Both the position numbers and the translations under genes were made by a program. DNA of 64,000 nucleotides. Origin: Streptomyces sp. NBC_01571. GTDB taxonomy: Bacteria; Actinomycetota; Actinomycetes; Streptomycetales; Streptomycetaceae. This document shows, one piece after another, positions 1 to 64,000 of the stretch. The notes under the pieces are model-generated. The model ran no database searches. It saw nothing but the letters and a program-made list of their open reading frames with translations, and had not been told where the DNA came from. The DNA lies in the NCBI RefSeq assembly GCF_026339875.1, contig NZ_JAPEPZ010000001.1, positions 4,588,001 to 4,652,000 of the forward strand. Reading direction: 5' to 3'. Positions within the stretch are counted from its first letter, which is position 1, and each line of letters opens with the position of its first letter.

Positions 1-58
1 GTACGGGGGCGACGGCCCCGGCCGACTCCACCGGGCCCTGCGGGCGGCTTCGGGGGCG

Positions 59-350
59 GTGCGGGTGGGTGGGGGCCGGTCGCGCGGTTCCCCGCGCCCC
101 TTGAAAACAAGGGGCGCGGGGCGGTGTCTTCAGCCCGCCCGGCGATGGAGGACGAGGCCGCTCAGGCCGGACGGGGGCCAGGGGCGGAGCCGCTGGGCGG
201 GAACCGCACGGTGCCTCGGGTGCGGGTGGGTGGGGGCCGCTCGCGCGGTTCCCCGCGCCCCTGAGGGGCACGACGCGCCCCGCATCCTTGCAGCCCGCCC
301 CGCGACGGAGGACCAGGCCGCTCAGGCCGGACGGGAGCCAGGGGCGGAGC
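59..350. repeat. Direct duplication of a ~131 bp non-coding unit (copies 59-190 and 220-350)
   Basis: Two imperfect copies lie head to tail. Each opens with GTGCGGGTGGGTGGGGGCC, continues through a shared CGCGCGGTTCCCCGCGCCCC block and ends with CAGGCCGGACG...CCAGGGGCGGAGC. The first copy keeps a hairpin that the second has partly lost. No coding potential is convincing: the open frames here have poor codon bias. The unit lies downstream of the minus-strand rpfB stop, so it may be a duplicated terminator or REP-like element. Together with the leading 58 bases it fills the 372 bp at the left edge of the window. Confidence 0.7.
91..120 (-). terminator. Hairpin terminator candidate downstream of rpfB
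   Basis: A perfect 12 bp stem (CCCGCGCCCCTT / AAGGGGCGCGGG) encloses the 6-nt loop GAAAAC. It lies about 250 bp past the rpfB stop codon on the minus strand. There is no long U-tract, as is usual for Streptomyces terminators. It could also serve whatever gene lies left of the window. Confidence 0.5.
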
Positions 351-372
351 TCCCGGACAGGCACGCCGGAGG

Positions 373-1878
373 TCAGCCGTGGAGGCGGGCCCCGCAGTGG
401 GGCCACGGGGACACGCCCCGCCGCACGTACAGCTTCTTCGCCCGCATGGTCTGCTCCCTGGGGGGCGCGTCCTGGGGCCGCCCCGACCCGCCGAGGCTGT
501 GCCAGGTGTGGGTGTCGAACTGGTAGAGGCCTCCGTAGGTCCCGGAGGAGTCCACGGCGGCGGCCCGTCCCCCGGACTCGCACGCCGCGAGGCCGGACCA
601 GTTCAGATGGTCGGCCCCCCGGACGGAGTCCGGCCGCGGCTTCGTACCGACCCGCACCACCTGTGCCCGCGGTTCCCGCACCACCTCGGCCCCCATCCGC
701 CGGGGCCGCTCCTTGACCCCGTTGACGGTCCGCAGCAGGTACAGGACCCGCCGGGTCCCCGGCTCACCGGCCCGGTCGACGACCTCCGTGCCGCGGAAGA
801 GCGAGGGATCGTTCGTCCGCGTCACCTCGAAGGGGATCGGCTCCTCGCGGATCTCCCTGGACCCGGTGATCCGCATCACGCTGACCGTCTGGCCGTCCCG
901 CGGGAAGCTCCCGGCCGGCACGGACGTCGTGTCCTGGTTGCGCAGCGTGATCCCGGCCTCCTCGACGGCCTCCGCCACGGTCGCCGCGTTCGTCCGGATC
1001 GTCCGCGCCCGGCCGTCCGCCATGATCGTCACGGTGCGCTCGGTGCGGACGTCGAGCGCGAGGCCCCCCCGGCCGATGGGCCGGGAGCGCGAGGCCGACA
1101 GGTACGCCCCCTCGGCCCGCACCCCGAGCTGCTCCAGCGCCCCGTCCACGGTGGCCGCCGTCGTCCACACCCTGCGACGCTGCCCGTCGAGCGTGAGGTG
1201 CACGGGCCGCCCGTAGTGGACCGCGACCTCGTCGCCGCTGGCCAACGGGGTGCCGGGGGCGGGCGCGACGACGTCGTGGGGGCCCACCCGCACGCCCTCG
1301 CCGCGGAGCAGTTCGCTCACGTCGTCCGCGAAGGTGTGCAGCGTGCGCGGCTTCCCGTCGACGGTCAGCTCGATGGCCTTGTCACTGGCGACGAAGGCGG
1401 AGGTGCCGCCGGCCAGGAAGGCGACGACCAGCGCCTGCGGGAGCAGCCGGCGCAGCGGATCGGTGCGTGCGGCGGTCACCCGGCGCCGGGGCGCACGCCG
1501 GGAGGCTCGCCGCACCTCCGCCCGGCCGCCGGCCCGGGGTTCCGCCACTGTTCCCTCGGCGCCCCCCGCGTCCGCCGGCGCGGCCACGGGCCCCTGCACG
1601 TACTCCTGGCGGGGCAGCTGGGGCTCCGTGGGGGCCTGGGACAGCAGGGTGGCCCGGGACACCTGGGTCGTCCGGTCGGCCAGTGCCTCGTACGCGGGCC
1701 GGTACGGGTCCCCGGAGCCGCCCGGCGGCCCGCCGGGACCGTCCGGGTGGCCGTCGCGGTACGACTCGGGGTTCTCGTACGGCTCATACGGCGCGTAGGA
1801 CTCGTAGGTCCTGTTCGGCTCGTAGGGCTCGTACGGCGTTGCGCTCAGGCCAAACGTCTCGTACTGCGAGTTGCTCAC
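373..1878 (-). CDS. rpfB: Resuscitation-promoting factor, RpfB type (DUF348 repeats, G5, Rpf lytic domain)
   Basis: A 501-aa cell-wall hydrolase expected to cleave peptidoglycan glycan strands during spore germination and regrowth. The N-terminus, about 120 residues, is rich in Tyr-Glu-Pro repeats (YEPYEP, YESYAPYEPYE). One membrane segment (VVAFLAGGTSAFVA) near residue 175 anchors the protein. Three DUF348 units follow (IELTVDGKPRTLHT, HLTLDGQRRRVWTT, TVTIMADGRARTIRT), then a G5-like region. The C-terminal Rpf domain (LNWSGLAACESGGR) carries the catalytic Glu in ACESGG. The GTG start at 1878 (protein begins VSNSQYETF) is chosen because the open frame upstream overlaps tatD antisense-style without coding bias. 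The symbol rests on domain order only. Confidence 0.88.
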   Translation of the reverse strand: MSNSQYETFGLSATPYEPYEPNRTYESYAPYEPYENPESYRDGHPDGPGGPPGGSGDPYRPAYEALADRTTQVSRATLLSQAPTEPQLPRQEYVQGPVAAPADAGGAEGTVAEPRAGGRAEVRRASRRAPRRRVTAARTDPLRRLLPQALVVAFLAGGTSAFVASDKAIELTVDGKPRTLHTFADDVSELLRGEGVRVGPHDVVAPAPGTPLASGDEVAVHYGRPVHLTLDGQRRRVWTTAATVDGALEQLGVRAEGAYLSASRSRPIGRGGLALDVRTERTVTIMADGRARTIRTNAATVAEAVEEAGITLRNQDTTSVPAGSFPRDGQTVSVMRITGSREIREEPIPFEVTRTNDPSLFRGTEVVDRAGEPGTRRVLYLLRTVNGVKERPRRMGAEVVREPRAQVVRVGTKPRPDSVRGADHLNWSGLAACESGGRAAAVDSSGTYGGLYQFDTHTWHSLGGSGRPQDAPPREQTMRAKKLYVRRGVSPWPHCGARLHG

Positions 1879-2018
1879 GACGACACGCTCCAGGGTCCTC
1901 CGGATCGGGCGACCAGAACCTAGCGGAGCGGTCGTCACTCTCCCAAGCAACGCGGCTACGCTGTGTCGCGACACTGTCCCTCGCCGAGCCCCCGGAAAAC
2001 GCCTGCAAGCGTTATCGC

Positions 2019-2891
2019 TCAGTAATCGAAAGCGCGTGCCGTGTTCGCCGAGAGCGCCGTCGCCAGCACGTCCTCGTCGATACCGCGCACGGCCGCCATG
2101 GCGCGGACCGTGACCGGAATGAGATACGGCGCGTTGGGCCGTCCGCGGTACGGCACGGGCGTCAGGAAGGGCGCGTCGGTCTCGACGAGGAGCAGTTCCA
2201 GGGGCGCCACGGCGATCGCGTCGCGCAGCGGCTGGGCGTTCTTGAAGGTCATGTTGCCGGCGAAGGACATGAAGTAGCCCGCGCGGGCGCAGATCCCGGC
2301 CATCTCGGCGTCGCCGGAGTAGCAGTGGAAGACGGTCCGCTCGGGAGCGCCCTCCTCCTTGAGGATGCGCAGCACGTCGGCGTGGGCGTCGCGGTCGTGG
2401 ATGACCAGCGCCTTTCCGTGCCGCTTGGCGATCTCTATGTGGGCGCGGAAGGACCGTTCCTGGGCGGCTTCGCCCTCGGGGCCCGTGCGGAAGTAGTCGA
2501 GTCCGGTCTCGCCGACGCCCTTGACCTGCGTGAGCGCGGCGAGGCGGTCGATCTCGGCGAGGGCCTCGTCGAGGGCGTCGTCGCCACCGGGCCGCCGCGC
2601 GCCCTGGCGGGACCAGCCGTCGGGGTCGCCGTGCACGATACGGGGCGCTTCGTTGGGGTGCAGTGCGACGGTCGCGTGGACGGCGTCGTACGCGGCGGCG
2701 GTCTCGGCCGCCCAGCGCGAGCCGTTCAGGTCGCAGCCGACCTGGACGACCGTCGTCACGCCGACCGCCGCGGCCTTGGCGAGGCCTTCCTCGACCGTGC
2801 CGGACTGCATGTCGAGGTGGGTGTGCGAGTCGGCGACGGGCACCCGCAGCGGCTCGGGGAGCGGGGGTGCTTCGGTCTTGTCGGAGGGCAT
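2019..2891 (-). CDS. tatD: TatD family metal-dependent DNase
   Basis: A 290-aa TIM-barrel metallohydrolase of the TatD family (3'-5' exonuclease or DNA repair-type deoxyribonuclease). The N-terminal metal motif is DSHTHLD. Further metal ligands lie in GVGETGLDYFRTGP (Glu), a conserved VIHDRDAH (His), VFHCYSGDA (His) and the closing LLVETDAPFLTP (Asp). Length is normal for the family. It lies 140 bp upstream of rpfB on the same strand, so the two may be cotranscribed, as is common in actinobacteria. Confidence 0.93.
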   Translation of the reverse strand: MPSDKTEAPPLPEPLRVPVADSHTHLDMQSGTVEEGLAKAAAVGVTTVVQVGCDLNGSRWAAETAAAYDAVHATVALHPNEAPRIVHGDPDGWSRQGARRPGGDDALDEALAEIDRLAALTQVKGVGETGLDYFRTGPEGEAAQERSFRAHIEIAKRHGKALVIHDRDAHADVLRILKEEGAPERTVFHCYSGDAEMAGICARAGYFMSFAGNMTFKNAQPLRDAIAVAPLELLLVETDAPFLTPVPYRGRPNAPYLIPVTVRAMAAVRGIDEDVLATALSANTARAFDY

Positions 2892-3010
2892 GCCCCGATC
2901 CTACGAAAGGGGCATGCCCGGTCTCGCCCGAGCGGGGGCCGAGCGTCAGCCCGCGCTGCACTCAGTGGTCAGCTCGCACTGCGGTGAGCGTCAGCCCCTG
3001 GCGGCGAGGG

Positions 3011-3487
3011 TCAGCTCGCCCGGCGGTGGTGGAAGGGGTGCAGCAGGTCGGAGAGGTGCCAGTGGTGCGGCTCCTCGGGCGCCGCCGCCGACCGGTCGAG
3101 GTCCACGTCCGGGCCCTCGCCGCGCACCTGCGCGGGCTGCCGCGGCAGCGGGCGGTCCGGGTGGTGCGTCCGGTGCATGGAGTTCTGGACGGAGGACACC
3201 TGGCCGGCGCGCATGATGCGCACCACGTGGCCGTCGCAGTTCTGGCAGGAGGGGCGGCTCAGCGGCGACGGCACGACACGGCCCTCCGCCACGTACATCA
3301 CGAACTCGCTGCCCTCGGCGTCGTGGTGGTGCTCTATCTCGTACGACTGCTCCCAGCCGTGCCCGCAGCGCATGCAGGCGAAGGAGTACGACTCGTTGAC
3401 GATGGCGGTCGCCGCGCTGCGATGGCCCGTCTGCTGCCCAGTGACCGGGCCATCGATACGGCCGGTCCGTCCTGCGATCTCACTCAT
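3011..3487 (-). CDS. Conserved hypothetical protein with zinc-ribbon cysteine pairs
   Basis: 158 aa of unknown function. The central part has two CxxC knuckles (CMRCGHGWEQ near residue 38 and CQNCDGH near 82) flanking a basic/His segment (EIEHHHDAEG), consistent with a small zinc ribbon. The C-terminus is Pro/His/Arg rich (HHWHLSDLLHPFHHRR) and probably disordered. The ATG start at 3487 has a good AGGAG ribosome site 8 bases upstream. It lies between tatD and rsmI on the same strand. No enzymatic motif is visible. Confidence 0.75.
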   Translation of the reverse strand: MSEIAGRTGRIDGPVTGQQTGHRSAATAIVNESYSFACMRCGHGWEQSYEIEHHHDAEGSEFVMYVAEGRVVPSPLSRPSCQNCDGHVVRIMRAGQVSSVQNSMHRTHHPDRPLPRQPAQVRGEGPDVDLDRSAAAPEEPHHWHLSDLLHPFHHRRAS

Positions 3488-3718
3488 GCCAGTGCTCCTC
3501 TTGTCCGCTGGACAAGCGCCTTCGCCGACAGGATTCCCCCTGAATCCCTCCGGCCTTTTCGAAGACTGGGGACCGGTGCGTCCCTTCGACCAGTGGACGC
3601 TTCTCCGGGCTCGAACGCATCCGGCCTGTCGACTGTTGGAGCCGTTTTGGCCTTTCCTTGTCGGAACGGACTCGGAACACGGTCCGAGCTTTGCTTTTGG
3701 TGACCGCCCTTTGCCCTT

Positions 3719-4576
3719 CTATGGGGCGGTGTGCGCCGCATTCTTTGCTGCGACGACCGCATCGAAGACGTCGCGCTTGGGAATTCCGGCTTCCGCCGCG
3801 ACCGCCGCGATGGCCTCCTTACGGCGTTCGCCCGCCTCCTCGCGCACCCGCACCCGGCGCACGAGCTCTCCGGCGTCCAGCTCCCCGGCGCCCTTCGCGG
3901 GCGCGCCCTCGACGACGACGGTGATCTCCCCGCGCACACCCTCGGCGGCCCAGGCGGCCAGCTCGCCCAGCGGCCCGCGCCTGACCTCCTCGTACGTCTT
4001 GGTCAGCTCGCGGCAGACGGCGGCCCGCCGGGTGTCCCCGAAGACCTCGGCCATCGCGGCGAGGGTGTCGTCGAGCCGGTGCGGCGCCTCGAAATAGACC
4101 ATCGTCCGGCGCTCGTCGGCGACCTCCCGCAGCCGCGACAGCCGCTCCCCCGCCTTGCGCGGCAGGAATCCCTCGAAGCAGAAGCGGTCGACGGGCAGCC
4201 CGGACAGCGCGAGCGCGGTGAGCACGGCGGACGGACCGGGTACGGCGGTGACCTTGATGTCCTTCTCGACGGCCGCCGCGACCAGCCGGTAGCCGGGGTC
4301 GGAGACCGACGGCATGCCCGCGTCGGTCACCAGCAGCACCCGCGCGCCGCCCGCCAGCGCCTCGACGAGTTCCGGGGTCCGGGCCGCCTCGTTGCCCTCG
4401 AAGTACGACACGACCCGCCCGGTGGGCTGCACCCCGAGCGCCTGGGTGAGCCGGCGCAGCCTGCGGGTGTCCTCGGCGGCGACGACGTCCGCGCTCTCCA
4501 GTTCCTGGGCGAGCCGGGGCGGGGCGTCGGCCGTGTCACCGATCGGGGTGCCTGCCAAAACAAGGGTTCCTGTCAC
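3719..4576 (-). CDS. rsmI: 16S rRNA (cytidine1402-2'-O)-methyltransferase RsmI
   Basis: A 285-aa SAM-dependent methyltransferase of the tetrapyrrole-methylase fold that modifies C1402 in the ribosomal P site. Diagnostic motifs are GTLVLAGTPIGD at the N-terminus, DVVAAEDTRRLRRL, LVTDAGMPSVSDPG (SAM site) and FEGFLPRKAGERL. The GTG start at 4576 is chosen over the GTG at 4618 because homologues begin with (M)TGTLVLAGTPIG and a GAGG ribosome site lies about 9 bases upstream. It is divergent from pmt; 95 bp separate the starts. Confidence 0.93.
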   Translation of the reverse strand: MTGTLVLAGTPIGDTADAPPRLAQELESADVVAAEDTRRLRRLTQALGVQPTGRVVSYFEGNEAARTPELVEALAGGARVLLVTDAGMPSVSDPGYRLVAAAVEKDIKVTAVPGPSAVLTALALSGLPVDRFCFEGFLPRKAGERLSRLREVADERRTMVYFEAPHRLDDTLAAMAEVFGDTRRAAVCRELTKTYEEVRRGPLGELAAWAAEGVRGEITVVVEGAPAKGAGELDAGELVRRVRVREEAGERRKEAIAAVAAEAGIPKRDVFDAVVAAKNAAHTAP

Positions 4577-4671
4577 GGATCCATCCTCGCAGGGGCGATC
4601 CGCGGCAGCCTCATCCACCCATTAAGGCCCGTGCACGGGACTCGCACAGACCTGTTCCCTACGATGGCGCG

Positions 4672-6411
4672 GTGACCAGTACCGCGTCCTCCACGGACAC
4701 CCGGCAGGGCCAGGCCGCCGAAGCGCAGCAGCCGTCGTGGCAGCAGCGGCTGCGCCGTTTCGGATACACGGCGCCGCCGAGAACCGATGTGCGCGACCGG
4801 CTCGTGCCGCCGTACGCCGAACCGAGCCCACGGATCTGGGCCGCGTTCGGCCTGCGCCACGAGGTCGCCGAGCGCCTCACGCGATGGTCGGGGTGGGGAG
4901 GACCGCTTCTGGTGACGCTGCTCGCCGGGCTGATGCGGTTCTGGAACCTGGGCAGTCCCAAGGCGGTGATATTCGACGAGACGTACTACGCCAAGGACGC
5001 GTGGGCGCTGATCCACCGCGGGTACGAGGTCAACTGGGACAAGAACGCCAACGACCTGGTCCTCCAGCACAACGGGCACGTCTCGATCCCCGCCGACGCC
5101 GCCTATGTCGTCCATCCCCCGGTCGGCAAGTACGTCATCGGGATCGGCGAGTGGATGTTCGGGTTCAACCCGTTCGGCTGGCGCTTCATGACGGCGGTGC
5201 TGGGCACGCTGTCGGTGCTGTTGCTGTGCCGGATCGGGCGCCGGATGTTCCGCTCGACCTTCCTGGGCTGTCTGGCGGGCACGCTGATGGCGGTGGACGG
5301 GCTGCACTTCGTGATGAGCCGCACCTCGCTCCTCGACGGTGTGCTGATGTTCTTCGTCCTGGCGGCCTTCGGCTGTCTGGTCGTGGACCGGGACCGGGCG
5401 AGAGCCCGGCTGGCGGCCGCGTTGCCGGCCGACGCGGACGGGGTCGTCCGCCCGGACGCGCACACCGCCGAGACGACCCGCCTCGGCTGGCGGCCCTGGC
5501 GCTGGACGGCGGGCCTGATGCTGGGACTGGCTCTCGGCACCAAGTGGAGCGGCCTCTACGTCCTCGCCGCGTTCTGTCTGATGTCCGTCCTGTGGGACGT
5601 CGGCTCGCGCCGCGTCGCGGGTGCCCGGCGCCCTTACGCCGCCACCCTGAAGCACGACACGGGCCTCGCGTTCCTGGCGACGGTCCCGGTGGCGATCGTC
5701 ACGTACCTCGTCTCCTGGACCGGCTGGATCCTCTCGCCGGACAACGGCAAGGGCGGCTACTTCCGCAACTGGGCGGTGACCGACGGCAAGGGCGGCAACT
5801 GGACCTTCCTGCCCGACTGGCTGCGCAGCCTGTGGCACTACGAGCACGAGGTGTACAACTTCCACGTCCACCTCTCGTCGCCGCACACCTACCAGTCGAA
5901 CCCGTGGAGCTGGCTCGTCCTGGGCCGCCCGGTCTCGTACTTCTACGAGTCGCCGCTGCCCGGCAACGACGGCTGCCCGGCCGACGCGGGCGACAAGTGC
6001 GCCCGCGAGGTACTGGCGCTGGGCACCCCGATCCTGTGGTGGGCCGCCTGCTTCGCGGTCGTCTACCTGCTGTGGCGCTGGGCGTTCCGCCGCGACTGGC
6101 GCGCGGGCGCCATCGCCTGCGGCATCGCGGCCGGCTACCTGCCCTGGTTCCAGTACCAGGAGCGCACGATCTTCTTCTTCTACGCGGTGGTCTTCCTGCC
6201 GTTCCTGTGCCTGGCCCTCGCGATGATGATCGGCGCGATCCTCGGCCCCCCCGGCTCCACGGAACGCCGCCGTGTCATCGGCGCGACGAGCGCGGGCGTC
6301 CTGGTCCTGCTGATCACCTGGAACTTCATCTACTTCTGGCCGCTGTACACGGGCACGTCGATCCCCATAGACCAGTGGCGGTCACGGATGTGGCTGGACA
6401 CCTGGGTCTAG
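4672..6411 (+). CDS. pmt: Dolichyl-phosphate-mannose-protein mannosyltransferase (PMT, GT39)
   Basis: A 579-aa polytopic membrane protein that O-mannosylates Ser/Thr of secreted proteins using polyprenyl-phosphate mannose. Near residue 100 is the hallmark acidic pair in IFDETYYAKDAW, followed by HPPVGKYVIGIGEWMFGFNPFGWR, a typical PMT first-loop region. Hydrophobic segments continue to the C-terminus, ending in a PMT_4TMC-like block (YQERTIFFFYAVVFLPF). The start is GTG. In Streptomyces the homologous protein is needed for phage phiC31 infection and for cell-wall integrity; this is family knowledge. The downstream hairpin at 6429-6455 closes the unit. Confidence 0.93.
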   Translation: MTSTASSTDTRQGQAAEAQQPSWQQRLRRFGYTAPPRTDVRDRLVPPYAEPSPRIWAAFGLRHEVAERLTRWSGWGGPLLVTLLAGLMRFWNLGSPKAVIFDETYYAKDAWALIHRGYEVNWDKNANDLVLQHNGHVSIPADAAYVVHPPVGKYVIGIGEWMFGFNPFGWRFMTAVLGTLSVLLLCRIGRRMFRSTFLGCLAGTLMAVDGLHFVMSRTSLLDGVLMFFVLAAFGCLVVDRDRARARLAAALPADADGVVRPDAHTAETTRLGWRPWRWTAGLMLGLALGTKWSGLYVLAAFCLMSVLWDVGSRRVAGARRPYAATLKHDTGLAFLATVPVAIVTYLVSWTGWILSPDNGKGGYFRNWAVTDGKGGNWTFLPDWLRSLWHYEHEVYNFHVHLSSPHTYQSNPWSWLVLGRPVSYFYESPLPGNDGCPADAGDKCAREVLALGTPILWWAACFAVVYLLWRWAFRRDWRAGAIACGIAAGYLPWFQYQERTIFFFYAVVFLPFLCLALAMMIGAILGPPGSTERRRVIGATSAGVLVLLITWNFIYFWPLYTGTSIPIDQWRSRMWLDTWV

Positions 6412-6428
6412 CCGGACGGACGCGTCAC

Positions 6429-6455
6429 GAGGGCGCGGCGGACCGCCGCGCCCTC
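6429..6455. terminator. Bidirectional hairpin terminator between convergent genes
   Basis: A perfect 12 bp stem (GAGGGCGCGGCG / CGCCGCGCCCTC) with the 3-nt loop GAC sits between the stop of pmt (plus) and the stop of the small membrane protein (minus). It is followed by TCGTT rather than a long T-run. Confidence 0.75.
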
Positions 6456-6492
6456 TCGTTCGTCCCCGGTGGGCCGCCCTGCGTCCGCGGTT

Positions 6493-6726
6493 CTAGGGGA
6501 ACAGGGCGATCCCGACGAGGATCAGCAGGATGATGCCGGCGACGAGCGCGACCGTCGCCCACGTCCCCCGGTGGTGCAGCGGTGACGCCGGTCTGCCGCC
6601 GCGCGGCCGGTCCTCCGGCAGCAGGGGGACGGCCGGCCGGCCGTGCGCGTAGAACTGTTCGTCGGTCGGATAGACGTTGCGCGGGTCGTCGAAGGCGCGC
6701 GGATCGATCTCGTGTGGACTGGTCAT
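6493..6726 (-). CDS. Small single-pass membrane protein, unknown function
   Basis: 77 aa. A polar N-terminus (MTSPHEIDPRAFDDPRNVYP) is followed by a Pro/Arg-rich linker and one C-terminal membrane helix (WATVALVAGIILLILVGIAL), giving a tail-anchored topology. The ATG start at 6726 has a GGGGAG ribosome site just upstream. An in-frame extension to 6897 exists but has poor coding character. It is convergent with pmt. No family is recognised with confidence. Confidence 0.65.
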   Translation of the reverse strand: MTSPHEIDPRAFDDPRNVYPTDEQFYAHGRPAVPLLPEDRPRGGRPASPLHHRGTWATVALVAGIILLILVGIALFP

Positions 6727-7081
6727 CACAACTCCCCGGCACGGCGCCTCGGCGGGGCCGGGGGCCGGTGGACGCCTGGGTTCGCGCCGGAGGCGGCGGC
6801 TCACCGTCTCCCGGACGCGCAGCCCTTCGGGAAGACGCCGCACAGGCTCTCGCCCCGCTCGCCGCGCACCCTTCGATCGTATACCCGGGCCGTTCACGCG
6901 GCCCGGGAAGCAGATGCCTCATCCGTGACCACGGTTCGAGGATGTGAACCGAGGTCTGGTCTAACGATTCGGAAAATGTAGACCCCACGCGTCCCTCCTC
7001 CCGCATACAGTGCTACGCAGGCCGACTTTTCTGAACGCGTTCAGAAGTTCGGGGGGCGGTCCACGGGGAGGGTTTCGCGCG

Positions 7082-8704
7082 ATGCGCAAGGGGGCAAAGG
7101 CCGCCATCATCGGCAGTGTGTTCGCCGTGATGGTGGGAGGCGCCGGATACGGCGCGTTCAACGTGGTGACCGCGCTCGACGGGAGCGAGAGCGCGGGCGG
7201 GCCCGCTCCGGTGAAGAGCGGGCCGCCGAGCGGCGCGGAGGTCAAGGACACCTCGGCGAAGTTCCTCGCGGCCTGGGAGAAGGGCGACGCGACCAAGGCG
7301 GCGACGTACACGAACTACGCGAGCCAGGCCGAGGCTCTGCTGGCCGGCTACCGCGCCGACGCGCACCTCACCGGCCTGCGGATCACACCGGGCACGCCGT
7401 CCGGCGCCTCCGTGCCGTTCTCGGTGAAGGCCACGGTGTCGTTCGGGGGGAAGTCCAAGCCCCTCGCGTACGACTCGGAGCTGACCGTCGTACGCGGCAG
7501 GACCACCGGAAAGGCGCTCGTCGACTGGAAGCCGTCGGTCGTCCATCCGGACCTCAAGGAGGGCGACACACTGGTCACCGGCGAGTCGGCGAGCCCGCCG
7601 ATCGAGGCCGTGGACCGGAACAACGTTGTCCTGACCAAGGAGAAGTACCCCTCCCTGGGCCCGATCCTGGACGCGCTGCGCGAGAAGTACGGCGACGACG
7701 CGGGCGGTACGGCGGGCGTGGAACTCGCGATCCATCACGCGGCCCAGGACGCCGGCGACACCACCCTGGTGACCCTCGCCAAGGGAGAGCCGGGCAAGCT
7801 GCGCACGACGCTCAGCGCGAGCGCTCAGGCCGCCGCGGAGAAGGCGGTCGCGCGGTACGCCGAATCGTCCGTGGTCGCGGTCAAGCCCAGCACCGGCGAG
7901 GTGCTGGCGGTCGCCAACCACCGCGCGGACGGCTTCAACGCGGCCTTCCTCGGCAAACTCGCCCCCGGCTCCACCATGAAGATCATCAGCGCCGCCACGC
8001 TCATCGACAACGGCATCACCACGGCGAACGGCCCCGCGACCTGCCCGGACACCGCGGTCTCGGAGAGCCAGACCTTCCACAACCTGGCGAACATGGCACC
8101 CCAGAAGAACGCGACGCTCTCCGACAGCTTCTCGCGCTCCTGCAACACGGCCTTCGTGAAGTACGCGGACACGGTGAAGGTCGACTCGCTCACCAACGAG
8201 GCGCAGCAGCGCTTCGGCCTCGGCCGGAACAACTGGAAAACCGGCATCGAGTCCTTCGACGGCTCCGTCCCGGCCTCCGGAGGCCCCGACACCGCCGCCA
8301 ACCTGATCGGCCAGGGCCAGGTCCAGATGTGCCCGCTGAACATGGCGTCCGTGACCGCGACCGCGATGACCGGTGTCTTCCGGCAGCCGGTCATCGTGTC
8401 GCCCGGGCTCGACAACCGTGAGATCGCCACCGCCAAGGGGCTGCCGCCGAGCACGGTCGCCCAGCTGCGCGCGATGATGAACCGCACCGCGGTCAGCGGT
8501 ACCGCCGCCCAGGTGATGGCCGGCCTCACCGGCAGGATCGGCGCCAAGACCGGCTCCGCCGAGGTCGACGCGCAGTCCCGGTCGAACAGCTGGTTCACGG
8601 GCTACCGCAACGACATCGCGGCCGCAGCGATGACCCAGCAGGGCGGACACGGCGTGGACGCGGCCGGTCCGATCGTCGCAGCTGTGCTACGAACGGGCGG
8701 CTGA
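7082..8704 (+). CDS. Penicillin-binding protein, transpeptidase (first of tandem pair)
   Basis: A 540-aa D,D-transpeptidase-type PBP. An N-terminal signal anchor (AAIIGSVFAVMVGGAGYGAF) leads to an NTF2-like (MecA_N) domain (residues about 45-160) and then a dimerisation/transpeptidase region. The active-site triad is present: PGSTMK near residue 297, SCN near 352 and KTGS near 489. The protein acts outside the membrane and cross-links peptidoglycan stems. The ATG at 7082 is preceded by GGGAGG. The next gene is a close paralogue, so the pair arose by duplication. In S. coelicolor such a pair adjoins ssgE; here other genes now separate them. Confidence 0.9.
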   Translation: MRKGAKAAIIGSVFAVMVGGAGYGAFNVVTALDGSESAGGPAPVKSGPPSGAEVKDTSAKFLAAWEKGDATKAATYTNYASQAEALLAGYRADAHLTGLRITPGTPSGASVPFSVKATVSFGGKSKPLAYDSELTVVRGRTTGKALVDWKPSVVHPDLKEGDTLVTGESASPPIEAVDRNNVVLTKEKYPSLGPILDALREKYGDDAGGTAGVELAIHHAAQDAGDTTLVTLAKGEPGKLRTTLSASAQAAAEKAVARYAESSVVAVKPSTGEVLAVANHRADGFNAAFLGKLAPGSTMKIISAATLIDNGITTANGPATCPDTAVSESQTFHNLANMAPQKNATLSDSFSRSCNTAFVKYADTVKVDSLTNEAQQRFGLGRNNWKTGIESFDGSVPASGGPDTAANLIGQGQVQMCPLNMASVTATAMTGVFRQPVIVSPGLDNREIATAKGLPPSTVAQLRAMMNRTAVSGTAAQVMAGLTGRIGAKTGSAEVDAQSRSNSWFTGYRNDIAAAAMTQQGGHGVDAAGPIVAAVLRTGG

Positions 8705-8800
8705 CGTCACCCTTCACAGGGCGGGACCCTAGGCTGGGAGCCCTCGTTGAGGAGCGTGAGGGCACCGGGGGCCAGGGGAAGCAGCGGAGGATCGGGAACC

Positions 8801-10465
8801 GTGGGGAAGAGAAGGCGCGTCGCCGAGCGACGGAAGACGAAGCCCGCCGTGGTCGGCGGGCTGATCGCCGTCGCCGTCGTCGGCGGGGCGTTCGGCGCCT
8901 ACAGCCTGTACGGCGGTGGCGCGTCCGCCGAGGACCGGACGAGCGCCGGCCACAAGGCCGTGAAGACCGGTCCGCCGACGGCGGCCGAGGTCACCGCCCT
9001 GTCCACGCGGTTCCTCACCGCCTGGCAGAGCGGTGAGGTCGCGAAGGCGGCCGGCGCCACCACCGACGCCGGGGCCGCGACGACCGTGCTGACCGGCTAC
9101 ACCAAGGACGCGCACATCACCGGCGTCACGGTCACGGCGGGCAGGCCGTCGGGAGCCTCCGTCCCGTTCTCCGTCAAGGCCACGGTCACCTACCAGGGCA
9201 AGAGCAAGCCGCTGGCGTACGAGTCGAAGCTCACCGTCGCCCGGCGGGCCGTGGACGGCGTCGCGCTGGTCGACTGGAAGCCGTCCGTCGTGCACCCGGA
9301 CCTCCAGGACGGCGACCGTCTGGTCACCGGCGCGGCGGGCACTCCCCCCATCACGGCGCTGGACCGCGCCGGCGGTGAACTGACCACGGCCAAGTACCCC
9401 TCGCTGGGCACGGTCCTGGACGGGCTGCGCGAGAAGTACGGCAAGACCGCCGGCGGCACGGCGGGCATCGAGCTGCGGGTGGTCCGCAAGGCCGCGGCGA
9501 AGGGCACCCAGAAGTCGCCCGACAAGACGCTGGTGACCCTCAGCGAGGGCACCCCGGGCACGGTGCGGACGACGCTCAGCGCGGCCCTCCAGGCGGACGC
9601 CGAGCAGCAGGTCGAGAAGAAGACCAGGGCGTCGGTCGTCGTGATGCGTCCCTCGACGGGCGAGATCCTCGCGGTCGCCAACCAGAGCCACGGTTTCAAC
9701 ACCGCCCTCCAGGGTTCCCTGGCACCCGGATCCACGATGAAGGTCATCACCTCGTCGCTGCTGATCGAGAAGAAGATCGCCTCGGCGGACAAGCCGCACC
9801 CGTGCCCGAAGTACGTCACGTACGGCGGCTGGAAGTTCCAGAACGACGACAAGTTCGAGATCAAGGGCGGCACGTTCAAGGCGAGCTTCGCGCGGTCCTG
9901 CAACACGGCCTTCATCAGCCAGGCGAAGAAGCTGGAGAACGCCGACCTGACGCAGCAGGCCCAGCAGGTCTTCGGGCTGAGCATGAACAACTGGGCCATC
10001 GGCGTCCCCAGCTTCGACGGCTCGGTGCCCGTCCAGTCGCAGGCCCAGATGGCGGCCTCGCTGATCGGCCAGGGCGGAGTCCGCATGAACCCGCTGAACA
10101 TGGCGTCGGTCGCCTCGACGGTCAAGTCGGGAGTGTTCCACCAGCCGTACCTGGTGTCGCCGGACGTGGACCACCGCAAGCTGGCCACCGCCTCCCGCAC
10201 CCTCTCTGCGGACACGCTCTCCCAGCTCCGCGAACTCATGCAGTACACGGCGGCGTACGGTACGGCCGCCGAGGCGATGTCCGGGCTCGGCCCCGACTAC
10301 GGCGCCAAGACGGGCTCCGCCGAGGTCGACAACCAGAAGAAGCCGAACGGCTGGTTCACCGCGTGGAAGGGTGATCTCGCCGCGGCCGGCGTGGTCCAGC
10401 AGGGCGGCCACGGCGGCGACACCGCGGGCCCGATCGTGGCGGCGCTCCTCAAGGCGGGAAGCTAG
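8801..10465 (+). CDS. Penicillin-binding protein, transpeptidase (second of tandem pair)
   Basis: A 554-aa paralogue of the preceding PBP, with the same order: basic N-terminus and signal anchor (VVGGLIAVAVVGGAFGAYSLY), NTF2-like domain and transpeptidase domain. The motifs are PGSTMK near residue 311, SCN near 366 and KTGS near 503. Stretches such as VDWKPSVVHPDL and GASVPFSVKATV are identical or nearly so in both copies. The GTG at 8801 is preferred, with GGAGG 11 bases upstream; an in-frame GTG at 8747 is possible. The gap to the first PBP is under 100 bp, so one transcript is likely. Confidence 0.9.
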   Translation: MGKRRRVAERRKTKPAVVGGLIAVAVVGGAFGAYSLYGGGASAEDRTSAGHKAVKTGPPTAAEVTALSTRFLTAWQSGEVAKAAGATTDAGAATTVLTGYTKDAHITGVTVTAGRPSGASVPFSVKATVTYQGKSKPLAYESKLTVARRAVDGVALVDWKPSVVHPDLQDGDRLVTGAAGTPPITALDRAGGELTTAKYPSLGTVLDGLREKYGKTAGGTAGIELRVVRKAAAKGTQKSPDKTLVTLSEGTPGTVRTTLSAALQADAEQQVEKKTRASVVVMRPSTGEILAVANQSHGFNTALQGSLAPGSTMKVITSSLLIEKKIASADKPHPCPKYVTYGGWKFQNDDKFEIKGGTFKASFARSCNTAFISQAKKLENADLTQQAQQVFGLSMNNWAIGVPSFDGSVPVQSQAQMAASLIGQGGVRMNPLNMASVASTVKSGVFHQPYLVSPDVDHRKLATASRTLSADTLSQLRELMQYTAAYGTAAEAMSGLGPDYGAKTGSAEVDNQKKPNGWFTAWKGDLAAAGVVQQGGHGGDTAGPIVAALLKAGS

Positions 10466-10506
10466 ACCACGGACGGCAGCCCGGTGGACGTGCGCGAGCG
10501 GCGCCG

Positions 10507-10767
10507 GTGACCCCACAGGTCACCGCGGCGGTGCTGTTCGCCGCGTTCACCCACGACGGATACATCGCCTGGCTGATGGCGCTCCTGGATGCCGTACTCC
10601 CGCTGTACGCGGCCCACCGTCTGCGCGGGGAGTTCGTCGCCTCGCTGCGACACTTCGCCGCCCTCCGCCTGCTGGGCTCGGCGCTCTCCGTCCTCGCGTA
10701 CGGCCTCGTGCTCCGGGCCCAGACACGCGCCGCGCTGGCGCCCATCCCGGCGCTCCGGGAGTCCTCG
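10507..10767 (+). pseudogene. EamA/DMT-family transporter pseudogene, left part
   Basis: The frame begins at GTG 10507 with a typical EamA N-terminus (VTPQVTAAVLFAAFTH). It then jumps directly to a segment that in intact Streptomyces homologues lies in the second half (GYIAWLMALLDAVLPLYAA, ALSVLAYGLVLRAQTRAALAPIPALRESS). About 150 residues, several membrane helices, therefore appear deleted internally. After the Ser codon TCG (10765-10767) the reading enters foreign DNA. The remainder of the gene resumes at 13258. Family assignment is from remembered homologues and needs a search. Confidence 0.65.
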
Positions 10768-10787
10768 GTCAAGCCGTGCTCATGCAG
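10765..10787. repeat. Left attachment junction (attL-like): TCG core plus inverted-repeat arm
   Basis: The transporter codon TCG (10765-10767) is followed by GTCAAGCCGTGCTCATGCAG (10768-10787). This 20-mer is an inverted copy, 17 of 20 matching, of the sequence at 13237-13256. It marks the left end of the inserted element. Confidence 0.7.
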
Positions 10788-10903
10788 CAATAACTTCGCT
10801 GGTCAGGGGGCCGGAGAAGCAATTCCGTACGCCCCGGCCTCGTCCCGCGTCATGACAGCGCGATGGACATCTACCGTTTCGCCGACCTCAGTTGGCGACG
10901 TGC

Positions 10904-11587
10904 TCAACCCAGCGTGAGCCACCGGACGCCCAGGCGGCTGACATCCAAGGCTTCCTCCCCGGTGATCGGCTCGCGCCCCGTCGCCTTGCGCAGAAAGCGA
11001 AGCTGACCCCAGCCCAGCTTCTCCAGTGCCGCTGCCCCATCCGGCCCGAGCAGAAGACCCTGCACCAGATCTGCGGCCCGGGAAGTCAGCCACGGCTCAC
11101 GCCCCAGGGCGTCGGCCAGGTCCAGACCGTGCACGGCGACCTCGACCACGCGCGTCAGCACGAACTCCGACAGGAGCATCGGATCGCCGTGCCGCGTGCG
11201 AACCACACGCCCTTCGGGCTCGGCCCGGCACAGTCGGTCCACCTCCTGCCAAGTGGCGCCGAAGTCGTCGGCGAGTGCGGCACCGCTGAGCAGTTCGGCC
11301 GCATGATCTCGGGCCAGAGCGATCCGAGCCGCGTCGGTGGCCGGAGCGAAACGGTCGTCGGGCCGGTAGTACTCCACTGCCGAAACCTCGGCACGGGTCG
11401 GCGCCGGCGCGGCCAGCATCCCCGGAAGCCAGGCGATCACCACCCGAACATGAGCCAGCAAATCGCTCACGTTCCACGGTGCACACCGCGTCGGCAGACC
11501 CCACTCGGCCCCCGAGACCTCCGCCATCGCCTGAGCGAGCTGCCCCGCCTCAAGACGAAATGCTTCAACTGCCCGCCCCTGATCCAT
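10904..11587 (-). CDS. TIGR03083-type (maleylpyruvate isomerase/DinB-like) mycothiol-dependent protein
   Basis: 227 aa. The N-terminal four-helix DinB/MDMPI-type region contains the typical APWNVSDLLAHVRVVIAWLPGML, and the second half has VLTRVVEVAVHGLDLADALGREPWLT, both hallmarks of this actinobacterial family. Members are thought to be mycothiol-dependent, metal-binding enzymes; the substrate here is unknown. The ATG at 11587 is the best start, although no strong ribosome site is visible. It is cargo of the integrated element and is intact, unlike most of its neighbours. Confidence 0.72.
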   Translation of the reverse strand: MDQGRAVEAFRLEAGQLAQAMAEVSGAEWGLPTRCAPWNVSDLLAHVRVVIAWLPGMLAAPAPTRAEVSAVEYYRPDDRFAPATDAARIALARDHAAELLSGAALADDFGATWQEVDRLCRAEPEGRVVRTRHGDPMLLSEFVLTRVVEVAVHGLDLADALGREPWLTSRAADLVQGLLLGPDGAAALEKLGWGQLRFLRKATGREPITGEEALDVSRLGVRWLTLG

Positions 11588-11695
11588 GCCGATCAAGCTA
11601 CCCAACCAGAACTGGCCCGCAGATCTCAAACGCACTCCGCGCCCCCGGTACGGTCGAGGTCGCGTCTCGCGCACGAACACGTCGGCCCAGACACA

Positions 11696-11839
11696 ATGCC
11701 CGGCACGGCCACGGATGGGCACTGGCGATACGTCGGCTCCGGCCATACCCCCGGCGCCGCACTCCTGGCCGCCGGAATCGCCGAAGACATCGCCACGAAC
11801 CGTGAGATCGCCCGCGAAGAGCGTGAGGTGCTCCGGTGA
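11696..11839 (+). CDS. Short hypothetical protein (47 aa) in the element
   Basis: A small frame with high GC at third positions, reading MPGTATDGHWRYVGSG at the start and ending in EDIATNREIAREEREVLR. It may be the C-terminal remnant of a longer gene. Its TGA overlaps the GTG of the next small frame (GTGA), an arrangement typical of compact phage or plasmid gene runs. No family is recognised. Confidence 0.35.
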   Translation: MPGTATDGHWRYVGSGHTPGAALLAAGIAEDIATNREIAREEREVLR

Positions 11840-11976
11840 CGAGATGCCACAGCGAGAAGGAGGCTCGGGCAGTCGAGCGCCAAGCAGCCAAGTTCCCCAC
11901 ACGGATAGGGCCGAAGAGCGCTACGCGACTCGCGCGGCTCCTCGGCGCTGCACGGGAGGATTCCAGGTCTCGTTGA
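11836..11976 (+). CDS. Short hypothetical basic protein (46 aa) in the element
   Basis: Begins at GTG 11836, overlapping the stop of the preceding small frame. The product is basic (KEARAVERQAAKFPTRIGPK, LARLLGAAREDSRSR) with a helix-forming appearance. Codon use (AGA, ATA, GCT, CGT) is less GC-biased than the flanking core genes. Its end meets the transposase scrap on the other strand, so it may itself be truncated. Confidence 0.35.
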   Translation: MTRCHSEKEARAVERQAAKFPTRIGPKSATRLARLLGAAREDSRSR

Positions 11977-12142
11977 CGGACCCGATGATCTGCCGCAGTG
12001 GCCTGAACACCCCGGCCACAGCCCGTTCCCGCTCTCCCCTACGGGGCGGCCGCAGCAGCCGGATCTCCAGCGCGGCGACGTCGCGCTCGAAGGTCTCCGG
12101 TCCTCTCGATGCGGCGGGGCAGGGGCCGTCGCGCGTCGGCAA
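11921..12142 (-). pseudogene. Transposase fragment (IS982/IS4-like C-terminal piece)
   Basis: The minus-strand frame includes LLRPPRRGERERAVAGVF followed by RPLRQIIGSVNETWN. Common Streptomyces IS982-type transposases carry a similar block (LLRPARKGE...FKPLRQIIESVNDTLKGQLDLE). Similarity stops after NETW, where the sequence becomes unrelated. No intact transposase or clear terminal repeats surround it. It is interpreted as an IS scrap left by deletion inside the element. The identification is from remembered family sequence. Confidence 0.5.
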
Positions 12143-12147
12143 GGGGC

Positions 12148-12402
12148 TCAGCGGCGGCCTCGCCGGTCCTCGTAGTTGACGAAGAAGCTCACAACAAGGA
12201 GCACGCCGAAAATCCCCAGGCCGAAGGTGCCGAGGATCGTCCAGATTCCCTTACCGTCCAACGCGGAGCGCACCCCACCAGCGAGCCCGCCGACGGCCAT
12301 GCAAAAGCCGAAGACGAGCATCCGTGAACTTTGGGGTCTCAGCCAGTGCCGCAGATCCGGACGGCTGCGGCCGCGCGTGGGCGGGCCTGCGGAATGCGTC
12401 AT
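12148..12402 (-). CDS. Small two-helix membrane protein coupled to truncated upstream gene
   Basis: 84 aa. A basic N-terminus (MTHSAGPPTRGRSRPDLRHW) precedes two hydrophobic helices (MLVFGFCMAVGGLAGGV and IWTILGTFGLGIFGVLLVVSFFV) and a basic tail (YEDRRGRR). The start overlaps the upstream stop as ATGA, so translation is coupled to the preceding gene. The arrangement resembles a secreted or membrane-associated effector followed by a small membrane partner, but no immunity family is recognised. Confidence 0.65.
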   Translation of the reverse strand: MTHSAGPPTRGRSRPDLRHWLRPQSSRMLVFGFCMAVGGLAGGVRSALDGKGIWTILGTFGLGIFGVLLVVSFFVNYEDRRGRR

Positions 12403-12905
12403 TGGTACCTCGCCTTTCCCGGTTCTGCCGGGGCGTCCACATGGGTGTCGCCCGGGGTCCTGGGCTGATTGGGCGTGTAGTAGAAGTCGGTCCCCGTCGC
12501 GACCACGGCAACCGGCACGCCGAATATCTTCTCCCCGAACTTGCCGATCGTGTTGATGAACGTGGGGCGATGGTGCTTCCCGGTTACGTCGCTCAGGAGC
12601 GCGCCCTTGGCAAGGTGTTTGCCGGCCTCGCCGCCGGCCGCGGAGGGGGCGCCGCCGATTGCGCCCTGTATCGCGCCGTCGAGGTCTCCGTGCATGGCCG
12701 CCTCGGCGCCGCCCATCCAGGAGCGGTGACTGAGGAACTCGGCAATGGGCTTGATGGTGCCGCTGCCCCACTTCGTGGGCGGCGTGTACTCCACGGAATC
12801 CGTCTTGGTCTGCTCTGCCTGCTGGGCGTCGGTCCTCGCATCCTTGAGGGAGCCGTAGTACGTGCTGCCGAACTCGTTTTTTCCCTTGGTGAGTTGCCAC
12901 AAGAA
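12399..12905 (-). pseudogene. 5'-truncated gene, C-terminal part of an unknown large protein
   Basis: About 168 residues with good coding bias read LWQLTKGKNEFGSTYYGSLK, KTDSVEYTPPTKWGSGTIKP, a Gly/Ala-rich segment (HGDLDGAIQGAIGGAPSAAGGEAGKHLAKG) and a tail VPVAVVATGTDFYYTPNQP. No start codon with a ribosome site exists; the frame runs into integrase sequence at about 12906, so the 5' part was lost. The style resembles the C-terminal portion of Streptomyces type VII-secreted or polymorphic-toxin-like proteins, but this is inference only. Its TGA overlaps the ATG of the following gene. Confidence 0.5.
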
Positions 12906-12906
12906 G

Positions 12907-13228
12907 CTATTCGAGGTCCTTGGGCTGCCGCATGAGGCGGTCGGGGTGGTAGACGACGACGTGCCGGACCTCTCCCTCCCCCATCGCCTTCGGCATCTCG
13001 TCCCACCCTGGCCGCTTGCGGTTGCGCTGCCACGCCGAACGGTTGTCGTCCACGTAGACGTGGGCCGCCTCGACACGGAGCTGAAGCCGTGCGGCGATCT
13101 CCCCGGCAGATGCGTTCCTGCCGGTCGACGCCAGTCTGATCCTCGTCCTTGGTGTGGGAGATCCGGCAGTAGATCGCTGCGGGCTCGCCCGGCGTGATCG
13201 TGGCCTTGGCTAACTTCGATCGGGTCAT
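12907..13228 (-). pseudogene. Large serine recombinase (phiC31-type integrase), N-terminal fragment, frameshifted
   Basis: From ATG 13228 the frame reads AAIYCRISHTKDEDQTGVDR and then RQERICR. The catalytic Ser lies in CRIS and the GVDRQE helix is conserved. One extra G in a CGGGG run (about 13101-13105) shifts the frame. After correction it continues EIAARLQLRVEAAHVYVDD, NRSAWQRNRKRPGWDEM, EVRHVVVYHPDRLMRQPKDLE, a classic serine-integrase catalytic core. A TAG (12909-12907) then replaces the expected Glu codon, and similarity ends. Only about 105 of the usual 450-600 residues remain. It starts 9 bp inside the right attachment arm, the usual place for int. Confidence 0.8.
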
Positions 13229-13236
13229 GACAAACA

Positions 13237-13260
13237 CTGCATGAGCCCGGTATGACATCG
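13237..13260. repeat. Right attachment junction (attR-like): inverted-repeat arm plus TCG core
   Basis: CTGCATGAGCCCGGTATGAC (13237-13256) is the inverted partner of the left arm. One base later TCG (13258-13260) begins the resumed transporter frame. Joining the two ends gives a dyad of about 44 bp centred on A-TCG, the size and form expected for a serine-integrase attP. Confidence 0.7.
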
Positions 13261-13415
13261 ATCATCATCGGCGCGGCGATCGGCGCGGTCTTCTCCAAGG
13301 AACGGTTCGGGGCGCCCCGGATCGCGGCGGCGGGGCTGCTGGTCGTGGGCATCGGGCTGATGCTGCCCGCGGGACAGACGCTGCGGACCGGACCGGCGGG
13401 CTGCCCCCGCAGGGC
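13258..13415 (+). pseudogene. EamA/DMT-family transporter pseudogene, right part
   Basis: From the TCG at 13258 the frame reads SIIIGAAIGAVFSKERFGAP and then RIAAAGLLVVGIGLMLP, the typical last helix of an EamA transporter. Joined to the left part at TCG it gives ESS-III-GAAIGAV, matching the expected family sequence without a frameshift. The end shown is approximate: the original stop appears lost and the frame drifts on into the next gene's antisense strand. Confidence 0.65.
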
Positions 13416-13520
13416 TCGCCCCGCCCCCTCCTCAGGCGGCCGCGAGGCGACCGGGCGGCAGAACCCGGCGTACCGCCCGACTCGGCCGACGCCTGCTGTG
13501 TTCTCCGCCGTCCCCCGAGG

Positions 13521-14753
13521 TCACTCCCCCAGTGCCGCCCGTACCGCCCGTACCAGCGCCTGTGCCCGCGGGTCGGCCGTCACGCTCTTGCGGAAGCCGT
13601 TCGTCACGTACCCGAAGGCGATCCCCGTCCCGGGGTCGGCGAAGCCGAGTGAACCGCCGCGTCCGGGGTGTCCGAAGGAGCCGTCGCCGAGCAGCGGGGA
13701 CGCGCTGCCGTGCAGCATGTACCCGAGGCCGAAGCGGGTGTGCACGACCAGGATCCGGTCGGGCCCCGCGGACTGTTCGGCGCGGGCCAGTGCGACGCTC
13801 TCCGGCGTGAACAGCCGTACGCCGTCCACCTCCCCGATCAGCGAAGCGTAGAAGCGGGCCAGGCCGTCCGCCGTCGCGACGCCGTTGGAGGCGGGCAGGA
13901 CGGCGGCCCGGTAGGCCGGATCGTTCTCGTCCGGCTGCGGGGTGATCGCGCCGAAGGCGCGGCGGGTGAGCGACGAGGGGTCCGCGTACGCCTCGGAGAC
14001 CGCACGCTTCGGACGCAGCCGCAGGCCGCCGCCCTCCGCCGGGCCCTCGATGGGGGCGACCCGGCCCACCCGGCCCGCCTCGGCGTCCGGCAGCCCGACC
14101 CACAGGTCGAGTCCCAGGGGCCCGGCGATCTCCTCGGCGATCCAGGTGCCGATCGAGCGCCCGGTGACCCGGCGCACCAGCTCGCCCGTCAGCCAGCCGT
14201 ACGTGTGCGCGTGGTAGCCGTGATCGCTCCCCGGCTCCCAGGCCGGTGTCTGCGCGGCCACGGCGGCGGCGGCCACGTCCGGGTCCGCCGCCTCGGCCGG
14301 GGTGAGCGGACGGTCGAGGACGGGCACCCCGGCCCGGTGCGCGAGCACGTGCCGGACCAGGGCGCGCTCCTTGCCGCGCGCCTTGAACTCGGGCCAGTAG
14401 TGGCCCATCGGGGCGTCGAGGTCCAGTTCCCCCCGCTGGGCGAGCAGCAGCAGGACGGCGGCGGCCACACCCTTCGTCGCCGAGCGCACGATCTGCGCGG
14501 TGCCGTGCTCCCAGGGCGCCTCGTCCGCCGGGAAGACGGTGTCCCCCGCGTCCCGCGCATCCCGGGTGACTCCGGTGCCGTCCGCTCCGGCTGCCACGCT
14601 CGCGTTCTTCGCGCCGCCCCACAGGTCGACGACCTTGCGCCCGTCCCGGTACACGGCGACGGCCGCGCCCCGGTCCCCGAGCGTCTCGAAGTTGCGCAGG
14701 AACGCCGCCCTGACCGGCTCGAAGCCCTCGGCCACTGTGCCGTTCACGTTCAC
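13521..14753 (-). CDS. Serine beta-lactamase-fold hydrolase (family VIII esterase/class C-like)
   Basis: A 410-aa serine hydrolase of the beta-lactamase/EstB clan. The nucleophile motif is S-A-T-K in RSATKGVAAAVLLLLAQRGE near residue 95, followed by the typical LDLDAPMGHYWPEF. The general-base Tyr region is YHAHTYGWLTGELVRRVTG. The C-terminal HPGRGGSLGFADPGTGIAFG replaces the KTG strand, as in the esterase-like members. There is no signal peptide, so it is cytoplasmic; the substrate is unknown. The GTG at 14753 is preferred because GGAG lies 7 bases upstream. Confidence 0.85.
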   Translation of the reverse strand: MNVNGTVAEGFEPVRAAFLRNFETLGDRGAAVAVYRDGRKVVDLWGGAKNASVAAGADGTGVTRDARDAGDTVFPADEAPWEHGTAQIVRSATKGVAAAVLLLLAQRGELDLDAPMGHYWPEFKARGKERALVRHVLAHRAGVPVLDRPLTPAEAADPDVAAAAVAAQTPAWEPGSDHGYHAHTYGWLTGELVRRVTGRSIGTWIAEEIAGPLGLDLWVGLPDAEAGRVGRVAPIEGPAEGGGLRLRPKRAVSEAYADPSSLTRRAFGAITPQPDENDPAYRAAVLPASNGVATADGLARFYASLIGEVDGVRLFTPESVALARAEQSAGPDRILVVHTRFGLGYMLHGSASPLLGDGSFGHPGRGGSLGFADPGTGIAFGYVTNGFRKSVTADPRAQALVRAVRAALGE

Positions 14754-14815
14754 GTCCGCACTCCGTCCACTCGCCTGCGACAGTGGCTGCAACACTCGTG
14801 CGAAGGCGCGGATTC

Positions 14816-15262
<447 letters not shown>

Positions 15263-15295
15263 GGCGGACCTCCCCCAGGGACGGAAAACACAGGA

Positions 15296-15316
15296 GTGCA
15301 CAAGTGCATCGTGCAC
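15296..15316. promoter_or_regulatory. Candidate OhrR operator: three GTGCA(C/T) half-sites
   Basis: GTGCAC-AA-GTGCAT-C-GTGCAC at 15296-15316, about 35 bp upstream of the ohr start, contains three near-identical hexamers, two of them self-palindromic. It does not match the TACAATT-type OhrR box of Bacillus. The position between the MarR-type regulator and its target makes it the best operator candidate. Confidence 0.45.
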
Positions 15317-15397
15317 AAGATACTGGCCGGTACGGAGAGCTGGACCACCAGGGGGCGGAGACCGCGGGTAACCCCCGCGCACCCGGAACGGGGCAGG

Positions 15398-15859
15398 TCA
15401 GCGGGCCCGCCCGGCGGCCTCCTCCGCCCGCTCGGCCAGCCCCCACAGCTCCTCCCGCAGGCGCTCCGCCGCGTCACCGTCGAGGCCGGTCGACGCCAGC
15501 AGCGCGCGCGGCACCCCCGCCGCGCGCTCCCGCAGCGCCTCACCGCGCACCGAGACCGTCACCAGCACCGACCGCTCGTCGTGGGCCGAGCGCTCACGAC
15601 GGACAAGACCGGCCGACTCGAGTCGCTTCAGCAGCGGCGACACCGTGCCGTAGTCCAGCCGCAGCGCGCCGGCCAGCTCCTTGACGGTGGTCTCGCCGCG
15701 CTCCCACAGGAGCAGCAGGACGAGGTACTGCGGATAGGTGAGCCCGAATTCCTCCAGCAGAGGGCGGTACGCGGCGGTCACGGCGCGCTGGGCCGCGTAC
15801 AGCGCGAAGCACAACTGGTCGTCGAGGAGCGGCGACCCGGCGTCCTCTTGGTTCGTCAC
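15398..15859 (-). CDS. ohrR: MarR-family organic peroxide sensor OhrR
   Basis: A 153-aa winged-helix repressor. The peroxide-sensing cysteine sits in the conserved N-terminal LDDQLCFALYAAQR near residue 17. The DNA-binding helix-turn-helix is VKELAGALRLDYGTVSPLLKRLE, followed by the wing GLVRRERSAHDERSVLVTVS. Oxidation of the Cys releases DNA and induces ohr. It is encoded just upstream of ohr. Length and motifs are typical of the family. Confidence 0.93.
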   Translation of the reverse strand: MTNQEDAGSPLLDDQLCFALYAAQRAVTAAYRPLLEEFGLTYPQYLVLLLLWERGETTVKELAGALRLDYGTVSPLLKRLESAGLVRRERSAHDERSVLVTVSVRGEALRERAAGVPRALLASTGLDGDAAERLREELWGLAERAEEAAGRAR

Positions 15860-15886
15860 GCGCCCGTTGTCGGCCGGCGCCGGGTG

Positions 15887-16654
15887 TCACGGGGTGCCGA
15901 TGGCCACGGAACGCGGGTCGAACCCGAAGGGCAGTTCCAGCCGGTGGGTACGCATCAGCCCGTCGTCGGAGAGGAGTTCGCCGGTCCTGCCGTCGGCCGC
16001 GATCACACCGTCGCTCAGGATCAGTGCCCGGGGGCAGAGTTCGAGCGCGTACGGCAGGTCGTGCGTGACCATGAGGACGGTGACGTCCAAGGACCGCAGG
16101 ATGTCGGCGAGTTCACGGCGCGAGGCGGGGTCCAGGTTGGACGAGGGTTCGTCCAGGACCAGGATCTCCGGCTCCATCGCGAGGACGGTGGCCACCGCCA
16201 CCCGGCGCCGCTGGCCGAACGAGAGATGGTGCGGGGGCCGGTCGGCGAAGGCGTCCATGCCGACCTGCTCCAGGGCCGTGCGCACGCGTTCCTCCAGCGC
16301 GGCGCCCTTCATCCCGGCCGCGGCCGGCCCGAAGGCGACGTCCTCGCGCACGGTCGGCATGAAGAGCTGGTCGTCCGGGTCCTGGAAGACGATGCCGACC
16401 TTGCGCCGGATCTCGGCCATGTGCCGCTTGTCCACCGGGAGTCCGGCCACCGTCACGGTCCCGGCGCCGCCGGTCAGGATGCCGTTGAGGTGCAGCACGA
16501 GGGTGGTCTTGCCGGCGCCGTTCGGGCCCAGCAGCGCGACGCGTTCGCCGCGGCCGACGGTGAAGTCCACGCCGAACAGGGCCTGGTGTCCGTCGGGGTA
16601 GGCGAAGGCCAGTCCGGCCACTTCCAACGAGGGTGAAGAGGTCACAGGGTCCAT
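15887..16654 (-). CDS. cbiO: Energy-coupling factor transporter ATPase CbiO/NikO
   Basis: A 255-aa ABC ATPase that powers an ECF-type cobalt/nickel importer. Walker A is GPNGAGKTT (near residues 44-52), the Q-loop FQDPDDQLF, the signature LSFGQRRRVA (LSFGQ variant, common in this family), Walker B ILVLDEPSSNLD and the switch His in VTHDLPYA. The ATG at 16654 overlaps cbiQ by 13 bases. An internal GTG at 16645 overlaps the cbiQ TGA as GTGA and could be the real start. Third gene of the cbiM-cbiQ-cbiO operon. Confidence 0.92.
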   Translation of the reverse strand: MDPVTSSPSLEVAGLAFAYPDGHQALFGVDFTVGRGERVALLGPNGAGKTTLVLHLNGILTGGAGTVTVAGLPVDKRHMAEIRRKVGIVFQDPDDQLFMPTVREDVAFGPAAAGMKGAALEERVRTALEQVGMDAFADRPPHHLSFGQRRRVAVATVLAMEPEILVLDEPSSNLDPASRRELADILRSLDVTVLMVTHDLPYALELCPRALILSDGVIAADGRTGELLSDDGLMRTHRLELPFGFDPRSVAIGTP

Positions 16655-17403
16655 CCCAACAGGCAGACGAGCAGGGCGGCGGCGGGCAGGGCGAGCGCGT
16701 ACGACCACTGCGCCCGCGACGCGGTCACCTCGTCGATGACCGGCATCGAACCGGCGTATCCCCGGCTCACCATGGCGAGATGCACGCGCTCCCCGCGTTC
16801 GTAGGAGCGGATGAAGAGCGCGCCCGCCGACTTGGCGAGGACGCCCCAGTGCCGTACTCCGCTCGCCTCGAAGCCGCGCGACTCCCGGGCGATCCGCATC
16901 CGCCGCATCTCGTCCGTGATGACGTCGCCGTACCGGATCATGAAGGACGCGATCTGCACGAGGAGCGGAGGCAGCCGCAACCGCTGGAGTCCGAGGAGCA
17001 GTTCGCGCAGTTCGGTGGTCGAGGCCAGCAGCACGGAGGCCGCCACGCCCAGCGTTCCCTTGGCGAGCACGTTCCACGCGCCCCACAGGCCGTTGACGCT
17101 GAGGGACAGGCCCAGGACGTCCACCCGCGCGCCCTCGGCCACGAACGGCATCAGCACCGCGAAGGCGACGAACGGGACCTCGATCAGCAGCCGTTTGAGC
17201 AGGAACCCGGCCGGCACACGGGCTCGCCACGCGACCGTCGCGAGCAGCACGGCGTACAGCGCGAACGCCCACATCGCCTCGCGCGGGGTCGAGACGACCA
17301 CGACCACGAAGGCGAAGGCCGCGGCGAGTTTGGTGTGCGGGGGCAGGGCGTGCACCGGTGAGTGCCCGTGCCGGTAGAGGCGGTGGGCGTGGCCCGCGCC
17401 CAT
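16642..17403 (-). CDS. cbiQ: Energy-coupling factor transmembrane protein CbiQ/NikQ
   Basis: A 253-aa EcfT-type integral membrane protein that links the ATPase to the substrate-binding CbiM. Hydrophobic helices cover residues 25-60, 75-105 and the C-terminus. The cytoplasmic coupling helices are recognisable from RMRIARESRGF and MVSRGYAGSMP (A-R-G / S-R-G motifs). It starts one base after the cbiM stop and overlaps cbiO, indicating one operon. Confidence 0.92.
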   Translation of the reverse strand: MGAGHAHRLYRHGHSPVHALPPHTKLAAAFAFVVVVVSTPREAMWAFALYAVLLATVAWRARVPAGFLLKRLLIEVPFVAFAVLMPFVAEGARVDVLGLSLSVNGLWGAWNVLAKGTLGVAASVLLASTTELRELLLGLQRLRLPPLLVQIASFMIRYGDVITDEMRRMRIARESRGFEASGVRHWGVLAKSAGALFIRSYERGERVHLAMVSRGYAGSMPVIDEVTASRAQWSYALALPAAALLVCLLGWTL

Positions 17404-17404
17404 C

Positions 17405-18454
17405 TCAGACGCCTTCCGGGAGGGAGGCGGGTGACGCGTCGGCCGTACGGCGCCTGCGCAGTGTCCAGAAGACGCCGGTGCCCGCGACGATCGTGACGCC
17501 CACGCCGATCACGCCCGCGAGGCCGCCGGAGATGCGGGCGTCGGAGATGTCCTTGACGCCGTACCCGGCGAGCGGGGAGTCCTCGGTGTGGTGCTTCTTG
17601 GTGCGCTGGTCGATGCCCTGGTCCTTGGCGACCTTCTCCAGGCCGTCGGGGCTGGCGGAGGCGTAGAAGCTGACGAAGCCCGCGAGGACGAGGGAGGTGA
17701 CGAGACCGGCGATCCACACCTTGCGGCGGGAGACCGGGGCCGCGGCGGGGAGGGCGGGGGTGACCGCGTCGACCAGTTCGCCGTCGACCCGCAGCTTGAG
17801 CCGCTGTTGCAGACCGCGGGCGCCGTACACGAGGTCCGGCCGTACGGCGATGACCGCGCCGACCGTGAGTGCGGTGATCGCCGCCTCGCCGATGCCGATG
17901 AGGATGTGGACGCCGATCATCGCGGTGGCGACCTTGCCGATCGCCACGTCGGTGGTGCCGCCGAGCGCGTAGATGAGGGTGAAAGCGACGGCGGCGGCCG
18001 GGACGGACAGCAGCGCGGACACGAAGGCGGCCGCGGTGATCGAACGCCGTCTCCTCGGGAGCACCTTCAGCAGGCCGCGGAAGACGGCGTACGAGACGAC
18101 GGTGGTGACGATCGCCATGTCGGTGATGTTCACGCCGAGCGCGGTGAGGCCCCCGTCGGCGAAGAGGATGCCCTGCATCAGCAGGACCACGGAGACGCAC
18201 AGAACCCCGGTGAAGGGGCCGACGAGGATCGCCGCCAGTGCGCCGCCGAGCAGATGCCCGCTGGTCCCGGCCGCGACCGGGAAGTTCAGCATCTGTACGG
18301 CGAAGATGAAGGCGGCGACCAGGCCGGCCAGCGGCGCGGTCCTCTCGTCGAGTTCGCGGCGGGCGCCTCGCAGGCTCACCGCGACGGCGCCGGCGGCGAC
18401 CAGTCCGGTGGCGGCGGAGACCGGGGCGTTGATGAATCCGTCAGGCACATGCAC
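17405..18454 (-). CDS. cbiM: CbiM/NikM metal-binding permease fused to a CbiN-like PDGLE domain
   Basis: 349 aa. It begins with the strictly conserved metal-binding N-terminus (V/M)HVPDGFINAPVSAATG, so the GTG at 18454 is the start. Residues 1-215 form the CbiM multi-helix domain (SGHLLGGALAAILVGP, LGVNITDMAIV, GIGEAAITALTVG). From about residue 250 a second part with two helices and the SPDGLEKVA motif corresponds to the PDGLE/CbiN-like auxiliary domain, so a separate cbiN is absent. A Nur-like box lies 20-40 bp upstream, favouring nickel as substrate. Confidence 0.92.
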   Translation of the reverse strand: MHVPDGFINAPVSAATGLVAAGAVAVSLRGARRELDERTAPLAGLVAAFIFAVQMLNFPVAAGTSGHLLGGALAAILVGPFTGVLCVSVVLLMQGILFADGGLTALGVNITDMAIVTTVVSYAVFRGLLKVLPRRRRSITAAAFVSALLSVPAAAVAFTLIYALGGTTDVAIGKVATAMIGVHILIGIGEAAITALTVGAVIAVRPDLVYGARGLQQRLKLRVDGELVDAVTPALPAAAPVSRRKVWIAGLVTSLVLAGFVSFYASASPDGLEKVAKDQGIDQRTKKHHTEDSPLAGYGVKDISDARISGGLAGVIGVGVTIVAGTGVFWTLRRRRTADASPASLPEGV

Positions 18455-18474
18455 CGTTCGATGATAGTGCCTTG

Positions 18475-18491
18475 TTGCGAATGGCTTGCAA
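18475..18491 (-). promoter_or_regulatory. Nur-like operator upstream of cbiM
   Basis: On the minus strand the sequence reads TTGCAA-GCCAT-TCGCAA. The Streptomyces nickel regulator Nur (Fur family) is known to recognise tTGCaa-N5-ttGCAA; 11 of 12 defined positions fit. It lies just upstream of the cbiM start and next to a -10-like TATCAT, a good position for repression. The remaining sequence from 18492 to 18783 should hold the ssgE promoter; nothing else is recognised there. Confidence 0.6.
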
Positions 18492-18783
18492 GAGCGATGC
18501 ACCCACGAATAGCGGAAAGGCCGACGACCCGCGAACGCGAAGAACCGCGGACCGCCGGACGTCCCACCGGACACCCCTCGGGGGCGACCTGTCACCCCGC
18601 CGGGGCATCCACCGAGGCGTCCTGCCGCACGTCTCGTCACGTGGCGTGCCCCACAGAACCGTGTCGCGAGGGCCCCGCGGGGGTACCCGATTGTCCGAGA
18701 GCGGATTCCACGGAACGTGCGACATTGGAAAGGTGACGGATTCGTAGATTCCGCACAGGTAACGCAGCGTAAGGAGTCGGTTC

Positions 18784-19140
18784 ATGTCTGCCGTCGAACA
18801 GTACGCACGCGCCCACATCGTCACGGACACGGCCGACTCCGCCGAGGACGAAGGCAGAGCCGTTCCGGTGGCCTTCCACTACGATCCCGAGGCCGATCCC
18901 CGTCAGGTGCGCATCACCCTGCCCGGGCCGCACGAGTGGATCTTCCCCCGTGAATTGCTGGAGCAGGGGCTCCGGGTCCCGGTCAGCAACGGCGACGTAC
19001 GTGTCTGGCCCTGCGGCCGGGTACAGGCGGTCATGGAGTTCCACTCCGCCAAAGGGGTGGCGGTCGTGCAGGTCGACTCGAAAGCCCTGATGCGCTTCCT
19101 GCGCCGTACCTACATGGCCGCCACCCCGGTGGCTCACTGA
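18784..19140 (+). CDS. ssgE: SsgA-like protein (SALP), probably SsgE
   Basis: A 118-aa member of the sporulation/cell-division SALP family, specific to sporulating actinomycetes. The family pattern is clear: VPVAFHYDPEADPRQVRITL, then EWIFPRELLEQGL, GDVRVWPCG and a C-terminal helix LMRFLRRTY. SALPs guide septum placement, spore-wall assembly or spore separation. SsgE is suggested because in S. coelicolor it lies beside two PBP genes like those at 7-10.5 kb. The SALP assignment is strong, the paralogue letter less so. Confidence 0.85.
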   Translation: MSAVEQYARAHIVTDTADSAEDEGRAVPVAFHYDPEADPRQVRITLPGPHEWIFPRELLEQGLRVPVSNGDVRVWPCGRVQAVMEFHSAKGVAVVQVDSKALMRFLRRTYMAATPVAH

Positions 19141-19150
19141 CGTCGGACGG

Positions 19151-21370
19151 TCAGACCCGCGCCAACTCGCGGTCGCCGTCCTCGTTCTTCGGGTGGCCGG
19201 CGCCCAGCTTGCGCAGCCCCTCGCCCTCGACGTCCACGTTCGGCAGCGCCCGGTCCAGCCACCTCGGCAGCCACCAGGCCTTCTTGCCGAGCAGCGCCAG
19301 GACCGCCGGGACGATCGCCATGCGGACGACGAACGCGTCGAAGAAGACGGCGATCGCGAGGCCGAAGCCGATCATCTTGATCATCGACTCACTGGAACCG
19401 ATGAAGCCGGAGAAGACGGCGATCATGATGACGGCGGCGGCCGTCACCACCCGTGCCCCGTGCTTGAAGCCGGTCACGATGGCCTGGCCGGGCTTCTCCC
19501 CGTGCACGTACGCCTCGCGCATCCGGGTCACGAGGAAGACCTCGTAGTCCATCGCGAGGCCGAAGACGACACCCACCATGAAGATCGGCATCATCGACAT
19601 GATCGGGCCGGTCTGCTCGACGCCGATGAGGTTCGCCAGCCAGCCCCACTGGAAGACCGCGACCACCGCGCCGAGCGCCGCCATGACACTCAGCAGGAAG
19701 CCGAGCGCCGCCTTCAGCGGGACCAGGATCGAGCGGAAGACCACGATCAGGAGCAGGAAGGCGAGACCGACCACCAGCGCCAGATACGGGACCAGCGCGT
19801 CGTTGAGCTTCTGCGAGAAGTCGATGTTCATCGCCGTGCTGCCGGTGACCAGCACCTGCGCGTCGGTGTCCGCCTTGATGCCGCCGCCCGCGTCACGGAT
19901 GGCGTGCACCAGGTTCTCGGTCTTCACCGAGGACGGCTTCGAGTCCGCGATCACCGTGATCATCGCGGTGTCCCCGGGCTTGTTGTACGTCGCCGGAGTC
20001 ACCGAGACGACGCCCTTGAGGTCCTTGACCGTGTCGGTGACCCGGGTGACCGCGCCCTTGGGGTCGTCGCTCGCCTTGGCGTCCACGACCAGCATCAGCG
20101 GGCCGTTGAAGCCGGGACCGAAACCGTCGGACAGCAGGTCGTAGGCCCTGCGCTGGGTGGTCGAGGCGGGCTGCGAACCGTCGTCGGGCAGACCCAGTTC
20201 CAGCGAGGCCGCGGGCACCGCGGCGGCACCCAGACCGACCACACCGAGCAGCAGGACGGCGAGCGGACGGCGGACGACGAAGCTCGCCCAGCGGGTGCCC
20301 ATGTTGGGCCCGCCCGCCTTCTTCGCGGCCCGGCCGCCACCGAGCAGCCTGCTCTTCTGTCCGGCCGGCTGGACCTTGCGGCCCGCGTAACCCAGCAGGG
20401 CCGGGATCATCGTGAGCGCGATCAGGACGGCGATGGCGACCGTGCCGGCCGCCGCGACGCCCATCTTCGTCAGCATCGGGATGTTCACGACGGACAGACC
20501 GACGAGCGCGATCACGACCGTCAGACCCGCGAAGACCACCGCCGAGCCCGCCGTGCCGACGGCCCGCCCGGCCGCCTCCTCGCGCTCGCGGCCCTCGGCG
20601 AGTTCGGCGCGGTAGCGGGAGACGATGAACAGCGCGTAGTCGATGCCGACCGCGAGGCCGATCATCATCGCGAGTGTGGAGGTGGTGGTGCCCAGGTCGA
20701 GCGCGTTGGCGAGGGCGGTGATGGTCGAGACGCCGATGCCGACGCCGATCAGCGCGGTCAGCAGCGGCAGCCCGGCGGCGATCAGTGAACCGAAGGTGAT
20801 GACGAGGACGACCGCGGCGATCGCGATACCGATGACCTCGGTGGAACCGGTCTCCGGCGTGGCCTGGAGGGCGTCACCGCCCACCTCGACGGTCAGCCCG
20901 GCGTCCCGCGCCTGCTGCGCGGCCGTCTCCAGGGCGTCCTTCGACGAGTCCTTCAGCTCCATTCCGGAGACCTTGTACTTCACCGACGCGTAGGCGATCG
21001 AACCGTTCTTGCTGACGGCCTTCGCCTTGAACGGGTCGGTGACGGAGGTGACCTCCGAGCCGTCGCCGAGCGCCTTGACGGTCTTCTCGACGGTCGCCTT
21101 GTTGGCCTTGTCCGCCATCTTCTCGCCGCTGGGCGCCTTGAAGACGACGCGCGCGGTCGCTCCGTCGGCGCTCATGCCGGGGAAACGCTGCTCCAGCAGG
21201 TCGAAGGCCTTCTGCGCCTCGGTGCCGGGGATGGAGAACGAGCTGGCGCCGGCGGCGGGGGCGTTGGCCGCGCCGACTCCCGCCAGCGTCAACAGCGCCA
21301 CCCAGATCAGGGCGACGAAATGCCGTCGCCGGAAGGCGAGTCGGCCGAGTTTGTAGAGGAACGTGGCCAC
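19151..21370 (-). CDS. MMPL/RND-family transporter
   Basis: A 739-aa polytopic exporter with two homologous halves. Each half has one N-terminal helix, a large external domain and five further helices. The conserved Asp-Tyr pairs of MMPL transporters appear in GLAVGIDYALFIVSRYR and GLAMDYEVFLVTRMRE; these residues carry the proton relay. Probable substrates are lipids or hydrophobic metabolites. The GTG at 21370 is preferred because it directly precedes ATFLYKLGRLAFRRR and has GGGAG upstream. The downstream-facing TetR gene at 21508 on the same strand is the likely local repressor. Confidence 0.9.
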   Translation of the reverse strand: MATFLYKLGRLAFRRRHFVALIWVALLTLAGVGAANAPAAGASSFSIPGTEAQKAFDLLEQRFPGMSADGATARVVFKAPSGEKMADKANKATVEKTVKALGDGSEVTSVTDPFKAKAVSKNGSIAYASVKYKVSGMELKDSSKDALETAAQQARDAGLTVEVGGDALQATPETGSTEVIGIAIAAVVLVITFGSLIAAGLPLLTALIGVGIGVSTITALANALDLGTTTSTLAMMIGLAVGIDYALFIVSRYRAELAEGREREEAAGRAVGTAGSAVVFAGLTVVIALVGLSVVNIPMLTKMGVAAAGTVAIAVLIALTMIPALLGYAGRKVQPAGQKSRLLGGGRAAKKAGGPNMGTRWASFVVRRPLAVLLLGVVGLGAAAVPAASLELGLPDDGSQPASTTQRRAYDLLSDGFGPGFNGPLMLVVDAKASDDPKGAVTRVTDTVKDLKGVVSVTPATYNKPGDTAMITVIADSKPSSVKTENLVHAIRDAGGGIKADTDAQVLVTGSTAMNIDFSQKLNDALVPYLALVVGLAFLLLIVVFRSILVPLKAALGFLLSVMAALGAVVAVFQWGWLANLIGVEQTGPIMSMMPIFMVGVVFGLAMDYEVFLVTRMREAYVHGEKPGQAIVTGFKHGARVVTAAAVIMIAVFSGFIGSSESMIKMIGFGLAIAVFFDAFVVRMAIVPAVLALLGKKAWWLPRWLDRALPNVDVEGEGLRKLGAGHPKNEDGDRELARV

Positions 21371-21507
21371 GAGGGCGTACTCCCGGTCAGGTCGTGGGAT
21401 GGCAGGGGCTGGTGAGGTCACCCGGTGGGGGCAGGGGAGATCAGCCCGACGACGTGAGCGGTCGCGTCAGGTACGGATACGGGGGTTCGTCCCGGGGTTG
21501 TGCGGGA

Positions 21508-22095
21508 TCAGGCGCCGAGTGCGGGGAGGATCACGGCATCCACGTACGAAGTGAGGAAGGAACGGGTCGGTGGCCGCTCGTCGATGATGCCGCGCACCGC
21601 GAAGGCACCGATCAGCATGTGCAGCACGTACTCCTGCGCGGGGTTGTCCGGGCGGATCTCACCCCGGGCGACGGCACGCTCCAGTACGCGGCGCAGCTCA
21701 ACGGTCTCCGGTTCGATGATCAGTTCCCGGAAGGCCTTCAGGAGATCGGGGTTCCCGTGCAGTGCCATGGCCAGACCCCGCATCAGCGCGGAGTTCTGCT
21801 CCATGCGGCAGTCGTCCTCACGCGTCACCAACGCGTGGAAGTCGCCAGCCAGGGATCCCGTGTCGATGTCACCGGCGCTCGGCTTCTCGTGCCGCAGCGC
21901 CTTCACCACCAGCTCGGCCTTGCCGCCCCACTGACGGTAGAGGGTGGCCTTGCTGGATTTGGTGCGAGCGGCGACGGCGTCCATGGTCAGCGCGTCGTAG
22001 CCGACCTCCCTGAGCAGGTCGAGCACGGCCCGGTACAGCTCGGCCTCGCGCTCGGGCGTGATCCGACTGCGACGCACCGTTGCGGCTCCAGTCAT
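21508..22095 (-). CDS. TetR-family transcriptional regulator
   Basis: About 195 aa. The helix-turn-helix is YDALTMDAVAARTKSSKATLYRQWGGK (residues about 30-57). The C-terminal half belongs to the TetR_C subgroup often beside MMPL or MFS pumps (MRGLAMALHGNPDLLKAFRE). It is encoded immediately upstream of the MMPL exporter on the same strand and probably represses it. ATG 22095 is used here; ATG 22107 and GTG 22104 are alternatives very close to the AGGAG site. Confidence 0.85.
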   Translation of the reverse strand: MTGAATVRRSRITPEREAELYRAVLDLLREVGYDALTMDAVAARTKSSKATLYRQWGGKAELVVKALRHEKPSAGDIDTGSLAGDFHALVTREDDCRMEQNSALMRGLAMALHGNPDLLKAFRELIIEPETVELRRVLERAVARGEIRPDNPAQEYVLHMLIGAFAVRGIIDERPPTRSFLTSYVDAVILPALGA

Positions 22096-22301
22096 CCCAC
22101 TCACCATCTCCTGCTCAGAACGACTCGGTCCTGTACGTCATCGTCGTACGGCATCTTCTTCGTCTTCGTACGTTTTTCAAGATACCCCGGCCGCGAGCGA
22201 AACGAAACAGTTTCGTACGTGTGCTGGGTCACGCGCCCTCCGCACCGGGCGTGTCCCCCGCACAAGTTGCCGGGGCCCTCCGAGGGGAAAAGCATGGGGA
22301 G

Positions 22302-25300
22302 GTGAGCGACGAGTACGAGAAGGCGACCGCGGACAAGGACACCACCGACCGCGCATCCGGATACCTGCGCTTCCCGCACCTGAGCGGTGACCGGCTGTGC
22401 TTCGTGACCGAGGACGATCTGTGGGTGGCACCCCTGGACGGACCGGGGCGGGCCTGGCGGCTCACCGTGGACCGCACCAAGGCCGGACACCCCCGTTTCT
22501 CCCCCGACGGGAGAGACATCGCGTACACGAGCTGGCGCAGCCATGTGCCGGAGATCCATCTGGTACCGGTGGACGGCGGACCGGGCCGCCGCCTCACCTA
22601 CTGGGGCAGCGCGGACACCCGCGTCTGCGGCTGGTCCCCCGACGGCGACATCCTCGCCGTCGCCTCGCACGGGCAGCCCTTCTCCTATTTCACCTGGGCC
22701 CACAGCGTCCCGACCGACGGTGACCCCGGCGGCAACCTGCCCTGGGGACCGGTGTCGGACATCGCGGTCGCCGACATCGACGGTGAACGGAGGACCCTGC
22801 TGCTCACCGGCACCCCGCCGCACGATCCCGCCGCCTGGAAGCGCTACCGCGGCGGCGCCATGGGCCGGCTCTGGCTGCACGGACAGCGTCTGCTCGCCGG
22901 CATCGACGGCCACCTCGACTCCCCGATGTTCGTCGGCGGCCGGATCGCGTTCCTCTCCGACCACGAGGGCATCGGCAACCTGTACTCGTGCGCGTACGAC
23001 GGTTCCGACCTGCGCCGGCACACCGACCACGACGCGTTCTACGCACGCAACGCCTCCAGCGACGGCAGCCGGGTCGTGTACCAGTGCGCCGGGGACCTGT
23101 GGATCGTCGACGACCTGTCCCCCGATTCGATCCCGCGCCGTCTCGACGTCCGCCTCGGCGGGCAGCGCGCGGGACGGCGTCCCTACCAGGTGCCCGCGGC
23201 CCAGCACGTGGACGCCATCTCCGTGGACGAGACGGGGCGGGCCGGCGCCGTCGTCGTACGCGGCAGCCTGTACTGGCTCACCCACCGCGACGGGCCCGCC
23301 CGCACCATCGCCGACACCCCGGGGGTGCGGGTCCGGCTCCCCGAGATGCTCGGTTCGGGCGGCCAGGTCGCCTACGTGACCGACGCGGACGGCGAGGACG
23401 CCGTCGAGATCGCCTATCTGCCGCGGGCCTCCGGCGCGCGCGAGCCGCGCCGGCTGGCCTCCGGCGAGCTGGGCCGCGTACTGGAACTGGTGGCCGACCC
23501 CCAGGGGGAACGGCTCGCGATCGCCTCGAACGACGGACGGCTGCTGCTTCTCGACGCGACAGAGGATGCGGAAGAGACGGAAGGGACAAAGGAGCCGGAG
23601 GAGCCGGAGGAGCCGGAGGAGCCGGCGGGGACAGAGGCTGCGGAAGAGGCCGCGGAGACGACAGAGACAACGGAGGCGGCAGCGGGCGAGGGCACGGAGG
23701 AGACGGAGGAATCCCGCGGCACGGGCCGGGCGGAGAACGGGGGAGGGGAGGTCACGGAGCTGATCCAGTCCCTCAACGGACCGGTCCGGGATCTCGCCTT
23801 CTCCCCGGACGGGGCCTGGCTGACCTGGTCGCACCCGGGGGTCGGCCGCTCCCTGCGCCAGATCAAGATGGCGCGGATAAAGGACCGGGTCGTCGTCGAC
23901 GTCACCAACGGGCGCTTCGAGGACGAGAACCCGGTCTTCACCAGGGACGGCCGCTATCTGGCCTTCCTCTCCTGGCGCGGCTTCGACCCGGTCTACGACG
24001 TCCACACCGGCGACCTGTCCTTCCCGCTGGGCTGCCGCCCGTACCTCGTCCCGCTGTCCTCCGCCACCCCTTCCCCCTTCGCCCTGAACCCCGACGGGCG
24101 GCCGGTCGCCGGAGGACTGGACCCGATCGAGGACGAGGGTGCCGACGGCGCGGTCAGTGTCGAACTGGAGGGCCTGGAGAGCCGGGTCACCCCGTTCCCG
24201 GTCACCGCCTCCAAGTACTCGGCGCTCTACCCGGTCGCGGGCGGCGGGCTGGTCTGGCTGCGCTGGCCGATCTCGGGCGCGCTCGGCGAGACCTTCGTCA
24301 ACCCCGACGACACCTCGGGACGTCCGACCCTGGAGCACTTCAACGTCAGCAGGGCGAAGAAGTCGGAACTCGTCGGCCACCTGGACTGGTTCGCGGTGAG
24401 CGGCGACGGCTCCCGGCTGGTCGTGGTCGACGAGGGCGATCTGCGCGCCGTCCCCTCCACCGAGCCCGCCGACAGCGACTCGACGGTCTGGATCGACCTG
24501 CGCCGCATCCTCCACGAGGTGGACCCGCCCGCCGAGTGGCGCCAGGCGTACGACGAGGCGGGCCGGATCATCCGCGCCTACTTCTGGGAACCCCACATGT
24601 GCGGCATCGACTGGGACGCCGTACTCGCCCAGTACCGCCCCCTGGTCGAACGGGTCGCCTCCCCGGACGAGTTCGCGGACCTGCTGCGTGAGGTCCTCGG
24701 TGAACTGGGCACCTCGCACGCCTACGTCGCCGCCGCCCGCCGCAACGAGGGACCCGGGCACTACCAGCGCTGGCAGGGCCTGCTGGGGGCCAACTTCGTC
24801 CGGCGCGACGGCTGCTGGACCCTGAAGCGGATCCTGCCCGGCGACTCCTCCGACTCGAAGGCCCGCTCACCGCTGGCGGGCACCGGCATCCGCGAGGGCG
24901 CGGTGCTCACCCACATCGACGGCCGCCCGGTGGACCCGGTGACGGGCCCGTACCCGCTGCTCGCGGGAGCGGGCGGTACGACGGTGGAGCTGACGTTCGT
25001 CCCGCCGACGGGCCAGGGACCCTCGCGCCGGGTGGCGGTGGTACCGCTGATCGACGAGCGGCCGCTGCGCTACCAGGACTGGGTGGCCAAACGCCGCGAG
25101 GTGGTCAGGGAGTTGAGCGGTGGCCGCTGCGGCTACCTCCACATCCCCGACATGGGCGGATCGGGCTGGGCACAGTTCAACCGTGATCTGCGGCTGGAGG
25201 TCTCGCGCCCGGCGCTCCTCGTCGACGTGCGCGGCAACGCCGGCGGCCACATCAGCGAACTCGTCGTCGAGAAGCTGACACGCAAGATCCTGGGGTGGGA

Positions 25301-25754
25301 CCTGACGCGCAACGCCCAGCCGGTGTCGTACGCCTCGAACGCTCCGCGCGGCCCGGTGGTCGCTCTCGCCGACGAGGCGACCTCCTCCGACGGCGACATG
25401 ATCACGGCGGCCTTCAAGCTGCTCGGGATCGGTCCGGTGGTCGGCCAGCGCACCTGGGGCGGAGTCGTCGGCATGACCGGCCGGCACCAGCTCGGCGACG
25501 GCACGGTGATCACGGTCCCGATGAACGCGGCCTGGTTCGACGCATACGGCTGGTCCGTCGAGAACCGGGGTGTCACCCCGGACCTGGAGGTCCTGCGCAC
25601 ACCGCTGGACTGGGCGGAGGGCCGTCACGCCGAGATGGACACCGCGATCGATCTGGCCCTGGATCTGCTGAACACCCACCCGGTGGCCTCCCCGCCCGAT
25701 CTCTCGGACGTACCGGACCGCACCCGCCCGAAGCTGCCGCCACGCACCCGCTGA
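22302..25754 (+). CDS. Tricorn protease homologue (S41 family)
   Basis: A 1150-aa cytoplasmic peptidase predicted to trim oligopeptides downstream of the proteasome. The N-terminal half holds two beta-propellers (WD40-like PDGRDIAYTSWRS, PDGDILAVAS, RDGRYLAFLSWRGFD). A catalytic C1 domain with His in GELGTSHAYV (about 804) follows, then a PDZ domain (GIREGAVLTHIDGRPV). The S41 core has DVRGNAGGHISE and the nucleophile Ser in DEATSSDGDM (about 1028). Residues about 420-485 are an unusual Glu/Thr/Pro-rich linker inside the propeller region. GTG 22302 is the probable start. Confidence 0.92.
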   Translation: MSDEYEKATADKDTTDRASGYLRFPHLSGDRLCFVTEDDLWVAPLDGPGRAWRLTVDRTKAGHPRFSPDGRDIAYTSWRSHVPEIHLVPVDGGPGRRLTYWGSADTRVCGWSPDGDILAVASHGQPFSYFTWAHSVPTDGDPGGNLPWGPVSDIAVADIDGERRTLLLTGTPPHDPAAWKRYRGGAMGRLWLHGQRLLAGIDGHLDSPMFVGGRIAFLSDHEGIGNLYSCAYDGSDLRRHTDHDAFYARNASSDGSRVVYQCAGDLWIVDDLSPDSIPRRLDVRLGGQRAGRRPYQVPAAQHVDAISVDETGRAGAVVVRGSLYWLTHRDGPARTIADTPGVRVRLPEMLGSGGQVAYVTDADGEDAVEIAYLPRASGAREPRRLASGELGRVLELVADPQGERLAIASNDGRLLLLDATEDAEETEGTKEPEEPEEPEEPAGTEAAEEAAETTETTEAAAGEGTEETEESRGTGRAENGGGEVTELIQSLNGPVRDLAFSPDGAWLTWSHPGVGRSLRQIKMARIKDRVVVDVTNGRFEDENPVFTRDGRYLAFLSWRGFDPVYDVHTGDLSFPLGCRPYLVPLSSATPSPFALNPDGRPVAGGLDPIEDEGADGAVSVELEGLESRVTPFPVTASKYSALYPVAGGGLVWLRWPISGALGETFVNPDDTSGRPTLEHFNVSRAKKSELVGHLDWFAVSGDGSRLVVVDEGDLRAVPSTEPADSDSTVWIDLRRILHEVDPPAEWRQAYDEAGRIIRAYFWEPHMCGIDWDAVLAQYRPLVERVASPDEFADLLREVLGELGTSHAYVAAARRNEGPGHYQRWQGLLGANFVRRDGCWTLKRILPGDSSDSKARSPLAGTGIREGAVLTHIDGRPVDPVTGPYPLLAGAGGTTVELTFVPPTGQGPSRRVAVVPLIDERPLRYQDWVAKRREVVRELSGGRCGYLHIPDMGGSGWAQFNRDLRLEVSRPALLVDVRGNAGGHISELVVEKLTRKILGWDLTRNAQPVSYASNAPRGPVVALADEATSSDGDMITAAFKLLGIGPVVGQRTWGGVVGMTGRHQLGDGTVITVPMNAAWFDAYGWSVENRGVTPDLEVLRTPLDWAEGRHAEMDTAIDLALDLLNTHPVASPPDLSDVPDRTRPKLPPRTR

Positions 25755-25940
25755 CCGACGCCCGACGCACGGCCGAGGACCGGCTACCCGCCGTAGACGG
25801 ACGCGCGTCCGAAGGCCGGCGCAGCGGCCGTGGACCGGCGCCCAACCGCCGGGCAACGCCCGGCCGTCGAGCGACTCGCAGCCGAATGGGGCGCCCCGAA
25901 GCCGGGGCACCCCACTCAGACTTCAAGCAGACGTCCGACG

Positions 25941-26270
25941 TCAGGCGTCGTAGTCCTCGTCGAAGCGGTCCTGCGCCTCACGGCGCACGCGCTCGTTCTC
26001 CGGGATGGAGCGGTCACGCTCCTGAGCCGAGCCCTGCGCCGAACGCTGGGCCGAGCCCTGGACCGAGCCCTGCGCCGAACGCTGGCCCGCCTGCGGCGAA
26101 CGCTGGGCCGAGCCCTCCTGCGGGGCGCGGTGGCCCGTCCCCTGCGGGGAGTGCTGACCGGGCTGCTGCGGAGAACGCCGTCCCGGCTCGCTGATCTCCT
26201 GGTCCATCTTCTTCTTGCCCTGCTGCTTCATGTTCTCCGCCTTGTTCTGCATCTGGTCCTTCTTGCCCAT
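25941..26270 (-). CDS. Low-complexity hydrophilic protein with GSAQ-type repeats
   Basis: 109 aa. A Lys-rich N-terminus (MGKKDQMQNKAENMKQQGKK) is followed by a Gln/Ser/Gly segment with repeated SAQ units (QRSPQAGQRSAQGSVQGS, QRSAQGSAQE) and an acidic end (RREAQDRFDEDYDA). It is probably disordered and cytoplasmic. A GGGAG ribosome site precedes the ATG. No function is recognised. It is convergent with the tricorn gene; the 186 bp between them show nothing special. Confidence 0.7.
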   Translation of the reverse strand: MGKKDQMQNKAENMKQQGKKKMDQEISEPGRRSPQQPGQHSPQGTGHRAPQEGSAQRSPQAGQRSAQGSVQGSAQRSAQGSAQERDRSIPENERVRREAQDRFDEDYDA

Positions 26271-26385
26271 GCTGTTTCACTCCCATGTGTGGGTGAGGGG
26301 ATCGGGCTCGACCAGACTTACACGGGGACACTACGCACGCATTTCGATCAGTAACTCACAGTGAGCCGGGCGGAATAACCCGTGG

Positions 26386-27264
26386 TCAGACGCCCTGTTC
26401 TCGTCTGTCGTCGGCCGCCCCGCCGGCCCCGACGAGCCCTTTGCCGACACTCCCGAGCCGAGGCTCGAACCGCCGCATCTCCCGCTGCCCGACCGCCCCG
26501 ATGACTCCGGGCAGATAACCGCGGATGCCCTGCATCCCGCGCAGCCACCACTGCGCGTACACATGGCTCGACCGCCGCTCGATCCCGGCGACGACCCGGT
26601 CGACGGCCGGTCCGAGCGGGTAGGTCTTGTTGGACGGCCAGGGCAGCCGCTGCCGCAGTTCGCGCATCACGTCGTCCTCGTCGGCCCCGCGCACCATGTC
26701 GGTGTCGGTCCAGGACAGATATCCGACTCCCACACGTACGCCCTTGTGACCGACCTCGGCACGCAGGCTGTGCGCGTACGCCTCGACGCCCGACTTGGAC
26801 GCGCAGTACGCGGTCATCATGGGCGCCGGCGTGATCGCCGCGAGCGACGCGATCTGCAGCAGGTACCCCCGGCTTTCCATGAGTACGGGCAGGAACGCGC
26901 GGGCGGTGACGGCCGAACCGATGAGGTTGACCTCGATGACCCGGCGCCAGGCGACCGGATCGGAGTCCACGAAGGGACCGCCGTTGGCGACACCGGCGTT
27001 GGCGACGACGATGTCCACCTTCCCGAACCGTTCCTTCACCTCGCCGGCGACCCGGGCCATCGCCTCGTGGTCGGTGACATCGGCGTACCAGTGACCGCTC
27101 TCGCCGAGCAGCCGCTCCGACACCTGCTTGAGCGCGTCCGGCTCCAGACCGACGAGCGCGACCTTGGCACCACGCGCGGACAGCTTGCGGGCGAGAAGTT
27201 CGCCGACGCCCCGAGCGGCCCCCGTGACGACCGCGACCTGTCCCTCCAGGCTCACCCTGCTCAT
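26386..27264 (-). CDS. Short-chain dehydrogenase/reductase (SDR)
   Basis: A 292-aa NAD(P)-dependent oxidoreductase. The cofactor motif is TGAARGVGE (TGxxxGxG), the stabilising motif NAGVANGG, the catalytic Ser in LLQIASLAAIT and the active-site pair in AYCASKSG (YxxxK). The C-terminal extension (about 50 residues) is basic and moderately hydrophobic. The ATG overlaps the upstream hydrolase stop as ATGA, so the two are translationally coupled. Last gene of the monooxygenase-hydrolase-SDR operon, probably oxidising or reducing an alcohol/ketone intermediate. Confidence 0.92.
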   Translation of the reverse strand: MSRVSLEGQVAVVTGAARGVGELLARKLSARGAKVALVGLEPDALKQVSERLLGESGHWYADVTDHEAMARVAGEVKERFGKVDIVVANAGVANGGPFVDSDPVAWRRVIEVNLIGSAVTARAFLPVLMESRGYLLQIASLAAITPAPMMTAYCASKSGVEAYAHSLRAEVGHKGVRVGVGYLSWTDTDMVRGADEDDVMRELRQRLPWPSNKTYPLGPAVDRVVAGIERRSSHVYAQWWLRGMQGIRGYLPGVIGAVGQREMRRFEPRLGSVGKGLVGAGGAADDRREQGV

Positions 27265-28184
27265 GCGCCCTCCTTGATCTGTGCGTAGTCGGCGGCGAGT
27301 TCGCGTATCCGTGCGGTCACCACGTCCGGCGCCTCCACGGGTGTCATGTGTCCCATTCCGGTCAGCTCGGTGAGGCCGACGCAGTTCGGCAGCGTCGCGA
27401 CCAGGGCGCGCGCGTGCACCAGGGGCGTCAGCCGGTCCGCCGTCCCCGCCACCACCGCCGTCGGCACCGCCAACTCCCGTACCCCGTGGTCGAGGTCGAG
27501 CAGATCGAGCACCTGGGACCAGGCGTGCCGCACCGCGCGCGGACAGGCGTGCACGATCCGCGCACACGCCTCGACCATGCCCGGCGACGAACCGGGGCCC
27601 ATGGTCGCGTACTTGAGGATCCTGCGGGCGAGCGGCGTGACGGGTCCGAGCGGCGCCCGCGACCCGAGGATCCGCTTGGTGACCTCGGTGCGCAGCCGCC
27701 CGGCGGGGAACGGCAGCACGCGCGCCTCGGCCACCAGCCGCGAACTGCCCGTGCTGCACAGCAGAACCGCCGCCGCGTGCTCCCGGAAGCGCGGCCGCAC
27801 CGAAGCGGCCATCAGCGTCATCCCGCCCATGGAATGCCCCACCAGCACGGCCTTCTCACCCGGGCCGAGGGTGGCCGCGAGCACGGCCTCCAGGTCGTCG
27901 GCGAGCGCGTCCGTGCCGCACGCGTCGCTCGCGGGACTGCGCCCGTGCCCACGCTGGTCGTACGCGATCACCCGGTGGTCGGCGGCGAGGTCCCGTATCT
28001 GCGCCGCCCAGAAGGCGGTCGAGCAGGTCCACCCGTGCGCGAGGACGACGGTGGGCACGGCGGCGTCCGCGGGGCCGTGCACCTCGGCGTGCAGCCGGGC
28101 GCCGTCGGCGGAGACCACGGTCAGCTCGCGCGCGGGGGCGGGCGGCGCGTAGGGGCCGCCCGCCACGTGCGTCAGTCGGCTCAC
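27261..28184 (-). CDS. Alpha/beta-hydrolase
   Basis: A 307-aa alpha/beta-fold hydrolase. The oxyanion motif is VLAHGWTCS, the nucleophile elbow GHSMGG (near residue 115), followed by the typical AYDQRGHGRS strand. The catalytic Asp is in AGTADRLTP and the His in GMGHMTPVEAP. It overlaps its upstream neighbour (GTGA) and downstream neighbour (ATGA). Beside a Baeyer-Villiger enzyme, a role in ester or lactone hydrolysis is likely; the substrate is unknown. Confidence 0.9.
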   Translation of the reverse strand: MSRLTHVAGGPYAPPAPARELTVVSADGARLHAEVHGPADAAVPTVVLAHGWTCSTAFWAAQIRDLAADHRVIAYDQRGHGRSPASDACGTDALADDLEAVLAATLGPGEKAVLVGHSMGGMTLMAASVRPRFREHAAAVLLCSTGSSRLVAEARVLPFPAGRLRTEVTKRILGSRAPLGPVTPLARRILKYATMGPGSSPGMVEACARIVHACPRAVRHAWSQVLDLLDLDHGVRELAVPTAVVAGTADRLTPLVHARALVATLPNCVGLTELTGMGHMTPVEAPDVVTARIRELAADYAQIKEGA

Positions 28185-29707
28185 GCCCCGGCCTCCACCT
28201 TCTCCTGGCTCCCCGGCTGCTCGCCCTGCCGCGCCACCGGGGCCCGCAGCACCTCGTACTCCCCGAGGTCCAGCCGGCGGGTGGCCGTGCGGAACTCCGT
28301 CGTCGTGCCCGGCCAGACCGTCGTGTTGCGGCCCTGCGCGTCGAGGTACCAACTGGTGCAGCCGCCGGTGTTCCACACCGTGCGCTTCATGCGCTCCTGG
28401 ACCTTGCGGTTCCAGTCCGCCACCGCGCCGGGCCGAGCGTCGAGGGCCACCCGTCCGCCGAGCACGCCCAACTGCCGTACGAAGTCGGCCATGTAGTTCA
28501 GCTGGGACTCGATCATCAGGATCATGCTGGAGTTCCCGAGCCCCGTGTTGGGTCCGATGATCGTCATCCAGTTGGGGAACCCGGCCGCGGAGGCGCCGCG
28601 CAGGGCGCTCATCCCGCCCTTCCACGCCTCGGCGAGTGTCCTGCCCTCCGCGCCCACCACCCGGTCGGCGATCGGCATGTCCGTGACGTGGAACCCCGTA
28701 CCGAAGATGATCGCGTCGACCTCGGCCGTGCTGCCGTCGGCCGCGACGAGGGTGGACCCGTCGATCCTGTCGAGCCCGGAAGCCACCACGTCCACGTTGG
28801 GGCGGGTGAGCGCGGGGTAGTAGGCGTTGGAGAGCAGGATCCGCTTGCAGCCGATCCGGTAGTCCGGCGTCAGCTTCGCGCGCAGCGCCGGGTCCTTGAC
28901 GGCCCGCGCCATGTTGCGCCTGGCCAGCCGCTCGACCAGGCCCAGTTCGTCGGGCCGCTTGGTGAACGCCTGGACCTGCAACTCCCGTATGCCCCACAGG
29001 AGTCCTCGACGGGCCTGCGCGGTGAAGGGGAGCATCCGGTGCAGCCCGCGTTCGAGCCCGCTGATGGCCCGGTCGACGCGGGGCATCACCCAGGGCGGGG
29101 TGCGCTGGAAGAGGGTGAGGCGCGCGACCTCGGGCTGGACGGCCGGCACGATCTGGATGGCCGAGGCGCCGGTCCCGACCATCGCCACGCGCTTGCCGCG
29201 CAGGTCGTAGTCGTGGTCCCAGCGGGCCGAGTGGAAGACCTTGCCGGGGAAGGAGTCGATCCCCGGGATGTCCGGGATCTTGGGGTCGGACAGCGGTCCG
29301 GTGGCGGAGACGACGAAGTCGGCGCTGAGGGACCCGCTGCTGGTCTCGATGTCCCACCGCAGCTTCTCGCCGTCCCACGTCATCCGCTTCACCTCGGAGT
29401 CGAAGCGGAGGTGGGGGCGCAGCCCGAAGACGTCGGTGACGTGCTCCAGATAGGCCCGGATGTGCTCCTGCCCGGAGAAGGTACGGGGCCAGTCGGGGTT
29501 CGGCGCGAACGAGAACGAGTACAGATGGGACGGTACGTCGCAGGCGCATCCGGGGTAGCTGTTGTCCCGCCAGGTGCCGCCCACGCCGCCGGCCCGTTCC
29601 AGGACGACGAAGTCGGTGACCCCTTCGCGGCGCAGCCGCACGGCCGCACCCAGGCCTCCGAACCCCGACCCGACCACCGCCACGCGTACATGTTCGTGCT
29701 CGGTCAT
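28181..29707 (-). CDS. Baeyer-Villiger/flavin-containing monooxygenase
   Basis: A 508-aa FAD/NADPH monooxygenase. The FAD-binding motif is VVGSGFGGLGAAVRL, followed by GGVGGTWRDNSYPGCACDVPS. The BVMO fingerprint FxGxxxHxxxW is present as FPGKVFHSARWD. The NADPH-binding motif is VGTGASAIQIVP, and GTGFHVTDMP closes the second Rossmann part. It converts ketones to esters/lactones or oxygenates heteroatoms. First gene of a three-gene overlapping operon, divergent from a MerR regulator 130 bp away. Confidence 0.93.
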   Translation of the reverse strand: MTEHEHVRVAVVGSGFGGLGAAVRLRREGVTDFVVLERAGGVGGTWRDNSYPGCACDVPSHLYSFSFAPNPDWPRTFSGQEHIRAYLEHVTDVFGLRPHLRFDSEVKRMTWDGEKLRWDIETSSGSLSADFVVSATGPLSDPKIPDIPGIDSFPGKVFHSARWDHDYDLRGKRVAMVGTGASAIQIVPAVQPEVARLTLFQRTPPWVMPRVDRAISGLERGLHRMLPFTAQARRGLLWGIRELQVQAFTKRPDELGLVERLARRNMARAVKDPALRAKLTPDYRIGCKRILLSNAYYPALTRPNVDVVASGLDRIDGSTLVAADGSTAEVDAIIFGTGFHVTDMPIADRVVGAEGRTLAEAWKGGMSALRGASAAGFPNWMTIIGPNTGLGNSSMILMIESQLNYMADFVRQLGVLGGRVALDARPGAVADWNRKVQERMKRTVWNTGGCTSWYLDAQGRNTTVWPGTTTEFRTATRRLDLGEYEVLRAPVARQGEQPGSQEKVEAGA

Positions 29708-29837
29708 CCCGACGCCTCCCTAGCCGCACGACCCCGCCAGTGAACACTGGCGCAATGGGGAGCGTAGAACAGCTCCGTACTGATGGGTAGGGGTCGTGAC
29801 CGGGAAAGTTACCGGGGGTACGACGTAGGGTGCGCAC

Positions 29838-30491
29838 GTGGCGGAGAAGCGTGAGTACCGAATGGAGGAGCTGGCCGAGGAAGCCGGCATCACGGTGCGC
29901 ACCCTGCGCTTCTACCGGGAGCGCAAGCTGATACCGCCGCCCCGCCGCGAGGGCCGCATCGCCTGGTACGACGACACGCACCTGGCCCGCCTGCGCACGA
30001 TCTCGGCGCTGCTGGAACGCGGCCACACACTCAGCGGCATCGCGGAACTGGCCGAGGCCTTCGACCACGGCCGCGACGTCGGCGAACTCCTCGGCCTCGG
30101 CGAGCCCACCGAGGAGACCCCGGTCCGCCTCTCCCCCGAGGAACTGGCCGACGTCTTCGCGGGCCAGGCCACCCCGGAGAACCTCGCCGCCGCTCTCGAC
30201 CTCGGCTACCTCGGCACCGACGGCGGCGAGATCGTCCACGTCAGCCGCCGCCTGCTCGACGTGTCGGCGGCCCTGGTCCGCGAGGGCATCCCGCTCGCCG
30301 ACGTCCTCACCGCGGCCCGCCGCGTCCGCGACCACGCCGAAGCCCTCGCCACCCTCTTCACCACCCTCGTCCTCACCGAGAACCGCACCGCGGAGGACCT
30401 GACGCGCCTGCGCCCCCTGGCGAAGAGCGTGGTGGAGGCGGAACTGTCGATGGCCCTGGACCGCCGGCTCGGCCGCCGCCCGGAATCCTGA
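29838..30491 (+). CDS. MerR-family transcriptional regulator
   Basis: 217 aa. The N-terminal winged helix (YRMEELAEEAGITVRTLRFYRERKL) and wing (GRIAWYDDTHLARLRTISALLERGHTLSGI) are typical of MerR proteins. The C-terminal effector domain of about 140 residues lacks the metal-binding cysteines and resembles actinobacterial MerR members linked to lipid or ketone metabolism. The start is GTG. Divergence from the monooxygenase operon suggests that it controls that operon and itself. Confidence 0.88.
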   Translation: MAEKREYRMEELAEEAGITVRTLRFYRERKLIPPPRREGRIAWYDDTHLARLRTISALLERGHTLSGIAELAEAFDHGRDVGELLGLGEPTEETPVRLSPEELADVFAGQATPENLAAALDLGYLGTDGGEIVHVSRRLLDVSAALVREGIPLADVLTAARRVRDHAEALATLFTTLVLTENRTAEDLTRLRPLAKSVVEAELSMALDRRLGRRPES

Positions 30492-30603
30492 ACGCCCGCC
30501 GCGCCGAGCGGCTCGGCTTCCCGCGGGCCGGTGAGGCATACGGCCCGACCCGGCCCACGCGGGTCACGTCGGGCCTGGTCCGGTCAGGTCGGGCCCGGGC
30601 AAG

Positions 30604-31422
30604 TCAGGTCAGGCCTGGTCCGGTCTCGAAGACCACCGTGACGGGCGCGTGGTCCGACCACCGCTCCCCGTGACTGGCGGCCCGCTCCACGAAGCCCTTG
30701 ACCGCGCGCCTCGCGAGCCCCCCGGTCGCGACGATCAGGTCGATCCTCCACCCTGCGTCGTTGTCGAAGGCGCGCCCCCGGTAGGACCACCACGAGTACG
30801 GCCCCTCCGTGTCCGGGTGCAGGGCGCGTACGACGTCGACGTAGCCGCCGTCGGCCGCGTCGAGGACCCGGCCCAGCCACTCGCGCTCCTCGGGCAGGAA
30901 GCCGGAGTTCTTCTTGTTCGCCCGCCAGTTCTTGAGGTCGGCCTCCTGGTGGGCGATGTTCCAGTCGCCGCAGACCACGACCTCGCGCCCGTCGGCGGCC
31001 GCCCGCTCGCGCAGGCCCTTCAGGTAGGCGAGGAACTCGCCCATGAACCGCATCTTCTCGTCCTGCCGCTCGGTGCCGACCTCCCCGGAGGGCAGGTAGA
31101 GGCTGGCGACCGTGACGCCCGGGAGGTCCACCTCGACGTAGCGTCCGCCGGCGTCGAACTCCTCGGAGCCGAATCCGACCTGGACGCGGTCGGGCTCGCG
31201 GCGGGTGTAGAGGGACACGCCCGCGCGGCCCTTGGCGGCGGCCGGAGCGTGCACGACGTGCCACCCCTCGGGCGCCCGCACCTCCTCGGGCAGTTGTCCG
31301 GGCTCGGCCCGTACCTCCTGGAGGCACAGGACGTCCGCGGAGGTCTCCGCGAGCCAGTCCACGAAACCCTTCTTGGCGGCGGCCCGGAGTCCGTTCACAT
31401 TCACAGAGGTGACAGTCAGCAC
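30604..31422 (-). CDS. xth: Exodeoxyribonuclease III (AP endonuclease)
   Basis: A 272-aa EEP-fold DNA-repair enzyme that cuts at abasic sites and degrades 3' ends. Motifs in order are SVNVNGLRAA (Asn), CLQEVRA (metal Glu), GGRYVEVDLPG, VVCGDWNIAH (Asp/Asn) and RIDLIVATG, and the end SDHAPVTVVFE (Asp-His pair). The GTG at 31422 is preferred over 31458 because homologues begin just before TVTSVNVNGL. It is divergent from the GNAT gene; the starts are 62 bp apart. Confidence 0.93.
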   Translation of the reverse strand: MLTVTSVNVNGLRAAAKKGFVDWLAETSADVLCLQEVRAEPGQLPEEVRAPEGWHVVHAPAAAKGRAGVSLYTRREPDRVQVGFGSEEFDAGGRYVEVDLPGVTVASLYLPSGEVGTERQDEKMRFMGEFLAYLKGLRERAAADGREVVVCGDWNIAHQEADLKNWRANKKNSGFLPEEREWLGRVLDAADGGYVDVVRALHPDTEGPYSWWSYRGRAFDNDAGWRIDLIVATGGLARRAVKGFVERAASHGERWSDHAPVTVVFETGPGLT

Positions 31423-31458
31423 CCGGGCACGATACTTAATCCGTCCGGTCCCCCGCAC

Positions 31459-31491
31459 GCATGCATAGATGTACGATAATTGGCATGCATA
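31459..31491. promoter_or_regulatory. Leaderless promoter region with duplicated GCATGCATA
   Basis: GCATGCATA occurs at 31459-31467 and 31483-31491, a 24 bp spacing. Between them GATAAT (31475-31480) is a good -10 whose expected start point falls at the GNAT ATG (31485), so the mRNA is probably leaderless. The second repeat covers the start codon, so a protein binding the repeats could block transcription start. No matching -35 is obvious. Confidence 0.45.
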
Positions 31492-31970
31492 TCCGCCCGG
31501 TCCCTTTCGACCACCCCGACGCCGTCAAGCTCAACGACCAGGTGCAGGCCGAATACGCCGAGCGCTACGGAGACGAGGGCGATGTCACACCGCTGGACGC
31601 GTCGATGTTCAGGCCGCCGCTCGGCCTGTACCTCCTCGCGTACGACGAGCGGGACCGCCCGGTCGCGACGGGCGGCTGGCGCAGCCAGGACGAGAACGAC
31701 GAGGGGTACTCGGACGGCGACGCCGAGCTGAAGCGCATGTACGTCGTCCCGGAGGCCCGCGGCCTCGGCCTCGCCCGCCGCATCCTGGCCGCCCTGGAGG
31801 ACGACGCCCGCGCGGCCGGCCGCACCCGCATGGTCCTGGAGACCGGCGCCAAGCAGCCCGAGGCGGTCGCCCTCTACACCTCCAGCGGCTACGCGCCCTG
31901 CGTGAAGTTCGGCTACTACCGTTTCCACGACTTGAGCATGTGCTTCGCCAAGCCGCTCTCCGCGTCCTGA
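31485..31970 (+). CDS. GNAT-family N-acetyltransferase
   Basis: A 161-aa acetyl-CoA-dependent acyltransferase. The acetyl-CoA loop is VVPEARGLGLARRILAALE (R/Q-x-x-G-x-G/A type), followed by VLETGAKQPEAVALYTSSGY, the typical motif B. The N-terminus (MHIRPVPFDHPDAVKLND) fits the ATG at 31485; there is no ribosome site, in line with leaderless expression. The substrate is unknown. It is followed by the terminator hairpin at 32025-32052. Confidence 0.85.
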   Translation: MHIRPVPFDHPDAVKLNDQVQAEYAERYGDEGDVTPLDASMFRPPLGLYLLAYDERDRPVATGGWRSQDENDEGYSDGDAELKRMYVVPEARGLGLARRILAALEDDARAAGRTRMVLETGAKQPEAVALYTSSGYAPCVKFGYYRFHDLSMCFAKPLSAS

Positions 31971-32024
31971 GCCGGGCGCACCGAGTTCCGCGCCGGAACA
32001 TCCGGAACAACCGGAACATGCAGA

Positions 32025-32052
32025 AACCCCGCCGGACGAATCCGGCGGGGTT
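32025..32052. terminator. Strong hairpin terminator of tRNA-Ala (bidirectional)
   Basis: A perfect 12 bp stem (AACCCCGCCGGA / TCCGGCGGGGTT) with the tetraloop CGAA, 11 bp past the tRNA 3' end. On the minus strand it is followed by TTTCTG. It also lies 54 bp beyond the plus-strand GNAT stop and may serve both. Confidence 0.85.
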
Positions 32053-32063
32053 CTGAATTGCGG

Positions 32064-32137
32064 TGGACCTGTGGGGATTTGAACCCCAGACCCCCTCGAT
32101 GCGAACGAGGTGCGCTACCAGACTGCGCCACAGGCCC
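32064..32137 (-). tRNA. tRNA-Ala (anticodon CGC)
   Basis: The minus strand folds as a full cloverleaf. The acceptor GGGCCTG pairs with CAGGTCC and includes the G3-U70 wobble that identifies alanine tRNA. The anticodon stem CCTCG/CGAGG holds the loop TTCGCAT, anticodon CGC, which reads the GCG codon. The T-arm is GGGG-TTCAAAT-CCCC. The discriminator is A and CCA is not encoded. A promoter lies upstream and a terminator hairpin downstream. Confidence 0.95.
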
Positions 32138-32151
32138 TTGCAACGAGTGAA

Positions 32152-32181
32152 ACTCTAGCATCCTCATCCGGGTGCTTGGAA
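32152..32181 (-). promoter_or_regulatory. Promoter of tRNA-Ala
   Basis: On the minus strand TTCCAA (32181-32176) and TAGAGT (32157-32152) are separated by 18 bp. The -10 ends 14 bp upstream of the mature tRNA 5' end, consistent with a short leader. Confidence 0.5.
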
Positions 32182-32188
32182 ATCCGTT

Positions 32189-32206
32189 CCTGGCTGGTCA
32201 GCCAGG
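32189..32206 (-). terminator. Palindrome downstream of sepX
   Basis: CCTGGCTG-GT-CAGCCAGG is a perfect 8 bp inverted repeat 60 bp past the sepX stop. The small loop makes it a modest terminator candidate. Confidence 0.4.
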
Positions 32207-32266
32207 GCTCCCGGACAGGCGGTCACACGGTCCGCGCGCACAGGGCCGTGCGGCCCGCGCGCGGGG

Positions 32267-33502
32267 TCACTCGTTGGCCGCGCGCGGCCGTTCGCCGTCC
32301 TCGTACTGGTCGAACAGCGGGGTGCGGCCGCGCTCGCGGGCCCGCCGGGCGGACGCGGCGCGCCGGGCGTCGCTGCGACCGTCGCCGTCGGCCTCGGTCT
32401 CTTCGGCGGCCTCGGCTGGGCCGCCCTCCTCTGCGGGCTCGGCCTCGGGCTCGGCCGGTTCGACCGCGCTGGAGCGCGCGGAGCTCCACGCGTCCGGGGC
32501 TCCCAGGTCGACGCCGGAGGTGGCCCGCGGCGCGACGGGCGCGGTCACGTACGTCGGCAGCGGAACCGGCACCGGGTCCCAGCTGTCACCCCGGCCGGGG
32601 CCCCGCTGGCGTTCGCGCTGCTGGTCGACCCACTCGGCGTGGTCGGTCTGCTCGACGAGGGCGCGACGGTCGGCCGCGAGCACGGAAAGGCCGGGGTCGG
32701 CCTCCGGCTCGGGGCCTTCGTCCTGCTCCTCGGCGCCCGCGTCGAGGCCGGCCCGGCGGCGCGGCTGCCGCTCGCGCAGCCGCTGCGCCGCGGCCTCGGC
32801 CCGGCGGCGGTCCATGACGTAGGTGAAGCGCCGCCGCTCCTGGGCCCGCAGATAGACGATGTACGCGCTCAGCATCACGGCGGGCACGCCGGGAGCCCAC
32901 AGGAACGCGAGTCCTCCGACGGCCGCCACGATCGCGCCGCAGGTGAAGGCGAGGAAGAGCATGACGGTCGTACGCCGCCGGCGCGCGAGTGCCTTCGAGC
33001 GCCTGGCGCGTGCTGCGGCCTCCGCCGCGGAGACCCGCCGGTCGGCGGGAACCCGCGAGGCCGCGGACGCGCTCGACGCCGACGACAGGGGGTCGGTGTG
33101 CGCCTGCTGCGATACCGGTCTGGTGGTCGCCGCGGCGCCCTGCGGGGCACTGTGCCGGGCGGCCGACTGCGGTGCCTGCTGGGGCTCCGGCTCGGCGGGC
33201 TGCGGGAGTTGGGCCTTGGTGTGTTCCCGGGCCGGAGGCATGGCGAAGGCCCGGACGTCCACCGAATCGGTGGCGCCGCCCGGGTCGGCGCTGGGCTCCC
33301 CCTCTTCGGTGGAGCGCGCCCGCAGGTCCTTGGCGTACCGGCGCTCCATCCCCGCCCGTCCGGACAGCAGCCGGATGGCGGTGCTGAAGCGTTCCGTCGG
33401 ACGGGCTTCGTTCAGCTCGTCCTGCCTACGGAGCCACATCGGCACCAAGTAGGCGGCCCAGGCCCCGACGATGACTGCGTAGATGAGGCCGCTGCTGCTC
33501 AC
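32267..33502 (-). CDS. sepX: Divisome membrane protein SepX/GlpR
   Basis: 411 aa. It starts with a membrane segment (GLIYAVIVGAWAAYLVPMWLRRQDELNEARPTERFSTAIRLL), the characteristic N-terminus of SepX/GlpR proteins. A long Pro/Gln/Ala-rich linker follows. A second hydrophobic block (MLFLAFTCGAIVAAVGGLAFL plus VPAVMLSAYIVYL, about residues 180-220) and an acidic/Arg-rich disordered tail complete it. In Streptomyces SepX supports cross-walls and sporulation septa. In corynebacteria GlpR is the receptor of the MoeA-like gephyrin homologue Glp, and a moeA-type gene lies four genes upstream here. Confidence 0.82.
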   Translation of the reverse strand: MSSSGLIYAVIVGAWAAYLVPMWLRRQDELNEARPTERFSTAIRLLSGRAGMERRYAKDLRARSTEEGEPSADPGGATDSVDVRAFAMPPAREHTKAQLPQPAEPEPQQAPQSAARHSAPQGAAATTRPVSQQAHTDPLSSASSASAASRVPADRRVSAAEAAARARRSKALARRRRTTVMLFLAFTCGAIVAAVGGLAFLWAPGVPAVMLSAYIVYLRAQERRRFTYVMDRRRAEAAAQRLRERQPRRRAGLDAGAEEQDEGPEPEADPGLSVLAADRRALVEQTDHAEWVDQQRERQRGPGRGDSWDPVPVPLPTYVTAPVAPRATSGVDLGAPDAWSSARSSAVEPAEPEAEPAEEGGPAEAAEETEADGDGRSDARRAASARRARERGRTPLFDQYEDGERPRAANE

Positions 33503-33712
33503 GCCTCACACGGTAGAGGGGTTTGCGTGAGGCCATCTGCCAATTGAGCCGGTGTGTCGCACGATCTGGCTGATATTTCGAGCTTTTTTTGTGACCGATG
33601 TGATCAGCAGGCTGCCGGGACCCGCGAATTTAATGCCGCGGGACGACCCCGAGAGGCACCGAGATGGTTCCGAGGTGATCGCCGACCGATCAATTTCGAA
33701 CACACATTTCAT

Positions 33713-34321
33713 TTACTGAGTACTCGGCCTGCTCCGGTTCTGTGAGCGTGCCCGCTGCCAGCGACCGAGAAGCCCCTCGGGCACCTCTTCCGCGGTGAGC
33801 GCGAAGACGAGATGGTCGCGCCAGGCCCCGTCGATGTGGAGATAACGCGGCCGGAGCCCTTCCTCACGGAATCCGAGTTTCTCCACGACGCGGCGGCTGG
33901 GTCCGTTCTCCGGGCGAATGCAGACCTCGATACGGTGCAGTCCGACCGTGCGGAAGCAGTGGTCGGTCACCAGCGCCACGGCCGTCGGCATCACCCCGCG
34001 CCCCGCCACCGCCTGGTCCACCCAGTAGCCGACGTGCCCCGAGCACATCGAGCCCCAGGTGATCCCGGCGACGGTCAGCTGGCCCACCAGACGGCCCTGG
34101 TACTCGATCACGAAGGGCAGCATGCGGCCCGCGTTCGCCTCGGCGCGCAGATGGCGGACCATCTGCCGGTAGGTCGGCCGGTGCGCTATCGGCCCGCTGG
34201 GGGTGGGCGGCGGAATGGTCGCCTCCCACGGCCGCAGCCAGTCGCGGTTGCGCCGGTTCACCTCGCGCCAGGCCCGCTGGTCGCGCACCTTTATCGGCCG
34301 GAGGACGACATCGCCGTCCAC
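33713..34321 (-). CDS. RimJ/RimL-type GNAT acetyltransferase
   Basis: A 202-aa N-acetyltransferase of the RimJ/RimL class (protein N-terminal or Ser/Ala acetylation). Features are VVLRPIKVRDQRAWREVNRRN at the N-terminus, VGYWVDQAVAGRGVMPTAVAL (acetyl-CoA loop) and RIEVCIRPENGPSRRVVEKLGFREEG. It sits between mog and sepX in the same direction, 26 bp after the mog stop. GTG 34321 is used; homologous sequence may extend slightly upstream (PSWPVEL), so a non-standard CTG start is possible. Confidence 0.87.
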   Translation of the reverse strand: MDGDVVLRPIKVRDQRAWREVNRRNRDWLRPWEATIPPPTPSGPIAHRPTYRQMVRHLRAEANAGRMLPFVIEYQGRLVGQLTVAGITWGSMCSGHVGYWVDQAVAGRGVMPTAVALVTDHCFRTVGLHRIEVCIRPENGPSRRVVEKLGFREEGLRPRYLHIDGAWRDHLVFALTAEEVPEGLLGRWQRARSQNRSRPSTQ

Positions 34322-34347
34322 CAGCTCGACGGGCCAGGACGGGCTGT

Positions 34348-34860
34348 TCAGCTCGCACCCCCACTGCCGTTGGGTCTGGGGTGGTCGCCGCCGCGGATCT
34401 GCTCCACGGCGTGGACCAACAGGGGCTCCAGGACGGCCAGACCGTCCTTCACCCCGCCGGTGGAACCCGGCAGATTGACGATCAGCGTCCGGCCCGCGAC
34501 TCCGGCGAGCCCGCGGGACAGCGCCGCCGTCGCGACCTTCTCTCTACCGAACGCCCTGATCGCCTCAGGAATGCCCGGCACTTCGTGATCCACCACGCGC
34601 CGGGTCGCCTCGGGTGTCCGGTCGGTGGGCGAGATCCCCGTGCCCCCGGTGGTCACGATGACGTCGTACCCGGCCTCGACGCCGGCGCGCAGCGCCGCCT
34701 CCACGGGGTCGCCGTCGGGCACGACCCGAGGGCCGTCGACGGTGAAGCCGTACGCCGTGAGCCCCTCGGCGATCAGGGGCCCGCCCCGGTCCGCGTAGAC
34801 ACCCGCGGCGGCCCGGTTCGAGGCGGTGACCACGAGGGCGCGGTACGACGGCGGTGTCAT
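34348..34860 (-). CDS. mog: Molybdopterin adenylyltransferase-like protein (MoaB/Mog)
   Basis: A 170-aa MogA/MoaB-fold protein that adenylates molybdopterin before molybdenum insertion. Motifs are [42 protein letters not shown] (substrate loop) and [16 protein letters not shown]. The ATG overlaps the moaC stop (ATGA). It is part of the galU-moeA-moaC-mog series on the minus strand. Confidence 0.9.
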
Positions 34861-35336
34861 GTCCGGCTCCAGTCGCCCGACTTTCCGCCTGTCTTCTCCT
34901 CGACCCGTACGTCCGTGATGACCGCTCCCTTGTCGACCGCCTTGACCATGTCGATCACGGTCAGGGCCGCCACGCTGACCGCGGTCAGGGCCTCCATCTC
35001 GACGCCCGTACGGTCGGTGGTCTTCACGGTGGCGAGGATCTCGACGGCGTCGTCCGCGACCGACAGGTCGACCTTGACGCCCGACACCGACAGCGGGTGA
35101 CACAGCGGGATGAGATCCGGGGTGCGCTTGGCACCCATGATGCCCGCGATGCGCGCGGTGGCCAGGGCGTCGCCCTTGGGCACTCCCCCGCCGCGCAGCA
35201 GCTCGACCACACGGGGGGAGACCAGGACACGGCCGCTGGCGCGGGCGGTGCGCGCGGTCACGTCCTTCCCGGAGACGTCGACCATGCGGGCGGCACCCGC
35301 CTCGTCGATGTGGGTCAGTCGGTCCTGCGTACTCAT
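34857..35336 (-). CDS. moaC: Cyclic pyranopterin monophosphate synthase MoaC
   Basis: 159 aa. It acts with MoaA in the first step of molybdenum-cofactor synthesis. Recognisable motifs are [48 protein letters not shown] (active site) and [19 protein letters not shown], followed by DMVKAVDKG with the catalytic Lys. It overlaps mog and lies about 95 bp downstream of the moeA stop. Confidence 0.95.
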
Positions 35337-35431
35337 GTGCGGCAGCGCTCCCGGTCGGGCCTGTTGTGCGCGACACGGTACCGCCAACTCGGGGCGGGCA
35401 GCCGGGCAGGACCCCTCCGGGCTGCGGCCGG

Positions 35432-36757
35432 TCAGCCCAGCAGGACCACGTCGACCTCGGTGCCGGGCTCGACCGAGGTGGTGTCCTCGGGTACGACGAT
35501 CAGCGCGTCGGCGTGCGCGAGGGCCGCGACCAGGTGGGATCCGGCGCCGCCGACGGGCGTCACCCGGCCGTCCTCGTACGTGGCCCGCAGGAACTGCCGG
35601 CGTCCCGAGGGCGAGGTCAGCGCCTTCTCGGTCTGCAGAGTCGCCCGGGTGGTGGGGCGGTGGACGTCGTCCAGGCCCATGAGGGTGCGGATCGCGGGTC
35701 GGACGAACAGTTCGAAGGAGACGTACGACGACACGGGGTTGCCCGGCAGGGCGAGCAGCGGGGTGTGGTCGGGGCCGATGGAGCCGAAGCCCTGGGGCTT
35801 GCCGGGCTGCATGGCGAGTTTGCGGAAGTCGACGCCGCCGCCCGCCTCGTCCTCGTCGCCCACCGAGGACAGGGCCTCCTTGACGACGTCGTACGCGCCG
35901 ACGCTCACGCCACCGGTGGTGACCAGCAGGTCGGCGCGGATGAGCTGGTCCTCGATGGTGGAGCGGAGGGTCTCGGCGTCGTCGGCGACCGCGCCCACGC
36001 GGTAGCCGATGGCCCCGGCGTCGCGGGCGGCGGCGCACAGGGCGAAGCTGTTCGAGTCGTAGATCTGGCCGGTGTCCAACGCCTCGCCCGGCTGGACCAG
36101 TTCGCTGCCGGTGGACAGGACGACCACCCGCGGGCGGGGGCGCACGCGGACGGTGCCGCGGCCGATCGCGGCCAGCAGACCGAGCTGCGGGGGGCCGAGG
36201 ACCGTGCCCGCCGCGAGAGCGAGGTCGCCCGCCCGCACGTCGCTGCCCTTCGCGCGCACGTGGGCGCGTGCCTCGGCCGGGCGGTGCACCCGCACCTGGC
36301 CGGAGGCGCCCTCGGGGGCGGCGCTGTGGGCGCGCATCCCGGAGACCGGGCCCTCGCCGAGTCCCCCGTCGGTCCATTCCACCGGAACGACGGCTTCGGC
36401 ACCGGGCGGCAGCGGGGCGCCGGTCATGATGCGGGCCGCCTGCCCCGGACCCACGTGCGGCGGCTCGGCACCGCCGGCCGCGACATCGCCGACGACGGTG
36501 AGGACCGCCGGATACTCCTCGCCGGCGCCCGAGACATCCGCGACCCGCACCGCGTACCCGTCCATCGAGCTGTTGTCGAACGGCGGCAGGGAGACCGGCA
36601 CCGTGACGTCCTCGACCAGGACGCAGCCCTGGGCGTCGAGGAGTTGCAGCTCGATGGGTTCGAGGGGGCGGACGGTCGCGAGGATGTCCTCCAGGTGGTC
36701 GTCCACCGACCAGAGGCGGTCCTGGCCGGTGGTGCGGGCGGCGGCAGCGCTGCTCAA
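35432..36757 (-). CDS. moeA: MoeA/gephyrin-like molybdotransferase, probably Glp
   Basis: A 441-aa MoeA-family protein with the standard domains. MoeA_N contains [17 protein letters not shown] and [18 protein letters not shown]. The MPT-binding domain has [23 protein letters not shown] and [19 protein letters not shown], and [17 protein letters not shown], then [19 protein letters not shown] MoeA_C domain follows. It either inserts molybdate or, as described for Glp of corynebacteria, supports division with GlpR/SepX encoded nearby. The start codon is TTG (36757-36755), overlapping the galU TGA as TTGA. Confidence 0.9.
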
Positions 36758-37665
36758 GATCCCTGCATCTCCTCGGCTACGTAACTGCGAAGCCAGGTCC
36801 GGAAGTCCGGGCCCAGGTCTTCACGTTCGCACGCGAGTCGGACAATGGCACGCAGGTAGTCGCCGCGGTCACCGGTGTCATAGCGGCGGCCCTTGAAGAC
36901 GACGCCGTGCACCGGGCCGCCGACCTTCTCGTCGGCGGCGAGCTGCTGGAGGGCGTCGGTGAGCTGGATCTCGCCGCCGCGGCCCGGCTCGGTCTTGCGC
37001 AGTATGTCGAAGATGTGCGGGTCGAGGACATAGCGCCCGATGATCGCGTAGTTGCTGGGAGCGTCCGCCGGGTCCGGCTTCTCGACCAGTCCGGTCACCT
37101 TGACCAGGTCGCTCTCACCGGTGGTCTCCACGGCGGCGGAGCCGTAGAGGTGGATCTGCTCGGGCTCGACCTCCATGAGCGCGATGACGCTGCCGCCGTG
37201 CTGCTCCTGGACCTCGACCATGCGGGCGAGCAGGGGATCGCGGGGGTCGATCAGGTCGTCGCCGAGGAGCACCGCGAAGGGCTCGTGGCCGACGTGCGGG
37301 GCCGCGCACAGGACCGCGTGGCCGAGACCCTTGGGGTCGCCCTGGCGCACGTAGTGCATGGTCGCGAGGTCGCTGGACTCCTGGACCTTGGCGAGGCGGC
37401 CGGCGTCGCCCTTCTTCTGGAGGGCCGACTCCAGCTCGTAGTTGCGGTCGAAGTGGTCCTCGAGGGGGCGCTTGTTGCGTCCCGTGATCATCAGGACGTC
37501 GTCGAGACCCGCCGACGCGGCCTCTTCGACCACGTACTGGATCGCCGGCTTGTCGACGACCGGCAGCATCTCCTTGGGAGTGGCCTTGGTGGCCGGCAGG
37601 AACCGGGTGCCGAGGCCTGCTGCGGGGATGACAGCCTTGCTGATCCTGGGGTGCGACTCAGTCAT
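36754..37665 (-). CDS. galU: UTP-glucose-1-phosphate uridylyltransferase
   Basis: A 303-aa nucleotidyltransferase making UDP-glucose for trehalose, cell-wall glycans and exopolysaccharide. Motifs are [30 protein letters not shown] (nucleotide loop), [32 protein letters not shown] and [12 protein letters not shown] 37665 is chosen over 37677 (MVTG). It heads the moeA-moaC-mog series, with its stop overlapping the moeA start. Confidence 0.95.
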
Positions 37666-37758
37666 GCCCGTAACCATATCCGGTGGCTATGAGCAGAATC
37701 TGTGGCTCCGGTTACTTGGCTCTCATATGAGCACATAAAGAAACACGGGGAGAGATCT

Positions 37759-38373
37759 GTGAACCACGCCGGACGTGAGGCCGAGCCTGACAAGCGAATG
37801 TTGCGCCAAGGATTCCTCGCGGTGAGAAGCAGGTTGACAGCCGATGACCTGCGGGAGACCGCCGAGGTCCTGGCCGTGCGCGCACTGGAGCTCCCGGAAC
37901 TGGCGCACGCGCGCACGGTGGCGGCCTACGTCTCCGTGGGGAGCGAGCCGGGCACCCTCGCGCTCCTGGACGCGCTGCACGCCCGTGGTGTCCGCGTACT
38001 GCTGCCGGTCCTCATGGCCGACAACGACCTGGACTGGGGCGCGTACGCGGGCGAGGGCTCCCTCATCCGTGTCCAACACGGCGGGCGGATGGCCCTCTTG
38101 GAGCCCGCGGGTGAGCGCCTCGGCCCCGAGTCCGTCCAGGAGGCCGACGCCGTCCTGCTGCCCGGCCTCGCGGTGGACCGGCGCGGACTGCGCCTGGGGC
38201 GCGGCGGCGGCTCGTACGACCGCGTACTGGCCCGGCTGGCGCGCGCGGGGACGGATCCGGCCCTGGTGGTGCTCCTGTACGACACCGAGGTCGTCGAGGA
38301 CGTCCCGCGGGAGCCGCACGACCGTCCGGTGCACGCGGTGGTGACCCCTTCTGGGGTCCGGCGCTTCCAGTGA
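37759..38373 (+). CDS. 5-formyltetrahydrofolate cyclo-ligase
   Basis: A 204-aa enzyme converting 5-formyl-THF to 5,10-methenyl-THF with ATP. The Lys/Arg-rich N-terminus (DKRMLRQGFLAVRSRL) and the ATP-binding motif LRLGRGGGSYDRVLARL (GxGxGxYDR) are diagnostic; VLLPGLAVDRRG precedes it. GTG 37759 has GGGAG about 8 bases upstream. It is divergent from galU and followed by a strong hairpin. Confidence 0.93.
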   Translation: MNHAGREAEPDKRMLRQGFLAVRSRLTADDLRETAEVLAVRALELPELAHARTVAAYVSVGSEPGTLALLDALHARGVRVLLPVLMADNDLDWGAYAGEGSLIRVQHGGRMALLEPAGERLGPESVQEADAVLLPGLAVDRRGLRLGRGGGSYDRVLARLARAGTDPALVVLLYDTEVVEDVPREPHDRPVHAVVTPSGVRRFQ

Positions 38374-38450
38374 CGTCGCCCGGGTCGCCCAGGCCGGGCT
38401 GCTGGGCGACCCGGCCTGGCCCGGACGGCTCGGCGTCCCCGCGGGCACGG

Positions 38451-38484
38451 AAAGGGCCCTCCACGCGTGCGTGGAGGGCCCTTT
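38451..38484. terminator. Strong bidirectional hairpin terminator
   Basis: A perfect 16 bp inverted repeat (AAAGGGCCCTCCACGC and its complement GCGTGGAGGGCCCTTT) around GT lies between the convergent cyclo-ligase and acylase genes. A/T residues flank the G/C stem on both sides, which suits termination in both directions. Confidence 0.9.
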
Positions 38485-38504
38485 GCGCGGATGCCGTCAG
38501 TGCC

Positions 38505-41276
38505 TCACGGCTTGAGCACCAGGGTGTCCCTCGTGCTCTTGTCGACCGCGTTCGCCGAGAAGGCCCACGGCAGCAGCTCGCCCTCGGCCCACTTGTCCGT
38601 CTGGTCGGTGTAGTGCGCGCTGTAGGCGTGCCCGGACGCCCCGGAGAGGTTGATCCACTTCGACTTGTCGAGGTCGTCGAGGTTGACCACCATCCGCATC
38701 GACGGCACCCACACCACTCCGTAGCCGCCCGCGGCGTTCCAGCCGGTCGCGTTGACCGTCGCCTCGCCGCCACTGAGCTTCCAGGGGCCGCGGTTGAGCA
38801 TGTACTTCAGGAAGGAGGGGCCCTCGGTGCCCAGGGTCTGGTTCTTCAGGAACAGGCGGTGCAGCCGGCCCCAGCTCCAGGTGTCGAGGTCCTTGCCGAG
38901 CTTGGCGGTCAGCTCCCAGCGGGCGTCCTTCATGGCCCGTACGAACAGCTCGTCACGGGTGTCGATCGCCTTGTCGAGGCGCGTCTTGGGCGCCTTCCAC
39001 CAGTCGTTGTGCTCATCGTCGATGATCTTCCGGACCACCTCGAACCAGCGGTCGCCGCCGTCCGGCTGCGCCTGGTCGGCGTCGCGCTGACCGCACTCGA
39101 GCACCTTCCGGTCGTTGTCCGCGGGACCGGTGGTGTCGACCGGGTCGACGTACAGGCACTGGCCCTTGACCCGCAGCTCCTTGGGCAGCTTGTTGCCGAA
39201 GGCCAGTTTGAGGATGTTGCGCCAGACCGCGTTGAAGTACGCGGCCGCCGCGGAGTCGGCGTCCTGGGTGTAGTCCCAGCCCTCCAGGAGCTTCTGCGTC
39301 TCGCGGACGTTCTTGTCGGCGATGTCGAGCTTGAGCAGCTTGGGCACGATCAGCTTGGCGATCTCGCTGCTGTTGTCGAGCTGCATCTGCCGCATGTCGT
39401 CGGTCGAGATCTTGCCGCCGCCGTCGGTCTTCGTCTTGATCAGATCGGTGATCCGCTGGCTGCGCGCGCCGTAGCCCCAGTCCGTGGTGAGCGTGTAGGG
39501 GTACTTGTCCTTGTCGACGACGGCCTGGTTGGCGGTGACGATGTAGCCGCGCCCCGGGTCGAACTCATAGGGCAGCTCGGCCGGCTTGATGTAGCCGGTC
39601 CACCTGTACTTGGGGTCCCAGCCGGGCGAGGGGAGCGAACCGTCGTCGCCCTTCGGCCGGGTCGGGATCTTGCCGGGCAGCTGGTAGCCGATGTGGCCCT
39701 TGGCGCCCTTGCCGTCGGCGTAGATCAGGTTCTGCGAGGGCACCTCGAAGGACTCGGCCGCCTTGCGGAACTCGTCCCAGCCCGACGCCTTGTCGATCCG
39801 GAAGACGGCGTCCATGGAGGTGCCCGGGTCCAGGGCGGTCCAGCGCAGCGCGATGGCGTAGCCGTCGCCGCGGTCGGGCGCCGCGGCGTCGACGGTGGCC
39901 TTCTTGCCGACCTTGACCAGCTCGTCGTCACGGTCGGACAGCAGTGGTCCGTTGTTGGTGGTGCGCACGACGATCGTCTTGCTGCCGCCGCCTGCGATCT
40001 TGATCGTTTCCTTGCGGGTGGTGAAGGGCTTCACCTTGCCGTCGAACTGGTAGCCGTCGCCGGTGATCTTCTCCAGGTAGAGGTCGGTGACGTCGACCCC
40101 GGAGTTGGTCATGCCCCAGGCGATGTTCTGGTTGTGGCCGATTATCACGCCGGGCATGCCCGCGAAGGTGTAGCCGGAGACGTCGTACGGGCACTTGCTG
40201 GAGACCGCGGTGCAGTGCAGGCCCATCTGGTACCAGACGGAGGGCAGCGAGGCCGACAGGTGCGGGTCGTTGGCCAGCAGCGGCTTGCCGGTGATGGTGC
40301 GCTCGCCCGACACGACCCACGAGTTGGAGCCGATGCCGTTGCCGTTGACCCCGACGGCCGTGGGCACGTCGTCGAGGACGTCGTAGAGCTTGGAGAGCTG
40401 GCTCTGCAGACCGCCCGGCGCCGTCGTGTCGCCGGCCAGCCCGGTGCCCGCCGTCGACTGCCCGGTGCCGCCGGTGGTTGTCGAGCCGTTCTGGACGTAC
40501 GACTGCGTGACGCTGTCGTACGCGCCCTCCTCGGTGATCGTCTTGTTCCGGTCGTACGGGTACTCCGGGTACAGGTCGGCGATCTGCTTCGGGCCCAGGC
40601 GGCTGGTCATCAGGGAGCGGTCGATCTCCTCCTGCATGTTGCCGCGCAGGTCCCAGGCCATCGCCTTGAGCCAGGCCACCGAGTCGACCGGGGTCCACTC
40701 CTGGGGCTTGTAGTCGTTGGTGAGACCGAGGGCCGCGTACTCCAGGGAGATGTCCTTGCCGTCCTTGCCCTTCAGGTAGGCGTTGACTCCCTTGGCGTAC
40801 GCCTGCAGGTACTTCTTGGTGGAGGCCGACAGCTTGGTGTCGTACTCCTCCTTGGCGACCCGGTTCCAGCCCAGCGTGCGCAGGAACTCGTCGTTCTTGA
40901 CCTGGCCCTTGCCGAACATCTCGGACAGCCGCCCCGAGGTCATGTGCCGGCGCACGTCCATCTCGTAGAACCGGTCCTGCGCCTGGACGTAGCCCTGGGC
41001 CATGAACAGGTCCGCGTCGGAGGAGGCGTAGATCTGCGGGATCCCGTAGCCGTCCCGCTTCACGTCGACGGGCCCCGAGAGCCCTTCGAGCGTGAGGGAG
41101 CCCTTGGTCTGCGGGAAGGAGGCACGGACGGTGCTGACTCCCCAGTACCCGCCGTAGGCCACTCCTCCGATCAGGGCCAGAACCAGGACGATCAGGATCA
41201 GACGGGCGCGGCGCCCCTTCTTCCTGCCGGACTTGCCGGGCTTTTGGCCGGAAGAGGCGGTCGTGTTCGGGGGCAT
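38505..41276 (-). CDS. Penicillin acylase-family (Ntn) amidohydrolase
   Basis: A 923-aa secreted or membrane-anchored Ntn hydrolase precursor. One N-terminal helix (LILIVLVLALIGGVAYGG) is followed by the alpha chain (GPVDVKRDGYGIPQIYA, AQGYVQAQDRFYEMD). The spacer ends before the new N-terminal Ser of the beta chain in GIGSNSWVVSG (about residue 317), where autocleavage is expected. The beta chain has PLLANDPHLSASLPSVWY and NIAWGMTNSGVDVTDLY. Family members hydrolyse acyl-homoserine lactones, aculeacin or penicillins; the substrate here is unknown. Confidence 0.92.
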   Translation of the reverse strand: MPPNTTASSGQKPGKSGRKKGRRARLILIVLVLALIGGVAYGGYWGVSTVRASFPQTKGSLTLEGLSGPVDVKRDGYGIPQIYASSDADLFMAQGYVQAQDRFYEMDVRRHMTSGRLSEMFGKGQVKNDEFLRTLGWNRVAKEEYDTKLSASTKKYLQAYAKGVNAYLKGKDGKDISLEYAALGLTNDYKPQEWTPVDSVAWLKAMAWDLRGNMQEEIDRSLMTSRLGPKQIADLYPEYPYDRNKTITEEGAYDSVTQSYVQNGSTTTGGTGQSTAGTGLAGDTTAPGGLQSQLSKLYDVLDDVPTAVGVNGNGIGSNSWVVSGERTITGKPLLANDPHLSASLPSVWYQMGLHCTAVSSKCPYDVSGYTFAGMPGVIIGHNQNIAWGMTNSGVDVTDLYLEKITGDGYQFDGKVKPFTTRKETIKIAGGGSKTIVVRTTNNGPLLSDRDDELVKVGKKATVDAAAPDRGDGYAIALRWTALDPGTSMDAVFRIDKASGWDEFRKAAESFEVPSQNLIYADGKGAKGHIGYQLPGKIPTRPKGDDGSLPSPGWDPKYRWTGYIKPAELPYEFDPGRGYIVTANQAVVDKDKYPYTLTTDWGYGARSQRITDLIKTKTDGGGKISTDDMRQMQLDNSSEIAKLIVPKLLKLDIADKNVRETQKLLEGWDYTQDADSAAAAYFNAVWRNILKLAFGNKLPKELRVKGQCLYVDPVDTTGPADNDRKVLECGQRDADQAQPDGGDRWFEVVRKIIDDEHNDWWKAPKTRLDKAIDTRDELFVRAMKDARWELTAKLGKDLDTWSWGRLHRLFLKNQTLGTEGPSFLKYMLNRGPWKLSGGEATVNATGWNAAGGYGVVWVPSMRMVVNLDDLDKSKWINLSGASGHAYSAHYTDQTDKWAEGELLPWAFSANAVDKSTRDTLVLKP

Positions 41277-41500
41277 CGCTGTCCTTGCTGTCCTAACGCG
41301 AGCGGCAGGCGGTCCTGGAGTGCTGGAGCAACCATAGGCGCAGGGCCCACCGCGCCTTGACGCGGAGTCGGGTACCGGACGGCCGAGCGTTTGATCTCGG
41401 CCTCAGGAGCGTCAAGAAAGCGTCAAGAGTTAGGTAAGGTAACGAAGTACTTGGACCGCTGTACCGACTTCCGGCGTTCGGATCGACATGCTCGGATCCC

Positions 41501-43036
41501 GTGCCCGGATCGGCGAGAAGGGAACGGCCGCTGACTGTCCACCACCTCAACCAGCTCTTGCTCGTCTGCTCGCTCGTTCTGCTCGTCGCGGTGGCAGCGG
41601 TTCGGATCTCGTCGCGCAGCGGGCTCCCCAGCCTGCTCGTCTACCTGGGCATCGGCATGGCCATGGGCCAGGACGGCGTCGGCGACATCCACTTCAGCAA
41701 CGCCGAGCTGACCCAGGTCATCGGATACGCGGCCCTGGTCGTGATCCTGGCCGAGGGCGGCCTCGGCACGAAGTGGAAGGAGATCAAACCGGTCCTTCCC
41801 GCCGCCACCTCACTGGCGCTGGCCGGCGTCGCGGTGAGCGTGGGGGTCACGGCCACCGCCGCCCACTACCTGATCGACCTGGAGTGGCGGCAGGCGCTCA
41901 TCATCGGCGCGGTGGTGTCCTCGACGGACGCGGCGGCGGTCTTCTCGGTGCTGCGCAAGGTCCCCCTCCCCTCCCGCGTGACGGCCGTCCTGGAGGCCGA
42001 GTCGGGGTTCAACGACGCCCCGGTGGTCATCCTCGTCGTCGCCTTCAGCACGGCGGGCCCCGTGGAGCACTGGTACGTGCTGGTGGGAGAGATAGCCCTG
42101 GAGCTGGCCATCGGCGCGGCCATGGGTCTCGCGGTCGGCTGGCTCGGCTCCTGGGGGCTGCGGCACGTGGCGCTGCCGGCCTCCGGCCTCTACCCGATCG
42201 CCGTGATGGCGATCGCCGTCACCGCCTACGCGGCCGGCGCCCTCGCCCACGGCAGCGGCTTCCTCGCCGTGTACCTCGCCTCGATGATGCTCGGCAACGC
42301 CAAGCTGCCGCACTGGCCCGCCACCCGGGGCTTCGCCGAGGGGCTCGGCTGGATCGCGCAGATCGGCATGTTCGTGCTGCTCGGCCTGCTGGTCACGCCG
42401 CACGAGATGGGCGACGACATCTGGCCCGCGCTCGTCATCGGCCTGGCGCTGACCGTGGTGGCCCGGCCCCTGAGCGTCTTCGCCGCCCTGCTGCCCTTCC
42501 GCATCCCCTGGCAGGAGCAGACGCTGATGTCCTGGGCGGGGCTGCGCGGCGCCGTGCCCATCATCCTGGCGACCATCCCGATGGTGAGCGGCATCGAGGA
42601 GAGCCGCCGGATCTTCAACATCGTCTTCGTCCTGGTCGTCGTCTACACCCTCATCCAGGGCCCCACGCTGCCCTGGCTGGCCCGCACACTGCGGCTGGCG
42701 GAGTCCAAGGGCCCCGCCGACCTGGGCATCGAATCGGCGCCCCTGGAGCGGCTGCGGGGGCATCTGCTGTCCGTGGCGATCCCCAAGGGGTCGCGCATGC
42801 ACGGCGTCGAGGTGGCCGAGCTGCGGCTGCCCGCGGGCGCCGCCGTCACCCTCGTCGTACGCGAGGGGACCTCCTTCGTACCGCTGCCCACGACGGTGCT
42901 GCGGCGCGGCGACGAACTGCTGGTGGTGGCCACCGACCCGGTCCGCGACGCGGCCGAGCGACGGCTGCGTGCGGTGGGCCAGGGCGGCAAGCTGGCGGAC
43001 TGGCTGGGCCCTCTGGGCGGCGGCCGCGGACGCTGA
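41501..43036 (+). CDS. Potassium/proton antiporter (CPA1, NhaP2-like) with RCK_C domain
   Basis: A 511-aa cation/H+ antiporter. About 12 helices (YLGIGMAMGQDGVG, VVILAEGGLGTKWKEIKP, GAVVSSTDAAAVFSVL with the conserved Asp, ESGFNDAPVVILVV) are followed by a cytoplasmic RCK_C/TrkA_C domain (IPKGSRMHGVEVAELRLP, RRGDELLVVATDP). RCK_C domains bind c-di-AMP in related transporters; here that is inference. GTG 41501 gives the coordinates used. The conserved part starts at TVHHLNQLL, and a CTG at 41531 with AAGGGA upstream could be the true start. Confidence 0.9.
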   Translation: MPGSARRERPLTVHHLNQLLLVCSLVLLVAVAAVRISSRSGLPSLLVYLGIGMAMGQDGVGDIHFSNAELTQVIGYAALVVILAEGGLGTKWKEIKPVLPAATSLALAGVAVSVGVTATAAHYLIDLEWRQALIIGAVVSSTDAAAVFSVLRKVPLPSRVTAVLEAESGFNDAPVVILVVAFSTAGPVEHWYVLVGEIALELAIGAAMGLAVGWLGSWGLRHVALPASGLYPIAVMAIAVTAYAAGALAHGSGFLAVYLASMMLGNAKLPHWPATRGFAEGLGWIAQIGMFVLLGLLVTPHEMGDDIWPALVIGLALTVVARPLSVFAALLPFRIPWQEQTLMSWAGLRGAVPIILATIPMVSGIEESRRIFNIVFVLVVVYTLIQGPTLPWLARTLRLAESKGPADLGIESAPLERLRGHLLSVAIPKGSRMHGVEVAELRLPAGAAVTLVVREGTSFVPLPTTVLRRGDELLVVATDPVRDAAERRLRAVGQGGKLADWLGPLGGGRGR

Positions 43037-43301
43037 GACGGCGGAAATCCACCCCGTTGCGCATTCACAGGCGAGTGGCGCCGTGGTGCTCGCTTTCACA
43101 GGCACCGCACGCCTTTCCCCCTGTACCATGAAGGCATACTTTGATCGAACCAACTCTGCCTGACGCAGAGCTGGCGCGACCGTATGGCGGTCGCGGTGCC
43201 CTTGCAGGGGGCGGCGCGGCATCTACCGCAGTTCCGCGCAAGAGGACAGCTCTCGGCGCCCCCGCACGGGCGCGCTACCAGGCGGCAGAAAGGCACGGGC
43301 C

Positions 43302-44564
43302 GTGGCATCCACGGTCACCTCCCGCCCCGGGTACGGACAGCTGCTGCGCACCCGCGGCGCCTGGACGTTCCTGCTTCCCGGCTTCGCGGCGCGCCAGCCG
43401 TTCGCGATGCTGACCATCTCCCTCGTGCTCCTCGTCCAGCACACCACCGGCTCGTACGGGGCCGCCGGCGCCGTCGCCGCGGCCACCGGCGTCTCCATGG
43501 CGCTGTTCGCGCCCTTCACCGGCCGTCTCGCCGACCGTCACGGGCAGCGGGCCGTCCTGCTGCCCGGCGTCCTGGTGCACGTCCTGGCCGCCCTCTGCCT
43601 GACCGCCCTGGCCCTGTCGGACGCCCCCCTGTGGGTCCTTTTCCTCGCCGCCGTGCCGACCGGCGCCTCGGTGCCTCAGATCGGGCCCATGGTGCGCGCC
43701 CGCTGGGGCGTGAAACTCCAGGACTCGCCCCTGATGAGCACCGCGGCGGCCTTCGAGTCCGTCACGGACGAGCTGACCTTCGTCCTCGGCCCGCTGGTCG
43801 CGACCGCCCTGTGCACCACCGTGCACCCGGCCGCGGGCCTGCTGACCGAGGCCGCGCTGACCCTGGTCGGCGGCCTTCTCTTCGCCGCGCAGAAGAGCAC
43901 CCAGCCCGCCACCGCCCGCGAGGGGCACGCGCGCGTGGAGCACGGTTCCGCGCTGCGGATCCCCGGAGTGCGCGTACTGATCGTGACCTTCCTGGGCATC
44001 GGCTCCGTCTTCGGCGGCATGCAGGTCTCGCTCGCCGCGTTCAGCGAGTCCATCGGCGAGCCCGGCATGAACGGCGTCCTGTACGGCGTCTTCGCCGCCG
44101 GCAACATGCTGTCGGGCGTCGTCTGCGGCGCCATCGCCTGGAAGGTGGCCCCCCGGCGCCGCCTCGTCATCGGGTACGCCGCCCTCACCCTCGCCGCGTC
44201 CGGCCTGTGGGCCGCCCACTCCGTGGCCGTGCTCATCGGCATCGGACTGCTGGTCGGCATGTGCATCGCTCCGGCCCTGATCACCGGCTACACGCTGGTC
44301 GAGGGGCTGGTGCCGGCCGGCGCCCGCACCGAGGCCTTCACCTGGCTGACCGGTGCCGTCGCCCTCGGCCAGGCCGCGGCCGTCACCGTGGCCGGGCAGA
44401 TGGAGGACCGCCTTTGGGACGGCGCCGGATTCCTGGTGCCGATGGGCGGTACGGCCCTGGCCCTGTTCACCCTGGTGGCCCTGCGTTCACGGCTCGCGAC
44501 ACGACCCGCCGGCCGCACCGTCGCACGTGGCGTCGGTCACCGAGTGCCGGTGACAGTGGACTGA
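43302..44564 (+). CDS. MFS transporter
   Basis: A 420-aa major facilitator protein with 12 predicted helices. The cytoplasmic loop 2-3 motif is FTGRLADRHGQRAVLLPG (GxLaDrxGrr). A central hydrophilic linker (QPATAREGHARVEHG) separates the halves, and AWKVAPRRRLVIGY is the equivalent loop of the second half. The drug or metabolite substrate is unknown. The GTG start is preceded by AAAGG. The 265 bp upstream hold no recognisable gene. Confidence 0.85.
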   Translation: MASTVTSRPGYGQLLRTRGAWTFLLPGFAARQPFAMLTISLVLLVQHTTGSYGAAGAVAAATGVSMALFAPFTGRLADRHGQRAVLLPGVLVHVLAALCLTALALSDAPLWVLFLAAVPTGASVPQIGPMVRARWGVKLQDSPLMSTAAAFESVTDELTFVLGPLVATALCTTVHPAAGLLTEAALTLVGGLLFAAQKSTQPATAREGHARVEHGSALRIPGVRVLIVTFLGIGSVFGGMQVSLAAFSESIGEPGMNGVLYGVFAAGNMLSGVVCGAIAWKVAPRRRLVIGYAALTLAASGLWAAHSVAVLIGIGLLVGMCIAPALITGYTLVEGLVPAGARTEAFTWLTGAVALGQAAAVTVAGQMEDRLWDGAGFLVPMGGTALALFTLVALRSRLATRPAGRTVARGVGHRVPVTVD

Positions 44565-44632
44565 TCTCTCGGAATACGTCACTATGGACCGTCGTTAGCA
44601 CTCATTGAGTGAGAGTGCCAGGAGGAAGACAA

Positions 44633-44950
44633 GTGCCGACCTACCAGTACCAGTGCACCGAGTGCGGCGAGGGCCTCGAGGCGGTGCAGAAGTTCACCGA
44701 CGATGCCCTGACCGAGTGCCCCAACTGCGGTGGCCGCCTGAAGAAGGTGTTCTCGGCCGTCGGCATTGTCTTCAAGGGCTCCGGCTTCTACCGCAATGAC
44801 AGCCGCGGCTCCTCGTCGACCAGCTCGCCGGCGTCCAAGCCGTCGACGTCGTCACCGGCGTCGTCCTCTTCGTCCTCGTCTTCGACGACCTCGTCGTCCT
44901 CGGAGTCGAAGTCGTCGGGCAGCGGTTCGTCCAGCAGCTCCGCCGCGTAG
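44633..44950 (+). CDS. FmdB-family zinc-ribbon protein with serine-rich tail
   Basis: 105 aa. The first 65 residues are the FmdB zinc ribbon (PTYQYQCTECGEGLEAVQKF, then CPNCGGRLKKVFSAVGIVFKGSGFYRNDSR) with both CxxC pairs. The last 45 residues are almost only Ser, Thr, Pro and Lys, a disordered tail. GTG 44633 has a perfect AGGAGG 7 bases upstream. The role is unknown; members are thought to be regulatory or nucleic-acid associated. Confidence 0.9.
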   Translation: MPTYQYQCTECGEGLEAVQKFTDDALTECPNCGGRLKKVFSAVGIVFKGSGFYRNDSRGSSSTSSPASKPSTSSPASSSSSSSSTTSSSSESKSSGSGSSSSSAA

Positions 44951-44978
44951 TCGGCGGCGCCGGAAGCGATTCCTACCG

Positions 44979-45005
44979 GACCCTGTCGTCACCGACGGCA
45001 GGGTC
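44979..45005 (+). terminator. Hairpin downstream of fmdB-type gene
   Basis: GACCCTG / CAGGGTC with an inner GTC-ACC-GAC helix forms a 27-nt hairpin, followed by TTCGG. It lies 28 bp past the stop and 36 bp before the next gene. Confidence 0.5.
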
Positions 45006-45040
45006 TTCGGTGTGCCCCGGGCCCGGTTAGGGTGCGGTCC

Positions 45041-45919
45041 ATGGCGAACACGGAGAATCCACTGAACCCGGCCCAAGAGCAGCCGCCGGCCGCGGCCGAG
45101 ATCGGCGTCATCGGCGGCTCGGGCTTCTACTCCTTCCTCGACGACGTGACCGAGATACAGGTGGACACCCCTTACGGGCCGCCCAGCGACTCCCTGTTCC
45201 TCGGCGAGATCGCCGGGCGACGGGTCGCCTTCCTGCCGCGCCACGGCCGCGGCCACCATCTGCCGCCGCACCGCATCAACTACCGGGCCAACGTGTGGGC
45301 GCTGCGCTCCGTCGGCGCCCGGCAGATCCTCGGGCCCTGCGCGGTGGGCGGTCTGCGCCCCGAGTACGGGCCGGGGACGCTGCTCGTGCCGGACCAGCTG
45401 GTCGACCGGACGAAGGCGCGGGCACAGACGTACTTCGACGGACTGCCGCTTCCGGACGGCACGGTGCCGAACGTGGTGCACGTGTCGCTGGCCGACCCCT
45501 ACTGCCCCGTCGGCCGCAAGGCCGCTCTGGAGGCGGCGCGCGGGCGGGACTGGGAGCCGGTGGACGGCGGCACGCTCGTGGTGGTCGAGGGGCCCCGGTT
45601 CTCCACCCGCGCCGAGTCGCTGTGGCATCAGGCGCAGGGCTGGTCCGTGGTGGGCATGACCGGCCATCCGGAGGCCGCGCTCGCCCGTGAACTCGAGCTC
45701 TGCTACACGTCGTTGACCCTGGTCACCGACCTGGACGCGGGCGCCGAGGCCGGCGAGGGCGTCTCGCACGACGACGTCCTCAAGGTGTTCGCGGCCAACG
45801 TGGACCGGCTGCGGGGCGTGCTGTTCGACGTGGTGGCGGGGCTGCCGGAGAACGGAACGCGGGACTGCCTGTGCACGACGGCCATGGGGGGCATGGACCC
45901 GGGGTTCGAGCTGCCGTGA
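45041..45919 (+). CDS. mtnP: S-methyl-5'-thioadenosine phosphorylase / PNP family
   Basis: A 292-aa nucleoside phosphorylase. Motifs are IGVIGGSGFYSFLD (phosphate loop), FLPRHGRGHHLPPHRINYRANVWAL, and VVVEGPRFSTRAES and GMTGHPEAALARELELCYTSLTLVTD (MTAP signature). It splits methylthioadenosine to adenine and methylthioribose-1-phosphate for methionine salvage. ATG 45041 is chosen; an in-frame GTG lies 9 bases upstream. Confidence 0.92.
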   Translation: MANTENPLNPAQEQPPAAAEIGVIGGSGFYSFLDDVTEIQVDTPYGPPSDSLFLGEIAGRRVAFLPRHGRGHHLPPHRINYRANVWALRSVGARQILGPCAVGGLRPEYGPGTLLVPDQLVDRTKARAQTYFDGLPLPDGTVPNVVHVSLADPYCPVGRKAALEAARGRDWEPVDGGTLVVVEGPRFSTRAESLWHQAQGWSVVGMTGHPEAALARELELCYTSLTLVTDLDAGAEAGEGVSHDDVLKVFAANVDRLRGVLFDVVAGLPENGTRDCLCTTAMGGMDPGFELP

Positions 45920-46110
45920 CGGTCGCCGGGCGGGACGGGGCGAGGCGGGTACGGACCGGCGCCGAGACCGGTCGAGGCGTGCGGAACTCCTCGTTCGGGT
46001 GAGGGAGTTGTCCACAACTGGTCGGTGATCCACCGGCTCCGACGGGATTCGCGGCGAGGCCTCATCGTGGGATCGCAAGCCCGGTCCCTCGTCGCAGGTG
46101 GTGGTTCCCC

Positions 46111-46812
46111 ATGGTCCAGCTCTCCCCGTCCGCCCGCCCGCTCCCCACGGCTCCCGTCCTCCCCTGGGGCGCCGAGGTCCCCGTGGGGTGGCCCGTCGGC
46201 CCCTACGTGGGCCCGCCCCTGGACCCGTACGACGCGGGCGAGCCACCGCCGGTGCCGGGTGTGGAGACGCCTCCGACCTGCGAAGTGCCGCAGTTCCCGC
46301 CCGTTCGCGTACGCGGCGGCCGGTATCGGCTGCGGTGCCTCACCCGGCACCGGCGGCGGGCCGTGGCCGCGGGTCTCGCGGTCACGGCGGCGGCCCTCGT
46401 GGCGGCCGGCCCCCGAGTCGCGGAGCGGGCGCGCGGCCACCCGGCGTCCTCGACTTCGCCCTCGCCCTTGTCCACTCCTGGGTCCGCTTCGTCCCCCTCC
46501 CCCTCTTCACCTTCCGGTTCCGCTTCCGGTTCCGTGCGGGGACCCGGCGGGGCCGAGATGGTGGCGGCGCCGGTGCGGATCGCCGACGCGGCCACGGTGC
46601 GGCTGCTCAGGCCGGGGGATCGTGTCGACGTGGTCGCGTCGGACGGCCGCGGGCAGGGGCGCGTGGTCGCGGCCGGGGCCCGGGTGAGCGCGGTGCCGGA
46701 CTCCGGCGGTACGGAACCCGGTGCGCTGGTCGTGCTGTCCGTGCCCCGGCCCACCGCGGCACGGCTGGCGGGTGCGGGCATCACCTCACGGCTGGCGGTG
46801 ACACTGTGCTGA
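46111..46812 (+). CDS. RcpC/CpaB-like (SAF-type) protein
   Basis: 233 aa. A Pro-rich cytoplasmic N-terminus, a membrane segment (AVAAGLAVTAAALVAAGP) and a Ser/Pro linker precede a C-terminal domain (VRIADAATVRLLRPGDRVDVVASD, ARVSAVPDSGGT, GALVVLSVPRPTAARLAGA) typical of RcpC/CpaB pilus-assembly proteins. No other tad/flp pilus genes are near, so its role here is unclear. The preceding 190 bp contain only a short GTTGTCCACAAC palindrome. Confidence 0.7.
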   Translation: MVQLSPSARPLPTAPVLPWGAEVPVGWPVGPYVGPPLDPYDAGEPPPVPGVETPPTCEVPQFPPVRVRGGRYRLRCLTRHRRRAVAAGLAVTAAALVAAGPRVAERARGHPASSTSPSPLSTPGSASSPSPSSPSGSASGSVRGPGGAEMVAAPVRIADAATVRLLRPGDRVDVVASDGRGQGRVVAAGARVSAVPDSGGTEPGALVVLSVPRPTAARLAGAGITSRLAVTLC

Positions 46813-46938
46813 GGACTCCGCCGGATATCGAATCGGTGTCAAGTCCCACACGGGAGCTACGGGATTGGACAGCTCCGGCGTGCCCTGACGTAGGTTGCGG
46901 AGCTGTTTGTTCCACAACTTGTGCAGAGGGGCCCCTTG

Positions 46939-47409
46939 GTGAGCGAGAAGCAGCAACCCGGCGTCTGGGAGGGCTTCAAGGCCTTTCTCATGCGGGGCAA
47001 TGTCATCGATCTGGCCGTCGCGGTGGTCATCGGAGCGGCCTTCACCAACATCGTCAACTCGGTGGTGAAGGGCATCATCAACCCGCTGGTGGGTGCGATC
47101 GGCACGAAGAACCTCGACAGTTACACCAGCTGTCTGAAGGATCCGTGCAAGGGCAGCGGGGACACCGCCACGGGGGTTCGGATCCTCTGGGGCTCGGTGC
47201 TGGGCGCCACGCTCAGCTTCGTGATCACCGCGGCCGTCGTCTACTTCCTGATGGTCCTGCCGATGTCGAAGTTCCTGGCCCGGCAGGCAGCCCGCCAGAA
47301 GGCCAAGGAGGGCACGCAGGAGATCGTCGAGGTGTCCGAGCTGCAGGTGCTCAAAGAGATCCGCGACGCCCTGTTGGCTCAGCGCGGTCCGGGGCAGCGG
47401 CCCGACTAG
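46939..47409 (+). CDS. mscL: Large-conductance mechanosensitive channel MscL
   Basis: 156 aa. A short amphipathic N-terminus (VWEGFKAFLMRGNVIDLAVAVVIGAAFTNIVNSVVKGIINPLVGA) carries the gate helix TM1. A periplasmic loop with two cysteines (SCLKDPCKGSG) follows, then TM2 (FVITAAVVYFLMVLPMSKFLA) and a charged C-terminal bundle (VSELQVLKEIRDALLAQ). It releases solutes on hypo-osmotic shock. GTG 46939 has GAGGGG upstream. Confidence 0.95.
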   Translation: MSEKQQPGVWEGFKAFLMRGNVIDLAVAVVIGAAFTNIVNSVVKGIINPLVGAIGTKNLDSYTSCLKDPCKGSGDTATGVRILWGSVLGATLSFVITAAVVYFLMVLPMSKFLARQAARQKAKEGTQEIVEVSELQVLKEIRDALLAQRGPGQRPD

Positions 47410-47503
47410 GCCTGTTCCGACGAGGGCTGTCGTCACAGTGGGGACCGGGCGGGGGCCGGTCCCGAGGGCGCGGGGGCCGTGTCCGCCGGCCCCGCTGCCC
47501 GGC

Positions 47504-47734
47504 TCAGATGTGGTGGGGCGGCTTCTCGTCGAGGAAGCGCTTCAGGTCCGCCGCGCTGTCGGCGTCGTCGCGCGACCCCTCGCCCCATCCCCGGTCCGTG
47601 TCGTCGGAGGACTGCCGGCTCAGCGGGTCGTCGAAGACCAGCGTCGGCTTCCGGGGAGCGGGGCGCACCTCCCCGGACGACTCGGTGCGCGGTTCCGGGG
47701 CATCGCGCGGTTCGGGCGCGGGGGTGGTACTCAT
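47504..47734 (-). CDS. Small acidic hypothetical protein (76 aa)
   Basis: The sequence MSTTPAPEPRDAPEPRTESS, then RKPTLVFDDPLSRQSSDDTDRGWGEG and DSAADLKRFLDEKPPHHI, is polar and probably disordered, with a conserved-looking C-terminal LKRFLDEKPPHH that recurs in Streptomyces proteins of this kind. It is convergent with mscL and divergent from the LtrA gene. No function is known. Confidence 0.7.
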   Translation of the reverse strand: MSTTPAPEPRDAPEPRTESSGEVRPAPRKPTLVFDDPLSRQSSDDTDRGWGEGSRDDADSAADLKRFLDEKPPHHI

Positions 47735-47837
47735 GCGTCCAGGGTACGCCGAGGGCGTGCCGGCCCCTCGCGCCACAACCAGGAGATCAGGCCCCCGGCG
47801 TGGGCGTTCCGGGTTCTTTTCTGCTGTGCTTGGCCGC

Positions 47838-49070
47838 ATGACGTCCAGTTCCGCTTCCGAATCCGCACCGCCGCCCGACACGTCCCGGCACGGGCCCTTG
47901 CGCAGGATGACCGCCCGGGGCCGGGACGAGGCGCACCGGGTCGCGACGCCGCTGGAGCTCTTCTTCGACCTGTGCTTCGTCGTGGCGATCGCCCAGGCCG
48001 GCGCCGAGCTGATGCACTCCATGGCCGAGGGCCACGCGGGCCGGGGCATCCTCAACTACGTGATGATCTTCTTCGCCATCTGGTGGGCGTGGATGAACTT
48101 CACGTGGTTCGCCTCGGCGTACGACAACGACGACGTGCTCTTCCGAGTGGTCACGCTGGTGCAGATCGGCGGTGTGCTGGTGCTCGCCGCCGGGGTGTCG
48201 CGGGCGTTCGAGAACCACGTCTTCCTGGCCGTCTGGCTCGGCTACGTGATCATGCGGCTCGCGCTGATCACCCAGTGGCTGCGAGCGGCGCGCTCCAGCG
48301 AGGGCGCCGAGAGAACGATGGCGCTGCGCTACGCGGCCGGCGTGCTGCTTTGCCAGGTCGGCTGGCTCGGTCTGGTGGTCCTGCCGGAGTCCGCCCGCGC
48401 CTGGGTGTTCCTGGTGATGGCGCCCTTGGAGATGTGCGTCCCGTTGTACGCGGAGAAGGACTACGTCACCTCGTGGCACGCCCACCACATCTCCGAGCGG
48501 TTCGGCCTGTTCACGATCATCGTGCTGGGCGAGTCGATCTCCGCGGCCACGGTCGCCGTGAAGACGGGCGTGGACGAGCAGGACGCGCTGGGCCATCTGC
48601 TGCCGATCGCCGTGGGCGGACTGCTGATCGTCTTCGCCGCCTGGTGGATCTACTTCGCGGTGCCCATCCACGGTTTCCTGCGGTCCAACAGGCAGTCGTT
48701 CCTGTGGGGGTACGGCCACTATCTGATCTTCTCGTCGGCGGCCGCGATCGGCGCGGGTCTGGAGGTCGCGGTCGAGCAGGCGGTCGGCAAGGCGCACATC
48801 TCGACGCTCGCCGCGTCCGCCGCGGTGACACTGCCGACGGCGCTGTACTTCCTCATGGTGTGGCTCCTGCACGCGCGCCACTTCAAGGTGGGCACCGCTC
48901 AGCAACTGGTGCTGCCGACGGCCGCGTTGCTGGTGATCCTGTGCACCTTCCTGGGCGAGTGGGCGGTGCTCGTGGCAGGAGTCGTGGCGGCCCTGACGGT
49001 GGCCGTGGGAGTGATCCTGACGGCGCGGATGACCGCGCCGGAGAGACGGGAGACGGCGGGGGCCGCTTAG
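47838..49070 (+). CDS. Low temperature requirement A (LtrA) family membrane protein
   Basis: A 410-aa polytopic protein with about 10-12 helices. The LtrA hallmark TPLELFFDLCFVVAIAQ opens the membrane domain, followed by IWWAWMNFTWFASAYDNDD and ERFGLFTIIVLGESI, both strongly conserved in the family. Function is uncertain; it was first linked to cold growth of Listeria. ATG 47838 is preceded by no strong ribosome site. The 250 bp after it are made of G/C simple repeats (CGGGCAGGC-type) without a gene. Confidence 0.9.
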   Translation: MTSSSASESAPPPDTSRHGPLRRMTARGRDEAHRVATPLELFFDLCFVVAIAQAGAELMHSMAEGHAGRGILNYVMIFFAIWWAWMNFTWFASAYDNDDVLFRVVTLVQIGGVLVLAAGVSRAFENHVFLAVWLGYVIMRLALITQWLRAARSSEGAERTMALRYAAGVLLCQVGWLGLVVLPESARAWVFLVMAPLEMCVPLYAEKDYVTSWHAHHISERFGLFTIIVLGESISAATVAVKTGVDEQDALGHLLPIAVGGLLIVFAAWWIYFAVPIHGFLRSNRQSFLWGYGHYLIFSSAAAIGAGLEVAVEQAVGKAHISTLAASAAVTLPTALYFLMVWLLHARHFKVGTAQQLVLPTAALLVILCTFLGEWAVLVAGVVAALTVAVGVILTARMTAPERRETAGAA

Positions 49071-49327
49071 GGGCCCGGGCCGCGTAAGGGCCGATCGAGC
49101 GGCTCGGGCACGGGCGGACAGGCCGACTGATCGACGGGCAGGCAGGCACGCGGGCAGCCGGGCAGGCGGGCAGTACCGGCGGAGGGGAGTACGGGCCGAG
49201 GGGAGTACGGGCGGACCGGCGGGCGGGCGAGTGGGTGGACGGCCGAGCGGGCGCGCCCGGGAAGCGCGGAGGAAGCGCTGGGCGGAGAGGGGAGCGCCGA
49301 GGGCGGGGCGGGGGAAACACTGGACCC

Positions 49328-50359
49328 ATGACAGTTGACGCTCTGACAGATGTCGCGGGGCTGCGCGTCGGGCACGCGACACGTACCGGCGGCGGTTGGC
49401 TCACCGGCACCACCGTGGTGCTCGCTCCCCCGGGCGGCGCCGTCGCGGCCGTCGACGTGCGCGGCGGTGGACCCGGCACCAAGGAGACCGACGCGCTCGA
49501 CCCGCGCAACCTGGTGCAGCAGGTCGAGGCGGTCGTCCTGACCGGCGGCAGCGCGTACGGACTGGACTCCGCGTCCGGGGTGATGGCCTGGCTGGAGGAG
49601 CGGGGCCGCGGCGTACGGGTGGGCGTCGATCCGGCGCACGTCGTGCCGGTGGTGCCCGCCGCCTGCGTCTTCGACCTGGGCCGCGGCGGCGACTTCCGGG
49701 CACGGCCGGACGCGGCCACGGGCCGGGCCGCGGTCGAGGCGGCCGACGCGAGCGGACCGGGCGCCCCGGTGGCGGAAGGGTGCGTGGGTGCCGGCACGGG
49801 GGCGACGGTCGGGTCGGTCAAGGGCGGTGTCGGGACGGCGAGCGCCGTGCTCGACTCGGGGATCACGGTGGCCGCGCTGGTGGTGGCCAACGCGGCGGGA
49901 TCGGCCGTGGATCCGGAGACCGGAGCGCTGTACGGGGAGTTGCTGGGGGGCGGCCGGGTGGAGTATCCCCCGGCCGGGGTCCACGAGGCGGCCCGGCACC
50001 GCCTTGCCGAGGCCGCCGCGAAGAACGCGCCGCCGCCGCTGAACACCACGCTCGCCGTCGTCGCGACCGACGCGGCCCTCACCCGGGCACAGGCGCACAA
50101 ACTCGCCGGGACGGCACACGACGGCATCGCCCGCGCGGTACGGCCGGTGCATCTGCTCAACGACGGGGACACGGTGTTCGCGCTGGCCACCGGCGTCCGG
50201 CCACTCGCCGCCGGGAACCCGCTCGCGCTCAACGAGATCCTGGCGGCCGGCGCGGACCTGGTGACACGGGCGATCGTGCGGGCGGTACGGGCGGCCGGGT
50301 CGGTGGACGGCCCGGGCGGGGCGTGGGCGTCGTACGAGGAGTTGTACGGGAGCCGGTAG
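49328..50359 (+). CDS. P1-family peptidase (DmpA-like aminopeptidase)
   Basis: A 343-aa autoprocessing L-aminopeptidase/D-esterase type enzyme. It starts with LTDVAGLRVGHATRTGGGWLTGTTVVL, then LTGGSAYGLDSASGVMAWLEERGRG and AGTGATVGSVKGGVGTAS. The self-cleavage site is in PPLNTTLAVVATDA near residue 240, whose Thr becomes the new N-terminal nucleophile. Cytoplasmic; it cleaves N-terminal residues from peptides or amides. ATG 49328 is used. Confidence 0.9.
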   Translation: MTVDALTDVAGLRVGHATRTGGGWLTGTTVVLAPPGGAVAAVDVRGGGPGTKETDALDPRNLVQQVEAVVLTGGSAYGLDSASGVMAWLEERGRGVRVGVDPAHVVPVVPAACVFDLGRGGDFRARPDAATGRAAVEAADASGPGAPVAEGCVGAGTGATVGSVKGGVGTASAVLDSGITVAALVVANAAGSAVDPETGALYGELLGGGRVEYPPAGVHEAARHRLAEAAAKNAPPPLNTTLAVVATDAALTRAQAHKLAGTAHDGIARAVRPVHLLNDGDTVFALATGVRPLAAGNPLALNEILAAGADLVTRAIVRAVRAAGSVDGPGGAWASYEELYGSR

Positions 50360-50637
50360 TCGAACAGCCGGACGTCCACCGACCAGTCGTCGGCTGCCGG
50401 TCGTCGACAGCCCCTGGGCGACTGCCCGTGGTCGACAGGCCGTGGTCGGCAGCCAGCAGCCGACAGTCGGTGGTCGGTGGCAGGTGGCCGCAGGGGTGTC
50501 CGCGAAGGGGGGCGAATGTCCTGGTTCTGTCACCGGAAGGCGACAGGCGGAGATCGTGGGAACCCTGCTCTGCACCGCGCGCTCTTTCCCCACGCACCGG
50601 AGCGGATCACCCACATCACAAGGAACTGGAGAAGCCC

Positions 50638-51864
50638 GTGAATACGCCGAACTCAGCAGCGCGGCGCGCACTGGGGGCCTGTGCCGCCCTGATGGTCGGC
50701 GCCCTCGCCCTCACCGCCTGCGGCGGCAACGCCAGTGCCGAAACCGACGGCAAGGGCGGCAAGAACGGCAGCGGCTCGGCCAAGACGTCCACGGCGAAGA
50801 TCGTCATCTCGGCCAAGGACGGTTCGACGAGCGCGTCCATCAACGCGACCGGCGTGAAGGTGAGCGAAGGCAAGCTGACGGACGTGAAGATGACGGTGTC
50901 GGGGAGCGGGGCCGCCGTGCCGGGGGCGATAGCCGCCGACGGCAGCAGCTGGCAGCCCGAGGCACAGCTGGAGCGCGGGACGAAGTACCGGATCTCGGCC
51001 ACCGCGAAGGACGCCAACGGGCGCACGGCGGCCGCCAACTCCATTTTCACGACGGTCTCTTCGAGCAACAGCTTCATCGGTACGTACACGCCCGACAACG
51101 GCAGCACGGTCGGCGTCGGGATGCCGGTCTCCTTCACCTTCGACAAGGCGATCAGCAAGCAGAAGGCCGTGCAGTCGCACATCAGCGTCACTTCCAGCAG
51201 CGGGCAGCAGGTGGTCGGGCACTGGTTCGGCGCGCAGCGGCTCGACTTCCGGCCCGAGCAGTACTGGAAGGCAGGCTCCAAGGTGACGATGAAGATCGAC
51301 CTGGACGGCGTCGAGGGGGCGAACGGCGTCTTCGGCGTACAGAAGAAGACGGTCACCTTCACCATCGGCCGCTCGCAGGTCTCCACGGTTGACGTCAACA
51401 CCCAGACCATGACGGTGGTACGGGACGGCAAGACCCTCAAGTCGGTGCCGATCTCGGCCGGCAGCCCGGAGCACACGACGTACAACGGGCAGATGGTGAT
51501 CTCCGAGAAGTTCACGCAGACGCGGATGAACGGCTCGACGGTGGGCTACGGCGGCGAGTACGACATCCCGGACGTGCCGCACGCGATGCGCCTGACGACC
51601 TCGGGCACCTTCGTCCACGGCAACTACTGGTACAACCGCGGGAATCCGCCCTTCGGCCGGCAGGGCACCAGCCACGGCTGTGTGGGCATGGCCGACGTGC
51701 AGGGCGCGCAGGGGGACACGACCGCCAAGTGGTTCTTCGACAACTCCCTCGTCGGGGATGTCGTGACGGTGAAGAACTCGCCCGACAAGACGGTCGCACC
51801 CGACAACGGTCTGAACGGCTGGAACATGTCGTGGAGTGCGTGGACCGCGGGAAGTACCGCCTGA
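50638..51864 (+). CDS. L,D-transpeptidase lipoprotein (YkuD)
   Basis: A 408-aa cell-wall enzyme. The signal sequence ends in a lipobox (LALTACGG). Ig-like domains follow (residues about 45-250; IGTYTPDNGSTVGVGMPVSF), then the YkuD catalytic domain. Its active-site motif is HGNYWYN followed 15 residues later by SHGCVGM, containing the nucleophile Cys. It makes 3-3 peptidoglycan cross-links, important at hyphal tips and under stress. GTG 50638 is the start. A hairpin with TTTTT ends the gene. Confidence 0.94.
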   Translation: MNTPNSAARRALGACAALMVGALALTACGGNASAETDGKGGKNGSGSAKTSTAKIVISAKDGSTSASINATGVKVSEGKLTDVKMTVSGSGAAVPGAIAADGSSWQPEAQLERGTKYRISATAKDANGRTAAANSIFTTVSSSNSFIGTYTPDNGSTVGVGMPVSFTFDKAISKQKAVQSHISVTSSSGQQVVGHWFGAQRLDFRPEQYWKAGSKVTMKIDLDGVEGANGVFGVQKKTVTFTIGRSQVSTVDVNTQTMTVVRDGKTLKSVPISAGSPEHTTYNGQMVISEKFTQTRMNGSTVGYGGEYDIPDVPHAMRLTTSGTFVHGNYWYNRGNPPFGRQGTSHGCVGMADVQGAQGDTTAKWFFDNSLVGDVVTVKNSPDKTVAPDNGLNGWNMSWSAWTAGSTA

Positions 51865-51883
51865 CGGGACGCCGTTGACGCCG

Positions 51884-51926
51884 GAGCGGGCCGCGTGGGA
51901 ACTCGCCGCGCGGCCCGCTCGTTTTT
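51884..51926 (+). terminator. Intrinsic terminator of the L,D-transpeptidase gene
   Basis: A 12 bp stem (GAGCGGGCCGCG / CGCGGCCCGCTC) is followed immediately by GTTTTT, a classic rho-independent terminator, 20 bp past the stop. Confidence 0.9.
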
Positions 51927-52022
51927 GTGTCCGTACGTTTTCTCGGTTCCCAGGAATGATGTCGGACCGAGGGGCTACGGTATGCACCCACAAGGTGACA
52001 TGCAGCAACGCCGGGAGAAACC

Positions 52023-52772
52023 TTGAGCGTTCCGTACGAGACAGCAGCGTACGAACCACCCGAGTCGCCCGAGTCTCCGGAGGAGCACCTCGCGCGACTC
52101 CTCGGCCGTGCCCTGAACTCCTTCGAACTGCCCGACGAGGCGATACGCCGGCTCGACTGCGCGCTGGCGCACGACAGTTCGCTGCACTCCGCGCACCACA
52201 GCGCGGGGCTGCACCGCGAGACGTACCGGCACACCTGGCTGCTCGCCGACGGCTCCGCGGTCACGCTGTGGGAGCTCGTGCACAACACGGCGCCGGGAAG
52301 CGCTCCGCAGCACGAGGTGTACGTCGACGAGGAGGAGCTGCGCGCGGCCACGGCGCGGCTGCCGCTGCCGCCGGACGCGCCGGACTTCGAGCTGCCGGTG
52401 ATGGACAGTCTGTCGCCGATCCCCGAGCCGCGGCACGCGTACGTGCCCGACGACTCGGCGGACCACGCGCGGCGTCTGCTGCGGCGCGCGGAGAACGCGG
52501 ACCGGCCGGGTCCCGACCTGGCGTCGCTGTTGCTGCGGACCGCGTTCGCGCACCAGATCACCCAGGCCTTCGGCCGCCCCTGCCGGGCAGGCCAGGTGGG
52601 CCTGTGCTTCTCGCTCTACGAGCACGCGTTCCTGCTCCGCGACGGCGGGGAGATCTCCCTGTGGGAGGTCGAGCACACGGCGACGCCGGACGGTCGGCAC
52701 ATGTGCGAGGTCTACCCGACGGAGGAAGCGGCCCGCGCCGCGATGGAACGCCGGGCAGCGCGACTCGGCTGA
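52023..52772 (+). CDS. DUF6227-type protein with internally duplicated module
   Basis: 249 aa, soluble, unknown function. Two similar modules are visible: LLADGSAVTLWELVHNTAPG with EVYVDEEELRAA (about residues 72-117) and LLRDGGEISLWEVEHTATPDG with EVYPTEEAARAA (about 201-241). The N-terminus is Pro/Glu-rich (EPPESPESPEEHLARLLGRAL). The start is TTG with GGGAG 5-8 bases upstream. DUF6227 is assigned from remembered Streptomyces annotation. The following 145 bp contain imperfect ACGACTCGGCC and ACCACTGGAC repeats. Confidence 0.78.
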   Translation: MSVPYETAAYEPPESPESPEEHLARLLGRALNSFELPDEAIRRLDCALAHDSSLHSAHHSAGLHRETYRHTWLLADGSAVTLWELVHNTAPGSAPQHEVYVDEEELRAATARLPLPPDAPDFELPVMDSLSPIPEPRHAYVPDDSADHARRLLRRAENADRPGPDLASLLLRTAFAHQITQAFGRPCRAGQVGLCFSLYEHAFLLRDGGEISLWEVEHTATPDGRHMCEVYPTEEAARAAMERRAARLG

Positions 52773-52917
52773 CACGACTCGGCCAAGACGACTCGGCCGA
52801 CACCACTGGACCGACCCGACGCGGCGGCCGATACCACTGGACTGACAGGACTCGGTGCGGATGTGGCCCGGTGTCGCAGGGGACGCCGTTGCGGGCCGGC
52901 GCCGCGGAGCACGCCTT

Positions 52918-53175
52918 CTACGGGCGGCTGTCGCTGAACTGCCGTACCAGGCCCGCGAACGCGGCGCGCTCCTCGGGGGTGAGCTCGACGGACTCGGCGA
53001 CGGGGCCGGAGCGCCGCTGGTGGGGTATCGCCCGCAGCACGGCTCCGCGGGGCCGCAGGACGCCCGCGGCGCGGGCCCGGCGCACCAGACGGATCAGACC
53101 GATGGCCCAGACGACGGTCAGGAGGGCGAGGACCGCCACGCCGATCAGCTGGGAGATCGATACATGCTCAGGCAT
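52918..53175 (-). CDS. Small single-pass membrane protein, unknown function
   Basis: 85 aa. One N-terminal helix (LIGVAVLALLTVVWAIGLI) is followed by a basic stretch (RLVRRARAAGVLRPRG) and an acidic end (ELTPEERAAFAGLVRQFSD), giving inside-positive topology. ATG 53175 is used; GTG 53181 is possible. It lies downstream of fruA in the same direction, separated by a hairpin. Confidence 0.7.
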   Translation of the reverse strand: MPEHVSISQLIGVAVLALLTVVWAIGLIRLVRRARAAGVLRPRGAVLRAIPHQRRSGPVAESVELTPEERAAFAGLVRQFSDSRP

Positions 53176-53191
53176 ACGCACCAGTAGACAC

Positions 53192-53220
53192 CACGGTCCG
53201 GGGCTTGACCCCGGACCGTG
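53192..53220 (-). terminator. Hairpin terminator downstream of fruA
   Basis: A perfect 12 bp stem (CACGGTCCGGGG / CCCCGGACCGTG) with the loop CTTGA lies about 100 bp past the fruA stop, upstream of the small membrane gene. Confidence 0.7.
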
Positions 53221-53316
53221 ACGTATATCGCAGATGCCCCGAAGGGGGCTGATCTCTCACAGGTGCGGTGAACGGCTCACCACCGCACCAATCGGGCGGG
53301 CGGAAGGCGGCGCGTC

Positions 53317-55416
53317 TCAGGCCGCGACCGGCTCCGTGGTATCGGCCTTCGCCGCTATGGGAGCGTCCGCGACACCCGCGCCCGCGTCGGCGGAAGCCTG
53401 CTTCCGCATGCCCTTCAGGACGACCACCAGCGCGGTGGTGACACAGACGCCGGCCGCGATCGCGATCAGGTAGAGGAACGGGTTGCCGATCAGCGGGACC
53501 ACGAAGATGCCACCGTGCGGGGCCCGCAGCGTGGCGCCGAAGATCATCGACAGGGCTCCGGTGACCGCGCCGCCCGCCATGGCGGAGGGAATGACGCGCA
53601 GCGGGTCGGCGGCCGCGAACGGGATCGCGCCCTCCGAGATGAAGGAGGCGCCCAGGACCCAGGCCGCCTTGCCGTTCTCGCGCTCGGTCTGGGTGAAGAG
53701 CCGGCCGCGCACCGTCGTGGCGAGGGCCATGGCGAGCGGCGGGACCATACCGGCCGCCATCACGGCCGCCATGATCTTCATGGCCGAGTCGCTGGGGCTC
53801 GCGACCGCGATACCGGCGGTGGCGAAGGTGTACGCGACCTTGTTGACCGGGCCGCCGAGGTCGAAGCACATCATCAGGCCGAGCAGCGCGCCGAGCAGGA
53901 CCGCGTTGGAGCCGGTGAGGCCGTTGAGCCAGTCGGTCATGCCCTTCTGCGCGGAGGCGATGGGCTTGCCGATGACCACGAACATCAGGAACCCGACGAT
54001 CGCCGCGGAGATCAGCGGGATCACCACCACCGGCATGATGCCGCGCAGGGCCGCCGGGATCCTCACCTTCTGGATCCCGATCACCACACCACCGGCGAGG
54101 AGACCGGCGGCCAGGCCGCCGAGGAAGCCGGCGTTGATGGTGAGGGAGATCGCCCCGCCGACGAAGCCGGGCACGAGACCCGGCCGGTCCGCCATGCCGT
54201 ACGCGATGTAGCCCGCCAGCACCGGGACGAGGAACCCGAAGGAGACGCCGCCGATCTGGAAGAGCAGCGCGCCCCAGCTGTCCGCCTGGGTCCACACGAA
54301 GTGGTCCATCACCGACGGCGCCTTGTTGATCTGGTAGCCGCCGATCGCGAACCCGAGGGCGATCAGCAGACCGCCGGCCGCGACGAACGGGACCATGTAA
54401 CTCACACCGGACATCAGCCACTTGCGGAGCATGGTGCCGTAGCCCTCACCGGAGGTTCCGGCGCGCTCCATCGGCGTGCCCGGTGCGGTGCCCGCGGTGA
54501 CCTCGCCGCGCTCCGCCTTGCCGCGGACCTCGGAGATCAGCTCGGTGGGCCGGTTGATGCCCGCCTTCACACCGACGTCCACGGTCGGCTTCCCGGCGAA
54601 CCGGTCCTTGTCCCGTACGGGCACGTCGTGCGCGAAGATCACGCCGTCCGCGGCCGCGATGACCGCCGGGTCGAGCCGGGTGAATCCGGCCGAGCCCTGT
54701 GTCTCGACGACGAGTTCGACGCCCGCCGCGCGGCCCGCGTTCTCCAGCGACTCGGCCGCCATGTAGGTGTGCGCGATACCGGTGGGGCAGGAGGTGACGG
54801 CGACGATCCGGAACGGACGCTCGCCGGTGGTGCCCGTGGCGGTGTCGGCGGAGGCCGCCGCCGACACCGCCACGGAGTCCTGGGAACCCTCGGCCGCCTC
54901 GGCCCCCTCGGTGGCTTCGGTCTCCTCGGTCGTTGCCGGGGACGCGGCCGTGCCGGCAGCCGTGGCCGCCGGGGACTCCTCGCCGCGGATGAGCGCGGCG
55001 GCTGCCGTCGCGTCGTCCACGGCCCGCAGCGCGGAGGTGAACTCGGCGTTCATGAGCTGGCGGGCCAGCGACGACAGGATCGTCAGATGCGCGTCGTCGG
55101 CGCCCGCCGGAGCGGCGATCAGGAAGATCAGGTCGGCGGGCCCGTCCGGCGCCCCGAAGTCGATCCCGGCGGCACTGCGTCCGAAGGCGAGCGTCGGCTC
55201 GGTGACGTGTTCGCTCCGGCAGTGCGGGATGCCGATGCCGCCGTCGAGACCGGTCGGCATCTGCGCCTCCCGGGCGGCCACGTCGGCGAGGAAGCCGTCC
55301 AGGTCGGTGACCCGGCCCTTGGCAACCATGCGCTCGGCGAGGGCGCGTGCCGCCGCCTCTTTGGTCTCGGCGGACAGGTCGAGATCGACCAGGTCCGCGG
55401 TGATCATCTCGCTCAT
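53317..55416 (-). CDS. fruA: PTS fructose transporter subunit IIABC
   Basis: A 699-aa fused fructose permease. EIIA (residues 1-150) has the phosphorylated His in GGIGIPHCRSEH. A Glu/Thr/Ala linker follows. EIIB (about 205-305) has the active Cys in VAVTSCPTGIAHTYMAAE. EIIC (about 340-685) carries the membrane helices (YMVPFVAAGGLLIALGFAIG, GASFISEGAIPFAAADP). It imports fructose as fructose-1-phosphate, the substrate of FruK. ATG 55416 has AAAGGAG upstream and overlaps the stop of a small upstream ORF. Confidence 0.95.
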   Translation of the reverse strand: MSEMITADLVDLDLSAETKEAAARALAERMVAKGRVTDLDGFLADVAAREAQMPTGLDGGIGIPHCRSEHVTEPTLAFGRSAAGIDFGAPDGPADLIFLIAAPAGADDAHLTILSSLARQLMNAEFTSALRAVDDATAAAALIRGEESPAATAAGTAASPATTEETEATEGAEAAEGSQDSVAVSAAASADTATGTTGERPFRIVAVTSCPTGIAHTYMAAESLENAGRAAGVELVVETQGSAGFTRLDPAVIAAADGVIFAHDVPVRDKDRFAGKPTVDVGVKAGINRPTELISEVRGKAERGEVTAGTAPGTPMERAGTSGEGYGTMLRKWLMSGVSYMVPFVAAGGLLIALGFAIGGYQINKAPSVMDHFVWTQADSWGALLFQIGGVSFGFLVPVLAGYIAYGMADRPGLVPGFVGGAISLTINAGFLGGLAAGLLAGGVVIGIQKVRIPAALRGIMPVVVIPLISAAIVGFLMFVVIGKPIASAQKGMTDWLNGLTGSNAVLLGALLGLMMCFDLGGPVNKVAYTFATAGIAVASPSDSAMKIMAAVMAAGMVPPLAMALATTVRGRLFTQTERENGKAAWVLGASFISEGAIPFAAADPLRVIPSAMAGGAVTGALSMIFGATLRAPHGGIFVVPLIGNPFLYLIAIAAGVCVTTALVVVLKGMRKQASADAGAGVADAPIAAKADTTEPVAA

Positions 55417-55769
55417 CGCGGGCTCCTTTGCACGCGTATCGCCCGTGGGGAGTGGGCGGGGGTGGGGACAGGGGTGAGGACGGGGGTGAGGACGGGGGTG
55501 AGGACGGTGGTGCCGCACGCGGAGAACTCCGTAGGTGCGGGGATGGCGGGATCTGCCGGGTCTGGGGGACCTGCGAGAACTGCGTGATCCGTGTGATCCG
55601 CGTGATCCGCGAGGCCGGTGCCGTGGGTGGGACCGGGGAAGTCCCGCCACTTCAGCGCCCGTTCGGGAGGCGCCTTCGGGACCGGACCGCGGCGGCTCGA
55701 CGTCTCCGGGGCCGGCCCGGGGAGCGCGTCCCGGCGCGCGGCCGCGCTCGTGGCGGCGGTGCCCGTCAT
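55413..55769 (-). CDS. Possible bridging ORF between fruK and fruA
   Basis: 118 codons beginning with ATG overlapping the fruK stop (ATGA, 55769-55766) and ending with TGA overlapping the fruA start (ATGA, 55416-55413). The C-terminal part encodes tandem LTPV units from the repeat at 55461-55511. Composition is Pro/Ala/His-rich (HADHTDHAVLAGPPDPADPA) and no domain is recognised. The two overlaps suggest translation passes through it, but codon quality is modest, so it may be a spacer rather than a functional protein. Confidence 0.35.
   Translation of the reverse strand: MTGTAATSAAARRDALPGPAPETSSRRGPVPKAPPERALKWRDFPGPTHGTGLADHADHTDHAVLAGPPDPADPAIPAPTEFSACGTTVLTPVLTPVLTPVPTPAHSPRAIRVQRSPR
55461..55511. 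repeat. Tandem repeat, ~12 bp unit GGGGGTGAGGAC
   Basis: Four imperfect units (GGTGGGGACAGG, GGTGAGGACGGG and two further copies) lie in the fruK-fruA interval. A second short tandem, GTGATCC(G/A)C repeated three times, lies at about 55583-55610. Confidence 0.75.
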
Positions 55770-56719
55770 GACACCGGCTCCGTGAGGACGCGGTCCACGG
55801 GGATCTCCGTCGTGACGGTCACGCCGGAGGGGTCGAGATCGGCCGGTCCCGGCATGACGCTGCCGGGCAGCTGCACGGCAGCGGCACCGTGGGCGACGGC
55901 GGAGGCGAGGGCTTCCGGGCCACGGCCGCCGGCGATCAGGAATCCGGCGAGCGAGGAGTCACCGGCGCCCACGTTGCTGCGTACGGCGTCCACCCGGGCG
56001 CTGCCGAACCAGGCTCCCGAGGCGTCCACGAGCAACTGCCCGTCCGCGCCGAGGCTCGCGAGCACGGCGCCCGCGCCCATCTCGCGCAGTTCCTCGGCGG
56101 CCTTGATCGCGTCGCCCACGGTGGTCAGGGGGCGCCCGACGGCTTCCGCGAGCTCCTCGGCGTTGGGCTTCACCACGTCGGGCTGCTCGCGCAACGCCGC
56201 GAGCAGCGCCGGCCCCGAGGTGTCCAGGGCGATCCGGGCACCTGCCGCGTGGGCGCGGGCGACGAGGTCGGCGTACCAGGAGGGACCGAGTCCGCGCGGC
56301 AGGCTGCCGCAGCAGGTGATCCAGTCGGTGTCGCCGGAACGGTACTGCCGGCGCACCGTCTCCAGCAGCGACTCGGCCTCGGCGGGAGAGAGTTCGGGGC
56401 CGGGCGCGTTGATCTTCGTGAGGGTGCCGTCGGGTTCGGCGACCGAGATGTTCGACCGGGTGGCTCCCGCGACCGGGACCGGGGCGACCTCGATGCCCTG
56501 CGCGTCCAGCAGCTCGGCGACGAGTGCGCCGGGCGCGCCGCCCAGGGGCAGTACGGCGATCGTGCGCCGCCCGGCCGCGGCGACCGCGCGAGAGACGTTC
56601 ACGCCCTTGCCGCCCGGGTCCATGCGCTCACCGGTGGCCCGGTTGACCTCGCCGCGGTCCAGCGAGGGGACCTCGTACGTGCGGTCGAGGGAGGGGTTCG
56701 GGGTGACGGTGAGGATCAT
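55766..56719 (-). CDS. fruK: 1-phosphofructokinase
   Basis: A 317-aa PfkB-family kinase converting fructose-1-phosphate to fructose-1,6-bisphosphate. Motifs are ILTVTPNPSLDRTYEVP, DPGGKGVNVSRAVAAAG and the ATP/catalytic motif SNVGAGDSSLAGFL with the base Asp. It overlaps fruR (ATGA) upstream and the small ORF downstream, consistent with one fruR-fruK-fruA transcript. Confidence 0.95.
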   Translation of the reverse strand: MILTVTPNPSLDRTYEVPSLDRGEVNRATGERMDPGGKGVNVSRAVAAAGRRTIAVLPLGGAPGALVAELLDAQGIEVAPVPVAGATRSNISVAEPDGTLTKINAPGPELSPAEAESLLETVRRQYRSGDTDWITCCGSLPRGLGPSWYADLVARAHAAGARIALDTSGPALLAALREQPDVVKPNAEELAEAVGRPLTTVGDAIKAAEELREMGAGAVLASLGADGQLLVDASGAWFGSARVDAVRSNVGAGDSSLAGFLIAGGRGPEALASAVAHGAAAVQLPGSVMPGPADLDPSGVTVTTEIPVDRVLTEPVS

Positions 56720-57477
56720 GCGCGTACTACTTCCGTGCCACCGCGCTCGATGTCGGCGGCGTCTTCTGGGCTCAGACCGGTGTCGGTGATCAGCAGGTCC
56801 ACGTCGCTCAGGTCGCCGAAGCGGGCGAAGTGCTCCTGGCCGTGCTTGGAGGAGTCGGCGAGCAGCACCACCCGGCGCGCCGCCTGGACGGCCGCGCGCT
56901 TCACGGCGGCCTCGGCGAGGTCGGGGGTGGTCAGTCCGTGCTCGACGGAGAAGCCGTTGGCGGCGATGAACAGGACGTCGGCGCGGATCTCGCCGTACGC
57001 CCGCAGCGCCCAGGCGTCCACGGCGGCGCGCGTACGGTGCCGGACGCGTCCGCCGACCAGGTGGAGCTGGATGCCGGGATGGTCCGCGAGGCGGGCCGCG
57101 ATCGGCAGACTGTGGGTGACGACGGTGAGCGTCGCCTCCAGCGGGAGGTCGCCGGCTAGGCGGGCGATCGTGCTGCCGGCGTCGAGGATCACCGTGCCCT
57201 CGCCGGGCAGTTCGGCGACGGCGGCCAGGGCGATGCGGTCCTTCTCGTCGGCCGCGGTGGACTCGCGCTCCGCGAGATCGGGCTCGAAGTCCAGGCGCCC
57301 GGCGGGTATGGCACCGCCGTGCACCCGCCGCACGAGACCCGCGCGGTCGAGGGCCTTCAGGTCACGCCGGATGGTCTCCGCGGTCACCTGGAACTCCTCG
57401 GCCAGCGACAGCACGTCCACCCGTCCGCCGTCACGAGCCAGCCGGAGGATCTCCTGCTGCCGCTCCGGTGCGTACAT
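56716..57477 (-). CDS. fruR: DeoR-family fructose operon repressor
   Basis: A 253-aa DeoR-type regulator. The N-terminal HTH is QEILRLARDGGRVDVLSLAEEF and VTAETIRRDLKALDRAGLVRRVHGGAI. The effector domain (DEKDRIALAAVAELPGEGTVILDAGSTIARLA, FIAANGFSVEHGLTTPD) binds a phosphosugar, probably fructose-1-phosphate. First gene of the fru operon; autoregulation is likely. The promoter should lie in 57478-57550. Confidence 0.93.
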   Translation of the reverse strand: MYAPERQQEILRLARDGGRVDVLSLAEEFQVTAETIRRDLKALDRAGLVRRVHGGAIPAGRLDFEPDLAERESTAADEKDRIALAAVAELPGEGTVILDAGSTIARLAGDLPLEATLTVVTHSLPIAARLADHPGIQLHLVGGRVRHRTRAAVDAWALRAYGEIRADVLFIAANGFSVEHGLTTPDLAEAAVKRAAVQAARRVVLLADSSKHGQEHFARFGDLSDVDLLITDTGLSPEDAADIERGGTEVVRA

Positions 57478-57691
57478 GTCCGTTCGCCTCCGACCGATGC
57501 CCGAATCTGTGGTTTCAGTCGGAGGCTACGCCCGGATTTCCGGAAAGTAAACAGGTTCGGACGCGGGACGGACACAAACAGGCATCGACGCTTCTCAGAG
57601 GCGTCCCGAGAGCGGACCTGATCGATCCCCGCACCCGCCTCCGGACCGCCCACGCCACCGGAACCGCCGGGCCCGCCCGCGCGAACGGCCG

Positions 57692-57723
57692 GTGCCCGCC
57701 CTCCGCGGACGGAGAACGGGCAC
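57692..57723 (-). terminator. Imperfect hairpin downstream of the DHA2 transporter
   Basis: GTGCCCG-cc-CTCCG / CGGAG-aa-CGGGCAC forms a stem with one internal mismatch and a 4-nt loop. It lies about 50 bp past the minus-strand stop of the transporter. Confidence 0.55.
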
Positions 57724-57775
57724 GTGACCTGGGGGCACCGGCCCCTCGGGCCGCTCGCTGTCGAACCTCGGGAGA

Positions 57776-59395
57776 TCAGCCCATCAGCACCGGCCCACCG
57801 TCGGACACCTCGGCGTCCTCCGACGAACGCACACTGTCCTGCACACCGTCCCGCCCCGCGGACGGGGACTCCTCCCCGGCGGACCCCTCCTCGGCGGACT
57901 CCTCCCCCGCCCCCTCCACATGCTGCGCCGGCCGCTTCGGCAGCGCGAACATCAGGAGGAAGATGACCGCCATGACCGCCACGACCCAGCCCAGCGCGTA
58001 CTGGAAGGCGTCCACGAAGGCCGGGCCCACCTGGACCAGGGTGAGCCGGTCGGCGATCTGGCCGAAGAAGACCACCGAGACCAGCCCGAGGCCGAGCGCG
58101 TTGCCCATCTGCTGCACGGTGTTGATGAGCCCGGACGCCGAACCGGAGTGCTCGCGCGGAACCTCCGACAGCACCGCGTCGGTCAGCGGGGCCACGATGA
58201 AGCCCATGCCCGCGCCCATCACGACCAGCGGAAGGGCCATCTGCCAGGAGGCGATGGACATGCCGTACCGGCCGGCCTCCCAGATGTAGAGCAGTACGCC
58301 CACCGCCATGATCAGCGCGCCCGCCTGGAGCACCTTGCGCCCGAAGCGCGGGACGAGCAGCTGCACCGACATACCGGCCGCGGCCGAGACCGCGATCGAG
58401 AACGGCACCCCGGTCAGCCCCGCCCGCAGCGGGGTCCAGCCCAGACCGACCTGCATGTACAGCGTCCAGACCAGGAAGAAGATGCCGAGGCCGACCCCGA
58501 AGACGGTCTGTACGGCGATGCCCGCGGCGAAGCTCTTCACCTTGAACAGCGACAGCTCGACCAGCGGCGAACCGTCCCGCGCGGCCTTGCGCTTCTCGTA
58601 CGCCACCAGCGCCGCGAAGACGACGAGGGAGCCGGCCATCGACGCGTACCCCCACAGCGGCCAGCCCAGCTCGCGCCCGCGGGTCAGCGGGTAGAGCAGC
58701 ATCAGCAGGGCCAGCGTCACGAGAGCCACACCGACGAGGTCGAGCTTGAGGGCTTTCGGCGCCTTGGACTCGCTGATGAAGCGCCGTCCCAGGATCAGCG
58801 CGGCGACACCCACCGGCAGGTTGATGAGGAAGATCGGCCGCCACTCCAGGCCGAACAGGTTCCACTCGGTGAGCAGCGCGCCGAGGAGTGGACCGGACAC
58901 GGCTCCCAGACCGATGATCGCGCCGAAGAGACCGAAGACCTTCCCCCGCTCGTGCGCCGGGAAGGTGGCGTGCACGATCGACAGCACCTGCGGCACCATC
59001 ATCGCGGCCATGCCGCCCTGCAGGATCCGCGAGGCGACGAGCATCTCCGGGTTCGCGGCGAAGCCGCACAGTGCCGAGGCGACCGTGAATCCGCCTATGC
59101 CGAGGAGGAAGACCCGCTTGCGGCCGTGGATGTCGCCGAGCCGTCCGCCCGTGATGAGGCCGGCGGCGAAGGCCAGCGCGTAGCCGGCCGTGATCCACTG
59201 GATCTGGCTGAACGAGGCGCCCTCGTCCCGCTGGATCGACGGGATGGCGATGTTGACGATCGTGACGTCGACGAGGTCCATGAAGGCCGCGGTCATCACG
59301 ATGGCCAGGGCGATCCAGCGCCGCCGGTCGGCCGCGGCGGCCGAGCCGTGCGCCTGCACGGCCGCGCCGCTGGGAGGGGTGTCGGTGGAGGTCAT
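57776..59395 (-). CDS. DHA2-family (EmrB/QacA-type, 14-helix) MFS efflux transporter
   Basis: A 539-aa drug:proton antiporter. Helix 1 motif is MDLVDVTIVNIAIPSI (D-x-x-x-V-N-x-A-x-P), loop 2-3 GGRLGDIHGRKRVFL, motif C in GAIIGLGAVSGPLLGALL, and a late motif SGSASGLINTVQQMGNALG. The C-terminus is acidic and Ser/Glu-rich. ATG 59395 has GGAGG upstream. It is divergent from a WYL-domain regulator with a shared 62 bp promoter region. Confidence 0.93.
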   Translation of the reverse strand: MTSTDTPPSGAAVQAHGSAAAADRRRWIALAIVMTAAFMDLVDVTIVNIAIPSIQRDEGASFSQIQWITAGYALAFAAGLITGGRLGDIHGRKRVFLLGIGGFTVASALCGFAANPEMLVASRILQGGMAAMMVPQVLSIVHATFPAHERGKVFGLFGAIIGLGAVSGPLLGALLTEWNLFGLEWRPIFLINLPVGVAALILGRRFISESKAPKALKLDLVGVALVTLALLMLLYPLTRGRELGWPLWGYASMAGSLVVFAALVAYEKRKAARDGSPLVELSLFKVKSFAAGIAVQTVFGVGLGIFFLVWTLYMQVGLGWTPLRAGLTGVPFSIAVSAAAGMSVQLLVPRFGRKVLQAGALIMAVGVLLYIWEAGRYGMSIASWQMALPLVVMGAGMGFIVAPLTDAVLSEVPREHSGSASGLINTVQQMGNALGLGLVSVVFFGQIADRLTLVQVGPAFVDAFQYALGWVVAVMAVIFLLMFALPKRPAQHVEGAGEESAEEGSAGEESPSAGRDGVQDSVRSSEDAEVSDGGPVLMG

Positions 59396-59418
59396 GAGAA
59401 GAAGGTAGGCCCCCATTA

Positions 59419-59433
59419 GGTCAGTTCATGTCC
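59419..59433. promoter_or_regulatory. Candidate operator dyad between the DHA2 transporter and WYL regulator
   Basis: GGTCA-GTTCA-TGTCC, within the wider TTAGG...CCTAGA, is an imperfect inverted repeat centred in the 62 bp between the two divergent starts. The position favours binding by the adjacent regulator. Confidence 0.4.
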
Positions 59434-59457
59434 TAGACGTGCGGCACTCTGGGAAAC

Positions 59458-60450
59458 ATGACGACGGACACGCCGGCCCGGCTTCTCCAGCTGCTCTCCC
59501 TCCTCCAGACGCCCCGCGAGTGGCCCGGCGGTGAGCTGTCCGAACGGCTCGGGGTGTCCCGGCGTACCGTCCGCCGCGACATCGACCGGCTCCGCGAGCT
59601 GGGGTATCCGGTGCAGGCGACGAAGGGCGCCGACGGCGGGTACCGGCTGGTGGCGGGCAAGGCGATGCCCCCGCTGGTGCTCGACGACGAGGAGGCGGTG
59701 GCCATCGCGGTGGGCCTGCGGGCGGGCGCCGGGCACGCGGTCGAGGGCGTGGACGAGGCCTCCGTACGGGCCCTCGCCAAACTGGAGCAGGTGCTGCCGT
59801 CCCGGCTACGGCACCGCGTGTCCACCCTGCAGGCCGCGACCACCCCGCTGACCAGCGGGGACGGGCCGAGCATCGCACCCGAGACACTGACCGTGATCGC
59901 CTCGTCGGTGGCCGGCCGCGAGCGGCTGCGGTTCGCCTACCGCTCCGGGGACGGCACACCGTCGCGGCGGCAGGCCGAGCCCTACCGGCTCGTCTCCACC
60001 GGCCGTCGCTGGTACCTGGTGGCGTACGACCTCGACCGCGCCGACTGGCGCACGTTCCGCGTCGACCGCATCACCGAACCCTTCGCGACGGGCGTCCGTT
60101 TCACAGCGCGCGAGCTGCCGACGGGAAGCGCCGCGGAGTATCTGCGGCGGTCGATGTACCGGCGTCAGGAGACGTACGACTTCGAGGTCACCTTCGCCGC
60201 GCCCGCGGCGTTCGTCGCGGCCCGGCTGCCCAACTGGCTCGGCGCGCCCGAACCGATCGACGAGCACAGCTGCCGGCTGCGGACCTCCGCCGGTGACTCG
60301 GTGGAGTGGCTGGCCGTGCGGATCGCCCTGGTCGACTGCGAGTTCACGGTCCATCGGCCGCCGGAACTGGTCGGCTACATACGGGAGTTGGGCGAGCGTC
60401 TGACGCGGGCGACGGGCGGTACGGAAGGCTTCGGCACCGTGATCGGGTGA
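59458..60450 (+). CDS. HTH-WYL domain transcriptional regulator
   Basis: 330 aa. An N-terminal winged helix (LLQLLSLLQTPREWPGGELSERLGVSRRTVRRDIDRLRELGYPV) is followed by a WYL domain (residues about 145-235; RLRFAYRSGDG, RRWYLVAYDLDRADWRTFRVDRI) and a C-terminal WCX extension. WYL proteins sense nucleotides or other ligands. It is divergent from the DHA2 pump and probably regulates it. Confidence 0.9.
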   Translation: MTTDTPARLLQLLSLLQTPREWPGGELSERLGVSRRTVRRDIDRLRELGYPVQATKGADGGYRLVAGKAMPPLVLDDEEAVAIAVGLRAGAGHAVEGVDEASVRALAKLEQVLPSRLRHRVSTLQAATTPLTSGDGPSIAPETLTVIASSVAGRERLRFAYRSGDGTPSRRQAEPYRLVSTGRRWYLVAYDLDRADWRTFRVDRITEPFATGVRFTARELPTGSAAEYLRRSMYRRQETYDFEVTFAAPAAFVAARLPNWLGAPEPIDEHSCRLRTSAGDSVEWLAVRIALVDCEFTVHRPPELVGYIRELGERLTRATGGTEGFGTVIG

Positions 60451-60535
60451 CGCACGCCGAGGTACGCCGCCGTGCCGATCCCGGCGGTGCGCATCCGCAG
60501 GCGCCGATCCGCCGCTCCGTCGTGGCGGCGCGCGT

Positions 60536-61453
60536 TCAGGCGGTGCCCCAGGGAAAGTCACGCAGCGCTTCGAGGTGGCTCAGCGCGCGCGGTACCGGTC
60601 CGGCGGGGCCGTCCGCCGGGTCGTCCCCCGCGGCCCAGGTCTCCACCGCGACGCGCACCGCCGCGCCGGCGACCGCGGCACTGAGCCGGATTCCGGAAGC
60701 CGTCACGCGCCCCGCCCCGGCATCACTCGCCGCGCCGGCGCGATCGGCACCATCACCGCCTGCGACACCGCTGTCCGGCGCATCCCCACCCGGCTCCTCG
60801 CCACCCGGCGCACCACCACCCGCGGCACCACCCGCGGCACCACCCCGCTGGGAAAGCCGCGCCGCCAGCACCCCCTCCAGGGTCCGTTCCGCCCCCTGGC
60901 ACGCCTCGCCCCACACTCTGAGCAGGGCGGGGCTCCCGTCGGCCAGGCGGAGGAGGGAGCGGGCCCATTCCATGGACTCCGGCCGCACGCCGACACCGGG
61001 TGTGAGGGTCCGGACGACGGCGTGGCGCAGCGCGTCGAGGACGGACAGGCCGGCCGGGGCGTCGCGTACGGCCTCGGCCCACTTCTCGACGCCCGCGGCG
61101 AAGAGCGGGCCGAGGGCCTCCTCCTTGCCGGCGAAGTAGCGGTAGAAGGTGCGCGGCGCGACCCCGGCGGCGCGGGCGATGTCCTCGGCGCGGGTGGCCC
61201 GCAGGCCGTGCTTCATGAAGAGTTCCGCCGCGGCGCGGGCGATCTCCATCCGGGTGGCGGCCTTCCGCCGCTCGGTCAGCGACAGACCGGCACCCGCGCC
61301 CGCACCGGTGCCGACGCCCGGTCCGGTATCGGTGCGGGTACCGGCACCAGGGCCGGAGCTCGCGTTGATGCTGGTGCCGCGCGACGGGGAGTTCCCTGCG
61401 TGGGCGGCAGAGGCACGGACGGCGGGGCGGGCCGTGCGTTCGGTACCGGTCAC
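60536..61453 (-). CDS. TetR-family regulator with Gly/Ala-rich low-complexity insert
   Basis: 305 aa, longer than most TetR proteins. A disordered Gly/Thr/Ser N-terminus of about 57 residues (GTRTDTGPGVGTGAGAGAG) precedes the HTH (AAELFMKHGLRATRAEDIARAAGVAPRTFYRYFAGKE). The ligand-binding half is interrupted by a Gly/Ala/Asp-rich run (GGAAGGAAGGGAPGGEEPGG, about residues 205-245). A start further inside (near SLTERRKAATR) is possible. It is convergent with the WYL regulator; no target is obvious. Confidence 0.8.
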   Translation of the reverse strand: MTGTERTARPAVRASAAHAGNSPSRGTSINASSGPGAGTRTDTGPGVGTGAGAGAGLSLTERRKAATRMEIARAAAELFMKHGLRATRAEDIARAAGVAPRTFYRYFAGKEEALGPLFAAGVEKWAEAVRDAPAGLSVLDALRHAVVRTLTPGVGVRPESMEWARSLLRLADGSPALLRVWGEACQGAERTLEGVLAARLSQRGGAAGGAAGGGAPGGEEPGGDAPDSGVAGGDGADRAGAASDAGAGRVTASGIRLSAAVAGAAVRVAVETWAAGDDPADGPAGPVPRALSHLEALRDFPWGTA

Positions 61454-62057
61454 GGTCGGCAGGTTATGCCTCTGTGGCAGACTCTGCCATCCGGGTCACC
61501 CCGGGGTTCAGGTACGGGGTGGCCCGTCGGCCTGCCCGAATCCGACCCGCCCGCGCCGCCTTCCCCCGACGACCGCGCCGAGCGAAGGCCCCGTACAGCC
61601 GAGCGAATGCCCCGCACGAAGGCCCCGCCCGCGAAGACGGCGCAAGACCCCGCACGACGACAAAATGGAGCCGAGCCCCGGCGCCAGGGGGGGAAGGCGC
61701 CGAAGCTCGGCTCTGGAAGAGTCCCGGCGCGGGGGGGGGAGTGCGTCGGGACTCGGTTCTGGGGGGTCTGGGGCCTGCGCCCCGGGACCCTGAACCCTGG
61801 GCCCTGAGGTCTTGTGCCCAGAGCTCAGCGTTTTGAAGCGGCGTTACATGGCCATGTCCGGTCGAGTTATGGCCGACCTCAAGCGGTTACGGATCGGCCG
61901 CCCCGCCCGGACGGACCGGACGGGTGCTTCGGATCCCTACGAACCATACGCGGACCGGAACGGTATGAACCGCACGAACCGCGCGAACCGCACGTACTCA
62001 TTACGTCGCCCTCGTCACGTCGGCCCCGTCACACCGCCCCCGTCACGCGGACCCTCG
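61454..62057. other. 604 bp intergenic region with several hairpins, no gene seen
   Basis: Between the TetR start and the hrdD stop. It holds a large imperfect hairpin at 61669-61712 (AGCCGAG...GGCGCC / GGCGCC...CTCGGCT), a weaker one at 61719-61754 (GAGTCCCG / CGGGACTC), and a GGGTCTGGGGCCTGCGCCCCGGGACCC block at about 61765-61791 of a kind frequent in Streptomyces spacers. Near 61960-61995 GAACCGCACGAACCGCGCGAACCGCACG is a short tandem. Open frames here lack coding bias. Confidence 0.6.
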
Positions 62058-63059
62058 TCACGCCGCCGCGTCGAAGCCCGTGTCGCGAGCCAGCTTCTTC
62101 AGCTCGAGCAGCGCGTGCTTCTCGATCTGGCGGATGCGCTCACGGGTGAGGCCGTGCTCCTTGCCCACCTCGGTGAGCGTGCGCTCGCGGCCGTCGTCGA
62201 TGCCGTACCGCATCTTGATGATCGAGGCCGTGCGCTGGTCGAGGCGGCCGATGAGGTCGTCCAGTTCCTCGCTGCGCAGCAGCGTCAGGACCGACTGCTC
62301 CGGCGAGACGGCGGAGGTGTCCTCCAGGAGGTCACCGAACTGGGTGTCGCCGTCGTCGTCCACCGCCATGTTCAGCGAGACCGGGTCGCGGGCCCAGTCC
62401 AGCACGTCACCGACGCGCGCCGGGGTCGAGTCGAGCTCGGCGGCGATCTCCGCGTGCTCGGGCTCCCGGCCGTTCTTCCGGTTGAACTCGCGCTGCACAC
62501 GGCGGATCCGGCCCAGCTCCTCGACGAGGTGCACGGGGAGACGGATCGTGCGTGACTGGTCGGCTATGGACCGGGTGATGGCCTGACGGATCCACCACGT
62601 CGCGTACGTCGAGAACTTGAAGCCCTTGCGGTAGTCGAACTTCTCGACCGCGCGCACCAGGCCCGCGTTCCCTTCCTGGATCAGGTCCAGCAGCGGGAGG
62701 CCGCTGCGGGGGTAGCGGCGCGCCACCGCGACGACCAGCCGCAGGTTCGAGCGGATGAAGACGTCCTTGGCCCGCTCGCCCTCGACGATGAGCGCCTCTA
62801 GTTCCTCACGGGTCGCGTCCGCCTTGGGGGCATCCACCTCGCCGTCGATGATCTGCCGCGCGAACACACCCGCCTCGATGGTCTGGGACAGCTCGACTTC
62901 CTTGGCGGCGTCGAGCAGGGGTGTGCGCGCGATCTCGTCGAGGTACATGCCGACCAGGTCGCGGTCGGCGATTTCGCCGCCTACGGCGCGAACACTGCGT
63001 GCCGCGTCGCTGGTCTCGCCGGTGGCGGACTGACGACGGGCGACGGCACGGGTTGCCAT
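62058..63059 (-). CDS. hrdD: RNA polymerase sigma factor, group 2 (HrdD type)
   Basis: A 333-aa sigma-70 family protein without the long region 1.1 of HrdB. Region 1.2 is DLVGMYLDEIARTPLLDAAKEVELS. Region 2 has DLIQEGNAGLVRAVEKFDYRKGFKFSTYATWWIRQAITR (2.3/2.4), followed by SIADQSRTIRLPVHLVEEL. Region 4.2 is TLTEVGKEHGLTRERIRQIEKHALLELKKLA. ATG 63059 has a GGGAGC site upstream. Size and gene context (beside fru genes and a GNAT gene) match HrdD; HrdA/HrdC are the alternatives. Confidence 0.88.
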   Translation of the reverse strand: MATRAVARRQSATGETSDAARSVRAVGGEIADRDLVGMYLDEIARTPLLDAAKEVELSQTIEAGVFARQIIDGEVDAPKADATREELEALIVEGERAKDVFIRSNLRLVVAVARRYPRSGLPLLDLIQEGNAGLVRAVEKFDYRKGFKFSTYATWWIRQAITRSIADQSRTIRLPVHLVEELGRIRRVQREFNRKNGREPEHAEIAAELDSTPARVGDVLDWARDPVSLNMAVDDDGDTQFGDLLEDTSAVSPEQSVLTLLRSEELDDLIGRLDQRTASIIKMRYGIDDGRERTLTEVGKEHGLTRERIRQIEKHALLELKKLARDTGFDAAA

Positions 63060-63268
63060 GCGTGCTCCCTTGCGTATGGAGGTTCCCCCTGCTCCAGCCG
63101 GGGCCGAGAGCTCGGGGGAGGGCTTGCGGATCCTGGTGGCGGCTCGGTCACTCACCCGAGTGCCCGGCATCCGAAGGAAACAACGACTGGAATCCGGACA
63201 GAATTCCCAACCCGTTCCCCTATTTTTCTGATCATGCAGTACCCTGTGCCGCCACAGCAGGGGGTCAG

Positions 63269-63814
63269 ATGACGTCAGAACGTACAGATGTGCAGGTCAG
63301 GGCCGGAGTCGAGGGCGATCTCGTCGGCCTCACCGAGATCTACAACCACTACGTGCGCGAGACGCCGATCACCTTCGACACGGTGGCCCTCACTCCGGAA
63401 GACCGCCGTCCGTGGCTGCTCTCCCACCTGGAAGACGGTCCGCACCGCCTGATGGTTGCCACGGACACGGACCCGGAAGCAGGGGATCCGGAAGCAGGGG
63501 GCGGGCGGATTCTGGGATACGCCACCTCCAGTGGCTTCCGCCCGAAGGCCGCCTACGTCACCTCGGTCGAGGTGTCCGTCTACCTCGCCCCCGACGCGGG
63601 CCGCCGCGGCATCGGCACGCTCCTGTACGAGGCACTCTTCGAGGCGCTGGCCGGCGAGGATCTGCACCGCGCCTACGCGGGCGTCGCGCAACCCAACGAA
63701 GCGTCCGTGCGACTGCACGAACGCCTCGGGTTCCGGCACGTAGGCACGTACCGGGAGGTGGGCCGCAAGTTCGGCCGTTACTGGGATGTCGCCTGGTACG
63801 AGAAGGAGCTCTGA
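63269..63814 (+). CDS. Phosphinothricin acetyltransferase-like GNAT protein
   Basis: A 181-aa GNAT enzyme. LTEIYNHYVRETPITFDTV and EDRRPWLLSHLEDGPHRLMVA match the Pat/Bar/MnaT group. The acetyl-CoA loop is DAGRRGIGTLLYEALFEAL, and GVAQPNEASVRLHERLGFRHVGTYREVGRKFGRYWDVAWY ends the domain. It probably acetylates methionine sulfone/sulfoximine-like amino acids. It is divergent from hrdD. A DPEAGDPEAGGG insertion in loop 3 is unusual. Confidence 0.9.
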   Translation: MTSERTDVQVRAGVEGDLVGLTEIYNHYVRETPITFDTVALTPEDRRPWLLSHLEDGPHRLMVATDTDPEAGDPEAGGGRILGYATSSGFRPKAAYVTSVEVSVYLAPDAGRRGIGTLLYEALFEALAGEDLHRAYAGVAQPNEASVRLHERLGFRHVGTYREVGRKFGRYWDVAWYEKEL

Positions 63815-63892
63815 CCCGGCGGCTGCCTGGCTCGGCCCCGACGCCACCCGACGCCGCCCCTCCGGTGACTCCGCCTCGCCGGTGCCCGGACC

Positions 63893-64000
63893 TCAGCCGA
63901 ACTGCACCGACCGCTTCGCCAGCCCCATCCAGAAGCCGTCGATCACGGACTTCTGGCCGTCGAGCTCGCCGGTGGCGTCCGCCGCGCCCATCGTCACGAA
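63893..64000 (-). CDS. C-terminal end of a gene running off the window
   Basis: 35 residues end in DGQKSVIDGFWMGLAKRSVQFG before TGA (63895-63893). Coding bias is good. The fragment is too short for me to assign a family. It is convergent with the GNAT gene. Confidence 0.6.
   Translation of the reverse strand, partial: FVTMGAADATGELDGQKSVIDGFWMGLAKRSVQFG

Follow-up and report, generated by a model that had tools for sequence, protein, structure and literature searches.

Introduction

Among the large serine integrases of Streptomyces, the phage enzymes are the best known, and those of phiC31, phiBT1, TG1, R4, SV1 and phiJoe belong to the same enzyme class and follow the same attP/attB logic as the locus described here, with other target genes. 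The Streptomyces phage enzymes are partly covered in PMC7460540. Among the integrative and conjugative elements of actinomycetes (AICEs), 19 of 144 use a serine recombinase, some of them in protein-coding genes, and in one such element, Faln2929, the serine integrase is convergent with tra and rep and excision has been detected (Ghinet et al, 2011, PMC3218068, in the part used here). For a decayed Streptomyces AICE, the main text of Choufa et al (2022, PMC9513070), as far as it is drawn on here, describes a remnant between direct repeats, at a site that in other strains is either empty or holds a complete element. Here we analyze an insert in a transporter gene within a 64,000-nucleotide stretch of the Streptomyces sp. 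NBC_01571 chromosome (NZ_JAPEPZ010000001.1, positions 4,588,001 to 4,652,000; hereafter the window). Based on comparative sequence analysis, the insert is very probably a decayed AICE that entered by its own large serine integrase and was then eroded in place.

Results

The trinucleotide TCG is present at both junctions of the insert (10765-10767 and 13258-13260), as a first-pass annotation of the same DNA had reported. The adjoining arms (Table 1) form a 20-nt inverted repeat with 85% complementarity, and joining the insert ends produces the dyad of about 44 bp that had been proposed (20+4+20 bp, 17/20 paired). Pairing of 17/20 was reached in none of 400,000 shuffles of the two insert ends and three times in 200,000 random position pairs within the window. 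With up to three mismatches allowed, the left arm had three matches in the 11.5 Mb genome (both insert ends and one other), the same count as for a reversed-pattern control in that genome. Hence, a lone arm is not rare, and the improbable part is the pairing at both ends.

Table 1 Features of the insert and its flanks (positions in the window).
Feature	Position	Strand	Basis
Host EamA/DMT-type transporter gene, 5' part (attL host side)	10507..10766	+	blastn vs L033; lacks ~465 bp internally near 10557-10559
attL: host GGGAGTCC, crossover TC (10765-10766), element arm GGTCAAGCCGTGCTCATGCAG	10757..10790	+	sequence, inverted-repeat search, att table
Distal attP half-site arm (left inverted repeat)	10768..10787	+	inverted-repeat search; shuffle test
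Mycothiol-dependent maleylpyruvate isomerase-like gene (MDMPI_N / TIGR03083)	10904..11587	-	PF11716 E 7.6e-18 on ORF 10904-11902; TIGR03083 E 3.6e-16
RepSA-type replication initiator, 3'-end remnant	11699..11839	+	tblastn, blastn
Small hypothetical ORF	12148..12402	-	ORF listing
Fragment resembling the C-terminal part of a hypothetical protein; abuts integrase break	12399..12899	-	70% nt to L097 over 12206-12877
Serine integrase remnant, codons 1 to ~116 of 492, two frames, remainder lost	12902..13258	-	tblastn with P0001
attR: element arm ...GGTATGACA, crossover TC (13258-13259), host GATCATCATCGGCG	13236..13275	+	sequence, att table
Integrase-side attP half-site arm (right inverted repeat)	13237..13256	+	inverted-repeat search; shuffle test
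Host EamA/DMT-type transporter gene, 3' part (attR host side)	13260..13374	+	orthologue nt identity

The predicted crossover is TC and not, as first annotated, TCG. TC is the sole part common to ten attL, to 11 named transporter attR together with that of the window, and to the attP of the replicon pNL15-2K (see below), and the following base differs both between elements (A in 4/10 attL and in the pNL15-2K attP) and between hosts (C in 2/11 named attR). One locus, L052, is absent from this att table because its integrase-side junction does not read GA. For this integrase family, the comparison shows elements joined to the host at the 2-bp core, attL and attR having no duplication beyond it, and the predicted attP forms an imperfect dyad around that shared core, as in sites of large serine integrases.

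The assignment of the target as a DMT transporter held: an intact orthologue (L004) is recognized as EamA (PF00892, E 3.5e-15), and the 5' half from the window alone gave no Pfam match. The 5' part showed a 99% match to a query derived from the same sequence. The 3' part was ~77–91% identical to orthologues at the nucleotide level across 13258-13373 (blastn), with a 98% match over residues 85–124. When the attB was aligned with uninterrupted copies of the gene, the check that the annotation had suggested, the joined flanks GAGTCC-TC-GATCATCATCGG agreed with 29 of 29 intact loci tabulated, for which the consensus is GA(G/A)TC(C/G)TC, then G (28) or C (1), then ATC(A/C)TCGT(G/C); the third Ile of the joined window attB is Val in relatives. 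This comparison places the predicted TC core within a conserved ALRESSII stretch near the 3' end of the gene, and the insertion removes the last segment of the transporter. Joining the flanks restores the frame at the junction, as had been claimed, and not the full gene: 10474-10559 aligns with L033 2351-2436 and the sequence from 10557 onward with L033 2902 onward (blastn), so the joined gene, with ~465 bp missing internally, is not full length.

Within the insert, the isomerase-like gene is probably cargo; its nucleotide matches are 88% in G022 and L094 and 85% in L052, where the match lies next to att arms. The RepSA remnant, about the last 47 codons, was found by tblastn with RepSA of pNL15-2K and L051 (E 3e-9 and 1e-11) and is ~71–88% identical by blastn to the corresponding region of related elements. 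Residues 1–53 of the integrase remnant lie in one frame and those from 53 on in another, up to a stop at the break (tblastn with P0001), and its ORF alone gave no Pfam match; it is convergent with RepSA, an arrangement shared with L051 and G109. Neither the small ORF nor the neighbouring fragment had an NCBIfam match, and the counterpart of the latter's hypothetical protein in G029 adjoins an ORF that we take to be WXG100-like. No FtsK/SpoIIIE-type transfer protein was seen in the insert, which is therefore a decayed AICE at most. Compared as a whole with 100 relatives, the insert had a full-length match only in G000, which is the same genome, and the others matched piecewise.

Two other readings of these contents were weighed. 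The interior is a mosaic of an isomerase-like gene, a WXG100-neighbour fragment, a RepSA end and an integrase start, which implies more than one event and would suit a composite of unrelated insertions with a coincidental terminal dyad. That account is scarcely credible, given the shuffle result above and the finding that other genomes, as well as pNL15-2K, have matching arms at that base pair. Alternatively, the insert could have been retained, as a small mobilizable element, for the isomerase-like gene that it carries, with related integrases excising it in trans, instead of being a product of mere decay; the arms of attL and attR both persist despite the broken integrase, and in L052 two copies of the distal arm flank a relative of the isomerase gene. 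We consider this unlikely, since no second paired set of arms was found elsewhere in the window's genome and broken pieces of non-cargo genes persist, and the arms may simply have had too little time to decay.

The reading as a decayed AICE draws on more complete relatives. The 11.6 kb replicon pNL15-2K-Cir (NZ_CP130632.1) contains an un-split attP inside its record and a close integrase relative. The available part of PMC11812412 calls it only a circular plasmid (11,584 bp) and does not class it as an AICE; the collection record has 11,596 bp, is listed as linear and has ends without exact overlap, and circularity rests on that paper. Its integrase, next to the predicted attP, has the three expected domains (Resolvase, PF00239; Recombinase, PF07508; Zn ribbon, PF13408), and in the window only an N-terminal piece is left, which aligns to this family. 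The replicon also encodes RepSA (PF20199, E 2.6e-153; NCBIfam RepSA equivalog score 473.9, under the cut-off of 700), an FtsK/SpoIIIE protein (PF01580, E 5.7e-25; NCBIfam TraB equivalog weak, 32.3 vs 800), GntR and an SCO3933-family protein. Relatives of all five genes, at 80–92% identity, are present in L051 (9,994 bp between cores) and G109 (19,443 bp), and FtsK/SpoIIIE relatives at 73–91% in L051, G109 and G030. Of the AICE hallmarks, the integrase is a remnant in the window and complete in relatives, and the replication initiator (RepSA, RepAM or Prim-pol) is a RepSA 3' remnant in the window and a full RepSA in pNL15-2K. With no transfer gene remaining in the window, the insert is assigned to the AICEs on the strength of the RepSA remnant, the integrase and the relatives.

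The first-pass annotation had compared the site with those of Streptomyces phages such as phiC31, and the integrase does have remote phage relatives. A defective prophage footprint of the phiC31/R4 kind is nevertheless very improbable: all 303 matching records among 50,697 phage records were below 60% identity (~25–34% among the matches listed), no close integrase relative was confirmed in IMG/VR, and related elements carry RepSA and FtsK genes. A Pfam search of 10 of the 12 annotated pNL15-2K proteins identified none as a phage structural gene product; the remaining genes of the other elements were read by eye. Phage origin was set aside on the distance of the integrase from phage records and the gene content of related elements. 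The serine-integrase footprint, the attL/attR geometry and the reconstruction of attB and attP were all upheld by independent genomes. Complete AICE-type relatives with matching arms do occur at the same base pair.

Of 13 named Streptomyces loci with a relative of the full-length integrase, 11 have it at the same base pair of the transporter gene. When eight genomes were compared, the integrase N-terminus was found in four (G000, G109, G130 and G030), the same four whose transporter is interrupted at this residue, the integrase lying at the junction. The partial transporters of G163, G107, G142 and G055 were accompanied by an integrase in 0/4; the core stretch is unbroken in G107, G142 and G055, the G142 gene is truncated farther upstream, and the G163 transporter ends at a contig end. 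Integrase fragments away from an intact transporter were found in G040 and G253. In an integrase tree, one group (support 97/98) comprised 13 integrases from the transporter site, three from other sites and that of the free replicon, and the G030 integrase adjoins this group (97/87); the transporter-site label requires five changes (three forced). This tree excludes L049, L083, L086 and the duplicates of L044, L050 and L053, and includes partial rows (L065, 272 aa; L080, 115 aa; L085; L087) and ten further rows labelled 'sis'.

Members of this group do not use the transporter site exclusively, as the integrases of L052, L056 and L064 (G024), which fall inside the group, are sited elsewhere, the first two belonging to the 13 named loci. 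An empty transporter attB is present in the genomes of L052 and L056 (L118, L119), and G024 gave no transporter match. Use of the same site by the sister integrases of ~54% was likewise ruled out for nine loci labelled LLM. The gene interrupted in one of them, L067, is a luciferase-like monooxygenase (PF00296, E 1.5e-30), and the other eight share 100–109 of 120 flank bases with L067.

In serine integrases, the central dinucleotide sets the direction of integration. The sister element in G030 occupies the same site in reversed orientation with a swapped core dinucleotide: its otherwise similar attP has TC in place of GA in the integrase direction. Judged from these junctions, the reversed element with its swapped core is as the polarity rule predicts. 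An inversion after integration is the alternative for G030, whose two junctions lie on two separate contigs and whose integrase frame contains a stop; this type of junction was found in 1 of 392 genomes. We lean slightly towards the view that the transporter site is an undescribed attB for a Streptomyces serine integrase, with an element family that contains a natural switch of integration polarity. If so, G030 would be a natural test of the central-dinucleotide rule for the direction of serine-integrase integration.

Discussion

The insertion may be outlined as follows. An AICE-class conjugative element would have entered the chromosome via its own large serine integrase; as established serine-integrase biochemistry suggests, integrase dimers, once bound to the half-sites, would cleave at TC, rotate and religate the strands, and a directionality factor would be required for excision. 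Decay in place would then have stripped the insert of the bulk of the integrase, of almost the whole of RepSA and of the transfer and regulatory genes that relatives carry; an isomerase-like gene is present, and the host transporter gene would likewise have been eroded. Since both pairs of att half-sites are kept, excision by a related integrase in trans may be possible.

The suggestion of a new integration site was not contradicted by a literature search, which, outside the supplementary site tables of large surveys, found no paper naming the transporter-gene site. The words 'transporter' and 'DMT' are absent from the available main text of PMC3218068, as are 'transporter', 'DMT' and 'EamA' from that of PMC9513070. 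With this locus, a serine integrase from an AICE, and thus from beyond the usual phage set, has a well-supported attP/attB pair; natural attB variants and a free form offer starting material, and the pair could yield an orthogonal integration tool for Streptomyces.

Set against described systems, the type of insertion is ordinary, and intact relatives of the element use the same site. The phage Samy shares the enzyme class and the attP/attB logic, and its target is a radical-SAM protein gene (PMC12924846, in the part considered); for Streptomyces phage serine integrases in general, no close relative of the window's integrase was found among phage records. The decayed Streptomyces AICEs of Choufa et al (2022, PMC9513070) likewise combine a truncated integrase and cargo at a protein-coding site; the target in their example is a glycosyltransferase gene, whereas here the shared core is 2 bp in a transporter gene. 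Serine-integrase AICEs (PMC3218068, as far as covered there) have, like the present family, an integrase, a RepSA-type Rep and an FtsK/SpoIIIE transfer protein, and pNL15-2K-Cir, so far called a plasmid, is a free form of the same element family as the one in the window.

Occupancy of a transporter-gene site

The first-pass annotation had read the segment at 10765-13260, which splits a DMT/EamA transporter gene, as the footprint of a serine-integrase element, and the letters it gave there were confirmed by reading the window. The empty host site (attB), rebuilt by joining the flanks of the insert, was found as the same uninterrupted stretch in all 29 tabulated loci (L002-L030, the loci returned with sequence, excluding the window's own). 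Each was unbroken and carried GA(G/A)TC(C/G)TC; the next base was G in 28 loci and C in one, and ATC came after it. In a genus-wide draw with a cutoff of E 0.001, the joined transporter halves were matched in 151 of 199 genomes, in part by weaker, paralogue-like hits. L004, an intact orthologue, belongs to the EamA-type transporters of the DMT superfamily (PF00892, E 3.5e-15); neither window half gave a Pfam match when scanned alone. Compared with the occupied locus L033, the window transporter lacks about 465 bp internally (10474-10559 aligns to L033 2351-2436, and 10557 onward to L033 2902 onward). The gene preceding it, which in relatives we take to be YbaK-like, is mostly missing (10465-10510) in comparison with relatives such as L033. 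Two adjacent penicillin-binding-protein-like ORFs, alike in reading, lie at 7010-8704 and 8747-10465, the second with MecA_N and transpeptidase domains.

Related elements were sought with P0001, a full-length 492 aa integrase from genome G130. Its relatives were present in 13 named loci. Flanks placed 11 of them at the transporter junction (L044-L051, L053-L055), and the other two, L052 and L056, at different sites. Among 392 genus genomes, 32 had integrase matches at E 1e-60 or better, eight of them near full-length with at least 74% identity. Six of these eight lie at the transporter in the window orientation (G130, G343, G296, G364, G109, G264), G030 lies there reversed, and G024 lies elsewhere. 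With each place counted once (contig coordinates show G130, G343 and G364 to coincide with the S. hirsutus locus L044, L053 and L050, respectively), 16 occupied transporter sites were obtained including the window, 15 of them oriented alike and the remaining one reversed. Integrase fragments away from an intact transporter occurred in G253 and G040, the latter (L096, G040:C1:2508041-2508391) being 86% identical and remote from that genome's intact transporter.

Crossover core and attP

The proposal of TCG as the core was not borne out. Ten left junctions (attL) were compared (window, L032/G109, L033/G130, L047, L048, L050, L051, L053, L054 and L055; that of L047 is on a different contig from its integrase), the count leaving aside L049 (distal end eroded), L045 (transporter half unmatched) and L046. 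Host sequence extends as far as TC, beyond which the letters are those of the element, the next base being G in six and A in four. In the right junctions (attR) of the 11 named loci and the window, element ...ATGACA is followed by TC and then host letters, beginning with G in the window and 9/11 named loci and with C in two (L046, L047). The un-split attP of the related free replicon pNL15-2K-Cir (NZ_CP130632.1, L057) reads ...ATGACA-TC-AGTCAAC.... Since TC is kept while the next base varies among elements and hosts, the crossover is assigned to TC, and the G of TCG in the window genome would be a coincidence.

Joined at the core, the window arms paired at 17 of 20 positions, a level reached in 0 of 400,000 shuffles of the two insert ends and in 3 of 200,000 random place pairs in the window. 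This pairing and the un-split attP of pNL15-2K-Cir uphold the attP dyad described from the joined element ends. The left arm by itself is not rare, since with up to 3 mismatches it occurred at three places in the 11.5 Mb genome (both insert ends and one more), the same number as its reversed-pattern control.

Arms of the window insert located by repeat search
Feature	Position	Length	Complementarity
Left (distal) arm	10768-10787	20 nt	85% to right arm
Right (integrase-side) arm	13237-13256	20 nt	85% to left arm

A reversed sister element

The two junctions in G030 pair the integrase-side arm with the transporter 5' half (C25; L034 1545-1600) and the distal arm with the 3' half (C4; L092 1470-1515). 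This sister element uses the same attB in opposite orientation, with attP core TC instead of GA in the integrase direction. Its attP, assembled from the two junctions, reads ...TTGACA-TC-TGTCATACC... in that direction; the window and pNL15-2K have ...TTGAC(C/T)-GA-TGTCATA(C/G)C.... As the letters beside the core are near-palindromic, the sites differ there mainly in the dinucleotide. For serine integrases, swapping the central dinucleotide reverses the direction of integration. Core swapping is mentioned in an excerpt of PMC10083194. A pattern search found the reversed junction in 1/392 genomes, so G030 is a single case.

In the midpoint-rooted integrase tree, G030 stands next to a group of the other transporter-site integrases (support 97/87) that also includes three integrases at other sites; the transporter-site label requires five changes. 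Sister integrases approximately 54-57% identical to P0001 (L067, L072, L073, L075-L079, L081) share one place, in a luciferase-like monooxygenase gene (L067 by PF00296, the others by flank likeness), which is a second protein-coding target of this family.

The insert as a decayed AICE

What remains in the window insert is the integrase over codons 1 to about 116, in two frames, together with the RepSA 3' end, an isomerase-like gene, and a fragment similar to a protein whose neighbour in G029 is a presumably WXG100-like ORF. No recognised transfer gene is present in the insert, which is thus a decayed actinomycete integrative and conjugative element (AICE). Among 100 relatives, no whole-length match was found except the window's own genome. 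Two copies of the distal att arm, about 1 kb apart, flank a relative of the isomerase-like gene in Streptomyces sp. V4I2 (L052 20291-21421); that element is outside the transporter gene, where attB is empty.

The products of pNL15-2K-Cir, of whose 12 annotated proteins 10 were scanned with Pfam, include a serine integrase (Resolvase, Recombinase and Zn ribbon domains), RepSA (E 2.6e-153), a protein of the FtsK/SpoIIIE type, a regulator of the GntR type and a member of the SCO3933 family. Relatives of these five are 80-92% identical in L051 and G109, whose cores are 9,994 bp and 19,443 bp apart, respectively, and 62-75% identical on the G030 contig. The replicon is described as circular with 11,584 bp in the excerpted text of PMC11812412; the collection record has 11,596 bp, is listed as linear and is without exact end overlap. 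Because the attP is internal to the record, its reading is independent of circularity. The record is labelled Kutzneria buriramensis, and its own title and the PMC11812412 excerpt name Streptomyces sp. NL15-2K.

Comparison with known systems

No paper linking an EamA transporter, an integrase and attB in Streptomyces was found in the literature search, nor a DMT family/transporter-gene site with an ICE or serine integrase, supplementary site tables being outside that search; 'drug metabolite transporter' was absent among the serine-integrase matches listed. The only paper found to combine serine recombinase, AICE and RepSA was Ghinet et al, 2011 (PMC3218068). The gene kit of pNL15-2K-Cir and its relatives is the AICE set in the excerpted text of that paper, where 19 of 144 AICEs use a serine recombinase. 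The same sort of decay is described in an excerpt of Choufa et al, 2022 (PMC9513070), but at a different gene from that of the window.
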